Source: a virus
Virus record (IMG/VR): IMGVR_UViG_3300002518_002845
Coordinates: 1-47,689 of that record
Strand: one strand, 5' to 3'
DNA length: 47,689 nt
Below, one piece after another: positions 1 through 47,689 of this stretch (within the stretch, counting starts at the first letter, position 1; every line of letters starts with the position of its first letter). The translations under genes and the position numbers were made by a program. Under the pieces are notes generated by a model that made no database searches, was not told the DNA's origin, and saw only the letters and a list, made by a program, of their open reading frames with translations.

Positions 1-640
1 CTGCCGGCCGCAAGAGAATTCTGTAGTAATGTCTTCACGAAACTGAAGGAGCGCCGCTGCTGACATCTACAGGGATGCTAAGAGCCCTGCGAAGTCAGAG
101 GTGTAGTCAGGTGGCTACACTAACATCTGGAGCCCCAAACCGAGGTAGCCGGGCGCGAATTCTGCAACCAGAATTCGGTAGTAATTACAGGGGGTTGCTG
201 GGTTGTAAGCCAGAAAACAGGGCTAAAACACCCTGCGTCGATGGTCCCAGGTCAACCAGCTTCCTACGCTACATCTGGGCCCTTGGTAGCTAAAACCTGG
301 AATTCTTTTCTCAGTCACTTAACCCAGTTAACTATATAGAATCATTAAGGAAGTCTGGTTAGAGTATTCGTGTTGGGGTAGTAAGGAAACGTCTCAGATG
401 TGGGAGCAGATTCCTAACCCCCTGTAATTGTTACCGAATTCACAACTCTTGACACGGCAACACCGATGCAACCAAGCCAGACTTCCATGCACCATAATCA
501 ACCAACGAATTCACCGCTTTCCAACGATATCAACGCGCCCCGCGCCAGATATCAGAGCACTCAGACATCTCTAAACGGGCGCTGTAGGTGATCGGCTCGA
601 TCGGCCTCCATGGCCGATCGACAGCGGTTTACAAAAACTT
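1..640 (+). ncRNA. Large structured non-coding RNA candidate
   Basis: No convincing gene lies here, but the stretch is full of pairing. Arms 171-196 and 416-441 form a 26-bp helix if two G-U pairs (181-431, 182-430) are allowed, as expected of an RNA rather than a DNA site. Arms 349-360 and 475-486 form 12 bp (one G-U) and cross the first helix, giving a pseudoknot; 370-375/458-463 nests inside the second. Local hairpins: 21-33/62-72 with a 2-nt bulge, 101-106/115-120, 156-164/169-177 (9 bp, CAAC loop), 218-222/231-235, 319-323/327-331, 526-531/548-553 and 598-606/612-620; the last is enclosed by 580-585/621-626. The long-range pair 50-55/578-583 could close the molecule. Size, pseudoknot and phage setting recall the GOLLD and ROOL ornate RNAs, but I could not match a consensus. 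Strand is inferred from the + strand genes that follow. The true 5' end may lie off the window. Confidence 0.6.
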
Positions 641-731
641 TACAGCTTAATGCTTTGGCTACATTTAGTCGCATGGTATTGTGTAGGTAATGCAAGAGCC
701 TTCCGCGCACCCGGCGACACCTGCCCTCAGA

Positions 732-826
732 AGTACCAGCTACACAAGGTATCACTACCCGTGTGTATCTGGTACTACTACTGTTCCGTCAAGAACAGTG
801 GTGGTAATCAACACAAGAACACAGGA
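732..826 (+). promoter_or_regulatory. Two-hairpin leader before first early gene
   Basis: A long hairpin has outer arms AGTACCAG (732-739) and CTGGTACT (769-776), with nested ACAC/GTGT and GGTA/TACC pairs. A 7-bp hairpin follows at 780-786/793-799 with loop CGTCAA. The stretch ends in the box TCAACACAAGAACACAGGA (808-826), which recurs at 2294-2312 before another gene and supplies the ribosome site. The same long-hairpin plus short-hairpin plus ribosome-site order occurs before the genes at 1236, 1776 and 3371. The likely role is mRNA stability, processing or control of translation. No good promoter was found between 640 and 730. Confidence 0.55.
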
Positions 827-834
827 CCACTAAG

Positions 835-1152
835 ATGCCCAATTGCTTTACTCTCTCTCCGAAAACGGACAAGGATACTAAGAGCGCTCCCATCAAGTTC
901 AACGTCATCGACGACAAGATGTGTAAGGACTTTGGTATCGAGCCTCACCGTAATCACTACTACTGTGGATGGTATGATGTGATTGGATGGCGGCTGGCCC
1001 ATGGAGACAGCTTTGATGAGATTCGGGCTGAGTTTCAGGGCCGCATTGATGATCTCCAGCCTCTTGATGATCTGTGCTACCTGAACAAGATGCTGAAGAT
1101 CGTGAGCTACCTTGATCAGAACTACATTTCCAACGCATGGTATGGACGCTAA
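835..1152 (+). CDS. Early protein of unknown function, 105 aa
   Basis: I do not recognise this protein. It is acidic and aromatic-rich in the middle, with an HYYCGWYDVIG segment followed by a GDSFDEIR helix start and a helical C-terminal half. No membrane segment or catalytic motif is visible. The ATG is preceded by AGGA about eight bases upstream, inside a two-hairpin leader. It is the first gene of the early cluster. Its stop codon lies within the first copy of a 75-bp repeat that also carries the next leader. Small early phage proteins like this often act on host functions, but that is only an inference from position. Confidence 0.7.
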   Translation: MPNCFTLSPKTDKDTKSAPIKFNVIDDKMCKDFGIEPHRNHYYCGWYDVIGWRLAHGDSFDEIRAEFQGRIDDLQPLDDLCYLNKMLKIVSYLDQNYISNAWYGR

Positions 1153-1222
1153 GAATAGACGCCAAAGCATCGGGAGCGGCCTGATGCTTTGGAGCCTACA
1201 CTTAGGTAGGAACAACACAGGA
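1148..1222 (+). repeat. 75-bp direct repeat, copy 1, two-hairpin leader
   Basis: This 75-bp stretch is repeated at 1693-1767 with one difference. It runs from the stop codon of the upstream gene to the ribosome site of the downstream gene. It contains a perfect 10-bp hairpin (CCAAAGCATC at 1162-1171, GATGCTTTGG at 1183-1192) and a second hairpin (CCTAC 1195-1199, GTAGG 1206-1210). No U-run follows, so it is more likely an mRNA processing or stability leader than a terminator. The two copies bracket the gene at 1236-1697. Confidence 0.85.
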
Positions 1223-1235
1223 AAGGAGTAACAAG

Positions 1236-1697
1236 ATGGCGTGGACTGTTGGATACAAGATCGTAGAGCAATCAGGACTGCTCGAATTCAAGCTCGTGTC
1301 TACTCACGATACTTTGGCAGAAGCCAGGGCATCGATCAGTAAACTGGAAGCAAAGTACACTGACAATCACTACTACATCAGCACCCCTGATTACAGGCCT
1401 GAAGTGAGGCTCCAGTATATGTCTCGCAAGATGAGAGACGCATACAATGCACTGACAACGGAGTGGCAGTCTGCCGCCGATGTCATGGACAACAGTGAAG
1501 GGTGGCTTGCTGGTTCTCAGCAAGAAACATGGTCAAGACATCCTCAGCCCTGTTGCAAGCGCTACCTCGCTTCTCTGGCTGCGACTGGTACTGTAGAAAA
1601 GCGTAGGGCAAAGGAAATCCCTGGAGTTCATCGAGCAGGGAAGGCCCACGGAAACTGTAACTACTACAGACTTTGGACCAACATTCGCGAGAGCTAA
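1236..1697 (+). CDS. Early protein of unknown function, 153 aa
   Basis: The ATG has a strong AAAGGAG site 8-9 bases upstream. The first 85 or so residues look like an ordinary small soluble domain with alternating strands and helices, including a TLAEARASISKLEAKY helix. The last 60 residues are unusually rich in Arg, Cys, His and Trp, so a frame disturbance near 1,500 cannot be excluded, although the stop falls at the same place in the repeat as that of the gene before. The gene is bracketed by two 75-bp direct repeats, so it can be read as an inserted cassette. Function is unknown. Confidence 0.65.
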   Translation: MAWTVGYKIVEQSGLLEFKLVSTHDTLAEARASISKLEAKYTDNHYYISTPDYRPEVRLQYMSRKMRDAYNALTTEWQSAADVMDNSEGWLAGSQQETWSRHPQPCCKRYLASLAATGTVEKRRAKEIPGVHRAGKAHGNCNYYRLWTNIRES

Positions 1698-1767
1698 GAA
1701 TAGCCGCCAAAGCATCGGGAGCGGCCTGATGCTTTGGAGCCTACACTTAGGTAGGAACAACACAGGA
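1693..1767 (+). repeat. 75-bp direct repeat, copy 2, two-hairpin leader
   Basis: This is the second copy of the repeat at 1148-1222 and differs at one base. Its hairpins are 1707-1716/1728-1737 and 1740-1744/1751-1755. It again runs from a stop codon to a ribosome site, here that of the gene at 1776. Near-identity implies recent duplication, gene conversion or selection on the RNA. Confidence 0.85.
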
Positions 1768-1775
1768 GTAGCAAG

Positions 1776-2039
1776 ATGAGCAAGATGGAAAGCATTTACA
1801 CCATCCCAGGCGAACACTCTGAACGGGACATCATGGGGCCTAACGGGATCTTCGATGGGGATGGAGTGATCGGCCAGATCAACCACAACTCTGAGAATGG
1901 AGAATTGGAAGTCACCTCTCCCTACACCGACCGGATCCTTGTCGTGCCCCAGATGGTAGAGGACGAGGAGAAGGCTGCCAAGGAATTCGCCATGGCTGAG
2001 ATGGACCGGGCCCTCAGTTTCAACAACAGGTGGAGGTAA
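1776..2039 (+). CDS. Small early protein, paralogue A, 87 aa
   Basis: This protein and the next one are tandem paralogues. Both end in a matching block: a YT dipeptide, then L-x-VP, an acidic D/E-K-x-AAK segment, a helix with AEM, and RALSFN. The N-terminal halves have diverged. The ATG follows an ACAGGAG site and a two-hairpin leader. There is no membrane segment and no known motif. The shared C-terminal helix might be a binding or oligomerisation module. Function is unknown. Confidence 0.7.
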   Translation: MSKMESIYTIPGEHSERDIMGPNGIFDGDGVIGQINHNSENGELEVTSPYTDRILVVPQMVEDEEKAAKEFAMAEMDRALSFNNRWR

Positions 2040-2043
2040 CAAG

Positions 2044-2316
2044 ATGGAAGAAATTTACATCTCTCGCTGCGGAGATCGGCACGGTTACGGTTTCGACTGC
2101 GGCTATGTAATCATTGTCAGGAGTGCTGATCCTGCTGATCCTGATCTGCGCATCGGCTACATTGATTACAACCCCCATATGGAAGTAATCTCTCATTACA
2201 CCCGCAAGGCCCTCATCGTGCCCAGCACCATCGAGGACAAGAAGCAGGCTGCCAAGGACTTCGTTTCGGCAGAGATGGCGCGGGCCCTCAGTTTCAACAC
2301 AAGAACACAGGAGTAA
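2044..2316 (+). CDS. Small early protein, paralogue B, 90 aa
   Basis: This is the tandem paralogue of the preceding gene. The C-terminal 35 residues align closely (IVP, EDKKQAAKDF, AEMARALSFN). The N-terminal half differs and is strand-rich with several Cys and Tyr. It starts four bases after the upstream stop, and its GGAGG ribosome site lies inside the end of that gene, so the two are translated together. The last codons run into a CAACACAAGAACACAGGAG box that serves as ribosome site for the next gene. Confidence 0.7.
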   Translation: MEEIYISRCGDRHGYGFDCGYVIIVRSADPADPDLRIGYIDYNPHMEVISHYTRKALIVPSTIEDKKQAAKDFVSAEMARALSFNTRTQE

Positions 2317-2320
2317 CAAG

Positions 2321-2605
2321 ATGGCAATTATGAGAGGTATCAATCCCAAGCCTTCAAGCTGGGAAGAGATGGACAACAATCGCACCCTGATGATGTTCAA
2401 CACCATCAAGCTGGGCTGTGCATTCACTACTGTATGTGATCACCCAGAAGGAGGAGAATGGCACATCACTGACCTCCAGGACTTCAACCTGGACCACTGC
2501 TCAGACCCCGATATCGGTGGTATGGAAGGCTGGCTCGTAACTGGCGGCAAGAGGTATCACTGCAGCATTCGCAATATGGAAATCTTTATCCAGGAGCTTC
2601 CCTGA
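2321..2605 (+). CDS. Early protein of unknown function, 94 aa
   Basis: The ATG follows ACAGGAG at good spacing. The protein is small and soluble, with two Cys, several Trp and a strand-rich second half (GEWHITDLQDFN, EGWLVTGGKRYHC). There is no recognised domain. Its stop overlaps the next start (TGATG), so the two are likely coupled. Function is unknown. Confidence 0.7.
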   Translation: MAIMRGINPKPSSWEEMDNNRTLMMFNTIKLGCAFTTVCDHPEGGEWHITDLQDFNLDHCSDPDIGGMEGWLVTGGKRYHCSIRNMEIFIQELP

Positions 2606-2835
2606 TGACTGAACCAGATATCTTTCTGCCGCCATTAGATGGCAAACACGCCTTCTGCCTCATCCCTCTCGATGAGATCAATAGAATCCGCAAGGTGATG
2701 AAGCGCCTCTACACTGAGGTTCGCATGGATGGAGACATCATGAGAGACAATGCACAGGCTCTTGATCGGGCATGCGCTGAGTCCTTCTCACTGAAGGGCT
2801 ACAAGATTACTATCACACCAGTAGAAGGAGAATAA
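2605..2835 (+). CDS. Early protein of unknown function, 76 aa
   Basis: The start overlaps the previous stop by one base, with CAGGAG eight bases upstream. The protein has a charged central helix (DEINRIRKVMKRLYTEVR) and a short strand-rich tail ending in EGE. Those last codons also encode the ribosome site for the next gene. There is no known motif. Confidence 0.65.
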   Translation: MTEPDIFLPPLDGKHAFCLIPLDEINRIRKVMKRLYTEVRMDGDIMRDNAQALDRACAESFSLKGYKITITPVEGE

Positions 2836-2839
2836 AATG
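2823..2839 (+). repeat. 17-bp junction repeat, copy 1 (mate 3064-3080)
   Basis: AGAAGGAGAATAAAATG occurs here and again at 3064-3080. It contains the last codons and TAA stop of one gene, the ribosome site and the ATG of the next. The two copies bracket exactly one gene (2837-3076), so recombination between them would add or remove that gene without harming its neighbours. Confidence 0.75.
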
Positions 2840-3076
2840 ACTAAACTACAGAAGGCTATTAACAACGAAATCCTCCATCACATGGAGCGTGGATTGTCGC
2901 GCCCCGAAATCTGGAAGACTCTCAAGTCGCGTGACTTCAACCCCGGAACTGTAGACAGCCAGTTCGGGAAGATGATCAAGAGCGGAGTAATCTGTAGGGG
3001 AGAAGGATATCTCAACTACCATATATCTGACAAGCCCGATGGTAAGGGCTGCACCATCTGTGAAGAAGGAGAATAA
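2837..3076 (+). CDS. Small protein, possible winged-helix fold, 79 aa
   Basis: The N-terminal 60 residues read like a winged helix: an opening helix (NEILHHMERG), a turn and second helix (SRPEIWKTLKSR), a third helix (PGTVDSQFGKMIKSG) and a strand pair (VICRGEGYLNYHI). The tail has a C-x2-C pair. A DNA-binding regulator is possible but unproven. The gene lies between two 17-bp junction repeats and shares its C-terminal EGE ending with the gene before it. Confidence 0.65.
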   Translation: MTKLQKAINNEILHHMERGLSRPEIWKTLKSRDFNPGTVDSQFGKMIKSGVICRGEGYLNYHISDKPDGKGCTICEEGE

Positions 3077-3077
3077 A

Positions 3078-3299
3078 ATGGGACTCTACTCACTAATCCT
3101 CAAAGTCATCAACCTGCCCGGTCTTCAAGGGCTGGACCTGGAATGGGAGGTCAAAGACTTCGCCGTGCTGGCTTCTGAGCATAAATTAACCTCAGCCTTC
3201 GGGGCCCTGGAGTTTCTGGTAACACACTCCTTCATCGAGCGTGCATCAGAAGATAGATACAAGGCTAAGACACACGAGGCTAAGGTATCCGAGCGCTGA
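3078..3299 (+). CDS. Small early protein of unknown function, 73 aa
   Basis: The ATG at 3078 sits in the second copy of the 17-bp junction repeat and has AAGGAG at correct spacing, so it is preferred over an in-frame start 39 bases upstream inside the previous gene. The protein is mainly helical, with FAVLASEHKLTSAFGALEFLVTHSFIER resembling a helix-turn-helix plus wing, followed by a basic tail. Function is unknown. Confidence 0.6.
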   Translation: MGLYSLILKVINLPGLQGLDLEWEVKDFAVLASEHKLTSAFGALEFLVTHSFIERASEDRYKAKTHEAKVSER

Positions 3300-3300
3300 A

Positions 3301-3362
3301 TGCTGATACAGATACATGGGCTCCTCCTGTGTATCTGCACCTACATTCAGTAGGAAGGAGAA
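3301..3362 (+). promoter_or_regulatory. Two-hairpin leader
   Basis: The arms CAGATACA (3309-3316) and TGTATCTG (3330-3337) form a hairpin with a 13-nt loop. CCTAC (3340-3344) and GTAGG (3350-3354) form a second, and AAGGAG follows. The short hairpin keeps the CCTAC/GTAGG arms of the repeats at 1148 and 1693 with a different loop, while the long hairpin has an unrelated sequence. The shape has therefore been kept while the sequence changed. Confidence 0.55.
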
Positions 3363-3370
3363 ACAAGAGC

Positions 3371-3454
3371 ATGAATACTGAAACCATGATGTGCGTAATT
3401 AGCTTCTGCACCGCCACCATCCTGTGGGCTTTCTTTCTCACGCTGTTTATCTAA
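3371..3454 (+). CDS. 27-residue single-pass membrane peptide
   Basis: The peptide is MNTETM followed by about 20 hydrophobic residues to the end (CVISFCTATILWAFFLTLFI). An AAGGAG site lies about 12 bases upstream, within the leader. The stop overlaps the ATG of the next gene (TAATG), the same coupling used throughout this cluster, which supports real translation. It would be an inner-membrane peptide with a short N-terminal tail. It could be a superinfection-exclusion or lysis-modulating peptide, but nothing shows which. Confidence 0.5.
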   Translation: MNTETMMCVISFCTATILWAFFLTLFI

Positions 3455-3789
3455 TGGACTACATTCACACTGTAGATGACAAGCAGCGCTTTCATGAGCT
3501 GGTTGAATGCAACATGAATGAAAGGATCAACCCTGATGAATTCTGGTGCGACCGATGTGATGACGACGAATGGTGGGGCACTGGTGGCAAGCCTCCGAAA
3601 CATAGGCATGGATGTACCAACGAGAATACATTCCTGGCCCGTGTCAGTACGGATGAGCTGGAGGAGTGTCATGAAGACTTCATCTGGTTGGCCCATCGTG
3701 TCGTCGGACGGGCTGATCGGCTGTGGTACGAAGGATTAGCATCTACGATCAAGATGGAACTCACGAAGAGGGAGCTTGATCATGGATGA
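3454..3789 (+). CDS. Early protein with Cys/His cluster, 111 aa
   Basis: The start at 3454 overlaps the stop of the membrane peptide and is preferred over an in-frame start 30 bases upstream. A C-x2-C (WCDRC) followed by a His/Cys group (HRHGC) about 25 residues later suggests a zinc site around residues 26-58. The rest is helical and acidic. No family is recognised. It overlaps the next gene by eight bases. Confidence 0.65.
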   Translation: MDYIHTVDDKQRFHELVECNMNERINPDEFWCDRCDDDEWWGTGGKPPKHRHGCTNENTFLARVSTDELEECHEDFIWLAHRVVGRADRLWYEGLASTIKMELTKRELDHG

Positions 3790-4000
3790 GAAGGCAGCGA
3801 ATACAGCGAGAAACATGGTCAAAGCGATGGGTCGCACGCAAGCTAAGAACCAAGTCAGGGATGAGTTACACCACGCACCAGATGAGAAGAAAGAATACTT
3901 GGAGGCCGTCCTGAAGTCTATCGGGGCCATGCCATCCAAGCATGAATGGTACTGTACATACTATCTCACAACGATTTGCAATTGCAAGGAAGACAAGTAA
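3782..4000 (+). CDS. Small helical early protein, 72 aa
   Basis: The protein is a helical, charged domain followed by a Cys-containing tail (WYCTYYLTTICNC). It overlaps the previous gene by eight bases, and its stop overlaps the next start (TAATG). A TTG six bases upstream is an alternative start. No family is recognised. Confidence 0.6.
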   Translation: MDEKAANTARNMVKAMGRTQAKNQVRDELHHAPDEKKEYLEAVLKSIGAMPSKHEWYCTYYLTTICNCKEDK

Positions 4001-4206
4001 TGGAATTCACATTTAGCCTTGTAACTGCGGACGGAAGAGAGTTCCACGAACGCGACAGGACTGAGCTTCTCAAGCTGATTTCTGAGCTTGGAGTTTGGGA
4101 ATATAAAATCAGCATTGACAGAGGATATGCACAAATTCGAGACGATGAAATACTGAGCTTAAGTGGCGCAAAAGCGCGAAGCTCTGTAGAACTACTGGAG
4201 TCATAA
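4000..4206 (+). CDS. Small early protein, 68 aa
   Basis: The ATG overlaps the previous stop, and GCAAGGA lies upstream. The protein starts with a strand pair (MEFTFSLVTADGREF), then a helix and a second strand pair (YKISIDRGYAQIRDD), a small alpha/beta pattern. There is no known motif. Confidence 0.6.
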   Translation: MEFTFSLVTADGREFHERDRTELLKLISELGVWEYKISIDRGYAQIRDDEILSLSGAKARSSVELLES

Positions 4207-4208
4207 AC

Positions 4209-4412
4209 ATGAAGAATTGGACCTGTATAATGTCAGGCTGGTGGGAGACTGTAGACGGATGGATTGCTGTACGCATCTGTCGTAAATGGTATTGGTACCA
4301 TCGAGCCAATAAGAAGAAGGGCGAATGCAAGCTTCTGAGGGATGTAGTAATGGTACGTCTTCAGGAAAGCTTTGGAGTTCCTAACAAGTCACAACTTAAG
4401 TTGTTCTCATGA
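4209..4412 (+). CDS. Small basic early protein, 67 aa
   Basis: The N-terminal half is Trp-rich and basic (MSGWWETVDGWIAVRICRKWYWYHR), and the second half is Lys/Arg-rich. The strong positive charge might allow nucleic-acid or membrane contact. It overlaps the next gene by four bases (ATGA). No family is recognised. Confidence 0.6.
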   Translation: MKNWTCIMSGWWETVDGWIAVRICRKWYWYHRANKKKGECKLLRDVVMVRLQESFGVPNKSQLKLFS

Positions 4413-4969
4413 GAAGATTAGCACTACAAGAAAATCCCAACCCGAGATTTGCTAAGAATCTGATTACTCTTAGTAAATGTCTTCGGCCACTGGATGAGGA
4501 TGGTCAACCATCACCAACGATTAACGACCCTGACAGATACATGCTGTTTGGAACTATGTGTGGATGGAAGCATGTATGGAAGCATTCGAATACATACGCA
4601 TACAGAGGATTCTTTGATCTCTTCTTGTGGAAAGCATTGCTTGGGATAGCTGAGCGGGCATATGGTAGAGGGCCTGAAGACAATGTCGCAGGATACCATG
4701 GCGAGGAATGGGTGAGCAGATACGCCAGAGGTGAGACTGCACTCGCCACCAAAAGTCTATGGCAAGGGACTTTCCCTCAGCTATGGTTTGGGAATCTTCC
4801 CGGACAAGACAATGTAGAGATGTTCTGGAGGCTGTATCCTGAGCTTAAGATTGCTATGGCTTGTCCGAATATGAAAGTAAGGAAGCTTCTCAGGCATGAA
4901 GAGCCTGCATATCAATTGCAAGGAATATATTTGTCGCAGATAATTATGGAAGAGTATTATGAAGAGTAA
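4409..4969 (+). CDS. Protein of unknown function, 186 aa
   Basis: This is a soluble alpha/beta protein, Trp- and Tyr-rich, with a central GWKHVWKHSNTYAYRGFFDLFLWK stretch split by helices and an acidic end (MEEYYEE). The ATGA overlap with the gene before implies coupled translation. I do not recognise a family or a catalytic motif. Confidence 0.7.
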   Translation: MRRLALQENPNPRFAKNLITLSKCLRPLDEDGQPSPTINDPDRYMLFGTMCGWKHVWKHSNTYAYRGFFDLFLWKALLGIAERAYGRGPEDNVAGYHGEEWVSRYARGETALATKSLWQGTFPQLWFGNLPGQDNVEMFWRLYPELKIAMACPNMKVRKLLRHEEPAYQLQGIYLSQIIMEEYYEE

Positions 4970-5165
4970 GTTGAAGGAAGGGGACAGGGTTAAAGATAGA
5001 AGTGCTATGTCTTCAGGGAAGCATGGTACGGTATTGAAAATCCAGAAAGGTTTCTGTGAGTATACGACTGTGCATTGGGAAGATGATAGGGTATCAGTGA
5101 TAAACGCGTGGTGCCTTGAACCTGTAAAGGAAGAAAAGAAGAAGGATGACATGTGGGACTTCTAA
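4959..5165 (+). CDS. Small SH3/KOW-like protein, 68 aa
   Basis: The pattern LKEGDRVKDR, a GKHGTVLKI strand pair, TVHWEDDRVSVI and a CLEPV ending matches a small SH3-like barrel of the KOW type. Such domains bind nucleic acid or ribosomal and RNA-polymerase partners. The last residues (KKKDDMWDF) are charged. It overlaps the genes on both sides. Confidence 0.6.
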   Translation: MKSKLKEGDRVKDRSAMSSGKHGTVLKIQKGFCEYTTVHWEDDRVSVINAWCLEPVKEEKKKDDMWDF

Positions 5166-5425
5166 GAATTGATAAACTAAATTTCGAGTGGCTTGCAGAA
5201 TGTCACAAGGTGCTTGAGTCTGGCAGGAACATCCCTGTGCTACAGATGTCAAAGGACGGAAGGTACCTACATATTCTCACGCGAGATAAGCAGACCCTTA
5301 TACATCAGTTCGTAGATGATAACCCGCCGAGAGATGAGGTCTTCAGAGTTCTCCGTCATTGGCTTCGCTGGGACCATAGTGACGGAGTGAAGTGTGAACA
5401 CGAATCATGTCCCGTATGTGGATAA
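5153..5425 (+). CDS. Protein with C-terminal zinc knuckle, 90 aa
   Basis: The proposed start is GTG at 5153, with AAGGA about six bases upstream and inside the previous gene. The body is alpha/beta (IPVLQMSKDGRYLHILTRD). The C-terminus has C-x4-C-x2-C with a His (KCEHESCPVCG), likely a zinc site. It closes the first early cluster. Function is unknown. Confidence 0.6.
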   Translation: MGLLRIDKLNFEWLAECHKVLESGRNIPVLQMSKDGRYLHILTRDKQTLIHQFVDDNPPRDEVFRVLRHWLRWDHSDGVKCEHESCPVCG

Positions 5426-5673
5426 AGGAGGTGAGAAGTCAAGGACCGGGCGCGCCCCGCACGCCCCGCGCCCGATCGGGCAAGGGGATCCGAAAAGCCC
5501 AGCAATTACGGGCACTTACAAAAAAGTGTGCGGACCCGATCGATCCGATTGTATAATTTAGCACGCGGTGAGATCCGCGTGATCCCCTTTGCTATGGGAA
5601 GCCGACAGTCCATGCCATAGGACTGCGACGATGTAGTGAAGTAATGTATGAAAGAAAAAAAGAGAGGTATGAT
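5426..5673 (+). promoter_or_regulatory. GATC-rich control region (promoter or origin candidate)
   Basis: This 248-bp gap holds a GC-rich block (5446-5480) with the palindrome CCCGATCGGG (5471-5480, approximate), then an inverted repeat AAGGGGATC (5482-5490)/GATCCCCTT (5581-5589) that brackets a TATAAT box. A hairpin or operator-like palindrome CACGCGG-6-CCGCGTG (about 5563-5582) starts just past the TATAAT. A second 6-bp hairpin CAGTCC/GGACTG lies near 5609-5628. At least seven GATC tetramers occur within about 130 bp. This suits a regulated promoter; an origin is a weaker alternative. Confidence 0.5.
5553..5558 (+). promoter_or_regulatory. TATAAT -10 box candidate
   Basis: There is a perfect TATAAT, but no convincing TTGACA-like box lies 16-18 bases upstream, so it may need an activator. 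The palindrome that follows would lie at or just after the start point and could bind a repressor or cap the transcript with a hairpin. It would drive the gene at 5674. Confidence 0.4.
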
Positions 5674-6411
5674 ATGGCTACTGCTGAAACTAAGGCTGTC
5701 TACACGGCGGTCCTTGGAGATGATCTTAGTAAATTCGACGTCGAAACCCTTGACGAAGTTCTGATGGCTGAGAAGGTTGGTGGTGACAACTACACCAAAG
5801 AAACCTTCCACGCGCATGTAGAAGCGATTGTCGAGCATGGCGAAGGCTATGTTAAGTTCATGCAGACTCTGAAAGACGACGCCAACATGAAGACGGTGTT
5901 CGCCTTCATGATCAGCCAGGGACCGGATGCAATCTACGGACTGCTTCAGTCAATGGGACAGCATGGCCTTCTCTCCAAGAAGAAGGTCGCAAGTGCTGCT
6001 AAGATCGCAACGAAGACTCGTGCCGAACGCGCATGGTTCCGCAAGATCTGGGATGAGCTTTCTTCCGAGACTTACGTGATGCTTAATGAACGATTCATCG
6101 CGAGGCTCGATGAATTTAAGGAGCGCTTCCCTGAGATCGATGCTAATGACATCGCTACTCTGAAGGATCTCCTCATCGTGTGTGGAAAGAGCACACTGAA
6201 TGCTGGTGTTGATCATGTAACGCATGAGAAGACCGATGCTAAGTGCTCCATCGCGCTCGGATGGCGGTTGGATGTTCACAGCGCTGCTCGTAATGGTGGA
6301 TGGGATCCCAAGAAGGGAGAGTTCACGAAGGCTTACCTGGATAAGCAGGCAAAGAACGAGACTGATGAAGACACCAGCGAAGAGAGCACTGGTGACTCTG
6401 ATCTGAATTAA
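5674..6411 (+). CDS. Acidic-tailed helical protein, 245 aa, unknown
   Basis: The ATG at 5674 has AGAGAGG at good spacing and is preferred over the ATG at 5644, which lacks a site. The protein is mainly helical. It ends in a disordered acidic tail (DEDTSEESTGDSDLN) like those of proteins that bind single-stranded DNA or recruit partners. It stands alone between a promoter-like region and a structured RNA element, which suggests strong separate expression. I do not recognise the family. A DNA-binding or replication accessory role is only an inference. Confidence 0.7.
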   Translation: MATAETKAVYTAVLGDDLSKFDVETLDEVLMAEKVGGDNYTKETFHAHVEAIVEHGEGYVKFMQTLKDDANMKTVFAFMISQGPDAIYGLLQSMGQHGLLSKKKVASAAKIATKTRAERAWFRKIWDELSSETYVMLNERFIARLDEFKERFPEIDANDIATLKDLLIVCGKSTLNAGVDHVTHEKTDAKCSIALGWRLDVHSAARNGGWDPKKGEFTKAYLDKQAKNETDEDTSEESTGDSDLN

Positions 6412-6575
6412 TCAGATCGATAGGAACCCGGAGGACCTAATCCTCCGGGCTTCCTAAAGATGATACGAACATTGTGTTGTCCTCCTTCGGCTTCCCTGTG
6501 TTCTGCCGCTACGCTCTGTGCGATATGCTGTTCGTGTCATCTTTAGGAAGCAAATACTGAAGGACTCCTTCAGTT
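6400..6575 (+). ncRNA. Structured RNA element with competing helices
   Basis: Four helices lie in a row. GATCTGA/TCAGATC (6400-6406/6412-6418) overlaps a stop codon. CCCGGAGGA/TCCTCCGGG (6427-6435/6441-6449) is extended by AGGAA/TTCCT (6422-6426/6451-6455). A 20-bp arm pairs 6451-6470 with 6530-6549, with one G-U pair. ACTGAAGG/CCTTCAGT lies at about 6556-6574. The segment 6451-6455 can join either the second or the third helix but not both, a switch-like arrangement. No U-run follows, so it is not a simple terminator. It may be an attenuator, a processing site or a small RNA. Confidence 0.55.
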
Positions 6576-6592
6576 CTAACATAGGTAGAGTC

Positions 6593-7159
6593 TTGGAAAT
6601 CAAGTGTACCGTCTGTGGCGGAAGTCTCTTGAATGTTCTTCAAGAGTGTCGTGGAACTGTGACTCACTGCAATGTCACTCAGCGATATCGAGTGTCTGTT
6701 GAAGACGGTGAGCTTTCTCTAAAGATTAATATTCACTCGGCTGAAAGCTATAGCCCCTTGAGAATCTGGGCTCATCCTACATTAAGGATGTCAGATAAAC
6801 TGAATGCTCTCAAGAGATTGCGTGGACATCTACTGAGCATGAAGAGAAGTGCTCACCAGATGTACACAGAGAACTTATTCAATTGCGACAAGTATATTGG
6901 TCGGGCAAATACATCGCTGCTCGACTCCGCCGTCTCTGATGCTGCCAAGAAACCTGAAACAGCTTTCGACTTAAGCATCAGGCTAAGTAGTAAAGGGAAG
7001 ACACATCGCTTGTGGATGGACGTCATAACAAAGATGGCGATAGCTGCCGGGAAGAAACCAAGCGACGTAGAAAGTGCGATGATTGATATCACCGGTGCCG
7101 TAAGACTCGCAAGAGAACTTGGCGTAGAAATCCCAATCGGGTTACAGGGGATCAAGTGA
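6593..7159 (+). CDS. Zinc-ribbon protein of unknown function, about 188 aa
   Basis: The N-terminus has a C-x2-C (KCTVCGG) and a second Cys pair (ECRGTVTHC), a likely zinc ribbon, followed by strand-rich and helical parts. I chose TTG at 6593, just upstream of the first Cys pair, because the alternative GTG at 6518 lies within the stem-loop region. The upstream frame is open, so the longer form (213 aa) is possible. The GTGA overlap with the helicase gene implies coupled translation. Function is unknown. Confidence 0.6.
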   Translation: MEIKCTVCGGSLLNVLQECRGTVTHCNVTQRYRVSVEDGELSLKINIHSAESYSPLRIWAHPTLRMSDKLNALKRLRGHLLSMKRSAHQMYTENLFNCDKYIGRANTSLLDSAVSDAAKKPETAFDLSIRLSSKGKTHRLWMDVITKMAIAAGKKPSDVESAMIDITGAVRLARELGVEIPIGLQGIK

Positions 7160-9831
7160 AATGTAAATGTATTACATGTGGAACAGAAATAACAAATGAT
7201 GTATATTGTAAAGAACATGTTCACATCCTGAACAATACAATTAGATTCTTTCGAACTATAACATCAATAAGGGAGCCAGAATTCAATGGGCCCCATGAAG
7301 CAGAGCTAACGCTTTCTGGAGATCGTCGTCCGACTACACTTAGACGTGTTGTCAAGTGGTTTGAGAAATCTGGATACAAGAAGTGGTCAAGGATATCCCT
7401 AAGGGATGAAACATACAAAAGCCTTAAGGTAGACGTCATCGCTAACAGCGACAATGTCTTTGTCGAAGTTAGCTGGCTCGCTTCTCCGCTGCGAAGTATC
7501 TGCTACGAGATTGCTGGCAATCTTGACTACACTGATACTGGATATAGACTACGAATCAACTGGAACAATTGGCAAAAGATCAAGAGAGTCATTGATGACT
7601 TCTATCCAATCCAGGTCATAGATACTAAGATTAAGAACTGGGCTCCGACTGCAAGAAAGAAATCATCAAACCCAGATACAATGAGGCTGGTATCAGACGG
7701 CAAGTATACTTGTGAGCTTGCTTTAAATAGAGGGAAGATCATCGGAGGCGAATGGGTCGCAACCGAGAATGGTATTGCAGATTTCAAGAACCTATTTGCT
7801 GGTAGTAGTCGGCAAGGAAGTAAGTCCTTTGGAAACTTTGGACGACGTTTCATAGCTCCTGCCACCATAGAGAATCTTGAGACTATTATCAAGCTGACTG
7901 TTCAGCCACAAGACATCAAGGTCGAAGCATGCTCTATGATTGTTGAGCAGACTAAGAGAGACACTGCTCTCGCTAAGACATTCCCGTGGCGAATGCACAC
8001 AGACAGGTACGATAAGAATAAGCTCCACAGATATGTCTATGATATCGTTGAGGACGACTTCTTTGGTGGACTGATTGATACTAAAGAGATCGTTAATGAG
8101 ACTGAAACCTGGAGAGACTGGCTGAACATATACGAACCATATTCACAGCAGAAGATTGTAGCTGCCGCATCTGTCCTTGCGAAATATGTAGGGTGGTGGA
8201 TTGATATGCGGGTCGGCAAGACTCCGACGGCTATGATGCTAATGAGATATCTACTTGACAAGAATCTTGTTGATCACTTTGTGGTTGTGGCTCCTGCTAT
8301 CAATGTATATGATCCATGGTTCTCTGAACTTGAAAGGCAAGGATGCTTCAGGGTATGCACCCTTGATGAAGGGAAGCAGATCGATGAGCAATCTATACGG
8401 TCTGAAGCATACGATATATATATCATCTCATACTCATCCCTGAGCGCTCGACTTCCAATCATGCAATGGTATTGGAGTATGGAAAGAGTTGGCTGGACAT
8501 TTGATGAGACCAGTCTGATTAAGAATCCTTCATCCAAGAGAGCAAAAGCATGTCGGCATGCTACAGAACACGCGCCGTATGTATACGCTCTAAATGGAAC
8601 ACCACTCGCACAAGGTCCACAGGACATCTGGTCGCAACAGATAGTTATTGATCAGGGGATTACATTTGGGACATCATTTGAACGCTTCAGTACCTACTGG
8701 CTGAAGAGAGCGGGAACAGGAAAGTTTATAATCGACAGTGATATGTCAACCTTGTTCGAGTTGAGGTTAGCTGGCTCAAGTATCAGGTATCTGAGAAGTG
8801 AAGCTGATCAGTTCAGCGGAAGAGATAAGAACTTTAGATACATAGCTATGCCTCCGACTAATGACATAAAGGAATCAACCAAAGAAATTCTGGCGGGGTA
8901 CACTCGCGACGAACAAGATAATGAAAGAGGTATCAAAGAAAATATCCTAACTATCTATGGTCACCTACGTGAATGCTGTGCATCATACAATAAGTATGAA
9001 GTCGTGGAGGGCTCTTGTGATTACAATAGAGTCAGGCATAGCATGAATCCGAAGGTAGTATGGATCAGGACATTCCTTAAAAGTAATCCAGGCCAGCCGA
9101 TGATCATCTTCTCAGAAAACTCTGAGATGGAAGACTGGATCATGGAGATGCTTGACCATGAAGGTGTTAGCTATTCTTCTCTACGCAGGAAGGGTAGGTC
9201 AAATACATTAAGTGGACCAGAACGTATGCATCAGCTTAAAGAGTTCCAAGAAGGACGAACGAGAGTAATCCTAATGAAGAGCGTATCAGCTAAGGGAGTT
9301 ACTCTCAACAGAATCCCTGCTGTGAAGGCTGGGCTTGGAAGTTATCCTGTCATCATCTATACACAACCAACATGGTCATTGATTGATTGGGAACAGTCAC
9401 AGGATAGAGCAGTAGGGACAGACCCTAAGACTAAGAAGTCCATTAGCACAATGGTCTATGTCCTTGTGATCCGTGGTTCAATTGAACAACAGATTGTAGG
9501 TGCTCTACGAAAGAAGAAAAAGGTCGCTGAGACTCTACTCGCTGATGCTGCACGTACTGGATATGAGAATCCATTTGAGAGTATGGACTTTTCTAATAAT
9601 AATGACGAAGAGTTGGATGAGATATTTGACTCGGAAGAGATGGAGGCAAGGTATCTACTGTCGCTTGCTCCACAGAAGAAGTTAACTGAGCGGATGATTA
9701 TTAGAGCAGACATTAGATACCGAGCAAACAAGTATGGAACTAAGCAAAAGACACAAGAGGAGCGCCCGCTATCAAGGGTAGCAGTCTACTTGATGACAAA
9801 GCTTGAGACAGAGGTCGGAGATGCTGAGTGA
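7156..9831 (+). CDS. SNF2-family helicase-like ATPase
   Basis: The 891-residue protein opens with a Cys cluster (CKCITCGTEI, then a Cys/His pair). The helicase core starts near residue 345: a Walker A variant (MRVGKTPTA, about 350), motif II as DETS (about 449), motif III as NGTPLAQGPQDIW (about 480) and motif VI as WEQSQDRAVGTDPKT (about 745-760). Motif III with GTP and the Q-x2-DR spacing are typical of SNF2/SF2 enzymes. SNF2-type proteins use ATP to move along duplex DNA; phage versions are thought to aid replication or recombination. The start is GTG, overlapping the previous stop. A Cas4-like nuclease is encoded close downstream, suggesting joint end processing. Confidence 0.85.
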   Translation: MKCKCITCGTEITNDVYCKEHVHILNNTIRFFRTITSIREPEFNGPHEAELTLSGDRRPTTLRRVVKWFEKSGYKKWSRISLRDETYKSLKVDVIANSDNVFVEVSWLASPLRSICYEIAGNLDYTDTGYRLRINWNNWQKIKRVIDDFYPIQVIDTKIKNWAPTARKKSSNPDTMRLVSDGKYTCELALNRGKIIGGEWVATENGIADFKNLFAGSSRQGSKSFGNFGRRFIAPATIENLETIIKLTVQPQDIKVEACSMIVEQTKRDTALAKTFPWRMHTDRYDKNKLHRYVYDIVEDDFFGGLIDTKEIVNETETWRDWLNIYEPYSQQKIVAAASVLAKYVGWWIDMRVGKTPTAMMLMRYLLDKNLVDHFVVVAPAINVYDPWFSELERQGCFRVCTLDEGKQIDEQSIRSEAYDIYIISYSSLSARLPIMQWYWSMERVGWTFDETSLIKNPSSKRAKACRHATEHAPYVYALNGTPLAQGPQDIWSQQIVIDQGITFGTSFERFSTYWLKRAGTGKFIIDSDMSTLFELRLAGSSIRYLRSEADQFSGRDKNFRYIAMPPTNDIKESTKEILAGYTRDEQDNERGIKENILTIYGHLRECCASYNKYEVVEGSCDYNRVRHSMNPKVVWIRTFLKSNPGQPMIIFSENSEMEDWIMEMLDHEGVSYSSLRRKGRSNTLSGPERMHQLKEFQEGRTRVILMKSVSAKGVTLNRIPAVKAGLGSYPVIIYTQPTWSLIDWEQSQDRAVGTDPKTKKSISTMVYVLVIRGSIEQQIVGALRKKKKVAETLLADAARTGYENPFESMDFSNNNDEELDEIFDSEEMEARYLLSLAPQKKLTERMIIRADIRYRANKYGTKQKTQEERPLSRVAVYLMTKLETEVGDAE

Positions 9832-10249
9832 GAAAGAACAGATGCTCGCCTTAAGTAAAGCCATCCATAATGTTATGGACGGCTGGAAGGATAGTCAGCC
9901 ATCTAATATTGTATTGACAAGACCAGGAACGATGGTTGAATTCTTTTATATATGTGGCAACATAGAAGAGGACGGATCAGAAGCTCTATATGAATTCTTA
10001 CGGTCAGCATATACTAACGAGATTGAATTGTGTGCTGCGATAGATCGTGTTGGTCTATGGTTTGAGAAGCAAGCAAAGAATATGTCGCAGAGAAATCAAA
10101 TGTGGTCTGTGTATTCAGATATACGTGCTCGAACTAAAGCAATGAATAGAGTCATGAATGATATGTCTGGAGATAAAAGGAAACAGATTTTGTTTGTAGC
10201 CATCAGCATGGAGTTCGCCAAGACGATTAGGGAGATCAGGAATGGATGA
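9821..10249 (+). CDS. Helical protein of unknown function, 142 aa
   Basis: The ATG at 9821 follows a GAGG/GGAG region and overlaps the helicase gene by 11 bases. The protein is almost entirely helical, with no catalytic motif. Its place between a helicase and a nuclease suggests a small partner of either. It overlaps the nuclease gene by eight bases. Confidence 0.65.
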   Translation: MLSEKEQMLALSKAIHNVMDGWKDSQPSNIVLTRPGTMVEFFYICGNIEEDGSEALYEFLRSAYTNEIELCAAIDRVGLWFEKQAKNMSQRNQMWSVYSDIRARTKAMNRVMNDMSGDKRKQILFVAISMEFAKTIREIRNG

Positions 10250-11270
10250 ATGGGATGATCTATTTGCAGGGTCAATATCAAGCCCGCCAAAGAAACGTCC
10301 CAAGTGGATGGATGATCTCTTTCATCCTCTTGGTACATTACCTGTAAATGAAATACATCAGTCATGGCTTTCAACATATAGAGAATGTGGAATGAAAGCC
10401 CTGCTATATACTCAGGCTATAGACAGAGCGAAGACACCTTACTATATGTTTGGTGGTAGTGTCTTTCATCAAGCCATGGACGAGGCGATTCAACATCCTG
10501 ACTTGAATACTTGGGTAAGTTGGACACGCGATCCAAATTACTGGGATGAAGTCTTTGAGAAGGTGTGGCTTAGGAACCCGAAGGATACATATCAAGAGTT
10601 TGACTATGGAAAATTCAGGAGTAACTTAGTCAATCCTGAAACTTTATATGGGCTTACTCTTGGTCAGATAATCTACTTTGCAATTAAGCTTCTAAATGCA
10701 TCAGGCTTTGAGATACTCGGTTGCGAAGTTAAACTCGATTTGCAAATTGATGGAGGGACTCCATTCGTCGGCACACTTGACTTGCTACTGTGGCACTCAT
10801 CAACGGGCAAGGTTATTGCAGACACAAAGTCGAGCGGCTTTTGGCAAAGATACTTCAAGGGCAAGTCTTTAACCAAGCAGTCATACTCTGAAGATCAGAT
10901 CAAGAATCATCTACAGCTTACACACTATGACTGGATGGGACAGCGCAAGGGACTTTGGAGTGAGAGTGAAATTGGAAGGTACATGATCTTTACGCCAGTA
11001 AACTTAACAAAGTATTCAAAGGGAGAAAAGAGAGGAAGGTTCAGAGGAGAGCCATACTTCTTCGGGGCACCAATCAAAGGAAACACAACCAGATACGAAA
11101 GTGACTTAAAGGTATGGCTTGATATGGCAAGCGGTGGTCACTTTGCAAGGATGTATCCAGCAATGTTCGGGAAGCTTAACTGTCCGACTTGCCCGTTTTC
11201 ATCTACTTGCTTGGAGGATAAAACATCAGGGTTCGTACCCGATTATATTAAGGAGATCAACAATGGATGA
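10242..11270 (+). CDS. Cas4/AddB-like Fe-S PD-(D/E)XK nuclease
   Basis: This is a 342-residue RecB-family nuclease. Visible features are Cys49 in a YREC segment, His76 (GSVFHQAMDEA), Asp180 (GTLDLLL), Asp194 and Lys196 (VIADTKSS), a Gln/Tyr helix (QLTHYDW, about 225-231), and Cys314, Cys317 and Cys323 near the C-terminus. One early and three late cysteines around the nuclease core are the 4Fe-4S pattern of Cas4, AddB and Dna2-type enzymes. Such enzymes resect DNA ends. Here it follows the SNF2 helicase and precedes an SSB-like gene, a set suited to recombination or end processing. No cas1, cas2 or CRISPR array is present. Confidence 0.85.
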   Translation: MDEWDDLFAGSISSPPKKRPKWMDDLFHPLGTLPVNEIHQSWLSTYRECGMKALLYTQAIDRAKTPYYMFGGSVFHQAMDEAIQHPDLNTWVSWTRDPNYWDEVFEKVWLRNPKDTYQEFDYGKFRSNLVNPETLYGLTLGQIIYFAIKLLNASGFEILGCEVKLDLQIDGGTPFVGTLDLLLWHSSTGKVIADTKSSGFWQRYFKGKSLTKQSYSEDQIKNHLQLTHYDWMGQRKGLWSESEIGRYMIFTPVNLTKYSKGEKRGRFRGEPYFFGAPIKGNTTRYESDLKVWLDMASGGHFARMYPAMFGKLNCPTCPFSSTCLEDKTSGFVPDYIKEINNG

Positions 11271-11553
11271 AGTGAGCAGCAAGCTCAGAATTCGACTTGT
11301 GATCAATGCCGAGCATGATGGTCCGGTTATTGATACAACCAAAGAAGAGGTAAGCGACATGTTGCGTAGCAACATGGAAGCCTTCCTGATAGAAGACGAT
11401 GATGGATTAGATATAATTGTGACTACTTATGTTGAGAGTTATAGTTATCAGGACAACACCGCTGCGATGCGAGAGAGGGTACTCGCAATGATAGAAATAT
11501 TAACACCAGAAGCCCTCGCTGAACTTGAAGACAATCTTAAGGAGCAAGAATGA
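11263..11553 (+). CDS. Small acidic protein, 96 aa
   Basis: The start at 11263 overlaps the nuclease gene by eight bases. The sequence begins with a strand (KLRIRLVINAEHDGP), has acidic central residues (EDDDGLDIIVTTYV) and a helical end. It overlaps the SSB-like gene by four bases (ATGA). No family is recognised. An accessory to the nuclease or the SSB-like protein is possible. Confidence 0.65.
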   Translation: MDEVSSKLRIRLVINAEHDGPVIDTTKEEVSDMLRSNMEAFLIEDDDGLDIIVTTYVESYSYQDNTAAMRERVLAMIEILTPEALAELEDNLKEQE

Positions 11554-12539
11554 GTACCGAGATGACAAAGTTTGATGCTAACGATCCAGAGCAGGTATCA
11601 GAATACCTTCAGAGGCTACAGACTGGAGAGCAGGATGAACAGCTTTACCAGCTTGCACAGGAAGCTAACCCCTTCGATGTTATGCCTAAGCTGGTACTCT
11701 CTGATAATACAAAGGAGGTCCGTGCAGTCCTCGGGGAAGAAACCGTTGAGACTTTCTCCTCAAAGAATCCTCTGTTCATGCTCGTCGTTCTGATGGCTGA
11801 AAGCCGTGCGCTTTGGAGGCCGGATAGTATGAAGAGAGACAGTGACGACAGGGATAAGTTTCCTATCTGTTCAACCAGTAGAGTTCCGATTGGAACATTC
11901 ATGCGAGAGAATGATAGGGGAGTAGGGACATGGCGAGTTGAAGACAATCCAGAACTCGCTGAGAGGTGGATTGGTGTCGGGCCGGATGATCCTATCGTTA
12001 GAGAGAACGAGGGAACGCAGCTTATCAGATGTGATACATGCAATCTGAATAAGTTCAAGTCCGTTGGTGACTTTGATGGGAGCGGCGAAGGAAGGGGCAA
12101 GGCATGCGGCGAGGGTAGACTTCTGATTGGCTATGTGTGTAAGGCTGTAGGTGACCTCCGTGATGGGCTCAAAGTGTTTGGCTTTGATCCGGCAGGAGTC
12201 CGTGTCTACGCTCAGCTGTCTGCTTCAAGTATCGGGACTGTTAAACAAATCGGAACGGCATGTGTTTCAAGAAGGACACCTGCGAGGTACTGCGTATTCC
12301 AGCTTGGATGTGAACCGCAAAGTAGCGGGCAGATGAAATGGGGCAGACTGACTCAACAGTTTTCTGGCTTCGTTGCACCTAACCTCATCGATGCTGCTGA
12401 TGAAGCATACAAAAGTATGACTGCTCTGGTGATCAAGGATCAGGTAGCTCCGAAGTATGATGATGAGCCGGATCCCCCTGAGCGTGGAACTGAGCAGGAT
12501 GGAAAGCATCCAAGTGAGAAGTGGAACGATCAGTTCTAA
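11550..12539 (+). CDS. Candidate single-stranded DNA-binding protein, 329 aa
   Basis: A helical N-terminus is followed by a strand-rich centre with four Cys (RCDTCN, KACGEG, YVCKA) that may hold zinc. A region like VYAQLSASSIGTVKQIG then PARYCVFQLGCEP resembles central parts of phage proteins of similar size that I associate with ssDNA binding. The C-terminal 30 residues are disordered, acidic and end in a Phe, like the tail of SSB. It is the last gene before a terminator. The SSB role is inferred from tail, size and context, not from a clear OB-fold match. Confidence 0.5.
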   Translation: MSTEMTKFDANDPEQVSEYLQRLQTGEQDEQLYQLAQEANPFDVMPKLVLSDNTKEVRAVLGEETVETFSSKNPLFMLVVLMAESRALWRPDSMKRDSDDRDKFPICSTSRVPIGTFMRENDRGVGTWRVEDNPELAERWIGVGPDDPIVRENEGTQLIRCDTCNLNKFKSVGDFDGSGEGRGKACGEGRLLIGYVCKAVGDLRDGLKVFGFDPAGVRVYAQLSASSIGTVKQIGTACVSRRTPARYCVFQLGCEPQSSGQMKWGRLTQQFSGFVAPNLIDAADEAYKSMTALVIKDQVAPKYDDEPDPPERGTEQDGKHPSEKWNDQF

Positions 12540-12563
12540 TTAGTATCTAATCACTCTCTGAAG

Positions 12564-12596
12564 GCCACGGTAACTATATGTTATCGTGGCTTTCTT
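12564..12596 (+). terminator. Intrinsic terminator after SSB-like gene
   Basis: An 11-bp stem (12564-12574/12580-12590, one G-U in RNA) with loop TATAT is followed by TTTCTT. It lies 25 bases after a stop codon and would end the helicase-to-SSB transcript, partly or fully. Confidence 0.85.
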
Positions 12597-12611
12597 AGGT
12601 TGAGGACTACT

Positions 12612-13007
12612 ATGTTAAGTGACTCACAAATTGAATACGCATTAGCTAATGATAAACGAATAGATAAATGTGCAGATGCAGCTGGCGAAACAATTGCCTG
12701 CGCGCATCATACAGAGCGCGGTGTCTTTGTATTAATCAGAGACGCTGTAACTATGGATATATTCCACAATGAATCTTTCTATATAGAGTATAAGCTTCTG
12801 GCTGCACTCAATGCGAGACAATGGCCTGGGATATTTATACATGCACAGAATGTCATATACAAGGTAGAGAGCTATCCCGGAACTTCATATGAGGGAAGAT
12901 CAGACAAAAGAATTAACAGAGTTGTATGGCGCGGAAACTCAACTATCGCGAGAGATGCACCAGGTGTAGATGATTGGTTAGATATGGTCTTCGGGAGTAA
13001 GAAATGA
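12612..13007 (+). CDS. Protein of unknown function, 131 aa
   Basis: The ATG at 12612 has GAGGA about six bases upstream. A TTG at 12600 is less likely. The protein is alpha/beta with several Cys and His in the first third (KCADAAGETIACAHH). It is the first gene after the terminator and may have its own promoter between 12540 and 12610, but none is clear. It overlaps the P-loop gene by four bases. Confidence 0.65.
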   Translation: MLSDSQIEYALANDKRIDKCADAAGETIACAHHTERGVFVLIRDAVTMDIFHNESFYIEYKLLAALNARQWPGIFIHAQNVIYKVESYPGTSYEGRSDKRINRVVWRGNSTIARDAPGVDDWLDMVFGSKK

Positions 13008-13276
13008 TTATCCTTATTGAAGGAGAGCGTGGTACAGGTAAGACATATCTGTGCCGAGAACTATACAGTGTAGTAGGTAACAAGCTGATTAGCTTTAATG
13101 ATGGTGCAACACGCGCACAGGTTGCACAGGTTGCACAGTTCAGAAACAGGATCCCACATTCTGTAGTTGTAATTACTGGCGACTTTGATACAATAGAGTA
13201 TGCTGAATCAATCCTGCGCCGCGCTCTAACAGGTGAAGCTATCGTTCGCCTTGAGTGTAAGGAGCCAACTTTGTGA
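13004..13276 (+). CDS. Minimal P-loop NTPase-like protein, 90 aa
   Basis: A clear Walker A (GERGTGKT, residues 7-14) is preceded by a strand (MIILIE), and a strand VVVITGDFD near residue 54 could be Walker B. The whole protein is only 90 residues, much shorter than a normal AAA+ or RecA domain, yet it has its own start and stop and overlaps both neighbours by four bases. It could be a small nucleotide-binding partner of the primase-helicase or a remnant of a larger ATPase. Confidence 0.7.
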   Translation: MIILIEGERGTGKTYLCRELYSVVGNKLISFNDGATRAQVAQVAQFRNRIPHSVVVITGDFDTIEYAESILRRALTGEAIVRLECKEPTL

Positions 13277-16200
13277 TTGATAAAGATGCGGTCCTTCAAA
13301 GGATCAACATAGGTACTGAGGTCTCTAATCTTCTTGGGCAACCAAAGCATGGGAAGTATAGATGCTTCAGAAGAGATGCACACTCACAGGGTGATGCAAA
13401 CCCTTCGCTAACAATGAACGATAGAGGCTATTGGAAGTGTCATACATGTGCCATCGGAGGTGACTTCTTTCAGCTGTATATGGACGTAAAGGGCTTACCA
13501 AGTGAACGCTTTCATGAGGTGCTAAATCACTTTGCACGTCAGTATGGGATCGATATGAACCCGACTGTTCGAGTAGAGAAGAAAAAGCAGAACTTAAAGC
13601 AGCGTGCAGTCATCGGGATGAGGAAAGCTAAGCAGCTTATCAACTCACCAGCAAGAGACATACTCAGCCCAAGATACGGGGCTCTTTGTGCAGACTGGTT
13701 AAGAGAATGCTATGGCATATCTGACGAGACCATCAGAGATTTTTCTCTTGGCTGGTCTACATCCTCTAAGAGATTGTTCATCCCGATCCCTGTAAGCGGG
13801 CTGTGGAAGAACAAAGAGAAGAGGGAGTATGATGACATCCTGAATGTAAGGAAGCATGACATTCTAAGATACCATGTAGGTTGGTATGAATTAGAGGAAG
13901 ATGGATCTCTCGCCAAGGACGAAACTGGCTCACAAATCAAGCAAGATAAAAGACCGGCGGCGGTCCAAAGAATTCGTGGGCAATGGGTATACGGAAACTT
14001 CAAGCCAGTATGGGAAAGGAATAGAGGAGGGAAAGTAATCGGCGTAAAGGGACACAACTCTGTATACCTTTACCCTATGTCATCAATCAACAAGCCAGGG
14101 ACTATCTGGATTGTTGGAGGTGAACTCAAAGCATTGCTATTGATCCAGCACGGGATCAATGCTGTCACTTTCACATGCGGAGAAGGAAACTTCTCTAATG
14201 ATCTGCTGCCGCTCTTCAATGGGAAAGAAGTTAAAGTCCTGTATGATATTGATGACGCTGGTCAGCGCGGCTCAATGAATATTGGTCAAGCACTTGCCAA
14301 TGCTGGTGCAATTGTCAAGGTAGGAAAGATTCCAGCCGATGGTCTCCCTGGGAACGGAGACGTTACAGACTACATGCGGATCAATCAGTGGGATATTTCA
14401 TGTCTCAATAGGATTACTTGGAGCGCAATCGCACCAAAGACCGCACCAAAGCAATCTCTTACGGAAAAGAAAGAGATCAAGTTTAAACAGAAGAGCTTCT
14501 CATCTCTTGTAGATGGAGAACTTCTAAGTCAGTATATTGAAGTGCCCGCTATAATATCTGGACGAGGAGTCACACCGTATGCCGTGCCAACAGCGATAGC
14601 TATCGATTGCCCAACGGGCAGGAGAGATCAACTTAAGAAATGTGCAGGCTGTTCAATCGCCAGGACTGGCTTCCAGACTCCAGGATACCCAAACAAGTTT
14701 CCTCTCGATGGCGAGCATGTAGTAGACATGACTGGTGTCTCAAAGAGGGAGATACCCAGCAGGCTTAGAGACCTAATGGGTATCACAAGAAAATGCGCAG
14801 CGCCAAAGCTGAAGATTGATTACGCAACCGTTGAAAAGATTATCCTTGTTCCAACAGTTGATGTAAAAGAAGAGGCTGATCAAGAGTACAGGCATCATCA
14901 AGTATATCTAATTACCGACGGTAAGAAGGGACCAAAAGAAAACGAAGGATATATGGTCGGGGGCAAAATGGTAGGCGCCCCAAAGGACAATGCCTTCACG
15001 ATGGCTGCTTTACAAACACAGCCAATCGATGGCAATGTATTCTCATATAAACGATCTAATGAGATGCATGCAAAGCTACATGAGTCTCTATGGACTAACT
15101 GTTCAAACTCAGGAGATGTATTCCGCAGACTCATCAAGGATCTCGCAGAGAATGTCCTGTTTAAATATGGTGTAGATATGATGATTGGCGTGGAGGTCAT
15201 CTCATGGTTTATGCCGTTCACGTTTAGCATCAGTCCACAATACAAGTGCAAGAAAGTATGCTCCGAAGTTCTTATCGTAGGAGATACAAGAGTTGGCAAA
15301 TCAACCACGGCACAGGATTTAGCTGTCCACTTTGGTGCAGGCAGATATGTAGACTGCGGTTCTAATGCCACCTTCGTTGGTCTTGTAGGTGGCAATACTG
15401 AGCTTGGATCTCACAGGGTTTTTACCTGGGGTGTCTTGCCGACATCAAATCGTGGGCATGTTACTCTTGATGAAGCAAACAAACTTAGACTGGAAGTATG
15501 GAGCGGTCTTACTAACCTTAAGAGTTCAGGGGTAGCAGAAAGGACAACGAATGCTGGTCCTCGGAAGACTCGGTCTGCTGTCAGGCTTCTCACCCTATGC
15601 AATCCAAGAGGCAATAGACCTCTTGGGGCTTATGATACTCCGCTTGACGCAGCCATTGAAGTAGTCGGCAGTCCACAGGATCTCGCCAGAGTAGATTTAC
15701 TGTATGTCGCATGGGGCACAAAAGAGATAGGCTTGATTAATACCATCCACAAATCCACAACTCCTCACACATATACAAGAGAGATATCAAGATACCACCT
15801 TCAATGGGCGTGGTCTTTAGATGAATCAAAGATTAGATTTGCAAGCGCTGAACATGTACTCGCAAGAGCATCAGAACTTAGCGAAGCTACTCAGGGTATC
15901 TCACTTGTAGCTGTAACAGAGTCCAAGTTCAAAGTTGGTCGGATTGCAATTGCAATTGCAAGCATCACATACAGCTACGATGATAAGACTGGCGGCGTAC
16001 TTGTGAACAACGAGCACGTTGACGCTGCATATAATCTATTGCTTAAGCTGTATACTGACTACCTTAAAAATGCTGGCATCAAAACTGGAGTATTACCAGC
16101 AGATGTTAAGTCGCTATTTGATAAGGTTCCGAATCCAAAGAAGCTTAGGATTCTTTCAACGAGCGATGATTGGTCTAATGCTGACTTCTCAGAAATCTTT

Positions 16201-16344
16201 GGCGATAAGTCTGGTGAGTTTAAATATCTGGCACAGCTTGAGCATGGTCTTATGACAAGACGCAGAAGTTATTTCATTCCCGTTGAGGGTTTTAAGGATC
16301 TCATTAGAGATTATGTTAATGTTAGAATTAAGGGCAAGAGATGA
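13273..16344 (+). CDS. DnaG-type primase fused to MCM-like AAA+ helicase
   Basis: This 1,023-residue replication protein reads as three parts. Residues 31-59 have the DnaG/CHC2 zinc finger (Cys31, His37, Cys56, Cys59, with PSL and GGDFF landmarks). A TOPRIM core follows, with GGELKA near 283 and YDIDDAGQ near 324. From about 415 comes a strand-rich region with Cys pairs (KKCAGC) that fits an OB fold with a zinc knuckle. The AAA+ core has Walker A GDTRVGKST (about 669-677), Walker B VTLDEANKL (about 729), a TTNAGPRK-type hairpin leading to sensor 1 LCNP (about 776) and an Arg in ARVDLL (about 805). That hairpin, NP and ARVDLL order is MCM-like rather than DnaB-like. It would prime and unwind DNA at the phage fork. 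Confidence 0.85.
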   Translation: MIDKDAVLQRINIGTEVSNLLGQPKHGKYRCFRRDAHSQGDANPSLTMNDRGYWKCHTCAIGGDFFQLYMDVKGLPSERFHEVLNHFARQYGIDMNPTVRVEKKKQNLKQRAVIGMRKAKQLINSPARDILSPRYGALCADWLRECYGISDETIRDFSLGWSTSSKRLFIPIPVSGLWKNKEKREYDDILNVRKHDILRYHVGWYELEEDGSLAKDETGSQIKQDKRPAAVQRIRGQWVYGNFKPVWERNRGGKVIGVKGHNSVYLYPMSSINKPGTIWIVGGELKALLLIQHGINAVTFTCGEGNFSNDLLPLFNGKEVKVLYDIDDAGQRGSMNIGQALANAGAIVKVGKIPADGLPGNGDVTDYMRINQWDISCLNRITWSAIAPKTAPKQSLTEKKEIKFKQKSFSSLVDGELLSQYIEVPAIISGRGVTPYAVPTAIAIDCPTGRRDQLKKCAGCSIARTGFQTPGYPNKFPLDGEHVVDMTGVSKREIPSRLRDLMGITRKCAAPKLKIDYATVEKIILVPTVDVKEEADQEYRHHQVYLITDGKKGPKENEGYMVGGKMVGAPKDNAFTMAALQTQPIDGNVFSYKRSNEMHAKLHESLWTNCSNSGDVFRRLIKDLAENVLFKYGVDMMIGVEVISWFMPFTFSISPQYKCKKVCSEVLIVGDTRVGKSTTAQDLAVHFGAGRYVDCGSNATFVGLVGGNTELGSHRVFTWGVLPTSNRGHVTLDEANKLRLEVWSGLTNLKSSGVAERTTNAGPRKTRSAVRLLTLCNPRGNRPLGAYDTPLDAAIEVVGSPQDLARVDLLYVAWGTKEIGLINTIHKSTTPHTYTREISRYHLQWAWSLDESKIRFASAEHVLARASELSEATQGISLVAVTESKFKVGRIAIAIASITYSYDDKTGGVLVNNEHVDAAYNLLLKLYTDYLKNAGIKTGVLPADVKSLFDKVPNPKKLRILSTSDDWSNADFSEIFGDKSGEFKYLAQLEHGLMTRRRSYFIPVEGFKDLIRDYVNVRIKGKR

Positions 16345-16937
16345 GTTACAATATATCGTATATTAAACAAAGAAGGAACGGCTTCGGAATTGGACAGTGT
16401 ACAGAAGCAACAACAGCATGCCTTCTCGGACTTGATCCAACAACATGGGAAGATGAAGTGCCGGACTTGTATACTGGAAACATAAAGGAACCAAGATCCA
16501 AAAGCAGGCAAGTCATCTTTAACAAATGGCTTCTTGAAGAGCATGGCAAAGTTCAGGCTGTATGTCATTTCGCTCCAAGAAAGTTTCCATTTGATCCATA
16601 CTCCCTACCATTCAACGTCGAGAACTTACCATGGGATTTTGATTTCCATGCAATGATGGGATTGACTCCATGTGGCATTCCACATATGCTCGTTGGTAAG
16701 CGTGGATATATATTCTGGGATACAAATATTCAAAGCAAGGGAATAGTAAAGGTACATGGTTTTCAATTCCTCTTATCAGAAGCGCAAATGGAAAAAGAAA
16801 AGTGGGATTTATTCCAGAACGATGAGCCCGGCTCATTGATAATCATCTCTGGAGAGGAGCATATGAATCCTCACTGCATATACAAGAGTGATGGAACTCC
16901 AAAAGAAAACCACCCATATGGATACAAGGATGCCTAA
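16341..16937 (+). CDS. Papain-like fold protein, possible cysteine peptidase
   Basis: The 198-residue protein opens with a basic segment and GIGQCTEATTACLLGL, followed by VPDLY. It later has GIPHMLVG and YIFWDTN, then GFQFLL. Cys20, His115 and Asp127 fall in the order and surroundings of a papain-like triad. I recall similar small phage proteins with this C-x6-C helix and PH-x2-V pattern, whose role is unknown. It might process a phage or host protein, or be an amidase. It overlaps the primase gene by four bases and the next gene by eight. Confidence 0.65.
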   Translation: MSYNISYIKQRRNGFGIGQCTEATTACLLGLDPTTWEDEVPDLYTGNIKEPRSKSRQVIFNKWLLEEHGKVQAVCHFAPRKFPFDPYSLPFNVENLPWDFDFHAMMGLTPCGIPHMLVGKRGYIFWDTNIQSKGIVKVHGFQFLLSEAQMEKEKWDLFQNDEPGSLIIISGEEHMNPHCIYKSDGTPKENHPYGYKDA

Positions 16938-17668
16938 TGATTTTGACTGGCTCTGGGATGATCCTAAACCTCTTGTTGAAGGAAGAGTACAAGCAGATCC
17001 ACCAGAAGAAAAGGATCCAGAAGGATCCATTTGTGAAAAATGTGGAGACACCCACAAAAAGAATCAAGAGCACTGTATTAAAGCTGAGTCTGATAGAGAA
17101 GTACGAACAGATAAAGCAGACAACTCTACAGATGCAGGAGAAGTTGGAGACTCCGGAGGAAGCGGAAGCGAGGGAGAGGAAGGCAACACGAAAGTTGATT
17201 TCAATGCTGCGCAAAAGGCACTCAACAATTTGTCGCAACAACAAATCAAGTCTCTCGTCTCAGGATTCAAGGGAGCAGGAAAGGTGCAGGGATTGTCATC
17301 TCCCAGTGAGGGGGAAGTACAAACTCGAAGTCCTCCACCTTGGCCGAACAGCAGAGATAGAAGCGGAAGCGAGCGCGCTAAAGATAAAAGTGTTCTGGCC
17401 GGGAGCGGAGAAAGACTGGTGGTTCCGGTGCATCCAGTGCGAGACGGTTCGGGAGGAGGAGATACTGGAGAAAAAGTTCCAGCATTGGTGGATAGAGCTC
17501 AAGAAGCCAGCGAAAGATCGGGGAGCATTCAAGCCGGGGCAGGACCACAAGAAGCCAAAGTTCGAGACGTGGCTGTTGGCTTACAGGGAGACAATGAGGG
17601 ACAAGGGGAGGGAGCTTTCTTCCCTCGACCGACTGGAGAGCACATTCGACGTGTTGAGACAAAAATGA
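16930..17668 (+). CDS. Zinc-finger protein split over two frames
   Basis: Translation from ATG 16930 (MPNDFDWLWDDPKP) gives a natural-looking acidic protein with C-x2-C (ICEKCGDTHKK) up to about 17,275 (QIKSLVSGFKG). Past that point this frame turns into a Ser/Arg/Gly/Pro-rich shadow. The +1 frame then reads well, with CRDCHLPV, DWWFRCIQC and EKKFQHWWIELKKP, to a TGA at 17668 that overlaps the next ATG (ATGA). A single product of about 245 residues would need a +1 (or -2) frame change around 17,230-17,290. Options are programmed frameshifting, a sequence error, or two overlapping genes; I see no start codon for a separate second gene at the right place. Paired Cys motifs suggest two zinc sites. 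Confidence 0.5.
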
Positions 17669-18627
17669 ATGACTCTCCATGGGTGGTCAGAAAGGAAAGT
17701 GAGATAGAATATAAGTTCCCATGGGCTCCAGGTTTTACCAAGGAGCAAAATGAATCATATGAAGATCAACTTAAAGGTGTCATCCCTCGTATGGGTGCCA
17801 AAAGTAAATTGAGGGATTGGCTCATTCCTCGGTTTCCTGAACACCATACATACATAGAACCTTTTGGCGGGTCATTCAAGATTCTTCTATGGAAGTTTAA
17901 ACGTAGCAGAATTGAAATAATCAATGATGTAGATTCTGACCTGATCCATTTCTTTAGGTATATGACCTACTGGCCAGAAGAACTTTCAGAGATGATTAAT
18001 AGCCTACCAACACACAAAGGACTCCTCGATGCCCTCAGAGATGAACTCAAACGTGAAGCACTTAACGGTCTTGAACGCGCGGCGGCTTTTTACTATTCGG
18101 TTAAGCTGTCCTTCAACGGATCTGGGCACGGCTATGCTGGCTCTGTTCAGAGCTTGTGTAGCGCGAGGGCTGATCCAGCTGAATTTCTCAGAATTGCTAA
18201 TAGACTCAGAGGGGTCGATATCCGTTGTCAGGATGCACACGACCTCATCGATTCCTCAAACCGAAGACTTGATACAACTAATTATCCCGGCGGGATCTTC
18301 TACTACCTCGATCCTCCCTACGATGAAACCGCAGGATACGCGACACTGACATCTAAATCAATGTACGGAAAACAAGAACAGTACGCGCTGTTTAATCTTG
18401 CTAAGAAGATACACGAAGCAGGCAACAAATTCATTATGACTAATTCATATACTGAATACTTAATCAGTATGTGGGGAACAGTTGAAGGCTGGCATTCTAT
18501 TAAACGAATGGTCAAGTACGATATTGCTCCCGTAGCAGAAGCCAGAAAAGAGACTGCTGAACTTATAGTGTCTAATTTTGAACTAACAGCATCTGAAGCC
18601 AAAACCAGACAGACAGGAATGTTTTAA
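17665..18627 (+). CDS. D12-class adenine-N6 DNA methyltransferase (Dam-like)
   Basis: The 320-residue protein has the D12-class order of motifs: IPRMGAKSKLRDWL (about 40-53), AdoMet-binding IEPFGGSFKILL (about 64-75), NDVDSDLIHFF, and the catalytic DPPY (LDPPYDETAGY, about 215). Such enzymes methylate adenine in short sites, often GATC. The target is not readable from sequence. Its frame stays open upstream into the previous gene, but the start is set at 17665 by the ATGA overlap and by the loss of sensible protein upstream. It may protect phage DNA from host restriction or time replication and packaging. No partner endonuclease is seen. Confidence 0.88.
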   Translation: MNDSPWVVRKESEIEYKFPWAPGFTKEQNESYEDQLKGVIPRMGAKSKLRDWLIPRFPEHHTYIEPFGGSFKILLWKFKRSRIEIINDVDSDLIHFFRYMTYWPEELSEMINSLPTHKGLLDALRDELKREALNGLERAAAFYYSVKLSFNGSGHGYAGSVQSLCSARADPAEFLRIANRLRGVDIRCQDAHDLIDSSNRRLDTTNYPGGIFYYLDPPYDETAGYATLTSKSMYGKQEQYALFNLAKKIHEAGNKFIMTNSYTEYLISMWGTVEGWHSIKRMVKYDIAPVAEARKETAELIVSNFELTASEAKTRQTGMF

Positions 18628-19085
18628 TGAATACTCACACTATTGCCTGCTACTCAGACAGGTATCAAAATGTCGTTGATGGAATAAAGACCTTTATGAT
18701 TAAGGTTAACGACAAAGATTATACACTTGGAGATATCCTACACCTACGAGAATACTCTAAGGATAAAGGGCACTACCTCGGAAGGGAAAGCCTGTTTGAG
18801 GTTACCTATATTGATAATGTAGACGACCATTACAAGTCTGGTTTTGTCGCAATGGCTATCAGAAGATTCCATCCATATAAGTGGAGGGTTAAAGGACTCG
18901 ATCATTACTACGTTATCGATGAGAAAGATAGGCGCTCCTCAAGGATCTGGAAGGTTGGAGATAGCCTATCAGAAGTTTGGCGAGTCGAAGTATGGGGAAA
19001 GTTTATCGATGACTTTGATCATCCATATAAAGCTAAGCTTGCTGCTGAGGTCGAGCTTTTCCTTTGGGATAAAGGAGATGATTGA
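18627..19085 (+). CDS. DUF3850/ASCH-like protein, 152 aa
   Basis: The N-terminal 80 residues match the DUF3850 pattern: a Y-x(6)-DG-x-KTF segment, KVNDKDYTLGDILHLREY, a GHYLGRE turn and a closing FEVTYI strand, then FVAMAI. DUF3850 is related to ASCH domains, which are thought to bind RNA or modified nucleosides. The C-terminal half is a second alpha/beta part rich in Trp and Tyr. It starts at a TAATG overlap with the methyltransferase gene, and its last codons lie in a 22-bp junction repeat. Confidence 0.7.
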   Translation: MNTHTIACYSDRYQNVVDGIKTFMIKVNDKDYTLGDILHLREYSKDKGHYLGRESLFEVTYIDNVDDHYKSGFVAMAIRRFHPYKWRVKGLDHYYVIDEKDRRSSRIWKVGDSLSEVWRVEVWGKFIDDFDHPYKAKLAAEVELFLWDKGDD

Positions 19086-19095
19086 GTCATGAGAA
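19074..19095 (+). repeat. 22-bp junction repeat, copy 1 (mate 19277-19298)
   Basis: The repeat starts GGAGATGATTGAGTC and continues through ATGAGAA. It holds a ribosome site, two possible stop codons and an ATG. An exact copy lies at 19277-19298, and the 203 bp between the starts of the two copies carry one gene. In this copy the upstream gene stops at the first TGA; in the other copy the upstream gene is read in another frame and stops at the second TGA. Confidence 0.85.
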
Positions 19096-19295
19096 TCCTC
19101 TGCCCGAGCGAGATGCTGAACATCGACGACGATGACGGGGACGACACACGCTGCGCGAACTGCGGCTGTGACCTCCCCGAACAAGACCCCGACCCCGAGA
19201 ACGACGGCACCTCTCCCTGGTGGGATGGGTACTGCTCCGAGGACTGCCGCAAGGGTGTTCCTGTGCTTACGGACGAGGAGATGATTGAGTCATGA
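19089..19295 (+). CDS. Small zinc-ribbon protein in a GC-rich cassette, 68 aa
   Basis: C-x2-C (CANCGC) and a second pair (YCSEDC) 29 residues later make a likely zinc ribbon, separated by an acidic, Pro-rich stretch. The gene is visibly GC-richer than both neighbours and lies exactly between two 22-bp direct repeats that provide its ribosome site and its overlapping stop. It therefore looks like an acquired cassette. Function is unknown. Confidence 0.7.
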   Translation: MRILCPSEMLNIDDDDGDDTRCANCGCDLPEQDPDPENDGTSPWWDGYCSEDCRKGVPVLTDEEMIES

Positions 19296-19741
19296 GAAAG
19301 CTTAAGAATGAATCTGAGTTCCAGAGATTCATTCGTAAGAGTGTCGGCTACGCTTTCCCAAACAAATGCCGCCTCAAAAAGAACCATGGCAATCAATTTT
19401 CAGAACGAGGCGTTTCTGATCTTGATGGTCACGTGAATGGTTTCTATATTGCTATTGAATGCAAGATGTGGAACGGGAGACCAACTCGCGAACAGACTAC
19501 ATTCCTTAAAAACATTCATATCACTGGAGGTATCGCGCTCTTTGCTGTATACAATTACTTAGATGGAATTCATACATGTTACTTTGTACCTGCTGAAATA
19601 CCTTTTAGCTATAGAACTAAAATGTTTTGGCTAAAGTCAAAATTGGTCAGCGTTCAGCGCGATCCAAATAACCCTAATGACAAGGAAATGGTTGAGGTGT
19701 TTGACTGCACTCCAATCAAGACTATACTGGAGATGAGATGA
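19292..19741 (+). CDS. VRR-NUC-like nuclease, 149 aa
   Basis: The order of a basic N-terminus, then Glu/Asp in SERGVSDLDG, a strand, and IAIECKMWNGRPTREQTTFL fits the VRR-NUC or Holliday-junction-resolvase branch of PD-(D/E)XK nucleases: Asp of GVSDLDG, E-x-K of IECK, and Gln of REQ. The C-terminal part is strand-rich. Such enzymes cut branched DNA, which suits resolution of replication or recombination intermediates before packaging. The start overlaps the zinc-ribbon gene (ATGA) inside the second junction repeat. Confidence 0.82.
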   Translation: MRKLKNESEFQRFIRKSVGYAFPNKCRLKKNHGNQFSERGVSDLDGHVNGFYIAIECKMWNGRPTREQTTFLKNIHITGGIALFAVYNYLDGIHTCYFVPAEIPFSYRTKMFWLKSKLVSVQRDPNNPNDKEMVEVFDCTPIKTILEMR

Positions 19742-20271
19742 GACAGGAACTTGCCGCCAAACTTCTGCTCGTAGATGAAGTAGACGGTGTATACATATAC
19801 AAGATTAGTGGAACGGAGAAGTGCATCGGCCTTAGTGCAGGTCAGATCGAATATCTGGATGCAGTGCCTGAGACCGGTCCCGGAATGAATAGCACAATGG
19901 CTATTCAGTTCTCTAAATGGCTTGCTGGTCAATGTGCCGACAAGCTCATTACGCTTGCTGTTGACTATCGGGGGCCCACTGGGGAGGCCTCAATTCGGGC
20001 CCCTAACGGGCCGGGCACGGTGCCCGGCATAAGCCCCGCAGCCCAGCCTAAACGGGCCACAGGGGCCCCTACAGGGCAAGCCAAGCCCATGGCAAGCCAA
20101 GCCCCGCAGGCAAGCCCAGCACCACCCCCAGCCACAAGCCCGACTGTCAAGGAGCAGACGAATTCTGCCTCTGATCTTTCAGCAGAGTTTGCTGAGTTCG
20201 GTATCGATCTTGAACCTGGAGGTGGTAAGCGCGACAACCACCCTTTCGAATCAACGACGACGCAGGAGTAG
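19738..20271 (+). CDS. Protein with Pro/Ala-rich disordered linker, 177 aa
   Basis: The first 80 residues form a normal small alpha/beta domain (VDEVDGVYIYKISGTEKCIGLS). From about 19,970 to 20,150 the DNA becomes very GC-rich and encodes a low-complexity Pro/Ala/Gly/Gln linker. An ordinary acidic segment follows (SDLSAEFAEFGIDLEPGGG). The linker DNA includes a 17-base palindrome (20011-20027) and repeated GCAAGCC units. A tethering role is possible. Function is unknown. It overlaps the nuclease gene by four bases. Confidence 0.65.
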   Translation: MRQELAAKLLLVDEVDGVYIYKISGTEKCIGLSAGQIEYLDAVPETGPGMNSTMAIQFSKWLAGQCADKLITLAVDYRGPTGEASIRAPNGPGTVPGISPAAQPKRATGAPTGQAKPMASQAPQASPAPPPATSPTVKEQTNSASDLSAEFAEFGIDLEPGGGKRDNHPFESTTTQE

Positions 20272-20357
20272 ACGGAACCCTGCTTAGTCAAGTCGAGATA
20301 AGAAGACTGAATGAACTATTTGCTAAGTCTGTTGAGGCAAACAATCGCAAAGGTCAA

Positions 20358-20699
20358 TTGCTTGTACTTAAGAAGTTATCAAGCGTTCCGATTGTCAGGC
20401 TAAAGAGATTCAGGAGAGAGCTTAGTGCAGAAGTTAGGCATTATATAGGCACTCTGCTTTTGCAGAAGGATGGATTAAGATCATCTTTTGTCCCAGGAGA
20501 TCTTCACGAATTCATGGAGGACAACATCAGCGCTGATATGACACAAGCATTTGGTAAGAAGTTTAATCCAGAAAGGAGAAGAGCAGATATACCAGAAGGC
20601 TTCGGATCAACAGCAGCGGATGAGATTCTTGGCGGTGTCAATATGGAGCCCAAATATCTACCAAGCAACTTCGAATTAGATTACAGCAAAATTAAATAG
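20358..20699 (+). CDS. Helical protein, start unclear, at least 113 aa
   Basis: The only standard in-frame start is TTG 20358, yet sensible protein sequence (LLSQVEIRRLNELFAKSVEANN) continues upstream in the same frame back to about 20,229 with no ATG, GTG or TTG. True translation may begin at CTG 20280, which follows CAGGAG, or arise by a -1 frame change from the previous gene. The product is helical and basic at first, then acidic. It is the last gene before the bidirectional terminator. No family is recognised. Confidence 0.55.
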   Translation: MLVLKKLSSVPIVRLKRFRRELSAEVRHYIGTLLLQKDGLRSSFVPGDLHEFMEDNISADMTQAFGKKFNPERRRADIPEGFGSTAADEILGGVNMEPKYLPSNFELDYSKIK

Positions 20700-20700
20700 A

Positions 20701-20756
20701 GAGACGCAAAAATGCCCGCCGTGAGGTTATGACTTCACGGCGGGCATTCTCGTCTC
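20701..20756. terminator. Bidirectional terminator between convergent halves
   Basis: A 14-bp perfect stem (20711-20724/20735-20748) is extended by GAGACG/CGTCTC (20701-20706/20751-20756), with A-rich and T-containing flanks on each side. It fills the gap between the last + strand gene and the first - strand stop, so it would end transcription from both directions. Confidence 0.9.
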
Positions 20757-20760
20757 TTAA

Positions 20761-21051
20761 CTAATCGTCAATGCCCTTGCATTTGATTCCATTTGCTTCA
20801 CACAAAAGAAGAATGTTATATTGCAAGTCATCAAAGTCATCAAGATGTTCTTCAAGCTTATTGTTAACATCTGTTGCGCTTGTGAACGTTACACCAAAGA
20901 AACTAACTCCACCTCCGAGAAGCATTGGCCCCATGATGAAGGCAAAATAAACCCACATAGGTGTTCCTGGAGGAAGCTTTGGAAATCCAGCCGGCACAGG
21001 CACAGGAACAGTATCTCCTTCATCTGAGTTATCGGGGGATTCAACAATCAT
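20761..21051 (-). CDS. One-TM membrane protein, holin candidate, 96 aa
   Basis: An acidic, Pro-rich N-terminal part (about 30 residues) is followed by one membrane segment (MWVYFAFIMGPMLLGGGVSF, about 32-51) and a soluble acidic C-terminal part of about 45 residues with a Cys pair. The start has GAGGA at good spacing. It lies beside a peptidase-like gene at the end of the late operon, the usual place for a lysis cassette. Holin is the best guess; a spanin-like or antiholin role is an alternative. Confidence 0.5.
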   Translation of the reverse strand: MIVESPDNSDEGDTVPVPVPAGFPKLPPGTPMWVYFAFIMGPMLLGGGVSFFGVTFTSATDVNNKLEEHLDDFDDLQYNILLLCEANGIKCKGIDD

Positions 21052-21064
21052 AATTTCCTCACTA

Positions 21065-21691
21065 TCAATCTAAAAGTGCAGTGTAAAGTACAGCATAAAC
21101 TGAACTCAATTCTTCTAATGATATTGGCTTCTCAGAACCAGCAGGCCAAAATCCATTCCAGTTACGAGCGTTTGGCACAGAACAAGTCCTCGATCCAATC
21201 CCATCAATTCCAGTAGATGTTGGTCCGCCTCGTGCTCTACCAGCAGCCTCCAGCCACATCACTCCAATCTCTGCTTCGCCATCTCCAGCAGGGACAACAC
21301 GAAGCAAGAAGGAGTGACCACCACCACCAATCCATCCCTGACAAACTAACCAATCGCCTTCAACTAAATCTGGTGGGATTCCTTCTTGGTATGATTTAGC
21401 AAGCCCCATGTCTACTACCATCTCCGGCGCGCCGGCATCACCAACAGACATGCACATTGCAGTCAGCCAATTCTTTGAACTCATAGTAATATTCCTTCCA
21501 AGTAAAAACTGAGAAAGACCAATACTTTGAGCTACCCATGTGCAGCAATTGATGTATGGAGACATCGGCCAGGGAGAGCCCATCGGATTTCTTAGCTGGG
21601 CTCCTCCTCGGCGAGACTTGTGAAAACCATAACGCGCCCCCGATAGCTCAGGTAGGCAAGCAACCCTAAGAAGTATATCCCAACAAGACAT
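21065..21691 (-). CDS. CHAP/NlpC-like cysteine peptidase, candidate endolysin
   Basis: The 208-residue protein has a Cys pair at 49-50 followed by a helix (CCTWVAQSIGL), an EGDWL turn (111-115, like the pGDlv of CHAP/NlpC domains) and His126 in a GGGGHSFLL strand. Cys helix, GD turn and His strand in that order suggest a papain-like peptidoglycan amidase. It is next to the holin candidate, and no other lysin is visible. A virion-associated hydrolase is also possible. It overlaps the next gene upstream by one base (TAATG). Confidence 0.5.
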   Translation of the reverse strand: MSCWDILLRVACLPELSGARYGFHKSRRGGAQLRNPMGSPWPMSPYINCCTWVAQSIGLSQFLLGRNITMSSKNWLTAMCMSVGDAGAPEMVVDMGLAKSYQEGIPPDLVEGDWLVCQGWIGGGGHSFLLRVVPAGDGEAEIGVMWLEAAGRARGGPTSTGIDGIGSRTCSVPNARNWNGFWPAGSEKPISLEELSSVYAVLYTALLD

Positions 21692-22629
21692 TATCCGTTG
21701 TCAAAGCTCAAGACATCTTCATTGCTAAATCTGTCTCCAGATACACGATAGGATTGGTCAGCCGGGGTAGAGTCCTGAATGATCTGTCGCATCATCCCGT
21801 CGTTTGTTAGCCTCATCTGGCGCAAGATCCCAACAAAGTTATCTGGCGCTCCATTGTGGAAGTAACCAACAGGCAGACTAACCATCGTACCACCAGCAGT
21901 TTCAAATCGTGGCGGAGCAGGAGCAAGATAACTCATGCGCTCAAGCGCAACAAAGTTAGCTGGAGCAGCAGGATTAAATGCTCCTACAGATGGATCATCA
22001 GCACCGCCATTATGGCCTGTGAAGTGCGCTACATTATTCCAGAATGCATTCGGAATGGCAGCAGCAGAACCGTTTACAATCATACCATAAACTCGGCCAG
22101 GAGTTCCTTCACCATCTGCATCCGTAGGTGGATCAAACATTGCGCCGGTGATTAGTCCAAACCAGTTTTCTGATCCGCTGTCGCCAAACCAGATACTGAT
22201 AACTTCATCAGAACCAATACAGAAGCAAAGGTCTACCTGCTCTGTGGCATCAGAAGTGATCAATCCTGTTGCTCGCCAATAGCCAGACCATCGTGCAGCA
22301 CCATAAGGAGCGGCTGCGCCGAGAGGCGAACCAAGAGTGCCACCATCAGGAGCGAACCCGATCATTAGGCAATCAGAGTTGTTTGAATGCGGGCTCGCCA
22401 TCTGTGCATTGTTAACACCAAAGGCAACCAGTACACGGAAATTTGGTGTCGCGCTGGCTGCAACAGGACCGAGCTCGACGTATCCGGCAGCGGAAGACTT
22501 AACTTCCCACCTTGTAACATCTCCGATGCAAAGAGCAATTGTATCAACAACATCCTGGAGGGCATTATTATTGGCAGGGATGCGGGTGTTGGTCATCTGC
22601 CAAGTAAGAGTAGGAGCGGTGGAGGGCAT
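21691..22629 (-). CDS. Virion or tail-associated protein, 312 aa
   Basis: The protein is strand-rich, Gly/Ala/Asn-rich and low in Lys, typical of secreted-like phage structural proteins. The C-terminal third (LPVGYFHNGAPDNFVGILRQ and on) is more conserved-looking, while the middle holds several Trp and Cys. No coiled coil or membrane segment is seen. A tail or decoration role is inferred from composition and position between the ejection-protein and lysis genes. Confidence 0.6.
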   Translation of the reverse strand: MPSTAPTLTWQMTNTRIPANNNALQDVVDTIALCIGDVTRWEVKSSAAGYVELGPVAASATPNFRVLVAFGVNNAQMASPHSNNSDCLMIGFAPDGGTLGSPLGAAAPYGAARWSGYWRATGLITSDATEQVDLCFCIGSDEVISIWFGDSGSENWFGLITGAMFDPPTDADGEGTPGRVYGMIVNGSAAAIPNAFWNNVAHFTGHNGGADDPSVGAFNPAAPANFVALERMSYLAPAPPRFETAGGTMVSLPVGYFHNGAPDNFVGILRQMRLTNDGMMRQIIQDSTPADQSYRVSGDRFSNEDVLSFDNG

Positions 22630-22640
22630 GGTTATCCTTT

Positions 22641-22793
22641 TTAAGTTGTAACTGCGAAGACTTTCTTAATATGCTCAACAGCGGCTGCACGCTGAACTAC
22701 TCGTGCATTAGCAACAGCCGATACTTGTTGCTTTGATGGCGTTGATGGAGTCGATGGAGTCGCTCCCCATTCTTTGCTTGGCCAAGAAGCCAT
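22641..22793 (-). CDS. Small basic protein, 50 aa
   Basis: The start at 22793 (MASWPSKEWG) comes two bases after the stop of the gene upstream and is preferred over an in-frame start 72 bases earlier inside that gene. The protein has a repeated SxPSTPSTPS stretch and a helix (VQRAAAVEHIKKVFAV). Function is unknown; it is probably part of the late virion set. Confidence 0.5.
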   Translation of the reverse strand: MASWPSKEWGATPSTPSTPSKQQVSAVANARVVQRAAAVEHIKKVFAVTT

Positions 22794-22795
22794 GA

Positions 22796-23191
22796 TTACT
22801 CCTGAAACGTCAGAACGGCTTCTACTGTTGCTGTTCCAGCATCGAGCGTTAGGCCCAAATACCATCCGGCATAATTAGTAGTATCCGCAAGTTGTGCATC
22901 GTTAATGACAAACGCTTTATCAACATCTAAGATTAGAGTCGCAAGAGTAGCATCACCTGCGTCAACTTCCCAGGCTCCAGTAGCTACTGGAAGGATATAG
23001 CGATTATCTGTATTCTTATGTCCAAGTGTAACCTTAGTAAATGAAGCTGAGCCAACAATAGCGCTAACATGGAAGATCATCCTTGCGATCTTTCCCTGGC
23101 GCGGAGAGCTACCAATATCGCTAATCAATGTCCGAGCGTGAGCATTGGTTGCTGCGATACCTGACCTAATAACATTACGAACGACTATCAT
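22796..23191 (-). CDS. Small virion protein candidate, 131 aa
   Basis: This is a strand-rich protein with a compact pattern typical of capsid decoration or tail adaptor proteins (VSAIVGSASFTKVTLGHK, ILPVATGAWEVDAGD, LTLDAGTATVEAVLTF). There is no catalytic motif. The assignment is from composition and operon position only. Confidence 0.6.
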   Translation of the reverse strand: MIVVRNVIRSGIAATNAHARTLISDIGSSPRQGKIARMIFHVSAIVGSASFTKVTLGHKNTDNRYILPVATGAWEVDAGDATLATLILDVDKAFVINDAQLADTTNYAGWYLGLTLDAGTATVEAVLTFQE

Positions 23192-23199
23192 AAATTCCT

Positions 23200-26100
23200 C
23201 TAATAATCTGTGGATTGTTTAAAATTAATTGGACCCTGTCCAGCGATTTTGAATGGGCTTCGAGCAGATCGTTCCTGTTGTTTCTTAAAAGATGTTGATG
23301 TAACTTGTGTTGTTTTAAGGACTCTAATGTTAGCAAGTATATTTGACATGGCATCAATGCGCCTCTTATTCTTAAAGAATTTCTGCTGCTTAGGATCGTA
23401 TCTGTAAATATTAACACCTAAGAATTGCTCTGCAAGATGTTCGTAGTCGATCGCACCTTCAGCTTCCATCTCTACGGTTTCATCCGCATAAATCTTTTTA
23501 GATATATTGATGAATCTACTGTATGGAATTTCTCCAAGAGCCCAAGCAACCTTTGGATTCACTGTGACCCTACCATCATCTCTCAATCGAAATCCAACCA
23601 ATCTCTTCATCCACGGTGGGCTTTTCTTAAATGAGTTTCCAGACTCATACTGTGTCTTATGAATACCACCTTCAATATTGGGGTAAATTGGGCCACCACG
23701 ATACGTATCATAGTTAGTGATATATTCCATTACAGTCGTAGCTAAGAATGAAGTACGCGATCCAATCTTAGCAATTGGCTCTCCACCAGGGGCTACGATA
23801 TCTGCAAGCTGCAGCACTTCCTGAACTGGAAGGTTAAAGCCAGAGTATACATGTGTCTTAACAGTGCCGGTCTCCTCATCAATATCCTTGCCAAGAAAGA
23901 CCATCTGCTTGTGGAACCAATCGGGAACGTCTTCAGGCATAGCTGGTGAATTGAACCCTGCACCAGTTGTGTTCTGAGCATTGAAAACCTTATGAGGCAG
24001 CATCACCCTGCCAGGATTCTCAAATACCTGAGTACCCATGACTCTCGTTGCAAGCTTTGTGAAGTTATAGAATGGGATCATGCGGCGCACAAACCGCCTT
24101 TCAAATACACTAAGCTCTGAGTAATCGTGTAGGAAATTCCTTACAACCCTGCCCGTCTCATTGAAACTTCCAGTAGCCTTGTATGTGTAGATTCCGAGCA
24201 TAAGTCTGGTGGGTAATTCCGAACCGAGTTCTTGTGCGCGGAAGAGGTTCTTCATTCTATATGCTTCTTTTTTTAGCAACGCACCGACAACAAAACCGAG
24301 TCCTGCTCCGGCTGGTCCGCCAATTGCCCCACCGATTCCTGCGCCGGTAGCTGCTCCGAATAAACTCTGCAATCCCTTTGGCAGAGTTGTATCAAAGACT
24401 TCAGCACGCATAAAAGAGGTCATCACGCCACGCTTAGCAAGCTCATCACTAAGCTCTTTGACTGTGATCCCCTTTCCAGTTTCCCCTCGGTAACGTATTC
24501 TTTGCTCGCCTAATTTAGCGATCTTTCCCTCGCCACCTCGACCGACCAAGTCACGGAACTTTCTAAAGTTCGGACTTTCTGTGGACCAATAGTAATTGAG
24601 AACTCTTGTAAAGTCTGTAAAGTTCCCTTCATCAAAAAGGCCAAGACCAGCACGAAGATAATTAAGGGAGACATTACCAATGGTATTGCGGGCTGCTGTG
24701 GAGAACCACGGAGCAAGAAGAGGAACCTTAAATAGATTCTGAATCCTATCATACCCACGCAGGAAGCCATTAACCAACTTACTTGCGTTTGGATCATACA
24801 GTGAAGTGGTCATGTCACGAAGTACTCGACCAATCTCCTCTGGAACATAATAGGTTTGTGCAGCGCGGCCAATGATCGTTTCTGGCAAATCCTTCTTCAG
24901 AGCAGGGACAAGGTATTCGACATTGTTTTTACCGCCCTTTGCTGTATTCATCATCATGCGATCAATGAGGGCCTTCTTAACTTTATCTGCGTCCTTCCCC
25001 ATCAAGACCAGCTTGTTGCTGTCCTTGACCTTACGGAAAAGAATGTCATGGATCTTGCCTGCCTCATCCATGTATCTTCCGCCGCTAAGAATCTTGATCT
25101 TGCTATCAAGATTAGCTGCGGCAGCATTGACAATGTCTAACATCTTTTGGTTTAGGGCATCTGTCTCAGCAGGATTGTCCTTTACTTTAGCAAGCTGTTC
25201 TTCAATCTTCTTAACTGCTTTGCCCATCTTCCTGCGAGCGGTACGGGCTGGCTTAAGTTCGGCAGCAGAAAATAGCCTGCTGATATCAGAGTTGACACGC
25301 TCAACTCCAGCTCGATTCTTAAGCCTGCTCAGATCCCTTTCGTCCATCCGAGACCCATTACGCTTAACAACTTCCTCCATGCCCATATGGGCACGTCCAT
25401 CCTTCATTATCTCTGGTGTTCTGGACGGGTTTGTAATCTTCTTCATGTTTGCGATAAGTGCATCTCTTGAGCGCTCTAATCCCTTTATCAATGCATCTTC
25501 CCTTGCTACTTCATACGCATTCCGTGCAGTAAATGGAGCATTTACATTTACATTCGCACTCTCCATCTTAGCAGCTAACTTTCTTTTCCTAACAACGATG
25601 GATGCATCTTGCTGCTTAATCTTGCTGGCAAGCTGCGCAGCTTGAGCCTTCATCTTCATTTCACTAATGGACGCGTTCTCTAAGGACTCCTTTACGCCTT
25701 CTTCCATTGGCTCAAAGTGTGGCTTTGCCCTCTGCCTGAAAGTAAGCTTGGTGACTCCTCCACCAAAAAGAGACCCAGAAGCCTTTCCTTCTACTGCACT
25801 AAACTCGCCTGCGTGGAGACCAAGAAACTGAATTAGCTTATCAGCTTCTCTGCCAGTTAGGGAGCTAATGGACTTCTTACCAAGGAGACCTTCTGTAACC
25901 TGTAGAAGATGCTCTGCATGAAAAATATTCCGTCCCTTCCTGGTCGTCCCACCAAGAGCCTTTTGTAGCTTCTTAATCTTCTCAAGCTGCACAGGAGCAA
26001 TCGGGGTGAAATCAGTAATGTCACCATAATTGACCCGAGTAGAATGCATTCGGATAACCATCTCTTCAGGGAGTTGAGGAACAAAATCTTGGAATTCAAG

Positions 26101-28437
26101 CTTCCTTCTAATACCCTTCGATCCAGCCTCCTTCTTCAATAGAGTTTTAAACGCCCGCTCGGCGCCTGCTCTGAGAACCCTGTCAGCAGACTTCTTAACC
26201 TTTTTACTGAGAGAAGGCTGCTCGACTGCGAATCCTTTGAGCCTTTCAATCAGGTTAGGAAACAGATACTCCAATGGGGTATCAAGCTCATCGCGTGTAA
26301 CCTTGTCAAGCTTCCTAACAAGGTTGAATACCTCTGTGAGAGATGCGTCCTTGCCGGTAGTTGCACCTGCGGTTGGCCACTTGAAAGGATCGCCAAAAGA
26401 ATTATCGTAAAAGCTCCTCAGCACTTCAGTCAATTCAAGTTCTGCGCCCTTATGCTTAAATGAACCATTAAATGTCTTAGACAATTGAGCCAGACCATTT
26501 GGACGGACCCTCGAAGCAATCTCTGCCGCTGCGGGAGAAGTCAACCTTGTACTCTCATCCATCCTTAGATAATCGAGAAGATCAAGATTGTGCTTTACAT
26601 TTTCAGCTCCACGCGGAGTGAAGCCAAGCCTCTCATACAAGTAAGGTGCTTCACCCTGCACCTGATCAAAATTATGCCATCTGGCCTCTGATGGTTTTTG
26701 GACCTGTAGAATCTTCTTGAGATGAGACGCAACAAACTTGCCTTCGTTTCCCGCTTGGTATACCATCAACGGCGCAATGCCATAATGAGTTTTAACAAAG
26801 TCGTAAAACTTCTCCATCTCAATCATCTTGACAGATGCCATCTCTCTCTTATGGAGGATCCTGGAAATGTCTTGCTCGATAGCTTCTTCACCGAAAAGCT
26901 TAGCAGCATCATCCAGGGATGCAATCTGACGATGCATCTGGAAGCCCCTCAACAATGAGAATTGGCTATTGTCAGAATCCTTGACTCTGCCAAGCACAAG
27001 ATTCTGCGCGTCACTGGTCTTGTAAAACCTATGAACGTAATCTTCAAGCCTCTCAATTTTGAAGCCAGCTTCATTTTCTCGCGCCATGATTTGTTCAAAG
27101 CGTTCCTTAGCCCACTTAACTCCAGCCAATACTTTAGGATCAATATTTGCACCGTCTTTTGCAAATGTTCCCATCATTGTTGGAGTGCCTTCAGAGAAGG
27201 TGCGAGGGGTTTGCACTTCGCCTGCATCAATGATGCGTGTAACTTCACTTAGCTGATCAGTACTAAGTTCGAGGCCTTCCTTAGAAAGCAATTCCTTGTA
27301 GATCTCATTTTCGACTCTTGCGGACTCCTTGGCGATTGCTCCCTTGGTGAGAAACATCTGATCTTGAAATTCAACAGGAGTATTAAGCTTCTTGTGGAAT
27401 GCTGGAGCAATAGCTTTAAACGCTGGTCCAACTACAGGGAGCGTGCTAATAGCTTTGCCAGTCTTAGCAAAATCAATACCAATATCTTTCTGCTGGACAC
27501 GGGCTGTCTCTTTGAAAAGATCCTCAACCGTTCTGGTTGCAAATGTATTTGGATCTCCTGGGCGGACTGCTGTAGCTAAGGCGTCCGTAGGTTTCTCAAC
27601 TACACCGCGCAATGAATCCTTAAGCTTGCTCCACCTACCAATGCTTGTCGAGCGCTCAAGTGCAAGCCTGTCATAGTTATCAACCATGTGCTTGCCAATC
27701 ATATCGTGGAACCGATACATGTGGTGGTCTTCAAGAAGCCTATGGGGCGAGCCAGTAAGTCCCTCATGTGTTTTAGATGCTTTCTTAGCAGCCTCTTCTA
27801 CAATTGGCCTTACTTCACGAGCAGCGTAATGGTACATCTCCATACCATGACGAGACAGTGTAAGCTTCTGCGTTCCCTTTGCAAGCTCCCTTGTTCCGAC
27901 TTTTGTTAGTCCCTGAACTCCAACCTTTGTCCCAGCCCCGACACCAAAGGTAAGATAGGTAAGTGGATCTAAGGCAATATCAAAAGCAAGACCACCCCAG
28001 AAACTCTCAAACATATCAGAGTAGTATGGGCGAGTCTTGAAAGACTTGTACCAAGCAGATGGAGTAAACCCCATCTTGAGTGATCCAACTTGAACAAGAG
28101 GATCATCAATAGTAGCTTTAGTCGCTGCTGCTGAGGCGTAGTTGCCAAGAGAAAGAACATCGATGATGCCCTGCGAAAATCCACCAGTAAGATTTCCGCT
28201 GGCTTCCTCAAAGCCCCACATCTTGTCCCACCAAGTCCTTTGATTTGCGACCTTGGCTTCTTCAGCTGCCTCGGGATCAATCAAGCCACGGCTAACGGCT
28301 TGATCGACAGACCACTTCAGCTTGGCATCTTCCTCTGCATACCAATCCTTTGTCCCCTTCCTTCCGTCAGAGCGATGGTATAGATTATTGCCTGCTGCTG
28401 CATTAAGCAATTCTTCTTGTTGTTTGCTGTAGCTCAT
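23200..28437 (-). CDS. Giant internal virion (ejection) protein, 1,745 aa
   Basis: This is the largest protein of the genome, mostly helical and charged. Near residues 1345-1375 lies a glycine-zipper membrane stretch (GAATGAGIGGAIGGPAGAGL then FVVGALL), followed by VVRNFLHDYSELSVFERRFV and RRMIPFYNFTKLA. This helix plus PFY motif resembles domains seen in large polyvalent proteins of phages (LPD38-like, recalled, not searched). The size, position at the end of the tail genes and membrane stretch fit a protein carried in the capsid and ejected with the DNA, like T7 gp16. It has no lysozyme motif that I can see. Confidence 0.7.
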   Translation of the reverse strand: MSYSKQQEELLNAAAGNNLYHRSDGRKGTKDWYAEEDAKLKWSVDQAVSRGLIDPEAAEEAKVANQRTWWDKMWGFEEASGNLTGGFSQGIIDVLSLGNYASAAATKATIDDPLVQVGSLKMGFTPSAWYKSFKTRPYYSDMFESFWGGLAFDIALDPLTYLTFGVGAGTKVGVQGLTKVGTRELAKGTQKLTLSRHGMEMYHYAAREVRPIVEEAAKKASKTHEGLTGSPHRLLEDHHMYRFHDMIGKHMVDNYDRLALERSTSIGRWSKLKDSLRGVVEKPTDALATAVRPGDPNTFATRTVEDLFKETARVQQKDIGIDFAKTGKAISTLPVVGPAFKAIAPAFHKKLNTPVEFQDQMFLTKGAIAKESARVENEIYKELLSKEGLELSTDQLSEVTRIIDAGEVQTPRTFSEGTPTMMGTFAKDGANIDPKVLAGVKWAKERFEQIMARENEAGFKIERLEDYVHRFYKTSDAQNLVLGRVKDSDNSQFSLLRGFQMHRQIASLDDAAKLFGEEAIEQDISRILHKREMASVKMIEMEKFYDFVKTHYGIAPLMVYQAGNEGKFVASHLKKILQVQKPSEARWHNFDQVQGEAPYLYERLGFTPRGAENVKHNLDLLDYLRMDESTRLTSPAAAEIASRVRPNGLAQLSKTFNGSFKHKGAELELTEVLRSFYDNSFGDPFKWPTAGATTGKDASLTEVFNLVRKLDKVTRDELDTPLEYLFPNLIERLKGFAVEQPSLSKKVKKSADRVLRAGAERAFKTLLKKEAGSKGIRRKLEFQDFVPQLPEEMVIRMHSTRVNYGDITDFTPIAPVQLEKIKKLQKALGGTTRKGRNIFHAEHLLQVTEGLLGKKSISSLTGREADKLIQFLGLHAGEFSAVEGKASGSLFGGGVTKLTFRQRAKPHFEPMEEGVKESLENASISEMKMKAQAAQLASKIKQQDASIVVRKRKLAAKMESANVNVNAPFTARNAYEVAREDALIKGLERSRDALIANMKKITNPSRTPEIMKDGRAHMGMEEVVKRNGSRMDERDLSRLKNRAGVERVNSDISRLFSAAELKPARTARRKMGKAVKKIEEQLAKVKDNPAETDALNQKMLDIVNAAAANLDSKIKILSGGRYMDEAGKIHDILFRKVKDSNKLVLMGKDADKVKKALIDRMMMNTAKGGKNNVEYLVPALKKDLPETIIGRAAQTYYVPEEIGRVLRDMTTSLYDPNASKLVNGFLRGYDRIQNLFKVPLLAPWFSTAARNTIGNVSLNYLRAGLGLFDEGNFTDFTRVLNYYWSTESPNFRKFRDLVGRGGEGKIAKLGEQRIRYRGETGKGITVKELSDELAKRGVMTSFMRAEVFDTTLPKGLQSLFGAATGAGIGGAIGGPAGAGLGFVVGALLKKEAYRMKNLFRAQELGSELPTRLMLGIYTYKATGSFNETGRVVRNFLHDYSELSVFERRFVRRMIPFYNFTKLATRVMGTQVFENPGRVMLPHKVFNAQNTTGAGFNSPAMPEDVPDWFHKQMVFLGKDIDEETGTVKTHVYSGFNLPVQEVLQLADIVAPGGEPIAKIGSRTSFLATTVMEYITNYDTYRGGPIYPNIEGGIHKTQYESGNSFKKSPPWMKRLVGFRLRDDGRVTVNPKVAWALGEIPYSRFINISKKIYADETVEMEAEGAIDYEHLAEQFLGVNIYRYDPKQQKFFKNKRRIDAMSNILANIRVLKTTQVTSTSFKKQQERSARSPFKIAGQGPINFKQSTDY

Positions 28438-30183
28438 TTAGTTACCTTCAAGCTTCTCGACATCTTTATTCAACGGCTTAAATTTCTCTTTTGCCTTCTG
28501 TAAGGCCTGCTCCGCTTCATAGACTTCTGGTGTTACTTTGCGTGCAGGCTTCACCATGGTGCTGGGGCCACCGTATCCGAACTCGTCGATTGAAAGAGGG
28601 TCGCCGTAATACTCAATCGGTGCAGGCTTATCTCCAATTCCAATCTCGAATCTTGTCTCAAGATCCTTATGGAGCTTTTCAAGCTTGGCCTGTCCTTCTT
28701 TAGCAAGCCTAAGTACATCCTCAGCAACCCCGAGTTCATCCTTCGCTTCTGACCAATCGGTATAAAGCTTGCCCTCTTTTGTATCGGCTCCAACCCAATC
28801 GCCCTTCCCTGTAAGGACCACATCTTTCCCTCCCTTCTTAGCAACACCGCCAGGACTAACCTTGGTAGACATCTTCTCAGTATCAACATAGCCCTTACTT
28901 GGACCAGAAGGCTTCTTTCTAACTACATTAGCATCCCAGATAGACATGTCCTGGTCATTGTCCTCCCCCATATTTTTAGCCCACTCATAAAACAAATCAG
29001 CCTGCTCAGTTCCTTCTCCATCCCGTTCCATATGGGCGGCCATGGCGTCCCTGCGCTTGCGGAGGTCTACTGCCCATTCTTCCGTGCGAGCAGCGATTGC
29101 CTTAGGATCAGTCATGGTCTCAATATCAGTTATGTAATTTACTGTTTCCCATGTCATATACTCAGCTTCATGCCTAATATCGGCACCAGCTTTATTACTC
29201 GTAACAACCATTCCATCTTTGTTATAGAAATAATTTCCATACGACTCAGAAAGTAATGATCTCGCACTTGGACGAGCACTCCCGTTCTCAAGACCAGCCT
29301 CGAACACCTGATTCGCACGCTTTTCAGCTGTCCACTTCTTCTTCATCCCGTCAAGATGATTCAAGTCATAGATCACACCATCTATCACTTCCTGCTGCTC
29401 ATCTCCATCCAGCCTGTCCCATCCGCTACGACCACCAGCTTCAGCCATGGCAAGATTTTCAATGGCTGCTTGCTTCCCTGTATTTGGAACCCATGTAATT
29501 TGACCAGCTCCATCAAATTGAGCCAGGACCATTTCCATAGTCAACTCGTTAGTCTCCAAGCCCTCTAATGCCTGTGCAGCTTGCTCTTGCGTAAGCTTCG
29601 GAAGTGCATCACTCACTTCACCACTTGCGACTTTCCTAATTTCATTCTGGAGAAATCCTGGTTCCCAATTACTATAAACAGCGCCACTTGCCCCCTGAAT
29701 AAGTTGATCAGGAATCTCGTCATAGGACTTATGGCCGCCAAGAGTTCCTTCATATCTGGCGAATTTACTATCTTCTGCTTGGAGAGCCCTGTCAGCTTCC
29801 TGCTGCTTGTTGATCTCGTTCCTCTCCCAATATCGCTGTGCGCGATTAGCAGCCTGATCTTGCTCGCGTGAGGTCCGTTCAAGATCTGCTTCTTCTGACT
29901 GGAACTCCTGTAGGTCATCCTGGAGCTCAACTTGATGTTCACGTAGGAGAGCTGCTTGTTCAGACTGGAAGACTAACGACTCATCAAACTGACGAACACC
30001 TTCTTCAAAACTTGTATCAAAGCGGCGCGTTGATTCATCAAATTGCTCACGCTCGAATTCGTATTCACGCTCTTCAACAAAGCGGGCACGTTTGATCTCC
30101 TCGCCGACCATGTAGCCTTCGAGGACCTTGGCCATCGCGCCAAGACCAGTTGTGTCGTTTGGATTTTGGGAAGGAATAGGCAT
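28438..30183 (-). CDS. Coiled-coil internal virion protein candidate, 581 aa
   Basis: Residues 30-150 form a long charged coiled coil with repeating FD/EF-x-R units (REYEFEREQFDES, RRFDTSFEEGVRQFDES). The centre is helical. The C-terminal third has a Pro/Lys-rich segment and a closing coiled coil. The start codon follows five bases after the stop of the gene upstream, and its own stop abuts the giant gene (TAAATG). It is the second of three consecutive large proteins, a layout like the ejection proteins of short-tailed phages. Confidence 0.65.
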   Translation of the reverse strand: MPIPSQNPNDTTGLGAMAKVLEGYMVGEEIKRARFVEEREYEFEREQFDESTRRFDTSFEEGVRQFDESLVFQSEQAALLREHQVELQDDLQEFQSEEADLERTSREQDQAANRAQRYWERNEINKQQEADRALQAEDSKFARYEGTLGGHKSYDEIPDQLIQGASGAVYSNWEPGFLQNEIRKVASGEVSDALPKLTQEQAAQALEGLETNELTMEMVLAQFDGAGQITWVPNTGKQAAIENLAMAEAGGRSGWDRLDGDEQQEVIDGVIYDLNHLDGMKKKWTAEKRANQVFEAGLENGSARPSARSLLSESYGNYFYNKDGMVVTSNKAGADIRHEAEYMTWETVNYITDIETMTDPKAIAARTEEWAVDLRKRRDAMAAHMERDGEGTEQADLFYEWAKNMGEDNDQDMSIWDANVVRKKPSGPSKGYVDTEKMSTKVSPGGVAKKGGKDVVLTGKGDWVGADTKEGKLYTDWSEAKDELGVAEDVLRLAKEGQAKLEKLHKDLETRFEIGIGDKPAPIEYYGDPLSIDEFGYGGPSTMVKPARKVTPEVYEAEQALQKAKEKFKPLNKDVEKLEGN

Positions 30184-30188
30184 TTACT

Positions 30189-31529
30189 TTACCTTATCAG
30201 TGCGTCAATAGTTGATGAGCTAACTGTACCTGATTCAATACTATACCCAGGATCAACTGCCCCAAGATTAGCATCCCCTTCACGGTATTTAATTACCTCA
30301 GTCATCCAAATATTATAATCAGTCAGGGCATTTGGGTTTGCTGCAATAATCGCCTCAAATTCATTCTGGCTAACTGCTCCAGTCTGAAGATCATTCGCAA
30401 TCAAATCCTGAACATTGCTGCTGTCTGGTGGAACATCACGAGCCATTAGATTATTGCCAACTGACCGTACATCCTGAAGATCACTTAATACGGCCCTTCT
30501 CTCTGCGATCAAATCCTCTTCAGTAGAGAGCAGCTCTGCCTGCTGGTCAAGCTGGTCAACTCTCTTTGCAGGACCAAAAACAGATTCTTTGAAGGCGGCC
30601 ATTTCAGGTACCTCAACCATTTGCGCCCCGAACTCTTCCTCGGCAAAATCACGCTCTTCAGTGGGTGTTTCCCTTGCAGCCTCGCGAGCTTCGTAATCCG
30701 TTGTCGCAAATTCCATCGCTCGCAAATCATCTGGACTTGCATCAAGATCACCGAGAGCACTTCTATCTGGAGGGCGCTCAAATCCGTAAGTACGAAGACC
30801 CTTCTCTCGATCTACATCAAGAGCATTAAGTGCAGCCATCTGCTCATCTGGATTCAGCCCAGCATACTCTTCAGGAGTGATATCCTTTGCAGCTACTGCG
30901 GCCCCGCCTTCAAGCGCTCCACCTGCTGCTGTTGCTTGTCCAGCGACCGCAGCAGCAGCGCCACCAAGAGCACCAAGCTCTCCCATCCAATCTGGTCCCT
31001 GAGTCGCACGATCAAATAAATCCTGCCTGCCCATTTCTTCCCGAACGATGCGATCTTTTTCTGAAATATCTGCTCTGGCAGCAGCGGGGACAGCAGCAGC
31101 AGTAGCTACAGCTTTTTCTTTAGCGATATCAGACCTTGCTCTGGCAGAAAGATCTTCTTGTGCAGCACCAGAAAGTCCAGCACGAGCAGCAGCCTGTCTT
31201 GTTCCAATTTGAGCAGCTTCTTCCTTTCCCGTTTGTAATACATTTGCAGAAGAAAGGAAATCACCGAGATAATCTACTCCTCCGATTCGCCTTTCAATCT
31301 CTTCATCTCTTAGCTTGGCCTGCTGAAGCGCCAGCCTTTGTTCTTCGTTCTGCCAGCTTCCATAAATAGCCCCTCCAGCAGCGCCACCAAGACCACCAAT
31401 TAAAGCACCATATGGCCCTCCAACCTGCAAGCCGAGACTGGCGCCAGTCAATCCACCACTTGCAGCAGATCCATAAATATTTTGTTGGCGCTGATACCTA
31501 TCCAACTCATAATCATCATCGTATGCCAT
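30189..31529 (-). CDS. Glycine-zipper internal virion protein candidate, 446 aa
   Basis: Residues 20-60 form an Ala/Gly-rich membrane-active stretch (SAASGGLTGASLGL then GALIGGLGGAAGGAIYG). Helical, Ala- and Glu-rich segments follow, including AVATAAAVPAAARADI. Small proteins with a glycine zipper near the N-terminus are typical of the first ejection protein (T7 gp14-like), which forms part of the channel across the envelope. Together with the two genes downstream it would make a three-part ejection set. Confidence 0.62.
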   Translation of the reverse strand: MAYDDDYELDRYQRQQNIYGSAASGGLTGASLGLQVGGPYGALIGGLGGAAGGAIYGSWQNEEQRLALQQAKLRDEEIERRIGGVDYLGDFLSSANVLQTGKEEAAQIGTRQAAARAGLSGAAQEDLSARARSDIAKEKAVATAAAVPAAARADISEKDRIVREEMGRQDLFDRATQGPDWMGELGALGGAAAAVAGQATAAGGALEGGAAVAAKDITPEEYAGLNPDEQMAALNALDVDREKGLRTYGFERPPDRSALGDLDASPDDLRAMEFATTDYEAREAARETPTEERDFAEEEFGAQMVEVPEMAAFKESVFGPAKRVDQLDQQAELLSTEEDLIAERRAVLSDLQDVRSVGNNLMARDVPPDSSNVQDLIANDLQTGAVSQNEFEAIIAANPNALTDYNIWMTEVIKYREGDANLGAVDPGYSIESGTVSSSTIDALIR

Positions 31530-31537
31530 TTTTGCCT

Positions 31538-32605
31538 CTAAGCAGGAACATTTCCAATCAAAGAAGTATCTGATTGAATAGAACCATATCCATAAATAAA
31601 TTCAAGACTCAAAGTAGAAGAAATCCACATAGTAGAAAATGGGGGAGTACCAAGAACGTTTTGATTACTTCCATTAAAGTTTGGAAGAGCAGCTCCAGCA
31701 AATTCATAAACATTATCAATAAATGGATCAGCACCAGCCGCCCTATATCCTACAGTTCCAGCACCTCTATATTTCATAGAAAAATTGTACCACCTGCCAC
31801 CCTTGAGGACGACCTCTCCACTAATAGTTTCAAGTTGCCACTGAGGAGAGTGAACTGTCTTATCTTCAACCATCTGCCAAGAACAATGAGTCGCTTGGAC
31901 ACCTGTATCTGGAGCAAGAATATTAGGATTAGAATTTACAAATTCATCTAAATATAAATTTGGATTGGTATCTACAAAAAGACCTAATCTCATTGCGATA
32001 TCTTTTCCAAGCGTAGTCCTGTTTGGAGGCGCTGCATTCTCCCAGGTCGCCAACAACCCACCAGATCTAATAAACTCTGCTACCGATGTATAATTGCCAA
32101 GATAGTAAGCCAGCCCTCTCATTCTGACTACGCATGCTTGTGGCACATACACCTTAAGGCTTGTAAACGGGACTGTCTGCCACATAGAATAACAATAACC
32201 AGGAGCATATCTATTAGGGTCTGGTGCATTCCCATAAACAATTCCGTCCTCTTGAAAATCCCAATAAAAAGACGGGCCAGGGCGGCCGAGAAGTTCCATC
32301 ATAAATCTTTGTTGGGAAATATAAGCCGCCGCACCAACATCCTGATTTCTATAGGTAACTTCGTTATATGCTTTATTCTGTTGCTCGTAAGCAAGAGTGT
32401 AATCTAAAACATTATGTGCTCTAACTGTAGCAGAAGAGATCTTGCTTCCAGTCAATTCTCTAATAACAAATTTATTTAAAGTATCATTTTGGGTATCTGT
32501 TCCAAGAGCTTGCTCTTGGAGGAAACCCTTCAATAATTCAAAATTACCATCTACAATAGTAGCATCTAATGTGCTACCAACAAGTGTAAAAGCTCCGACC
32601 GGCAT
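31538..32605 (-). CDS. Tail or fibre protein candidate, 355 aa
   Basis: The protein has a short structured N-terminus with a helix (NFELLKGFLQEQA) followed by strand-rich, Asn/Tyr/Trp-rich sequence typical of receptor-binding or tail-surface proteins. The DNA looks AT-richer than the capsid genes. Position after two similar genes suggests a group of tail-surface proteins. There is no enzymatic motif. Confidence 0.6.
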   Translation of the reverse strand: MPVGAFTLVGSTLDATIVDGNFELLKGFLQEQALGTDTQNDTLNKFVIRELTGSKISSATVRAHNVLDYTLAYEQQNKAYNEVTYRNQDVGAAAYISQQRFMMELLGRPGPSFYWDFQEDGIVYGNAPDPNRYAPGYCYSMWQTVPFTSLKVYVPQACVVRMRGLAYYLGNYTSVAEFIRSGGLLATWENAAPPNRTTLGKDIAMRLGLFVDTNPNLYLDEFVNSNPNILAPDTGVQATHCSWQMVEDKTVHSPQWQLETISGEVVLKGGRWYNFSMKYRGAGTVGYRAAGADPFIDNVYEFAGAALPNFNGSNQNVLGTPPFSTMWISSTLSLEFIYGYGSIQSDTSLIGNVPA

Positions 32606-33321
32606 TATGTAGAATCCCGCGCAATAAGTTCAAGCTTAGCTACATCAAGTTCGTGAACGTCTTTTGTCCCGTTGCCATTACTTAAGGTTCCATTTACACG
32701 GATCCCAATTGCCCAGTGAGTAACGGTTGGGATATTTACTCCGTTCTGACTCTTCACAATAGCGACAGTGTTGCACTCTCGCTTACCATACATTGTCCTT
32801 GACCACCAATTTGCGGCTGCTCCAGTATGGTAATGAGTAGTTTTTCCAGTCCATCTCGGATCTGTATGCGCCATTGTATATCCAAGAAACTTTTCAGAAT
32901 TAGCCCATAGAGTATAGGTGACTCCATTATCTACTGAGTAACCAATTCCAATTTCATATGAACCAGTTTGCCAATCATGAGACCTATACATTCCATGCAG
33001 ATAAATAACTGGGTTTAATAGTTCAGTTCCATTTGGAGCAGTGGGCTGTGTTTGTCCATGGGCGACAACAACTCCAGTCCAGTTCCAGGCTCCAAGCTTT
33101 GTAAGAACTCCTGCAAAAATTTGCGAGCCAGCCTTCTTTGATCTCGCATAAATTATTGGGGGCTCCATCAAGTGTCTGTAGCGAATAGATCGTTTACGGA
33201 AAGAATTAATATCAAATTTTGTAGTATTAATCTTTAATGTCAAATCAGCAAATCTTTGATTGAGTTCAGATTCTTTAATCTCTACTCTATCAAGTGTCGT
33301 TGTATAAAAAAACTTTGCCAT
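32605..33321 (-). CDS. Tail protein candidate, 238 aa
   Basis: The N-terminal segment (YTTTLDRVEIKESELNQRF) leads to a helix and then RYRHLMEPP. The rest is strand-rich with Asn, Trp and His (TGVVVAHGQTQP, YEIGIGYSVDNGV). Start and stop overlap both neighbours by one base. A virion-surface protein that forms oligomers with its neighbours is likely by context. Confidence 0.58.
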   Translation of the reverse strand: MAKFFYTTTLDRVEIKESELNQRFADLTLKINTTKFDINSFRKRSIRYRHLMEPPIIYARSKKAGSQIFAGVLTKLGAWNWTGVVVAHGQTQPTAPNGTELLNPVIYLHGMYRSHDWQTGSYEIGIGYSVDNGVTYTLWANSEKFLGYTMAHTDPRWTGKTTHYHTGAAANWWSRTMYGKRECNTVAIVKSQNGVNIPTVTHWAIGIRVNGTLSNGNGTKDVHELDVAKLELIARDST

Positions 33322-33938
33322 CAGACAGCCCTTCTTACAGCGACATATGCTTCTCTTCCATCATAGTGCGCAAAAGCCCAAGTAGCAAAACGAACATCTG
33401 CTGCTGCAAGCAAGCCGACTTCAAATACACCAGTATCAGAATAAAAATGACATTGCCCACTTAGACTATGCGCTCCATCATTTGCTGGAATCTCTTCAAG
33501 CCTTTCATATGTAGCGCCAGTCCACCTTAAAGGCCATTCATGTTCAAGCCTGTCTGCGGCCCTCCACAAAAGTTGTCCATTAGCAAATGGAATAATTCTA
33601 ATAAAATTATTCTGAACAACTACACTATTTTCTTTAATGTTAATTGCCCAATCAAGCCAATAGCCACCTCCAGGAGCTGATTTGATATGCAAATCAGAAC
33701 TTGTTAACTTTGGATATTGATTGAATGGATGAGGGGACGATGAAAACTTCTCAGTTCTATTGCCCCACATTTCTTGAACAGAATCAAGCTTCAAATGCTC
33801 TCTTTTGATCGTTCTCAGAGCAATATTGTAATCACCAAGCTCATTAAGTTGAGAAGCCCAAAAAAGGAATTGCTCCTCAACAGACCTTCTATTAATTGAA
33901 CCGTCTGCAACAATTCTATGTGGACTAATCGGGTACAA
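33321..33938 (-). CDS. Tail protein candidate, 205 aa
   Basis: The N-terminus has a helix (RRSVEEQFLFWASQLNELGDYN) with an EEQF start comparable to that in the gene downstream. The remainder is strand-rich with many aromatic residues (YWLDWAINIKENSVVV, AYVAVRRAV). It may share an attachment helix with the two genes that follow. Function is inferred from context. Confidence 0.58.
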   Translation of the reverse strand: MYPISPHRIVADGSINRRSVEEQFLFWASQLNELGDYNIALRTIKREHLKLDSVQEMWGNRTEKFSSSPHPFNQYPKLTSSDLHIKSAPGGGYWLDWAINIKENSVVVQNNFIRIIPFANGQLLWRAADRLEHEWPLRWTGATYERLEEIPANDGAHSLSGQCHFYSDTGVFEVGLLAAADVRFATWAFAHYDGREAYVAVRRAV

Positions 33939-34116
33939 TGATTTTCTCCACTTCGATCTTTGGCGGCTGCTTGAGTAGCTTCAACTCTAACTTAACTCGC
34001 CTATGATTATCAAGATCAAGTTTTGGAGTGTCTTTGATAATCGGAATGCCATTATCATCAAATGCCCAAGTTACTTTCCTAAGCCTTGGTTCTCCTCTTC
34101 TACGGCGAATCTTCAT
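33925..34116 (-). CDS. Small charged protein, 63 aa
   Basis: It has a basic start (MKIRRRRGEPRLRK), an acidic middle and a Lys-rich amphipathic end with repeated P-x-I/V segments. It overlaps the gp10-like gene by one base and the tail gene downstream by 14. It may be a small connector or a tail-assembly factor; nothing specific is seen. Confidence 0.5.
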   Translation of the reverse strand: MKIRRRRGEPRLRKVTWAFDDNGIPIIKDTPKLDLDNHRRVKLELKLLKQPPKIEVEKIIVPD

Positions 34117-36107
34117 TAGCTTTCCTCTGGCCTGAAAGGGGCACTATAGGTGATCTCAAAACCTTTAATCTTAACAAGATGCCCAGCAGAAAAATCTACA
34201 CGAATCCTATGATAAAATCCAACAGCAGGTTTCTGATGGCTCATCTGAAGTAATACATCCCCAGGAGCTTGCCATTCAGTCCCGGCATATAAAGCATCTG
34301 GCTTGTTCCAGTATGGTGGGAAAATCTTATCGACTAAGTTAATACCATCAAGTGGAATTGCAACTCCATCGCCAGTCTCTTCCGAACTCCTGGTCTCTCC
34401 AGATACGATTAAATCAACCGTTAAAACTGAAGACGGCTCCATAAGGATACGAACATCGTTGATTGTACGCTGTTCCATAAGGGATCCAGAAACGATGCCA
34501 GCGGTCTCAATTGTGGCAGCCGCAAATGTTCCACCACGATAAAGAACGTATACACTATCGTCTACACCAACGACCTCTTCGTTCCAATATGCAATATCGT
34601 TAACGGTGTCGTTTACAACAAACCATCTTGATGTACTGAAGTTATACATCAGTATAACATTATTCGCCGCGCTTACTTGATCTCTACGAATCGCAAGGTA
34701 ATACCAGTCATTAACTTTTACTGCTGACCTTGTAGACACACCAACTTCGCCAAGATAATACTTTTCAATATAGTATGGTGCATGGACATATGTATGTTTT
34801 ACACCATCATAAAAACCGAAACCTTCATTCCAAAGGCCAAAAATAGCACCATCGCCTACAGCAACGAAGGTCGATCCATATCTGCTTCCATTTACAATAT
34901 CTTGTTCAAGTAATGCTGGGCCAGCAGAGCTTTCATACCAGACTTCTGTAGATGTTCTTCCAATAACAAAAAGCCTGTCACCTGCCGGAACAAGGGCTGT
35001 TATTGTACTGTATGCAGAAAATTGCTGAGTAGCTCTAAACTGACCAAATAAAGCAATATCACTATACCAAACATTCTCATCAAAAGAAACAATGTAAATT
35101 CTTCCAGCAAAAGAAGTTCCCATCCCACCTGATGGTGGCCCCCTAACAAGCAAGTCGACTTGTGAAGCCCCTGAAAGAACTGGATCTGTTAGCCTCTGCC
35201 ATCTCCTATGTTGAACAGTACCCTCAACATAGACCTCTGTATAAAAAACATTATCCTGGCCAAGTGGAGAGCTGTCATCAGGATTAAGAGTTAGCGTCCT
35301 GCCCTGCCTCATGTAATGAATATGAACATCTCTTCTTGGTGGATCCCAAGAAACATGAGTAGAGGTAGAATCCCAAGACTTAGCAGCGTCAAGATGATGC
35401 TGAGCTTGAATAGCGCCCGGCGCAGAAACCTTACCATGGTTGCCATACTTGTCTACATACTGAACACACGTTCTGTACCAACCCTGAATAGAAGCTCCTC
35501 CAGGGTTCGTTCTCTGAGTACCTGCTCCAGCAAGGTAGCCTTGACTAAAATGATAGTTAATATATCCATTAACATAAGGATCAGCTGCATAGCTACCATC
35601 CCATGGTAATGCGACAGATTCAGAAACCGGAGGAGCTGGAACTTCTTGCACGCCAAGTGGAACGACGCCATCAACGCCATCCCACAGCATTGGGAAGTCA
35701 CCTTCATTCAAGATGATAAGCTTAGACTGATGCACAAACATAGTAGGGTAACAATTGCCCTCATATTCCTTCCCAAGGAAAGAATAAAGAAACCTATATC
35801 CATTACCTATAATTTCATAAAGCTTATCGCCAGCCACAACAACAAGATGTTCAACTTCAAGATAATCAACAAAGCTAAATATTCTTGTATAATCAATCGA
35901 GTTACTAAGGGGAGTACCGTATCCATTAGTAAATGGAGATTCTGGCCTTGATCGATCAAAGTAATCAGACCTGCCTGGATAGTTCTGAAGATATCCACCA
36001 GGAACAGGATAAAAGTTAATCGTGTTCTCATCAAGAAGTGTTGCCTTGGCCTGTTCAAGACCAGTCATTCCCTCAATAAGAATCAGTATTCGTGGTTGTA
36101 CTGGCAT
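34116..36107 (-). CDS. P22 gp10-like DNA stabilisation / tail hub protein
   Basis: The 663-residue protein opens with a segment like P22 gp10: a Met/Gly-rich start, ENTINFYPVPGGYLQNYPGR, then repeated strand blades (HLVVVAGDKLYEIIG, SKLIILNEGDFPMLWDGVDG, DRLFVIGRTSTEVWYE, VKVNDWYYLAIRRD) and a closing KIKGFEITYSAPF. The repeated blades suggest a beta-propeller-like fold. In P22 gp10 closes the portal after packaging and holds the needle. The present protein is longer than gp10 (472 aa). The next gene in the map is a smaller strand-rich protein that may sit between portal and hub. Confidence 0.7.
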   Translation of the reverse strand: MPVQPRILILIEGMTGLEQAKATLLDENTINFYPVPGGYLQNYPGRSDYFDRSRPESPFTNGYGTPLSNSIDYTRIFSFVDYLEVEHLVVVAGDKLYEIIGNGYRFLYSFLGKEYEGNCYPTMFVHQSKLIILNEGDFPMLWDGVDGVVPLGVQEVPAPPVSESVALPWDGSYAADPYVNGYINYHFSQGYLAGAGTQRTNPGGASIQGWYRTCVQYVDKYGNHGKVSAPGAIQAQHHLDAAKSWDSTSTHVSWDPPRRDVHIHYMRQGRTLTLNPDDSSPLGQDNVFYTEVYVEGTVQHRRWQRLTDPVLSGASQVDLLVRGPPSGGMGTSFAGRIYIVSFDENVWYSDIALFGQFRATQQFSAYSTITALVPAGDRLFVIGRTSTEVWYESSAGPALLEQDIVNGSRYGSTFVAVGDGAIFGLWNEGFGFYDGVKHTYVHAPYYIEKYYLGEVGVSTRSAVKVNDWYYLAIRRDQVSAANNVILMYNFSTSRWFVVNDTVNDIAYWNEEVVGVDDSVYVLYRGGTFAAATIETAGIVSGSLMEQRTINDVRILMEPSSVLTVDLIVSGETRSSEETGDGVAIPLDGINLVDKIFPPYWNKPDALYAGTEWQAPGDVLLQMSHQKPAVGFYHRIRVDFSAGHLVKIKGFEITYSAPFRPEES

Positions 36108-37393
36108 TAGTATCTAAAGGTGTAAGTCATGGTAGGATCGTATTGGCCCTCATCATTCGGGACACCATCCAAAACATTAATCTCTTCAAGCCCAGGATCC
36201 GCAGCATTCGCAGTCTTGTCCTTACGGATCAAGTAAGCAAGCTGCTGCCTGAACTTAACGATTGCCTGATGCTGCTCAGTTATCCCCCTATTAGAAAGGG
36301 TAATATAAGTCGAAGCGCCCATTGGAAGAAGCTCAGTAACTACGTTTTGCTTACCAAGTGGAATCATATCATTAGGACTTGGGCGGCCACCATAATTGTT
36401 AATATGTCTGGCATATACAGTGTATAGAGCATCTGGCCACATATGCCATAGGATGTCTACCTGCGGGCCATCATAATAGCGCTCTTGTCCAATCAGCTGC
36501 TTCGCAGAAAGTGAGTCAGTAACGAAGCTCACCGTATTACGAGGATCCTTGAAGCCAACCTTGTATGCAGGATACCGAGAGCCAGTCGGAGATGCTTCTG
36601 ATCTCCACAGGATCAACTGATAAGATTCATTCTCTTTAATATTAGCAACGGCTCCGTCATATCCCCATGATTGGCTTCTTGGGCCGCCAGTATAAGTATG
36701 TCGTGTACTCGGGCCGGGCTTAGAGTGCCTATTACATTCTGGATCATATGCAGTCCAGAAATATTCATAGGTTCCATTTTCAATGTTTCCAGCACCAGGA
36801 GCGCCATTAACGATAGGCGCATACAAAGGCTCTGGAATAAATTTCTCTTCTGAGACCTCGTACTCTTCCGGCAATCCAGAAGAGTAAGCGACATGCTGCT
36901 GCCCTCCTGAGCGTCTCCAGAAATTATCAGTAGTTGAGAAGAGCCTTGTCCCATCAACCTCAACAGTTTTAATCATCCCTGTCTTCAGTGTAAGGTTTGC
37001 CCTGTAAAGTGTCATAAGGACACCAACTGCCACAGTAGTCCCAACAGGCGCATCAAGATGTAGCCTGTTAAGTGCAGTATCTACAATGGTAACCATGAAT
37101 GGAATGTTGTCAATCTCAAGGAACCTGCCAGTGTGCGTATGGTCAAACGTAAGTGCGCCACTGCCCTGGATGTATGAATCTCCAGCAGTCCAAGTATATG
37201 TCTCGGTCGAGACAATCGGCGCAAACGTCCTGAACCTTGTGTCTTTCCAATTCCACGGCCACGGCTGTTCCCTGATCAGACCATAAATAGTCTCAAACCA
37301 GTGCCATTGCAAATCAATAGAACCTCGCTGGCCAACACCAGCGAGCATAAGTTCAACAAGGTAACTCGCTTTCAAGCCTAATCCGGTTGCCAT
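36107..37393 (-). CDS. Tail/head-completion protein, 428 aa
   Basis: An N-terminal helical part (SYLVELMLAGVGQRGS) and a WHWFETIYGLIREQPW segment are followed by strand-rich domains with a barrel-like pattern (TYTWTAGDSYIQG). A fibronectin-like stretch (TYEYFWTAYDPECNRHSKPGP) follows, then a helical end (QHQAIVKFRQQLAYLIRKD). Position between capsid genes and the gp10-like gene suggests a connector ring or tail adaptor. Its ribosome site (GAGAGG) lies just after a strong hairpin. Confidence 0.6.
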   Translation of the reverse strand: MATGLGLKASYLVELMLAGVGQRGSIDLQWHWFETIYGLIREQPWPWNWKDTRFRTFAPIVSTETYTWTAGDSYIQGSGALTFDHTHTGRFLEIDNIPFMVTIVDTALNRLHLDAPVGTTVAVGVLMTLYRANLTLKTGMIKTVEVDGTRLFSTTDNFWRRSGGQQHVAYSSGLPEEYEVSEEKFIPEPLYAPIVNGAPGAGNIENGTYEYFWTAYDPECNRHSKPGPSTRHTYTGGPRSQSWGYDGAVANIKENESYQLILWRSEASPTGSRYPAYKVGFKDPRNTVSFVTDSLSAKQLIGQERYYDGPQVDILWHMWPDALYTVYARHINNYGGRPSPNDMIPLGKQNVVTELLPMGASTYITLSNRGITEQHQAIVKFRQQLAYLIRKDKTANAADPGLEEINVLDGVPNDEGQYDPTMTYTFRY

Positions 37394-37415
37394 CTATACC
37401 TCTCATGAATAGCAA

Positions 37416-37445
37416 ACCCCGGTTGGAGGATTCTCCAACCGGGGT
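37416..37445 (-). terminator. Hairpin after capsid genes (partial terminator)
   Basis: A 13-bp perfect stem (37416-37428/37433-37445) with a 4-base loop lies 18 bases past the stop of the gene upstream. On the - strand only TTT follows, so it is a weak terminator or an mRNA-protecting hairpin that would let capsid mRNA accumulate above tail mRNA. Confidence 0.7.
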
Positions 37446-37462
37446 CAACGTTAAGATATAAG

Positions 37463-38176
37463 CTATCGCATATATCGGGGAGGCATGTCAACGAGCATAT
37501 CTACAAAGCCAGCGAGAGTGGTACCGCCATTTTCATAGAAGGTCCCGACAGCGCCACCTTGCCCGACCGGAAGATTCTCAAGAATCTGCGCAGCGAGCGG
37601 GCCCGGCATATTGCTTGTATCCTGGACTGCACCATTAGTACCGTTACTGTTATCCAGGCAGGCATTATGCCTAAGAGTACAGGCACCATCAAGGTCCGTG
37701 AGAGCGAAGTAGCGTCCACGGCGGACAAGCCAAATAGCATCGCCCTCCTGAAGCGCCGTGCTCCACACAGGCTCACGAACAGTGGTGCTACCAATTTCAG
37801 AAGTAGTTTCTGAATATTGACTCAGCATCGCGCCCGCAACCAGTGCATTCTGAACAGGTGCGCCACCAGTGAACGCCCCAGTCTCCAGCAAGAACTTACC
37901 TCGGCATGCAGAAGTAGCCCCGACCCTAATAGTCAAGGCACCTGCGCCAACGGGGTGTACATACAGTACGAGCCCCATAGGCCACCGCTGTCCATCCTCA
38001 TCAACATAAACAACGTTGCGTTCGAGGCCGGCCTGGAAAACATCTCCAAGCAAACTGTCGTACTCACCATTGGCAATATCGTCAGCAAGAATAATCGTAG
38101 TTGGAACAGAGTTTCGAAACCGGGAATCAGGATCTGTATCCGTCCACCCAGTCACAACATTGTGAGTATTAGCCAC
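37463..38176 (-). CDS. Capsid-associated protein candidate, 237 aa
   Basis: The protein is strand-rich with a regular, compact composition (VVYVDEDGQRWPMGLVLYV, GALTIRVGATSACRGKFLL, REPVWSTALQEGDAIWLVRRGRYF). It has no enzyme motif. Its position right after the capsid and a small head gene, and before a strong hairpin, suggests an abundant head decoration or head-completion protein. Confidence 0.6.
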   Translation of the reverse strand: MANTHNVVTGWTDTDPDSRFRNSVPTTIILADDIANGEYDSLLGDVFQAGLERNVVYVDEDGQRWPMGLVLYVHPVGAGALTIRVGATSACRGKFLLETGAFTGGAPVQNALVAGAMLSQYSETTSEIGSTTVREPVWSTALQEGDAIWLVRRGRYFALTDLDGACTLRHNACLDNSNGTNGAVQDTSNMPGPLAAQILENLPVGQGGAVGTFYENGGTTLAGFVDMLVDMPPRYMR

Positions 38177-38198
38177 TTTAAATTCCTATATTAATATT

Positions 38199-38618
38199 TT
38201 AGATTAGATTGTCAGAGAATTCTACACTAATATCACAGGTACGTGCGACTGCATCCCTGACCCCAATCCTCGCAGAAATGCGAGTACCTGGAAGCAAGTA
38301 ATCAGAGCTAATAAGAAAGCGCCCATGTTCAGGAACCTTAATAGTTGCAATAATTACTTCAGCAGCAGCAAGACCCTTCGCAATATCAATCTCATACTCA
38401 TCCGCAGCAGACTGATTATCAGAGATAATAGCAGAAAGCCGAAAACGAGATGTGACAGCGGCAGCAGGAATAATCTCCACGTATGCGCCCTTGGCGAAAG
38501 CTCCGCCAGCGTGAGCTGTGGCTGTCACACCAGCGGCAGCCGCTGGTGCAACTTTAACAGTAGCAGTAGCAATCTGCTCAAGACGATCAAGTCGTGTAGT
38601 GGTAGCAAGAAGATTCAT
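38199..38618 (-). CDS. Head decoration protein candidate, 139 aa
   Basis: A helical coiled N-terminus (TTRLDRLEQIATATVKVAP) is followed by an Ala/Gly-rich strand domain (AYVEIIPAAAVTSRFRLSAII, GRFLISSDYLLPGTRISARI). A short helix plus a beta domain directly after the major capsid gene is common for capsid decoration or head-fibre proteins. Assignment is by position and composition. Confidence 0.58.
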   Translation of the reverse strand: MNLLATTTRLDRLEQIATATVKVAPAAAAGVTATAHAGGAFAKGAYVEIIPAAAVTSRFRLSAIISDNQSAADEYEIDIAKGLAAAEVIIATIKVPEHGRFLISSDYLLPGTRISARIGVRDAVARTCDISVEFSDNLI

Positions 38619-38622
38619 TTTT

Positions 38623-39774
38623 CTACCAAGTCTCCCACCGTGAGCCGTTATCGGAACCGGCTACACCATGGTCGGACATACGGAACAGTCCGAGGTTAAA
38701 GGAATCAACCCACCACTTAGTCTCATGAAGCTGACGGTAGGGAGAACGAGGAGCAAGCTGACGCATGCGGACATTCGGGTTAATGAGGGCAAAGAGTCCA
38801 CCCGCCAAGGAGAGGATACTCTTCTTCGACACAGTCTCGAAGTCGGTTGCGATCTTGGTCTTATCCTTCTTGCCAGTACGGCTTGCATCAAATACATCCT
38901 TAAGGTGGAGGCAGTAAATCGTATCTGCCGCACAGTAGGGATCCCAAGATACATCCTGTCCATCGAAGGCGAAGCTGTTAACACCAAACTGGGCATCCAA
39001 CTTCTTCTGCAACATGTACTGAGGAGCACCAAGCTCAAGCATTCCACGCTTGATGTTCTCAAAGATATTCTGAGTAGTAACCAAATCACTCGGAATAAGA
39101 GTTGCAACAGTACACTGACGAATCAGCTGAAGCAGAGCCAAGAAACCAGCAGGAATGGTAGTTCCAGGAGCAACAGTACCAAAGTTACTGGTCAGCTGAA
39201 CATACTGATTACGCCACCAAGTTTTGGTAGCCTTGTTGATTCCACCGACAACAGCTGTCTGTGCAGCAGGAGCAGCCTTCTCAAGAATGGTAGCGAGGCC
39301 ATCAGGCTGCGCTCCACCAGAGCCTGAGAAAATAGCGTAACTCATCGCTCGGAAATGAGCAAGAGCAGCTTCCCACTGATTGTACTCAGCAAGCTTAAAC
39401 AAAGCGCCGGGATTACCTTCATTCTCCCACTCATCAATCTTATCAATTCCAGCAGGAACAGCAAGATAACGATTAGAGTAGTATCCCTTAGCAAGCTTGC
39501 TATCAGCAGCATCAGGCAGAAGGTCTCCGCGCTGCATCCACTTACCCGCCGTTCCCGGACCAAGATAAATCGGAACTTCGATATTATCGTAGCAGACAAC
39601 AACCTGGGCAGTTTCCTTAAAGCGCTTGAACAGGTAGCTCTTCTCAAGCTCCTGAGCAACGAGCGCCTTCTGGCGATTTGCCAGAGTGCGGACCAAGTCA
39701 AAATTTTCGCTATACTCCTGCCTTGAACCAGCTGTCCATGAGACTGCAAGAGTAGCAACAAAGATATTATTCAC
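38623..39774 (-). CDS. Major capsid protein (HK97-fold candidate), 383 aa
   Basis: Length, position after scaffold, and pattern fit a major capsid protein: an N-terminal arm, a long helix region (NRQKALVAQELEKSYLFKRF), a central strand domain with VVVCYDNIEVPIYLGPG, a segment with WWRNQYVQL, and a C-terminal domain rich in strands and loops ending in SDHGVAGSDNG. There is no catalytic motif. The gene is flanked by strongly spaced genes and followed downstream by a stabilising hairpin, as expected for the most abundant virion protein. Confidence 0.75.
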   Translation of the reverse strand: MNNIFVATLAVSWTAGSRQEYSENFDLVRTLANRQKALVAQELEKSYLFKRFKETAQVVVCYDNIEVPIYLGPGTAGKWMQRGDLLPDAADSKLAKGYYSNRYLAVPAGIDKIDEWENEGNPGALFKLAEYNQWEAALAHFRAMSYAIFSGSGGAQPDGLATILEKAAPAAQTAVVGGINKATKTWWRNQYVQLTSNFGTVAPGTTIPAGFLALLQLIRQCTVATLIPSDLVTTQNIFENIKRGMLELGAPQYMLQKKLDAQFGVNSFAFDGQDVSWDPYCAADTIYCLHLKDVFDASRTGKKDKTKIATDFETVSKKSILSLAGGLFALINPNVRMRQLAPRSPYRQLHETKWWVDSFNLGLFRMSDHGVAGSDNGSRWETW

Positions 39775-39792
39775 TTCTAATTCCTTGAATGT

Positions 39793-40620
39793 CTAAAGGT
39801 TCTCAAGTACATTAATATCCCCGCTTGCAATCGCCCTTGCAGCATCTGGGTTATGAGTTTTAATGTACTCTTCAATAGAGGAAACCCGACCGCCATCGCC
39901 AATTTCAGGCCGGTCCTCTGGGGATTGTCGGTTCTTATCAATGCGGCTGCCATCCCGCATTGATCCTTTCCGATCTCGAAGGGTCTTCTCTTGCGATCTA
40001 ATAGCGGCATTACGATGCCCCTTTAGAATCGAATCAATCTTAAAAATTGTTAGCATTTCGCGTGGACTAATTCCATTGGAGAACTTATCACGCATGAAAT
40101 TCTCAAATGCATCAACGTCTCCCTGATCAGAGAAAGCGATTGTAGTATCACCAAACTGCTGTGGGCTACCGATAAGCGATTCCATATCTCGCCGGAACTT
40201 ATCAGTCCTATCACGCATACGTGATTCTTTCTCACGCCTGTTCATCTGGTTATTGAAATCTTCCTGAGTAAAATTCTTTGGCTCCTCTCCATTGTTCCTC
40301 TTCTGCATTGCAGAACGTGCGTTGTCAGCATCTCGCCTCTGACGCTCATGTCTTGCTCTAAGATTGTTAACAAGAGCCTGACTTACTTCATTTGTTTTAC
40401 TACTGTTGAAGTTTTGCTGAATCGCATTGTATGCGGCACGGCTGTCTTCAGGGACAGAGTCGGAGTTTCCATCCCAACTATCCCAAGAGAATCCTCCACC
40501 ATCTCCAGCGGGAGCGGGAGCGCTATCTCCAGCGGGAGCGCTATCTCCAGCGGGAGCGCTATCTCCAGCGGGAGCATCGTCACCAGACGTAAAGTAAACA
40601 ACAAGATTAACCATCGACAT
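39793..40620 (-). CDS. Scaffolding protein candidate, 275 aa
   Basis: The N-terminal third is disordered with repeated APAGDS units, and the middle is a charged helix-rich region (RRDADNARSAMQKRN, NRREKESRMRDRTDKFRRD). The C-terminal end is a small helical domain (SSIEEYIKTHNPDAARAIAS). Disordered plus coiled-coil composition and position between portal and capsid are typical of scaffolding proteins that guide capsid assembly. The start at 40620 has AAGGA eight bases upstream and overlaps the zinc-ribbon gene by 14 bases. Confidence 0.7.
   Translation of the reverse strand: MSMVNLVVYFTSGDDAPAGDSAPAGDSAPAGDSAPAPAGDGGGFSWDSWDGNSDSVPEDSRAAYNAIQQNFNSSKTNEVSQALVNNLRARHERQRRDADNARSAMQKRNNGEEPKNFTQEDFNNQMNRREKESRMRDRTDKFRRDMESLIGSPQQFGDTTIAFSDQGDVDAFENFMRDKFSNGISPREMLTIFKIDSILKGHRNAAIRSQEKTLRDRKGSMRDGSRIDKNRQSPEDRPEIGDGGRVSSIEEYIKTHNPDAARAIASGDINVLENL
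40501..40575 (-). repeat. Tandem repeat in scaffold gene
   Basis: ATCTCCAGCGGGAGC occurs four times (40501, 40525, 40543 and 40561), the last three with an 18-bp period. It encodes repeated Ala-Pro-Ala-Gly-Asp-Ser on the - strand. Copy number is likely to vary between relatives by slippage. Confidence 0.85.
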
Positions 40621-41110
40621 TGAATCGTTCCTTTAGTTCTTTATCAGTCAGCACCATTGCTGACGCGATTCGACCACTTGCTTTCATATCCAAGTATTTC
40701 CTAACCATTGGATTTTCTGTTTCAAGCTTCTTAATATGAGCAGGCATCTTTCCAGCGTGCCCCTGAGAGCCTCCATCTACAGGAGCCTCATAATGAACAT
40801 ACCCATGTTTATTCATTAGCTGTTCCATATGTGTGCGGCTCTTCGCAACAAGCCGACGAGTTCCCATAACAGGGCCATCCTTTGTATAATGAACACATGG
40901 CTCACTCATATGAGTAACATGAGGGAAGCGAGAATCAGAACGAACACGCTCTGACCTTTGTGGCTTAGAAATAATCTTCCTCCAAAGCGGATCTTCGCAT
41001 TTCATAGGGCAGAATTGTTCTGCAACCCAAGCCAACTCATTATCATTTGGCTTGAAAAGTTCTTCAATTATAAACCCACAACCTTGGCATTGAAATTCAA
41101 ACTGCGGCAT
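40607..41110 (-). CDS. FmdB-like zinc-ribbon protein, 167 aa
   Basis: The start at 41110 (MPQFEFQCQGCG) is preferred over one 36 bases upstream because M-P-x-F/Y-x-F-x-C is the usual opening of FmdB-family zinc ribbons. C-x2-C at the start is paired with a later FCPMKC group. A basic linker and a helical end follow. FmdB-like ribbons are found near portal genes of some phages, but their role is unknown; an assembly or regulatory function is possible. Confidence 0.65.
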   Translation of the reverse strand: MPQFEFQCQGCGFIIEELFKPNDNELAWVAEQFCPMKCEDPLWRKIISKPQRSERVRSDSRFPHVTHMSEPCVHYTKDGPVMGTRRLVAKSRTHMEQLMNKHGYVHYEAPVDGGSQGHAGKMPAHIKKLETENPMVRKYLDMKASGRIASAMVLTDKELKERFNVDG

Positions 41111-41117
41111 TATATAT

Positions 41118-42950
41118 CTATAACCTATTGAGCGCAGATAGCGCATTGTCTATCGAGCCACCATCTGGGTTCCCTTGAGACGCAAGTGGCCTTCCAGAAG
41201 ATACCACACCTTGCCCCGGCATACCAGCTTGCGATCTTTCATCAATCATTCCAGGGGCTTGCAGGCGCGCCATAACCTCTGGGCCCATACCAAAGAAGCG
41301 CCTACCCTCATCGGCAAGTTCTCGCCAATTATATTCATTCGCAAACTGTGGAAGTGCAGCAACATTCTTAACAAATTGCACAAAAAGTAGCTGAGATTCT
41401 GCATTTGCTGGGCCTTCAAGGTCCCTTACAGAAATCTTATAGCGGTAAGAAGTTGTATAATCGTTGCCTCCTGGCTCCAATTCTACAAGGTCTCCACCAA
41501 AAGAATACACATGCGCTCTTTGAGTGCTGAAAAGATTTAGTAGATGTACAAGCTTTATCACAGCCTCATTGCCTGCCTTCACTACTGGGCCACGAATAGC
41601 TTCCATCATTAATGCAGATGTCTGCAGTAGTGCCTCAGTCTGCCTCGCTGTGATCTTCTTGACCGGAGTTCCACGATCAATATCTGTCTGGCCTGCCTCA
41701 CCCTGTGCGAGTTTGGATACAAGATTCAGAGATTGAATATGATCATAGGTTAATCCAGGGCCTTCAATATACTTAAGGTCTTCAGCCTGACCCGCCTCTA
41801 AATTAATCCTGCCATTGTAATTGACATTGTTAACATTAATCTCTTGAACCTTAGTAATGGACGCCCCGGACCCAATTGTCCACTTGATAGCAAGGCCAGC
41901 CCTCATCCTCTTAAACAGCCCCTCAAGAATCTTAGCATAATTATCAGTATATGGTCTAAGATCCTCAATCCAACTTTTTGCGATAATGCGCATAGAGGAA
42001 CGGCTCTTTGCTGGAATAATGGGAATCATTCCACCATAAGGATTCGGGGCGTTCTTTAGCACAATGCTGGGATGGCTAAGTACATGAGCAAGATACCAAC
42101 CAGAATATCTTGGATCATTTCTATCACGCCGGATGAATGTGATAGCAACAACGACTGGCTTATCAATATAAGTACCACCAGGAGTTTCATCAATAAGAAT
42201 CTCAAATTCAGATTGACTCGCTACAATATTATCAGGCAAAGTCATATCTGTAACAAGCTTCAGTTCCTCAAGAGAAATAAGGACAAGCTTAGTCACATAA
42301 TCTGCGTCTCTAAAATCTTTAGTCTCCCTCGGCAGGACAATAAAGAATGGAGAAACATTTGTAATCCATGGAGCGCCAGCTTCAGGATCAAACGTCACTA
42401 CAGGTTCAGGAGTACTTGTAATGTTTGGCTCCAATGTAGCATCAAAGGGAGTAATATTGTCAGCCTCATTCCCAAGCTCGGCACGCACCTCATCCTCGGG
42501 AACTTCTACATACTCATCTACATAATCTTCTGGATTAAAGGAATTTGGACCATTATGCAGGATGGAGCGCATAATATCAAAGCTATGAAGGTCAAGTGTA
42601 TGTCCAACTTCCAGCCAGCCAGTCCCAGCCCAGAGGCTATCTTCAGTAGCATCATCAAGAGTTTCTTTAAGCTCGACAGAGCGAGACAGGGAGTTACTCA
42701 TAATGGTAAGCTCCCTTGCCTTGCCAGCGAAGTCTGGATCGTCAGCATCTACGCGCACAAAGAAATTCTTATGAATCAGGCGAGCACGAACTGCTCCAGC
42801 GAACTCCTTAGTCAGATTACCAAACCTCGATCCCTCACCTTCATTATTCATCACATCTCTGTTGTTTCTCCAGATGCGATGATACTTTGATTGGATGTGC
42901 CTGTAATCTTCAAGAATACGGGTATTCCATTTGTCTACGTTAAGAGCCAT
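41118..42950 (-). CDS. Portal protein, 610 aa
   Basis: Position directly after the large terminase, length, and layout fit a portal protein: a helical N-terminus (RILEDYRHIQSKYHRIWRNN), a strand-rich wing, a long helix with repeated charged positions (DLRPYTDNYAKILEGLFKRM), and a C-terminal disordered stretch rich in Gly and Pro. The portal ring is the channel for DNA packaging and exit. The start shares a base with the terminase stop. Confidence 0.8.
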   Translation of the reverse strand: MALNVDKWNTRILEDYRHIQSKYHRIWRNNRDVMNNEGEGSRFGNLTKEFAGAVRARLIHKNFFVRVDADDPDFAGKARELTIMSNSLSRSVELKETLDDATEDSLWAGTGWLEVGHTLDLHSFDIMRSILHNGPNSFNPEDYVDEYVEVPEDEVRAELGNEADNITPFDATLEPNITSTPEPVVTFDPEAGAPWITNVSPFFIVLPRETKDFRDADYVTKLVLISLEELKLVTDMTLPDNIVASQSEFEILIDETPGGTYIDKPVVVAITFIRRDRNDPRYSGWYLAHVLSHPSIVLKNAPNPYGGMIPIIPAKSRSSMRIIAKSWIEDLRPYTDNYAKILEGLFKRMRAGLAIKWTIGSGASITKVQEINVNNVNYNGRINLEAGQAEDLKYIEGPGLTYDHIQSLNLVSKLAQGEAGQTDIDRGTPVKKITARQTEALLQTSALMMEAIRGPVVKAGNEAVIKLVHLLNLFSTQRAHVYSFGGDLVELEPGGNDYTTSYRYKISVRDLEGPANAESQLLFVQFVKNVAALPQFANEYNWRELADEGRRFFGMGPEVMARLQAPGMIDERSQAGMPGQGVVSSGRPLASQGNPDGGSIDNALSALNRL

Positions 42951-45145
42951 TAGAAAATATCCATTATTGCAAAGTCATCAGAATCAAAGTTAGTTAGTTG
43001 CTCACCTAACTCGACCCCATTATATTCCAGTACATTTGAGAATTCTAAATCATGAGGCTTTGGAACTACTTCCTCTTTAACAGAAATTCTAACTCCAACA
43101 AGATCATAAATCATATGCCAAGTATGCATCTTAGCCATAACACAATCATCATGCTCGCCGCTCATAGCTTCGGGCCGGCCATCCTTGTTAGTGATAAACT
43201 TAGAGACCTCATAAGCAAGATTTTTATCAACGATGCATTCTGGATGCCTGCGCAAATGATGCCTTAGTTCAATAAGCATAGTCTTGCGGTTGCTCGGCAA
43301 CGTCTTATTCCATGCACGATCTTCATATGGACCATGCCCACTTCTTAAGTAAACTTTGTTGTAGCCAGTCTGCTTAAACATAACCCAACAAGCTTCGCCA
43401 ACACTGTTGCGTTCAATATTAACCTTTGCTTGGTTATACAAAATCGCAAGAAGCAGAGCAGGGTGAGCAAACTCTTCTGGCTTAATCCTGCCACGATATA
43501 CCGCAACAGTTTTACCAAACTCATCATCAACATTCAAAACGCTAAAGTCTGGGTCCAGTCCTGAAGACGACTCAATCTGTCTACCCTCAGCAACGTCGCC
43601 ACCAATAAAATACTTCATCCCCTTCATCGGACGCTCATAAATCCTCAATGGACCAGAACGGTCAGGGATAACCTGCGGCGAATAATGCACCCAAGAGAAA
43701 AGCCTGCTGTAATCATTGTTGCCTTTCTTATCAACAATGTTACCAACCATAATCGGTTCTTGTGTAAGCTTCAATCCCTCAGTAGCAAGATTATTACCAA
43801 AGAAGAGAGTCCCAACAGCCGCCCACGCATGCTCTGGTGTCGTCGGGTACTCTTGATCAAAGTCTACACGCACACCCTTGTAGGTATTCTTGATCGTTAC
43901 TCTACGCCAAAAAATTTGCTGGACTGACAAATTGAAATTATTTGCAATCTCTTCTTCTGTAATTGATATGTCACCGACCTCATCAGTCTCGCAAACTTCT
44001 ATATCTTCATTTAGGTAAATAAATTCCCCGCTCTCTTTATAACAATTCTCAGGAGGCTCAGCACTGTACTCTGGGGATAGATACCAGGGGAGGAATACCG
44101 GAGTGGTCTTTGTTAAGCCAGCTTCCTTGCCGGACATAACGCGGTCCCACTTCTTAAAGAACTCTCCCATACCCTGTGCCGTTGATTCATCTACAACGAA
44201 AGTATTGGGAGCAGATGGCATACCCGGCAGCAGGCTCTTATCGACCAACGCTGCACGCCCTTTAGGCCACTTCGGCTTCTCACTAAGATGGATCGCATGA
44301 ACCATCTCAGAAGTACCAGGGTTGGGGCTATGTGCAGATTCGAACAGCATCTTACTACCGTTGCTCAGGACAATACGCTTGCCACCCTTTGCAACAATTG
44401 TCGGGATGTCCTGCTCTGGGAATAGCTTCTCAAGGTTCTCTAACCAGTTAATAATCATATCCCGCTTTTCATACATATGCGGGTCTTTATCAATCATGAA
44501 GAATGCAACAAAGTGGTCCTTCTGAACCATCATCCATACCCAGAAGGCAAGGATAGCTGTTGTCATTCCAAGCTGGCGTGCTTTAAGTAGGATGACTCTT
44601 ACAGGGACACCCTTCAACCATAGGTCAATTATGACCGCAACGAACCTGATCTGGTGTTCGTTTACCTCAAAAGAACCATAACCACCAAGAGGATGCTTTG
44701 GATTCAGCCCAGCACGGTACATGATGGTACAAGCCATCTTGCAGAAGTAAACGTAGTCCTCTCGGCAACGCCTCCATCTCGCTGAGGATTCAGATTCCTT
44801 ATCTGGAATAGCAATCTGTCTTGGGACAGATGCGGTCACACCGCTCTTAGTCCTGGTTACTCCAGCATCAGCAGATACTTTGCTCTCAATTATGTTAGTG
44901 ATCTCCCTTGGAGTACGTCCAGTCTTAACGATGACAAGCTGAATTGCCTCCTGGTTAAGCTGTGCGTCACTAATCTCTTTATCTTCAATCCCGCTAAGAA
45001 GCTCCTTTAGAGTGTCAACTGCTCCTTGTGCAATCTCAAGGTCTTCAAGAAGTTGAGGAGTCTCGCCTCCCTCTTTAAGACGCAACTCAATCATCATCTT
45101 CTGGGCGGATGCCCTGATAAGCTCAGATGATAGGTTGGTCCTCAT
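42950..45145 (-). CDS. terL: Terminase large subunit
   Basis: The 731-residue packaging motor has an ATPase domain with Walker A variant KARQLGMTT (about 187-195) and a HLSEKPKW segment with the acidic catalytic position. The C-terminal nuclease domain shows Asp in FIGGDVAEG (about 515), a Glu in a VNIERN strand and Asp pair in GEHDDCVMA (about 665), the RNase H-like triad. The N-terminal 150 residues are an extra helical region. The enzyme cuts and pumps genome DNA into the prohead through the portal. It overlaps the small-subunit candidate by four bases. Confidence 0.9.
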   Translation of the reverse strand: MRTNLSSELIRASAQKMMIELRLKEGGETPQLLEDLEIAQGAVDTLKELLSGIEDKEISDAQLNQEAIQLVIVKTGRTPREITNIIESKVSADAGVTRTKSGVTASVPRQIAIPDKESESSARWRRCREDYVYFCKMACTIMYRAGLNPKHPLGGYGSFEVNEHQIRFVAVIIDLWLKGVPVRVILLKARQLGMTTAILAFWVWMMVQKDHFVAFFMIDKDPHMYEKRDMIINWLENLEKLFPEQDIPTIVAKGGKRIVLSNGSKMLFESAHSPNPGTSEMVHAIHLSEKPKWPKGRAALVDKSLLPGMPSAPNTFVVDESTAQGMGEFFKKWDRVMSGKEAGLTKTTPVFLPWYLSPEYSAEPPENCYKESGEFIYLNEDIEVCETDEVGDISITEEEIANNFNLSVQQIFWRRVTIKNTYKGVRVDFDQEYPTTPEHAWAAVGTLFFGNNLATEGLKLTQEPIMVGNIVDKKGNNDYSRLFSWVHYSPQVIPDRSGPLRIYERPMKGMKYFIGGDVAEGRQIESSSGLDPDFSVLNVDDEFGKTVAVYRGRIKPEEFAHPALLLAILYNQAKVNIERNSVGEACWVMFKQTGYNKVYLRSGHGPYEDRAWNKTLPSNRKTMLIELRHHLRRHPECIVDKNLAYEVSKFITNKDGRPEAMSGEHDDCVMAKMHTWHMIYDLVGVRISVKEEVVPKPHDLEFSNVLEYNGVELGEQLTNFDSDDFAIMDIF

Positions 45146-45516
45146 TCGCTATTCTCAAAAATATTCTCAAGCTCAATGTCAACGCCTAAGCCCTCATGCT
45201 CGGCATTTGCAATAATGCGAGTATCTACAGATAGTCTTCTATGTGCGACCTCTGTAACCTTATTGCCTGATGTCCCTACAAGTTGTTTTGGAGCAATGCC
45301 AAGCTTTCCACCATGGAGAGCATCGTACACCATCGCTCCTCGCAATGCATCGTCTGGCTTAACAAGCACTTCTCTCTGGACAAGATTTCCATTAGAGTCA
45401 AACTTCCTCTTGATTGTTTCACCCTTGATCACTTGCGCAAGACTGTCCGCAATAGTTCTTGGATTAACATTCAGCTCATCTTCAAGGAGCTGGAGAAGTT
45501 CGTCTTTGTAACTCAT
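45142..45516 (-). CDS. Terminase small subunit candidate, 124 aa
   Basis: The short protein directly upstream of the large terminase has a helical start (YKDELLQLLEDELNVNPRTIADSLAQVI) that could be a DNA-binding helix pair, a strand-rich middle (KRKFDSNGNLVQREVLVKPD) and an acidic end. Position and size fit a small terminase subunit that recognises the packaging site. No family match is certain. It follows a leader region rich in hairpins. Confidence 0.55.
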   Translation of the reverse strand: MSYKDELLQLLEDELNVNPRTIADSLAQVIKGETIKRKFDSNGNLVQREVLVKPDDALRGAMVYDALHGGKLGIAPKQLVGTSGNKVTEVAHRRLSVDTRIIANAEHEGLGVDIELENIFENSE

Positions 45517-45793
45517 AAGCCACTCAAAAAGGTAATGGTCGTGTACCGAGATGGCGTCCCCAGTACACGACCATACGCAGATCTCGAAATCTACTTAATG
45601 GTTTTTAGCCTCCTCCATTCAGGGAGGCCCTCAACGTGACGCTAACCCTGCAGCCAAGCAGGGAAGGACCAACGCGTCTTCGGGTTAATGGTCGAGTATT
45701 AATCGACCTCCATGGCCATGGGGTTTGCCTTCTCTCTTATTCACCGTCGGCATCAGCGGTGGAGGCTCCTGACTACGAGTTGTCAGAAATTAT
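45517..45793 (-). promoter_or_regulatory. Hairpin-rich leader upstream of terminase genes
   Basis: This 277-bp gap has many short perfect helices: 45536-45546/45563-45573 (11 bp), 45608-45613/45623-45628, 45646-45651/45658-45663, 45690-45695/45703-45708, 45742-45746/45757-45761 and 45769-45773/45782-45786. Some arms have a second partner: 45643-45648 with 45682-45687, and 45608-45613 with 45761-45766, so more than one fold is possible. It could be a 5' control leader, a packaging-site region or a separate RNA. No clear promoter is seen. Confidence 0.55.
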
Positions 45794-46270
45794 TTAGGCG
45801 GACGCGAGTTCAGCCTTTAGTGACTTGACCAACTTCAAAGCGTCCTTGTGTGCCTTTTTAAGTTCCTTGTGCTCATTAGCAAGCTTGGCAGCTTTAGCTT
45901 TCGCCGCAGCAGTAGGTGCTCGGCTTGTGCGAGGACTATAGCCAAGCTCCTTGAGTGCCTTAATATAAGACGGCCCGAGCATCTTTGCTCCTTCTTTCAG
46001 CTCTGCTTCAGAAAGCTTGCCATGCTCAACATCAATGCCATTATCTTCCAGCAACATTAGAATCTGAATGTGCTGCTCAATCATGGCAAGGGCTTGGTAG
46101 TCCATTGTCACATTCGCCCATCGCCTTGCTGCCCGGATCAACTGCTCAAATACAATAGGGCCAAGCTGACGCCCACCGGACCGCAGAGGTCTCTTCTGCC
46201 TTGGAATGTGCAGAAGTCTGAGCAGGGGAACGACAAATGTTCTTGCCTCTTGTAGCTTACCGAAATTCAT
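45794..46270 (-). CDS. Helical protein with C-terminal coiled coil, 158 aa
   Basis: Start 46270 (MNFGKLQEAR) follows TAAGG at good spacing; a start 21 bases upstream overlaps the gene before. The protein is helical: a basic N-terminus, a helix bundle (LIRAARRWANVTMDYQALAMIEQHIQILMLL), then a Lys/Ala-rich coiled coil to the end (ANEHKELKKAHKDALKLVKSLKAELASA). It may be a late accessory or packaging helper. Function is unknown. Confidence 0.6.
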   Translation of the reverse strand: MNFGKLQEARTFVVPLLRLLHIPRQKRPLRSGGRQLGPIVFEQLIRAARRWANVTMDYQALAMIEQHIQILMLLEDNGIDVEHGKLSEAELKEGAKMLGPSYIKALKELGYSPRTSRAPTAAAKAKAAKLANEHKELKKAHKDALKLVKSLKAELASA

Positions 46271-46280
46271 TTTATCAACC

Positions 46281-46577
46281 TTATTTTTCATCTTCTAATG
46301 TATGTGCATGCTCAAGTGGAAGCCACCTGTATTTTATTCTTCTCTTATCCGCAATGTCTACACGCTTCCTAATACTGGTTCCGTTTCCGTCATATACATG
46401 CAAATGAACGCGGCCAGTTGGTGTAACTACTGTTACGAAACCAAATAAATATGAGCTTCTGTCATACTCGTCTGTATAAAAGGCTACAACATCCCCGCGT
46501 CTTGGTGGAGGGAAGGTAAATTTAAAGTCGTCAATAAATACAACTTTCTCTTGTTCTTCGACTAACACGTCGTACAT
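46281..46577 (-). CDS. Small strand-rich protein, 98 aa
   Basis: It has an SH3-like pattern: FKFTFPPPRRGDVVAFYTDE, SSYLFGFVTVVTPTGRVHLHVYDG and ADKRRIKYRWLPLEH. Small barrels of this type bind nucleic acid or peptides. It is the first small gene after the long structured gap on the - strand and is probably transcribed with the late genes. Function is unknown. Confidence 0.6.
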   Translation of the reverse strand: MYDVLVEEQEKVVFIDDFKFTFPPPRRGDVVAFYTDEYDRSSYLFGFVTVVTPTGRVHLHVYDGNGTSIRKRVDIADKRRIKYRWLPLEHAHTLEDEK

Positions 46578-46616
46578 CCATAAATAAAAAGCGCATTTGC
46601 CTACAGGGAAACTAAC

Positions 46617-46817
46617 ATGGTATGCAAGCGGTGTACAAGTGTTAGTTATTTCCTTAGTAATTACAATGGCTTACATGGGGGATCTTTTGCAGATTGCTGT
46701 GTATGGTGCGGTGCATGCAGTGTGTTGGATGTTTACGATAGAAAATATTTTCTAATTTTCGTACTAAAAGGCTTTTTTATTGATTTTTTATATATTGTCG
46801 GTGAGGGTATAGGATAA
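46617..46817 (+). CDS. Possible Cys-rich membrane peptide, 66 aa
   Basis: This is an open frame on the + strand within the 400-bp gap. The first half has C-x2-C (CKRC) and a CC-x2-C-x2-C group (CCVWCGAC), and the second half is hydrophobic (KYFLIFVLKGFFIDFLYIVG). Zinc ribbon plus membrane segment is plausible, but ribosome-site evidence is weak (CAGGG 9 bases upstream) and the direction is opposite to all neighbours. It may be chance. Confidence 0.3.
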   Translation: MVCKRCTSVSYFLSNYNGLHGGSFADCCVWCGACSVLDVYDRKYFLIFVLKGFFIDFLYIVGEGIG

Positions 46818-46859
46818 GCAAAATATAGGGTGTTGGTGGTGGGGGAGCCGCAGAATGTA

Positions 46860-46983
46860 CTGGCACGGATCGTGCAGGGGTGCAACATCCGTGCCAGATA
46901 TCTGCCCCTGCCATCCAGCAACCCCAGACCAGCAAAGGCCGGCTGCCATCCGGCAGCCGGCCCGATCACTGGGAGGGGTTGCT
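46860..46983. ncRNA. Structured intergenic RNA with possible pseudoknot
   Basis: Helix 1 is CTGGCACGGA (46860-46869) with TCCGTGCCAG (46888-46897). Seven bases of its loop, GCAGGGG (46874-46880), can pair with CCCCTGC (46905-46911), giving an H-type pseudoknot. Helix 2 is an 11-bp perfect stem (46937-46947/46952-46962) with a 4-base loop, enclosed by AGCAACCCC (46917-46925)/GGGGTTGCT (46975-46983). The block directly follows the stop codon of the - strand gene at 46982, so it may be its 3' end or terminator; a separate RNA on either strand is also possible. The other 280 bp of the gap (46578-46859) is AT-rich, with runs of T and A near 46,770-46,800 that could hold a late promoter, though I cannot define one. 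Confidence 0.55.
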
Positions 46984-47689
46984 ACTCGCTGCGAGAGGCT
47001 ACGAGCCCGTTGTAACGCACGCACCCATCGATGCTCTTACCATTGCAGGTGCCGATCGGCCAGGTGTGGGTGGCCATCGGCAGCCCCTTGAGCTTGCCGC
47101 CCATGTGTACAAGGTGCCTGCCAAGGTCCAGCCACGTAGGAGGCATCTCGCTAAGCAGGTACCGCTCCTTAAGCACCGCGTGGCGCTGATCACGCTCCTC
47201 CTGTTGATCGGCCTCACTGGTCTGATCGGCCTCCCAGCGATCCGCTTGCTCCATCTCCCAGCCACGCATAATCTGAGCGATCATACGGCGCTTAGTGATG
47301 TTGATCTGGGTGAGTACGATCAGCCTGTGATCAGCGTGCTGATCGGCCTCCAGAAACGCCTCGTAGTAGTCTTGGCTCGCTGCTGCGCCGGCCTTGCCAC
47401 AGGCTCTCATGATGGCCTTGCCAGCACACTTGGGGGCCGGCTTGCGGCGCTCGCGCTCCTCCTGCCTCACTGCATCCGTGGCAGCAGTGATCGCGGCCTC
47501 CTGCTCCTGTTCCGCCTGCTTGATCTCTCCGGCTGCCTCCATGTAGGGTACCGTACCGCAGATCTCCTGCACCACCTTGTGGTCCTCTCCCTGCTTGATC
47601 AGCAGCCCGGCGATCCCTGCCATGGAGATCATGCCCATGGCAGCCATCGCCTCGGCCTCCTGCCTGCGCTGATCGATGCTCTTGCTCTC
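46982..47689 (-). CDS. Helical charged protein, truncated by window edge
   Basis: The frame is open to the right edge, with the first clear Met inside the window at 47647. At least 235 residues are visible. An N-terminal part has a short hydrophobic stretch (MGMISMAGIAGLLI), then long Glu/Gln/Ala-rich helices with repeated EADQ/HADH units, and a more regular C-terminal part (PPTWLDLGRHLVHMGGKLKG, then KSIDGCVRYNG). The DNA is GC-rich and very rich in GATC. If the genome is circular, the gene would continue through position 1 to an ATG at 64-66, overlapping the left-end RNA. Function is unknown. Confidence 0.6.
   Translation of the reverse strand, partial: ESKSIDQRRQEAEAMAAMGMISMAGIAGLLIKQGEDHKVVQEICGTVPYMEAAGEIKQAEQEQEAAITAATDAVRQEERERRKPAPKCAGKAIMRACGKAGAAASQDYYEAFLEADQHADHRLIVLTQINITKRRMIAQIMRGWEMEQADRWEADQTSEADQQEERDQRHAVLKERYLLSEMPPTWLDLGRHLVHMGGKLKGLPMATHTWPIGTCNGKSIDGCVRYNGLVASRSE

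Follow-up and report, generated by a model that had tools for sequence, protein, structure and literature searches.

We investigated whether the left end of a viral genome (IMG/VR record IMGVR_UViG_3300002518_002845, analysed here as a window of 47,689 nucleotides) encodes a large, pseudoknotted RNA, as the original prediction had proposed for positions 1-640, or whether this stretch acts as DNA. From the comparisons described below, we favor, for 1 to ~621, DNA that acts in cis as a control region or replication origin over a structured RNA, a preference that we hold with somewhat less than even confidence.

The record is that of a complete virus of 47,689 bases and is classed as linear. Two short IMG/VR contigs, L006 and L004, bridge its ends; the map therefore closes into a circle, on which the region forms one uninterrupted intergenic stretch. 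L006 runs from window 42927-47689 through 294 new bases into window 1-650, with both window segments 100% identical, and L004 bridges the ends likewise while carrying a second allele. The 294 bp absent from the record (L006 4764-5057) bring the closed circle to ~47,983 bp. On this map, a gene-free divergent intergenic region of ~1.1 kb separates a leftward gene of 245 aa (L006 4056-4793, start at L006 4793) from a rightward ORF beginning at 835; the window holds 1-834 of this region and L006 4794-5057 supplies the remaining 264 nt. Right-hand genes lie on the + strand up to about 20.7 kb and include the replication genes (helicase, primase, PD-(D/E)XK nuclease, and D12 methyltransferase), whereas the left-hand block lies on the - strand and carries the structural genes and terminase. 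Where the two blocks converge, a strong hairpin (20701-20757) is probably a bidirectional terminator. Beside the region, the leftward gene is largely replaced or strongly diverged in the second allele (L004 858-1480 compared with window 46985-47689), with both flanks 98-99% identical between alleles, which suggests a recombination spot.

Protein reading frames running through 1-640, which had been named as evidence that would count against an RNA, were not apparent: no open frame there behaves as coding. A 72-aa frame at 75-293 was considered as a gene and rejected, with three of the four allele changes within it falling on first codon positions.

We next asked whether the region belongs to a known RNA family. 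Rfam models applied at gathering thresholds and at E ≤ 5 gave no match, including to GOLLD, ROOL (RF03087), OLE, and HEARO; by these models the region is not a recognizable member of any of the four. ROOL, sought as a positive control, was not found in the genomes sampled. Searches for relatives found no homologue beyond the same virus. Blastn with the region turned up nothing similar among 50,697 phage records or in a set of 72,556 plasmids, and nhmmer on 90 loci matched this virus alone. Scans of viral contigs with the helicase, the terminase, an early protein, and a terminase alignment, or with DNA patterns taken from the terminase motif and from three places within the region, returned nothing beyond the same virus, and scans of bacterial and archaeal genomes with the terminase motif and a repeat arm found no homologue. 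Patterns from pieces of the region recovered L004 and L006 plus chance matches. Matches to AGAATTCKGTAGTAAT and CCCCTGTAATTRYTACCG outside the virus were set aside: they have nothing in common beyond the pattern, and most fall within open reading frames, as expected by chance. The terminase identifies only the same virus, its next-best matches being proteins no more than about 30% identical. Within the collections searched, the phage lineage thus appears to be an orphan, and from the contig sets we read it as marine. In a very distant phage, ctQWt234 (L009 153-2357), we observed that ~2.2 kb upstream of the terminase carry no gene annotation, and here too there was no Rfam match.

The centerpiece of the proposed RNA was a 26-bp helix (171-196/416-441; hereafter helix A), and this could be drawn as claimed, with 24 Watson-Crick pairs and two adjacent G-U pairs on the + strand. 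Its score of 59.5 lies far beyond dinucleotide shuffles (26.5 ± 3.1; maximum 36.5, n = 150). Helix A is therefore established as a repeat and is clearly non-random, the sole one of the proposed helices to exceed chance. On the + strand both of its mismatched positions become G-U pairs, as an RNA would have it, although as a sign of RNA this is weak, for we estimate the chance of both doing so on one strand at roughly 0.05-0.2.

The same repeat is also part of a DNA-type anatomy. A 15-bp element, GAATTCKGTARYAAT, has exactly three exact copies genome-wide, all within the region: two direct (16-30 and 171-185, + strand) and one inverted (427-441, - strand), with irregular spacings of 155 and 256 bp. 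The second and third copies belong to helix A. The copy at 16-30, which could pair alternatively with 427-441, is unexplained by helix A and favors the DNA reading. Allowing up to 3 mismatches, the element has 19 matches in the genome, compared with 7.4 ± 2.6 in shuffles. GATCGGCC palindromes (GATCGGCCNCCATGGCCGATC) flank the block, on the right at 597-621 (TCGATCGGCC-TCCAT-GGCCGATCGA; z -6.3) and on the left as a close copy at L006 4916-4936, ~140 bp left of position 1. The loop of the left palindrome, in L006 and its L004 equivalent, differs between the alleles: one has ACCAT, and the other has ATGGA, which is the loop of the right palindrome in reverse complement. GATC sites are crowded between -930 and -45, where their density is among the highest in the genome; none occurs from -44 to 589, and three lie at 590-619. 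Together with a D12-class DNA adenine methyltransferase gene carried by the phage, this pattern also favors the DNA reading. So does the location of the region's most AT-rich 60-mers, all within 287-386. Six GAATTC sites in ~500 bp are notable, if not extreme once all hexamers are counted.

The region resembles phage or plasmid replication origins of the type that has repeated initiator sites in its divergent intergenic position, its GC-skew minimum, its repeated 15-bp element, and its GATC-dense flank together with the methyltransferase. Cumulative GC skew reaches its minimum at the region junction and its maximum near 20 kb; coinciding with the divergent genes, this counts toward the DNA reading, but skew follows gene direction, so the minimum does not show an origin. 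The region further differs from such origins in that its three irregularly spaced elements are not a classic iteron array. It contains no DnaA box, though many phage origins lack DnaA boxes, and no sigma-70-like promoter, and no initiator protein or known initiator gene was identified. At 600 nt it is also long for a binding-site cluster.

This locus has a divergent layout, repeats, palindromes, a skew minimum, and no coding-like frame, an anatomy that suits DNA control or an origin at least as well as RNA. From it, we infer protein binding and a replication or promoter function. Positions 1 to about 621 would form the core of the divergent intergenic region and act mainly as DNA. The three 15-bp elements (two direct and one inverted, with two of them extended into the 26-bp repeat) would be bound by a phage protein that starts replication or controls the gene blocks facing outward on either side. 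Further binding or methylation sites would be provided by the GATC-dense left side and by the GATCGGCC palindromes at the flanks. If true, the region would be a regulatory, possibly replication, hub of a phage lineage that lacked close relatives among the collections searched, which is useful but ordinary.

The main competing explanation, which we consider possible but somewhat less probable, is a new large structured phage noncoding RNA running rightward from near 1 to about 590-621 and built on helix A and a crossing stem. Such an RNA might self-assemble as GOLLD and ROOL do. In its favor, beyond the non-random helix A, are the lack of a coding-like ORF and zero indels between alleles in 600 nt. 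Against it stand the missing Rfam match and the lack of homologues, beyond one allele, in the collections searched, and we found no promoter- or terminator-like site that fits the ends of an RNA.

Folding energy was examined with shuffles as reference and with known RNAs and coding pieces of this phage as controls. Positions 1-596 folded with z-scores of -2.4 to -2.9 on the + strand and -2.8 to -3.0 on the - strand relative to shuffles, and in absolute terms the - strand was the more stable (-207 vs -190 kcal/mol). With one arm of helix A scrambled, z was still -1.8 and -2.4. Since E. coli 16S and 23S rRNA at the same length (z -1.0 to -2.5) and same-length coding pieces of this phage (z +0.7 to -6.1) span the same z-scores, we rejected folding-energy z as a criterion. 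Strand, by comparison, separated true RNAs in the few controls run: rnpB (RNase P RNA) gave z -4.3 in sense vs -1.0 in reverse complement, and 16S rRNA gave -1.4 vs -0.1. The strand asymmetry expected for a structured RNA was absent in 1-596, unlike in rnpB and 16S, which speaks against an RNA; equal z on both strands is expected for DNA inverted repeats. These controls show that fold energy and drawable helices of one sequence cannot establish a large RNA.

The prediction had also counted at least six local hairpins. Some are individually good, among them a 9-bp hairpin with a 4-nt loop at 100-121 (+; z -4.5) and a 9-bp hairpin at 156-177 (+; CGAATTCTG-CAAC-CAGAATTCG; z -5.4), which competes with helix A for 171-177, while 270-345 folds no better than shuffles. 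Pieces of 150 nt from the region had z near 0 (0.05, -1.0, 1.7, and -0.06 in one set; 0.04 for the region in the comparison with rRNA), a measure that does not discriminate either way, as 150-nt pieces of E. coli rRNA had mean z of only -0.4 and -0.6.

The pseudoknot fared less well than helix A. Stem B (349-360/475-486, +; 11 Watson-Crick pairs and one G-U) and, inside it, stem C (370-375/458-463, +; GUGUUG/CAACAC) are both present and both cross helix A, but stem B does not exceed chance: a crossing stem equal to its 12 bp arose in 9% or 7% of shuffles (two runs), and when internal loops were permitted, the strongest crossing duplex was equaled in 10.5%. Stem B plus nested stem C arose in 1% of shuffles, with thresholds chosen after the data were seen. 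With helix A kept, the fold sums to -174.2 without B and C and -29.6 for B and C, before any pseudoknot penalty, vs -190.3. By this rough energy sum the pseudoknotted fold is energetically competitive and could form, a point in favor of an RNA, and we regard a pseudoknot within 1-640 as possible.

In the collections searched, the only further allele bearing on the region is that of L004, which differs from the window by eight substitutions in 596 nt (98.7% identical, zero indels), at 50, 153, 155, 288, 291, 384, 511, and 514; a ninth difference, at 601, falls at the contig end. None lies inside helix A, whose 3' arm is unchanged, or the crossing stems. Some substitutions restore pairs and some break them. 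In the 3' domain (509-589, +), the changes at 511 and 514 complete a 10-bp outer helix with 578-587 in L004 (z -3.2; 0/200 shuffles as good), as the RNA reading would have it, though the window allele, mismatched at both positions, lacks this helix (z -0.5). The change at 50 extends a hairpin in L004, while at 153 and 155 they disrupt a helix predicted by folding, which counts against an RNA. As a set, the L004 substitutions made the + fold more stable than did 96.3% of random sets of the same changes, vs 67% on the - strand, leaving 3.7% of random mutants that fold as well on the + strand; this is weak evidence for an RNA.

The changes at 288 and 291 convert the palindrome TAGCTA at 287-292 (+) to TGGCCA in L004, preserving the palindrome. 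This AGCU-to-GGCC switch resembles that reported for a kissing loop of OLE, in which switches between palindromes of the AGCU/GGCC type support kissing contacts between the RNAs of a dimer (PMC12286853), and it too favors an RNA. It differs from the OLE case in being a single event at a site outside a stable hairpin loop, in a region without an Rfam match.

Template switching at DNA quasi-palindromes is another source of correlated changes by which inverted repeats become perfect. The correlated changes in L004 are for this reason only a hint toward RNA, and the allele differences, which include a changed palindrome loop and perfected quasi-palindromes, are typical of DNA inverted repeats. Because some of them restore complementarity within inverted repeats, the RNA reading stays alive.

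One mark of GOLLD is a closed multimer held by kissing loops and A-minor contacts. The region is like GOLLD and ROOL (PMC12286853) in its similar size, phage setting, freedom from genes, and many drawable helices, and unlike them in having neither a covariance-model match nor homologues and in being known from sequence alone. GOLLD is also often encoded near tRNA genes, whereas the whole record here contains no tRNA. The fullest version of the RNA explanation, which we think rather unlikely, is a large orphan RNA of the phage that shares no sequence relationship with GOLLD or ROOL, has the 26-bp helix as backbone and a composite stem crossing it, and pairs copy to copy through the self-complementary AGCU/GGCC loop. 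If the region does prove to be an RNA, a single genome would have led to a further class of large phage RNA, one that is a candidate for forming RNA-only assemblies.

A third explanation, which we judge improbable, is that a long 5' untranslated RNA leads the early operon to the right. Its hairpins would control the small early genes, and the repeats upstream would be promoter or operator sites. Its candidate hairpins lie at 597-621, 729-779, and 1149-1205, and both the rightward ORFs from 835 and the inverted repeats at 729-749/759-779 and 1149-1174/1180-1205 fit such a leader; however, no promoter was found upstream of 1, and the repeats and GATC-free block stop at about 590, well short of the genes. 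Least probable is an invertible DNA segment, in which a recombinase would flip the 219 bp between the 26-bp inverted repeats, since these repeats, suitable in size and spacing, are imperfect, the orientation is the same in all three records, and no recombinase or invertase was found among the proteins scanned.

Several features elsewhere in the genome stood out. Between consecutive small early genes, 1149-1235 and 1694-1775 form near-identical intergenic modules, each with a hairpin, CCAAAGCATC...GATGCTTTGG, followed by CTTAGGTAGGAACAACACAGGA and a start codon. A perfect 18-bp tandem repeat of 3.5 copies occurs within a coding frame at 40513-40575. Lastly, 6449-6551 (+) can form an imperfect hairpin of exceptional stability whose basal helix is 23 bp long; the hairpin immediately precedes or overlaps the GTG start codon of ORF 6518-7159. 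It has no Rfam match, and the enclosing stretch, 6430-6560, folds at -58.3 kcal/mol (z -8.7; 0/200 shuffles as good) and is more stable on the + than on the - strand. As a candidate for a single-hairpin RNA, 6449-6551 is stronger than 1-640.
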